Shown one piece after another: positions 1-6,789 of a stretch of DNA of 6,789 nucleotides. Position 1 is the stretch's first letter. Each line of letters opens with the position of its first letter. A program made the translations under genes and the position numbers. The notes under the pieces were generated by a model. The model had not been told where the DNA came from. It did not search any database and was given only the letters and a program-made list of their open reading frames with translations. Origin of the DNA: Lachnospiraceae bacterium (GTDB taxonomy: Bacteria > Bacillota_A > Clostridia > Lachnospirales > Lachnospiraceae); NCBI GenBank assembly GCA_024689605.1, contig JAILDD010000124.1:1-6789 (forward strand), given 5' to 3'.

Positions 1-7
1 TTTTCCA

Positions 8-14
8 CTCTCCC
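8..14 (-). promoter_or_regulatory. Ribosome binding site of the next gene, which starts just off the left edge
   Basis: The minus strand reads GGGAGAG about 7 to 9 bases before the window edge, following ACACAC. With normal spacing the start codon would fall at or just beyond position 1. No start codon suitable for this site lies inside the window, so the coding region is wholly outside it. Confidence 0.6.
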
Positions 15-36
15 GTGTGTGTCCTGCCTGTTCTTT

Positions 37-60
37 AAAAAAGACGCAGAACCACGCGTC
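37..60 (-). terminator. Attenuator-like intrinsic terminator inside the leader
   Basis: The minus strand has GACGCG (60-55), loop TGGTTC (54-49), TGCGTC (48-43) and then six T (42-37). This is a 6-bp stem including one G-U pair, followed directly by a U tract, and it lies upstream of the ribosome binding site at 14-8. The loop and the right-arm base T48 also form the right arm of the AGAACCG/TGGTTCT pairing (84-78 with 54-48), so the two structures compete. This supports premature termination as the control step. The short stem keeps confidence moderate. Confidence 0.6.
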
Positions 61-208
61 GTTTCCGGTCACCCGGACGGTTCTATCTGTACAGTGACTT
101 GTTGTCAATTTGTCTTGACATTCGCTCTGCGTAAAAACCCGTCACAGCTTATGTATTTGCCGGGACGGCAACCTCACGCTTCATAGCTATCGTGTCACAG
201 CAAAAGTA

Positions 209-237
209 AGTATATAGCAGTACTTTTATTTTTGCAA
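209..237 (-). promoter_or_regulatory. Near-consensus sigma-A promoter for the leader RNA
   Basis: The -35 box is TTGCAA (237-232), the spacer is exactly 17 bases, and the -10 box is TATACT (214-209). Transcription would start near 202-201. The DNA just upstream of the -35 box (about 261-241) is a run of A and T tracts that could act as an UP element, which would fit a very highly transcribed gene. It lies after the stop codon and terminator of the LtaS-like gene, so the downstream off-window gene has its own transcription unit. Confidence 0.8.
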
Positions 238-248
238 GGACTTTTTTG

Positions 249-284
249 AAAAATTTAACAAAATTTCGAAAAAATATTTGTTAA
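249..284 (-). terminator. AT-rich intrinsic terminator of the LtaS-like gene
   Basis: Starting two bases after the TGA stop, the minus strand has TTAACAAA (284-277) pairing with TTTGTTAA (262-255). An inner ATTT/AAAT pairing follows across a bulged T, then a TTTCG loop. The hairpin is followed by ATTTTT (254-249). The stem is nearly all A-T, so termination may be weak. The same AT-rich DNA doubles as the upstream region of the leader promoter. Confidence 0.5.
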
Positions 285-286
285 TA

Positions 287-2140
287 TCACTTTTTGGCAA
301 AATATCCGGCTATATTTTTGGATGCAAAGGACTTCATATCCGCCTCAGGGACGCTGACACAGTCATTTCCTGTATACAATATTTTGCCCTGGCACCAGAA
401 AAACGAGTCCATCGCCGTACGCTCATTTTTTGCCCGGTACAATGAGTCCCCCATAAAAGATTCCGGATATCCTATATTAAGAAGATCCAGAATCGTAGGT
501 GCTAAGTCAAGGGAATTCCGTCCCTGTGCATTCAGCTGTCCGGCGTTCCCCTTATAATATATCAGAAGAGGTATCTCATCGCAGGACATGTCTGCACGGT
601 AATAATCCGGAAAAGTATTACGGAAATCCTCGTCGCAGTATGTCGCATGGTCGGCGGTTATCACCACCATGGTATTATCCGCCAGGGGGCTGCTTTTGAA
701 TTTCTCCATGAAGGCGCCGATCTGATAATCGACGTTGTAGAACTTATTGAGCATGCGGTTTCCGCCGTTGCCGTAGATCTCGTCTTCGGAATCAAAAGAC
801 GCATGGGTCCCGAAGCTGTACATCCCCAGGAAAAACGGTGTTCCGCTGCCGCCGTAAACTTCCGCAGTGTTATAGAGCAGCTCAAAAGCATCCTTGTCGC
901 TGATATCCTGAACAACGCCGGTTGCAACAGCGGTATCCGTTATGACAGTATCAAAGCTCATTGCATTCAGATATGATACAAAGTCCGAATTGTATGGTTC
1001 CGTGTTAATGAATGCGGAATAATACCCTGCCCCTCTCAGACAGTCCATCATGGAAGGCAGCGAATTCGGTTCCATATCCTCCAGCGAATATCCCGAGTAA
1101 AGCTGTCCCTGCAGCCCCCTGTAAGTAGCAAACGTATGATTATAATAATTGAAGAAACTGACCGTCTCCCCCTGCAGGGCTTTCAGATTCGGCATTATAT
1201 CCCTGCTGTCGTCAACCACATTCTCAGACAGGCCTTCCACAAAAATCACTATCACATTCGTCCCCTGTGCTGTGGCAAATTTTTCAGCCGGTGCCCCTAG
1301 CGGAAACATAGCATTTGTATAATCCGACAATGAAGCTGCCGCACTTTCTTCCTGTACCTGAGCAGCCTCCGCTGCTTCTGCTGCCCCGGGATCCGTTTCG
1401 GCTGACAGTCCGGATAAATCCTCCTCATCCGGTGTCGGCCCGGCATCAGCTCCCGGCGTATCTTCCGCCCCGGGTAAACTTAGTTCACTCTGTACATTAA
1501 CACCGGACAGATTTTTTTCTTCATTAATATCTGTCGAATATGCTGATTCAGGTGATGACTGCTCCGGCTCCGTTCCAGCCATTTCCTCCATTTCCGCAAG
1601 CATCTGCTCCTTCATGGCGATCATTTCCCGCTTTACCTTCCACTCATTCCCAAGGGACATAAGGCCCAGCGCCGGTGTCAGCGTTCCATGTGCCAATACA
1701 AGCACCAGTATCTCTAAAGCTGCCGCCGCCGGAAGGATATAGAACCACTTGATCTTATCCCCCGTCACCTTCTTTACGGGAAGGAATGAAAATGCAAGAA
1801 CTGCCAGGATCCCCAAGCCATACAGAAATGCTTTTCCGTGAAGATCCTCTAATGATGACAGGTTTTCTATCATGACCAGGGTTACATAACTGTTAGCGAA
1901 ATGCAGCATAAGAGTCTGGGCATTAAATATAAGTACAAACACAGCATTGAGCACATTAAACCAGGGGGATTTTCCCACCAGCACATCCGACAGCGAAAAG
2001 ATAAAAAACAACTCCGCCATGCCGCAGGACAGATATCTTATGTCTTTCATCTCCACAGATACTATGATAAGAAATGTTATTGCGAAAGCATATTTTATTA
2101 TAGTAGGAATATATGCCTTTATTGATTTAAATCTTTCCAT
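287..2140 (-). CDS. LtaS/MdoB-like membrane sulfatase-fold protein (phosphoglycerol or phosphoethanolamine transferase family)
   Basis: 617 residues. Five N-terminal membrane segments (about 14-30, 39-55, 62-80, 104-120, 133-151) are followed by a short helical stretch (166-188), a long acidic Ala/Glu/Ser/Pro/Asp-rich linker (about 189-270), and an extracellular alkaline-phosphatase/sulfatase-fold domain (about 293-570). Active-site residues of the lipoteichoic acid synthase family are visible: metal-binding E302 in VIVIFVEGLSEN, probable nucleophile T339 in NHTFATYRG, H446 in FGTHASF, and D497-H498 in ITADHAT. The family transfers phosphoglycerol (or related head groups) from membrane lipid to a polymer or glycan on the outer face of the membrane. 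The exact substrate cannot be read here, so no symbol is given. The start has a modest ribosome binding site, GGTGA, nine bases upstream. The gene lies 125 bases after the phosphatase gene with a hairpin between, and I see no convincing own promoter. The linker is longer than in classical LtaS. Confidence 0.88.
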   Translation of the reverse strand: MERFKSIKAYIPTIIKYAFAITFLIIVSVEMKDIRYLSCGMAELFFIFSLSDVLVGKSPWFNVLNAVFVLIFNAQTLMLHFANSYVTLVMIENLSSLEDLHGKAFLYGLGILAVLAFSFLPVKKVTGDKIKWFYILPAAAALEILVLVLAHGTLTPALGLMSLGNEWKVKREMIAMKEQMLAEMEEMAGTEPEQSSPESAYSTDINEEKNLSGVNVQSELSLPGAEDTPGADAGPTPDEEDLSGLSAETDPGAAEAAEAAQVQEESAAASLSDYTNAMFPLGAPAEKFATAQGTNVIVIFVEGLSENVVDDSRDIMPNLKALQGETVSFFNYYNHTFATYRGLQGQLYSGYSLEDMEPNSLPSMMDCLRGAGYYSAFINTEPYNSDFVSYLNAMSFDTVITDTAVATGVVQDISDKDAFELLYNTAEVYGGSGTPFFLGMYSFGTHASFDSEDEIYGNGGNRMLNKFYNVDYQIGAFMEKFKSSPLADNTMVVITADHATYCDEDFRNTFPDYYRADMSCDEIPLLIYYKGNAGQLNAQGRNSLDLAPTILDLLNIGYPESFMGDSLYRAKNERTAMDSFFWCQGKILYTGNDCVSVPEADMKSFASKNIAGYFAKK

Positions 2141-2180
2141 ATATTTAATTCACCGCCAATGTTTTTCTTCAAAACCAATT

Positions 2181-2206
2181 ATCGGGCAGGAAACTTCCTG
2201 CCCGAT
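2181..2206 (-). terminator. Perfect inverted repeat, probable terminator of the phosphatase gene
   Basis: ATCGGGCAGGAA and its exact complement form a 12-bp inverted repeat around a 2-base centre; in RNA this would be about an 11-bp GC-rich hairpin with a 4-base loop. It lies about 60 bases after the phosphatase stop. On the minus strand it is followed by AATTGGTTTTG rather than a clean U tract, so termination could be partial. That would allow the LtaS-like gene to be read from upstream. Confidence 0.55.
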
Positions 2207-2265
2207 TTCCACGGTGTATGAAACCACTTATCCTCATTTTCGTCAAGTGTAAAATTCCTGTCCTG

Positions 2266-3744
2266 TCACTTATACGCTTCCTTCAAAGAGTCATACTCCC
2301 CAATCTTTTCCTCAAAACGTCCTTTTACATCCGACGCCCTGTACAGCCCGTTTTCATCCATCTCAAGGCCTTTCAGTCTGATGCCGTATATTCCGGGAGG
2401 ATTGCTTTCGTCCAGTATCTCAACATTCTGCATCTGTGCGGCCGTCTGGTATACGAAATCCATGCACATGTACTCCTCACCGTCCTCCCTCTTCCAGCAG
2501 CTGATCACGATCTTGCTCCCTATGGGAGTTCTTTTTTCTATTGCCTCAGGCAGCCTGCAATCCTCTGCTTCAAGTGCCGCCAGGACGCTGGCCAGGTTCG
2601 AATCATGTCCGCAGATAAAGGAAAACCGTCTGCCACCCTCATTCAATTCATTATCCATCTCCACCAAAAGCGGATGTGCGATATTGACAGCCACCAGTGG
2701 CGATGTGAATAGTACATCGCCATATATATCCTTTATCTCACCTATTGCTTCCCACTCCTCTCCTGTCAGCTCCCTGCCGGAAATCTCGCTGTACCGGTCC
2801 GGTTCCTCATAATACTGCAGTATAAGCGCATCGCTTAGCTGACATGCAGTCTTCAGTGAACCGTTCACTGTGGGCTCATTTCCCTTTGACAGGTTAAAGG
2901 TGGGAACATCCATGGAAAATCCGGTAAAGCTGCCTTTTTGATACGCATCGGAGTCTTCCATATCAAGCACATCCGTAAGCAGCCTGTAGTCACAGGACAG
3001 ATCCGGCATGGCAAGGTAATAAAGCCCCTCCATCTCTGCCAGCGCATCCTCCCTGTATGCTGACGAAAAGAAAGTGAACCTGGGATAGAAAATCGAATCA
3101 ACATTATTGATTCCTTTATGATGCTCTACACCCATATTGCTTACCGGCAGAAGACCCGTCGAGAAAAAACGTGCAGTTGCCACAGTCCTCTGCCACGAAT
3201 TGGCGTAAATCCGCACTTCATCCTCAGCCGGCCTGTAATTTTCTTCAAAAAGCCCTTCGGCCTCCAGCCATCTCCTGAAGTACTGCCCCATCTCCGTCTC
3301 AAGGGTACCGCCCTTTACGGAAAGCTCCGCAGGTGGCGAGGACCATTCGCACCAGCTGTAAGGCGTCAGGCTGTAAAGGGATGAACGGGGACCTGTCAAA
3401 GGCGAGCGGATATTGTGACGGCTTAAGACCACAACCTTTTCCAACGTATATCCCTCATCAGAATAAGGGCCTATTGAATACTTCAGGCCGCTTTCAGTTA
3501 AATGCTGATCTTCAGCATTTTCTGTATTCATATCCGGCGGTGCCTGCCCGGTCTCATCATCGCCCGACTCATCCGCCGGTGACAGCGCAGAAAGGTCCAC
3601 CGTTGCGTCATCACCATTATTCTCATTATCAGATGCATCAGAGGACCTGCGCCCCCCCACAGCATATACTATTCCTGCTGCCGCCAGCACAGCCAGCAGA
3701 ACAAACACAGTTGATTTTAAAATTCTTCCTTTTCGGCGATCCAC
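2266..3744 (-). CDS. Membrane-anchored histidine acid phosphatase (histidine-type phosphatase, phytase/glucose-1-phosphatase-like)
   Basis: I start this gene at the GTG at 3744 (492 residues). GGAGG lies six bases before it (3755-3751), whereas the upstream in-frame ATG at 3825 lies upstream of, and would translate through, the preceding gene's terminator. A signal-anchor helix (about residues 9-29) is followed by an acidic low-complexity linker (32-85) and the catalytic domain. Family motifs: the nucleophile site SRHNIRSP, with R109, H110, R113 and P115; a second phosphate-binding arginine in SWQRTVATARFF (R186); and the proton-donor motif GHDSN (H380, D381). These match branch-2 histidine phosphatases, which remove phosphate from phosphomonoesters, here outside the membrane. 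The HDSN form resembles glucose-1-phosphatase more than HAE-type enzymes, but the substrate is unknown. The RHG glycine is Asn (N111). A G7 run (3658-3652) lies just after the anchor. It precedes the LtaS-like gene. Confidence 0.87.
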   Translation of the reverse strand: MDRRKGRILKSTVFVLLAVLAAAGIVYAVGGRRSSDASDNENNGDDATVDLSALSPADESGDDETGQAPPDMNTENAEDQHLTESGLKYSIGPYSDEGYTLEKVVVLSRHNIRSPLTGPRSSLYSLTPYSWCEWSSPPAELSVKGGTLETEMGQYFRRWLEAEGLFEENYRPAEDEVRIYANSWQRTVATARFFSTGLLPVSNMGVEHHKGINNVDSIFYPRFTFFSSAYREDALAEMEGLYYLAMPDLSCDYRLLTDVLDMEDSDAYQKGSFTGFSMDVPTFNLSKGNEPTVNGSLKTACQLSDALILQYYEEPDRYSEISGRELTGEEWEAIGEIKDIYGDVLFTSPLVAVNIAHPLLVEMDNELNEGGRRFSFICGHDSNLASVLAALEAEDCRLPEAIEKRTPIGSKIVISCWKREDGEEYMCMDFVYQTAAQMQNVEILDESNPPGIYGIRLKGLEMDENGLYRASDVKGRFEEKIGEYDSLKEAYK

Positions 3745-3750
3745 CCATTG

Positions 3751-3755
3751 CCTCC
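3751..3755 (-). promoter_or_regulatory. Ribosome binding site that sets the GTG start of the phosphatase
   Basis: GGAGG on the minus strand, six bases before GTG at 3744. An ATG at 3748-3746 overlaps this region but is out of frame, and the in-frame ATG at 3825 lies upstream of the intrinsic terminator at 3814-3779. GTG is therefore the best-supported start. Confidence 0.75.
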
Positions 3756-3778
3756 GTTTGGTAAATGCTCTAATTTGT

Positions 3779-3814
3779 AAAAAGTCCCTTCCTCTTATGA
3801 AAAAGAAAGGGACT
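3779..3814 (-). terminator. Strong intrinsic terminator of the GGDEF/HD/dctP operon
   Basis: AGTCCCTTTCTTTT (3814-3801), loop TCAT (3800-3797) and AAGAGGAAGGGACT (3796-3783) form a 14-bp stem with two G-U pairs. A run of five T follows (3783-3779, including the last stem base). It lies about 30 bases after the TAA of the TRAP binding-protein gene and upstream of the phosphatase start, so it marks the end of the operon. Confidence 0.9.
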
Positions 3815-3844
3815 CCGCTACTCAAAAACTACTGCCTTGCCGCT

Positions 3845-4852
3845 TTACCTTGCAGCCTGCCACTCCTTCAGCCTGTCTATCATATCCCCGTAAACCGATG
3901 CATTATCGTTAAGCACCTGAGACGTAGCCTCTGCAAAAGGGGCCAGGTCCGGATAATTGATCTCCATGCCGGCTTCCTCAAGCTTTGATATAAGCTCCTC
4001 AGTCTGCCTGCGGTTGCTCTCACGGTCAGATGCCGCACTGCCGAGGGCTGCCGCACTTACTATCTCCTGCTGCTCAGGAGTCAGTTTCTGCCATGTATTC
4101 TCGGATATTGCAAAGCACATTCCCGAATAAATATGATTGGTAACCGAAAGGTACTTCTGTACCTCATACAGATTATTATTGTAGATAACCGGAACAGGAT
4201 TTTCCTGTGCATCATAAGTTCCGGCCTCAAGTGCAGCATAAAGCTCTGAAAATGCCAGAGGCTGGGGATTAGCTCCCAGGGCTGTCATAGTGGACATTAT
4301 GATAGGATTCTCCGGAGTACGGATCAGAAGCCCCTTCATATCCTCAGGCGAATTAACAGGACCTATGGAATTGGTAACACACCTGAACCCATTGTCATAG
4401 TGAGCCAGCACGCGGATATTGTCATCTATAAGTTTTGCCTCAGCCTCAGCCTCAATATCGCTGTCCATGAATGCCCAGGCGGTATCAAAATCATCAAAAA
4501 GGAAAGGCATGGCTGAAATACCCATGGTAGGCTCATAAAGTGAAAAATTCGATGCATCGGAAATTACTATATCTATCTTGCCTGCCCCCATTGCCAGCGC
4601 ATCTATCATGTCGGAATCACCGCCAAGCTCACCTGAAGGATAGATCTTAGCTGTCACCTGACCGCCTGTCTTCTCCGCTATCTCATCAGCAAATGCCTGT
4701 GCTGCAATATTTCTGGGATCGCTTTCACCGGTAGACACACCGATCTTTAATTCTATAGGCCCTGATGCATTCCGGCTGGTGCATCCCCCCGCCAGAGACA
4801 AGGCCGTCACGCCGGCCAGAGCCATTGCCATGATCTTTCTTATTTTTCTCAT
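3845..4852 (-). CDS. dctP: TRAP-type C4-dicarboxylate-family substrate-binding lipoprotein (DctP family)
   Basis: 335 residues. A basic N-terminus and hydrophobic stretch end in a LAGGC lipobox, with Cys24 as the likely lipidated residue, so the protein should sit tethered outside the membrane. The rest is the two-lobed DctP fold: YPSGELGGD (71-79); a conserved arginine in GLLIRTPENP (R178) that in this family contacts the substrate carboxylate; and the GTYDAQENP segment (211-219). Family members deliver organic acids or related solutes to DctQ/DctM permeases. No permease gene is in the window, so it is either an orphan binding protein, partnered elsewhere, or a sensory one. It lies 24 bases after the HD-GYP-like gene with AGGAGG seven bases before the ATG, and it is the last gene before a strong terminator. 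A G6 run falls in the lipobox codons. The solute cannot be predicted. Confidence 0.9.
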   Translation of the reverse strand: MRKIRKIMAMALAGVTALSLAGGCTSRNASGPIELKIGVSTGESDPRNIAAQAFADEIAEKTGGQVTAKIYPSGELGGDSDMIDALAMGAGKIDIVISDASNFSLYEPTMGISAMPFLFDDFDTAWAFMDSDIEAEAEAKLIDDNIRVLAHYDNGFRCVTNSIGPVNSPEDMKGLLIRTPENPIIMSTMTALGANPQPLAFSELYAALEAGTYDAQENPVPVIYNNNLYEVQKYLSVTNHIYSGMCFAISENTWQKLTPEQQEIVSAAALGSAASDRESNRRQTEELISKLEEAGMEINYPDLAPFAEATSQVLNDNASVYGDMIDRLKEWQAAR

Positions 4853-4876
4853 ACTATCTCCTCCTGAATCCCTTTC

Positions 4877-5593
4877 TCACACTTTTGCCTTACGATATGA
4901 CAGACTTTCCATTCTCACCTTAACTGCATCCGTACATTCTTTTATTCGCTTTGGCGGTATGTCGCAAAAACATTTCACGATTTCTTCGTCCAGCTGCTTT
5001 CCAGAGGCGATCTTAAGCTCTGCTATCGCCTCCTCATAGCTGAGTGACGGTCTGTAGGACCTCTCCCCGGTAATGGCCGAATATGTATCAGCCACCGCAA
5101 GTATCCTGGAAGCAACGGGGATTTCATTTCCCTTAAGCTTATAATAGCCGCTGCCATCCACCCGTTCATGATGATAAAGAACCCAATCCCCCACACCCTT
5201 AAGGGCAGGAAGGGAATCCATTATCTCTTTTCCTATTTCAGGATGACGCTGTATCATACGCCATTCTTCATCCGTAAGCTTTCCGGATTTATTCCTCACC
5301 TCTACAGGCACACCAAACTTCCCCACATCAAGAAGCAGTGCTGCATAGGCAAGCTTTTCCCTGTCCACCCGAAACCGATATGAAACAGGCAGGGCATCAT
5401 ATATCAGCAGGCTTAACTTCAGGACATTCAATGAGTGACCGTCCAGTCCCGGATCACCTGCTTCCGCCACGCCCACGAGGGCCTGCATGATTTCAAAACG
5501 ATCCTCTTTCATCTGCTTTAAAGCAATAAAAAAACCGACCCCCAGCACGATAATCAGTATGATTATAATATATTTTAAAATATCACCGCTCAT
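4877..5593 (-). CDS. Membrane-anchored HD-GYP-like protein with altered catalytic motif
   Basis: 238 residues: one N-terminal membrane helix (about 6-25), then a cytosolic HD-GYP-like domain (about 45-210). Family landmarks are helix-1 H53, the HD region ALLLDVGKFGVP (85-96), KSGKLTDEEW (102-111), H117 in QRHPEIG, the HHERVDGSGYY block (141-151), and ILAVADTYSAIT (164-175) with D169. HD-GYP proteins normally hydrolyse cyclic-di-GMP using a di- or tri-metal centre. Here the HD histidine is Leu88 (codon CTT), while D89, K92, H117, H141, H142 and D169 remain. The GYP motif reads GYY, with one residue fewer before KLKG. The domain may therefore be weak, inactive or a binding-only receptor. The ATG overlaps the stop of the GGDEF gene (ATGA) and AAGGAAGG lies six bases upstream, indicating translational coupling. 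The dctP gene follows 24 bases later. Confidence 0.87.
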   Translation of the reverse strand: MSGDILKYIIIILIIVLGVGFFIALKQMKEDRFEIMQALVGVAEAGDPGLDGHSLNVLKLSLLIYDALPVSYRFRVDREKLAYAALLLDVGKFGVPVEVRNKSGKLTDEEWRMIQRHPEIGKEIMDSLPALKGVGDWVLYHHERVDGSGYYKLKGNEIPVASRILAVADTYSAITGERSYRPSLSYEEAIAELKIASGKQLDEEIVKCFCDIPPKRIKECTDAVKVRMESLSYRKAKV

Positions 5594-6789
5594 ACCAATC
5601 CTTCCTTTGTTTCGCTGAATGTTATCTGGTTCTTTCCTGCCCTCTTCGACCGATACAGTGCATCATCCGCACGGTTATATACCTTGTCTATATCATTATC
5701 ATCTGCTGTAATCTCTGTCACGCCGAATGATGCATGTATTCCATTAAGTTCTCCAAAGCTCACGGCATTCAGGCTGTCAAGAATTGCCTGGAGACGGGCT
5801 TTTGCCCCTTCCCTGTCAGCCTCACCCCTTATCATCACAATAAACTCATCTCCCCCAAGGCGTCCTGCAAAACTTAATTTCTGTTCCATTACCAGTTCGG
5901 AAAAGCGAGCCGGTTCATTCCTGTCAGTATCCTGAGTTTCTGTAAAATTGCCAAGTCCCTCAGTAATGATCCGTCCGGTAATCTGCAGTGCCTTATCCCC
6001 CATCTGGTGTCCCAGCTTATCATTTATCTGTTTAAAGCTGTCCAGATCCATCAGGCAGACCACTATATAACCATCATGTGAACTTTTAAGGACTTCCGTC
6101 GCCATGGACATAAACCTTGCCCTGTTGAAAAGCGATGTAAGGGCATCAAAGCTCGACTTTATCTCCAGCTCATTGGTGATCTGAATATTCTTAAGATATG
6201 TGACGAACTGCTGCAGCCTTGTCCTCTGCCTGGTATAGTGCAGGACCAGTGAAAGCGACAATATCAGCACCGTGTAGAAAATATCCTCATTTACTATTGA
6301 GGGGGGTTTCTGTTGAAAACGCAGCGGCTGGAAACCATACTGTACGCTCAGCCAGAACGCGATTGAAAAAACAGTTAATGCTATGCTCATATTTATGACT
6401 GTATCAATATAGGAAACAGCAATAAGCACAAGAAGAACATAAAAGAGTATTGCCGGCTTCTGGGGCTGTGCTATAGATACTAACAGACTGAAGCCCATCA
6501 TAAGCAGCATGCTGGGATATATGAAAAACTGAAACTGCCACTTGGGATTCTTCAGACAGAGTATAACGTATATTTCCCCTATCAGAGCCATCACAAAGAA
6601 ACAGACGAAGGTACCTATCCCCACACGGTCAAGTCCGTTCATGTTGTAACGCACAAAGACACTGGATATCGCGTAATTATCGTATATCCTGATTCCCAGG
6701 AATATCAGCGTAACCGCCAGGAGCCAGCTGTTCATGAACATCATATGCTTGAGGTTCGTCAGCTGGATCTGGGGCCTGCAGTCCCTGTA
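5590..6789 (-). CDS. Membrane GGDEF diguanylate cyclase, 5'-partial at window edge
   Basis: The reading frame is open to the right edge. The first internal ATG (6744) has no ribosome binding site, so the true start is probably outside the window; from that ATG there are 384 residues. Numbered from it, about six membrane segments (roughly 6-20, 42-64, 70-92, 97-114, 117-133, 155-170) precede a short linker and a GGDEF domain (about 198-378). Visible motifs are DALTSLFNR (200-208), DLDSFKQINDKLGHQMGD (233-250, with metal ligand D233 and substrate residues N241 and D250) and intact GGDEF (297-301). The enzyme should make cyclic-di-GMP from two GTP at the inner membrane face. The RxxD inhibitory site is absent (QKLS at 288-291). 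About 23 extra residues lie between GD (249-250) and GGDEF compared with typical cyclases. Its TGA overlaps the ATG of the HD-GYP-like gene. The membrane region may be the sensor. Confidence 0.9.
   Translation of the reverse strand, partial: YRDCRPQIQLTNLKHMMFMNSWLLAVTLIFLGIRIYDNYAISSVFVRYNMNGLDRVGIGTFVCFFVMALIGEIYVILCLKNPKWQFQFFIYPSMLLMMGFSLLVSIAQPQKPAILFYVLLVLIAVSYIDTVINMSIALTVFSIAFWLSVQYGFQPLRFQQKPPSIVNEDIFYTVLILSLSLVLHYTRQRTRLQQFVTYLKNIQITNELEIKSSFDALTSLFNRARFMSMATEVLKSSHDGYIVVCLMDLDSFKQINDKLGHQMGDKALQITGRIITEGLGNFTETQDTDRNEPARFSELVMEQKLSFAGRLGGDEFIVMIRGEADREGAKARLQAILDSLNAVSFGELNGIHASFGVTEITADDNDIDKVYNRADDALYRSKRAGKNQITFSETKEGLV

What the first reader, a model, noticed from the sequence alone, without database searches (positions are those of the whole stretch)
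1..202. Leader RNA with a competing antiterminator and terminator
Two mutually exclusive structures can be drawn. AGAACCG (84-78) pairs with TGGTTCT (54-48), enclosing a GNRA-capped hairpin (77-64). Alternatively GACGCG (60-55) pairs with TGCGTC (48-43), directly followed by six U. TGGTTCT lies in the loop and right arm of the terminator. This is the layout of a transcription attenuator. The GNRA hairpin and A-rich flank look like a protein-binding element, possibly a mimic of a ribosomal RNA site. The regulatory ligand is unknown to me.
Basis: partly seen in the sequence, partly recalled or inferred. Interest (0 to 1): 0.75.

Follow-up and report, generated by a model that had tools for sequence, protein, structure and literature searches.

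The report
S10 ribosomal-protein leader with terminator
The stretch is the start of the messenger RNA for a ribosomal-protein operon, a known kind of self-regulating leader, here followed by a so far uncatalogued folded part that holds a likely transcription stop signal.

Summary
The leader is not an orphan: 192-102 (-) is a full-length match to Rfam RF03136, the S10-Clostridia ribosomal-protein leader (60.4 bits, cut-off 35.1). The window stops before the gene, but close relatives run on into rpsJ (S10) and rplC (L3). P2 and P3 show compensatory changes. The terminator is probably real: 18 of 19 leaders in the window's clade have a terminator-like hairpin here (3.8 expected from shuffles), a sister branch's stem covaries, and 21 of 28 distant leaders have a strong one. 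The antiterminator is weaker: in the window it balances the terminator, but it shows no covariation and fails in two of five subclade leaders scored. Most other family leaders lack the terminator and have a hairpin beside the ribosome-binding site. Ligand inferred: an S10-operon protein, L4 by analogy with E. coli.

The parts
209..237 (-). Promoter-like site: TTGCAA (237-232), 17 nt, TATACT (214-209); start of transcription near 202 (inferred)
   Evidence: Scan; a loose pattern of this kind (one mismatch allowed, no shuffle control) lies upstream in 75 of 76 leaders with enough sequence, 69 of the 75 within a 3-base range of distances
102..192 (-). S10-Clostridia r-protein leader, Rfam RF03136, full-length match (model 1-81 of 81)
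   Evidence: 60.4 bits, cut-off 35.1, E 9.9e-11
90..202 (-). P0, possible closing helix of the Rfam domain: 202-200 and 198-194 with 98-94 and 92-90; shares bases with P1
   Evidence: Minimum-energy folds; covariation not tested
89..104 (-). 5' strand of long-range helix P1 (ACAAG 102-98, ACUGUAC 95-89); its 3' strand lies outside the window (L001 5231-5237 and 5243-5247)
   Evidence: nearly invariant in A1, so neither supported nor opposed there; different but complementary strands in a few distant leaders
64..77 (-).
   Evidence: Covarying helix; the loop is not conserved
42..88 (-). Proposed antiterminator AGAACC 84-79 with GGUUCU 53-48 (plus G78-U54), around P2; extended by 88-85 with 45-42 in the lowest-energy fold
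   Evidence: Isoenergetic with the terminator in the window; no covariation, one pair broken in L023
37..60 (-). Terminator hairpin GACGCG 60-55 / UGCGUC 48-43 and U6 42-37
   Evidence: stem invariant in its subclade; terminator-like hairpins in the same region in 18 of 19 clade leaders
14..58 (-). P3: CGCGUG 58-53 with CACACG 19-14 (one C-A mismatch), extended by GUUCUG 52-47 with CAGGAC 26-21; the terminator and U tract lie in its 5' arm and apex
   Evidence: P3 covaries in the family; the extended hairpin folds at -17.6 to -21.2 kcal/mol in 7 of 7 subclade leaders; the automatic best-helix search did not find P3 in this subclade
1..104 (-). Second, uncatalogued domain (P1-P2-P3), cut off by the window's end
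   Evidence: Model R1: 29.9 bits, E 5.6e-5, truncated at the 3' side

Best explanation
This is the 5' leader of the S10 (rpsJ-rplC-...) ribosomal-protein operon of a Lachnospiraceae bacterium, working as an autoregulatory transcription attenuator. SHOWN by sequence comparison: the RF03136 domain; a second domain P1-P2-P3 after it; rpsJ next in line in close relatives; and, in the window's clade, a terminator-like hairpin with a U run in the P3 apex. INFERRED: an r-protein made from the operon (most likely L4), when in excess, binds the structured leader and favours the short terminator GACGCG/UGCGUC, so RNA polymerase stops at 42-37. When the protein is scarce, upstream pairing (in this strain AGAACC/GGUUCU around P2) delays the terminator hairpin, polymerase passes, and the stable P3 and P1 helices then close over it.
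For: Rfam match. rpsJ and rplC follow in L001. RF03136 in 31 of 35 genomes of the genus and 183 of 200 sampled from the family. P2 and P3 covariation: 40 cells with changes on both sides against 10.4 in shuffles, 0 of 500 reaching it. Terminators in the clade: 14 of 19 by the strict rule, 18 of 19 by the relaxed rule against 3.8 expected, maximum 7 in 20 shuffles. Sister-branch terminator stem, 11 leaders in a register I set by hand: 65 of 66 cells paired, 4 of 6 pairs with double changes. Distant leaders: 21 of 28 with a terminator of -10 kcal/mol or better, 2.9 expected, maximum 5 in 10 shuffles. Near-equal energies of the two window folds. E. coli precedent of L4 and NusA in S10 leader termination (PMC10931766, passages).
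Against: The window's own terminator stem is short (6 pairs, -8.1 kcal/mol) and invariant, so covariation cannot support it directly. The antiterminator fails in L023 and L028 (probabilities 0.00 and 0.06). L030 of the clade has no terminator. Most family leaders lack one. The 19 clade leaders are related, so 18 of 19 is not 18 independent events. No ligand, binding or 3'-end data were seen, and no linear likeness to 23S rRNA was found. The window's subclade fits the domain model worst of the genus (30-41 bits against 55-86).
Confidence: 0.45

Rival explanations
1. The terminator is real but the upstream antiterminator is not. As proposed for E. coli, the protein acts by stabilising a paused polymerase at the hairpin, without a competing RNA pairing.
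For: The antiterminator has no covariation and fails in 2 of the 5 subclade leaders scored. The sister-branch terminators lie beside the P3 5' strand rather than in it. PMC10931766 (passages) gives this model for E. coli S10.
Against: In the window itself the two folds are balanced within 0.3 kcal/mol, as expected for a switch. Competing pairings in the sister branch were not searched for systematically; by eye one is possible (P2 strand CUGUGU with ACACAG in L016, L019 and L024).
Confidence: 0.28
2. The leader is an r-protein leader that acts only on translation or RNA stability; the U6 run is merely the loop of the extended P3 hairpin and stops nothing.
For: Most family leaders have no terminator and have a hairpin beside the Shine-Dalgarno site (automatic call P4+ in 142 of 146). 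The extended P3 is far more stable than the terminator.
Against: The window's clade lacks P4 and has terminator-like hairpins in 18 of 19 leaders with four different stem sequences, and the sister-branch stem covaries.
Confidence: 0.2
3. The pairings downstream of the Rfam domain are chance; only the Rfam domain matters.
For: Single-sequence scores are weak.
Against: P2/P3 covariation and terminators across the clade and in distant leaders.
Confidence: 0.05

Closest known systems
Rfam RF03136, S10-Clostridia ribosomal protein leader
   Same: Window 192-102 (-) matches the whole model above its curated cut-off; same gene context in relatives
   Different: The Rfam model stops at window 102; the P1-P2-P3 domain, the terminator and P4 are not in it, and no other Rfam family matched them in the 14 sources scanned
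E. coli S10 operon leader (termination involving L4 and NusA)
   Same: Same operon; a terminator inside a structured leader; regulation by an operon-encoded r-protein is expected
   Different: L4 and NusA dependence not tested; PMC10931766 (passage) says the E. [quoted passage not shown] I did not check whether Rfam holds a model of it
B. subtilis rplJL leader (L10(L12)4; anti-antiterminator, antiterminator, terminator)
   Different: Different operon and ligand; compared only from a passage in PMC10931766
rpsJ motif RLC-47-1 of Peptostreptococcaceae (PMC11109978)
   Same: Conserved structure upstream of rpsJ, found in Clostridioides difficile and relatives
   Different: Its figure is not held, so its relation to the second domain is unknown (passage)

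Membership tests
RF03136 S10-Clostridia leader | Score above the curated cut-off over the full model | tested here: met
   60.4 bits against 35.1, model 1-81
RF03136 S10-Clostridia leader | Lies upstream of rpsJ | tested here: met
   Met in relatives: the window ends before the gene; in L001 the ORF 3' of the same leader is S10 and the next L3
Transcription attenuator | Intrinsic terminator (stem and U run) between promoter and gene | tested here: met
   as a prediction only
Transcription attenuator | Mutually exclusive antiterminator, conserved by compensatory change | tested here: not met
   Exclusive and balanced in the window, but 0 pairs with both sides changed and one pair broken in L023
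Transcription attenuator | Ligand-dependent termination | not testable with these tools
   Needs transcription assays
E. coli-type L4 leader | L4 binds the leader; mimicry of the 23S L4 site | tested here: inconclusive
   No linear similarity to the 23S rRNA of one family genome, L222; structural mimicry and binding not tested
E. coli-type L4 leader | NusA dependence | not testable with these tools
   Needs transcription assays

The most novel reading that the evidence does not exclude
The S10-Clostridia leader carries a second, uncatalogued covarying domain whose output module has been exchanged in evolution. Most of the distant leaders looked at (21 of 28) have a strong terminator ahead of the ACAC-CGG strand. 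Most Lachnospiraceae leaders sampled have none and a hairpin abutting the ribosome-binding site, so they would act on translation. The window's clade lacks that hairpin, perhaps by a single loss, and has a terminator in the P3 apex. One r-protein sensor would thus drive either transcription or translation control.
Probability: 0.45. Interest if true: 0.55.

Novelty: new variant of a known kind. Interest (0 to 1): 0.4.

Why it matters
The S10 operon encodes many ribosomal proteins (up to 11 genes in E. coli, PMC10931766, passage), so its leader sets much of a cell's ribosome budget. If the second domain and the exchange of output modules hold up, closely related bacteria form a natural series in which one protein sensor is wired to termination or to translation, and the Rfam family could be extended by about 100 nt. 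The window itself is one more member of a known leader family.

Tried and rejected
The GNRA loop as a recognition element: rejected, because loops of P2 vary. 23S mimicry by linear alignment with one 23S rRNA: neither consensus scored above its shuffles (198 and 200 of 200 at least as high). An antiterminator as a general feature: the drawn one is confined to the window's subclade and not kept in all of it. RNAalifold on the raw MAFFT alignment of 175 leaders did not show the domain; with 28 chosen rows it predicted P1, P2 and P3 without being given them. The automatic best-helix search for P3 missed it in the window's subclade. An automatic finder of P2/P3 misplaced P2 in several rows; it was used only to pick candidates. 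The automatic P4 call listed 19 leaders without P4; by eye I took out L038 and L070 (which have it) and added L020 and L021 (which lack the conserved hairpin), giving the 19 used. A first orientation of the distant loci was wrong for many rows (lower table, not used) and was redone with the strands. The P4 count for distant loci failed through a wrong pattern (27 of 28 rows unscored) and was redone. P1 covariation in distant leaders is limited: of 16 leaders without ACUGUAC, L207, L210 and L079 pair better with their own partner than with all but 0, 2 and 1 of 27 others; most do not. Lower P1 is broken without compensation in L022 and L032.

Full report
WHAT THE WINDOW SHOWS. A promoter-like site, TTGCAA-17-TATACT (237-209), puts the transcript start near 202. 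A loose pattern of this kind (one mismatch allowed, no shuffle control) lies upstream in 75 of 76 leaders with enough sequence, 69 of the 75 within a 3-base range of distances. The window ends about 200 bases into the transcript, before any gene.

IDENTITY. Rfam finds RF03136, S10-Clostridia ribosomal protein leader, at 192-102 (-), over the whole model, 60.4 bits against a cut-off of 35.1. Two close relatives were found through the neighbouring sulfatase-like gene (2 loci encode a relative, of 16 stretches matched): Lachnospiraceae bacterium AB2028 (L001) and a rumen MAG (L002). In both, the leader is followed by an ORF starting MTNQRM; in L001 it is S10 (103 aa) and the next is L3. RF03136 occurs in 31 of 35 genomes of the genus of G001 (the genome of L001), 183 of 200 drawn from its family, and 138 of 245 drawn from its class at E <= 0.001 (108 of 245 over the cut-off). 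Eckert and Weinberg 2020 (PMC7247131; abstract, passages and part 1 of 3 of the Results seen) say that they found numerous Clostridia examples of the Firmicutes S10 r-leader and that these are not further discussed except in Fig. 1; the supplement was not open to me.

A SECOND DOMAIN. From 211 loci and the window I extracted 210 leaders. Leaving out the window, L001 and L002 (same genomes as L003 and L004), 176 reached the start codon with the anchors and no N, 175 of them distinct; the rest were distant, truncated or unlike at an anchor. In all 175 the fuzzy anchors of a region that Rfam does not cover were found (Rfam scans of 14 sources). It consists of P1, ACAAG..ACUGUAC pairing with GUACAGU..CUUGU near the gene; P2, a hairpin; mostly AACRACG; P3, CGUGUG with CACACG; and usually P4, a hairpin UCGUACU/AGUGCGA abutting the Shine-Dalgarno site (153 of 175 leaders carry its motifs, found by pattern; its first seven pairs form in 146 to 153 of 153). 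In alignment A1 (28 rows that I chose from 57 candidates for regular P2 and short P3, a favourable selection) 98.3% of cells pair, 7 pairs have changes on both sides and 40 cells have such changes (10.4 in shuffles, 0 of 500 reach it; for the number of pairs 1 of 500 does, for pair types 36 of 500). P2 has 5 such pairs and P3 has 2; the inmost P3 pair fails in 6 of 28 rows; P1 hardly varies. RNAalifold, given no structure, predicts P1, P2 and P3 on A1. A model of it, R1, matches the window (29.9 bits, E 5.6e-5, cut off by the window's end) and all 31 genus loci searched, of which only L018 was in A1; the window's subclade scores lowest (30-41 bits against 55-86). On the 33 fitted matches (32 distinct rows, one of them a weak reverse-strand hit) 6 pairs have double changes and 0 of 500 shuffles reach any of the five measures; but the two outer P1 pairs fail in 12 and 16 rows and two P3 pairs in 7 and 11. 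That alignment leans towards the structure. R1 finds 17 of 245 class genomes and 3 of 299 phylum genomes; these are lower bounds, since G001 itself was missed by the stricter filters. P3 variants such as CGCGCG/CGCGUG, CGGGUG/CACCCG and CGUGCG/CGCACG are listed, which however did not find P3 in the window's subclade. There P3 has one C-A mismatch but is extended by GUUCUG/CAGGAC; L023 changes the U of a U-G pair there to C, which strengthens it. The whole hairpin folds at -17.6 to -21.2 kcal/mol in 7 of 7 subclade leaders.

THE TERMINATOR. With a strict rule (5 T in 7, at least 5 pairs, -3 kcal/mol), 15 of 29 distinct genus leaders have a terminator-like hairpin between P1 and the P3 3' strand (1.7 expected) against 9 of 146 others (5.3 expected). 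The genus splits: 19 leaders lack P4 (automatic list mended by eye, see Tried and rejected). On a tree of S10 plus L3 proteins (63 rows) the 19 rows labelled P4-less need one change (support 88/85; 92% of bootstrap trees; 16.6 changes in shuffles); L152 was not on that tree, and L017, whose leader duplicates another, was. One origin is thus not ruled out rather than shown. With a relaxed rule (4 T in 6, -4 kcal/mol), 18 of 19 P4-less leaders have a terminator (3.8 expected, maximum 7 of 20 shuffles), 2 of 10 genus leaders with P4 (0.5, maximum 3), and 19 of 146 others (11.2, maximum 15 of 5 shuffles). Fully automatic calls give in the genus P4- 17 T+ and 1 T-, P4+ 3 T+ and 8 T-, and in the others P4+ 21 T+ and 121 T-, P4- 1 T+ and 3 T- (rules differ slightly between calls). 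Within the clade the stems differ: the window's branch has GACGCG/UGCGUC, invariant in 5 distinct rows; the sister branch has AGCCCU/AGGGCU, AGCUC/GAGCU and GGCUUC/GAAGCC forms, 65 of 66 cells paired and 4 of 6 pairs with double changes in 11 leaders laid out by hand (L030, which has no such stem, was left out). In the 28 distant leaders read (of 138 class matches, among the better-scoring ones; their families are not told, and L080 looks like a family member) 21 have a terminator of -10 kcal/mol or better ahead of the ACAC-CGG strand (2.9 expected, maximum 5 of 10 shuffles; in L082 the place of that strand is unsure). There the table is P4- 19 T+ and 4 T-, P4+ 3 T+ and 2 T- (L210 counts as T+ by a hairpin beyond the strand, while scores it T-), so the inverse relation is weak in that set. 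Attenuation thus looks common in this leader type, and the window's clade is a terminator-bearing branch in a family that mostly lacks one. I cannot tell which state is older.

THE ANTITERMINATOR. On the window transcript it forms first (0.99 at base 48), then shares with the terminator (0.68 and 0.32 at base 37). In the subclade, its probability is 0.79 in L003 and L029, 0.69 in L025, 0.06 in L028 and 0.00 in L023 (five of the seven subclade loci, without the Rfam domain). Alignment A3 (7 rows, 5 distinct) shows no compensatory change, one pair that varies between G-U and A-U, and one pair broken in L023. P3 and P1 cannot be antiterminators, since their 3' strands are made after the U run.

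MECHANISM. Shown: leader identity, second domain, likely terminator. Inferred: the ligand is a protein of the operon, L4 by analogy. In E. coli L4 regulates S10 transcription, believed to act by premature termination in the leader, most likely with NusA-promoted pausing (PMC10931766, passages). How binding favours termination here is not known. A possible helix P0 between the transcript's 5' end and GUCACUGUA, seen in folds, would compete with P1 and could link the Rfam domain to the second one; this is untested.

NOVELTY. The Rfam leader is known. I found no description of the second domain or of a terminator in it in the searches (listings; passages of PMC7247131, PMC10931766, PMC2965389, PMC11109978 and PMC6429828 seen). 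The library lacks most subscription journals, and the 2007 paper thought to describe the Firmicutes S10 leader (recalled, not seen) was not found. An rpsJ motif from Peptostreptococcaceae is in print (PMC11109978, passage), but its figure could not be compared.

Noticed in passing
L034 and most family leaders, region before rpsJ: A hairpin UCGUACU/AGUGCGA sits directly before AAAGGAGG-CGAC-UUUUUUU-AUG; its motifs are found in 153 of 175 leaders. It looks like a translation-control module.
   Followed up: partly
L001 5266-5272: A second run of seven U lies between the Shine-Dalgarno site and the rpsJ start codon; the pattern CTTTTTTTATG (up to two mismatches) was found in 176 of 197 leaders. 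Its role is unknown.
   Followed up: no
L207, L210: Distant leaders with quite different P1 strands (UAAGAC and CGAUAA with their complements) and a strong hairpin GUCGCAUGU/ACAUGCGAU before the ribosome site, without a terminator ahead of the ACAC-CGG strand.
   Followed up: partly
window 287-6744 (-): Upstream genes by Pfam: GGDEF protein and HD-domain protein whose ORFs overlap by 4 nt (5590-5593), DctP-type solute-binding protein, histidine phosphatase (branch 2), and a sulfatase-domain protein next to the leader.
   Followed up: no
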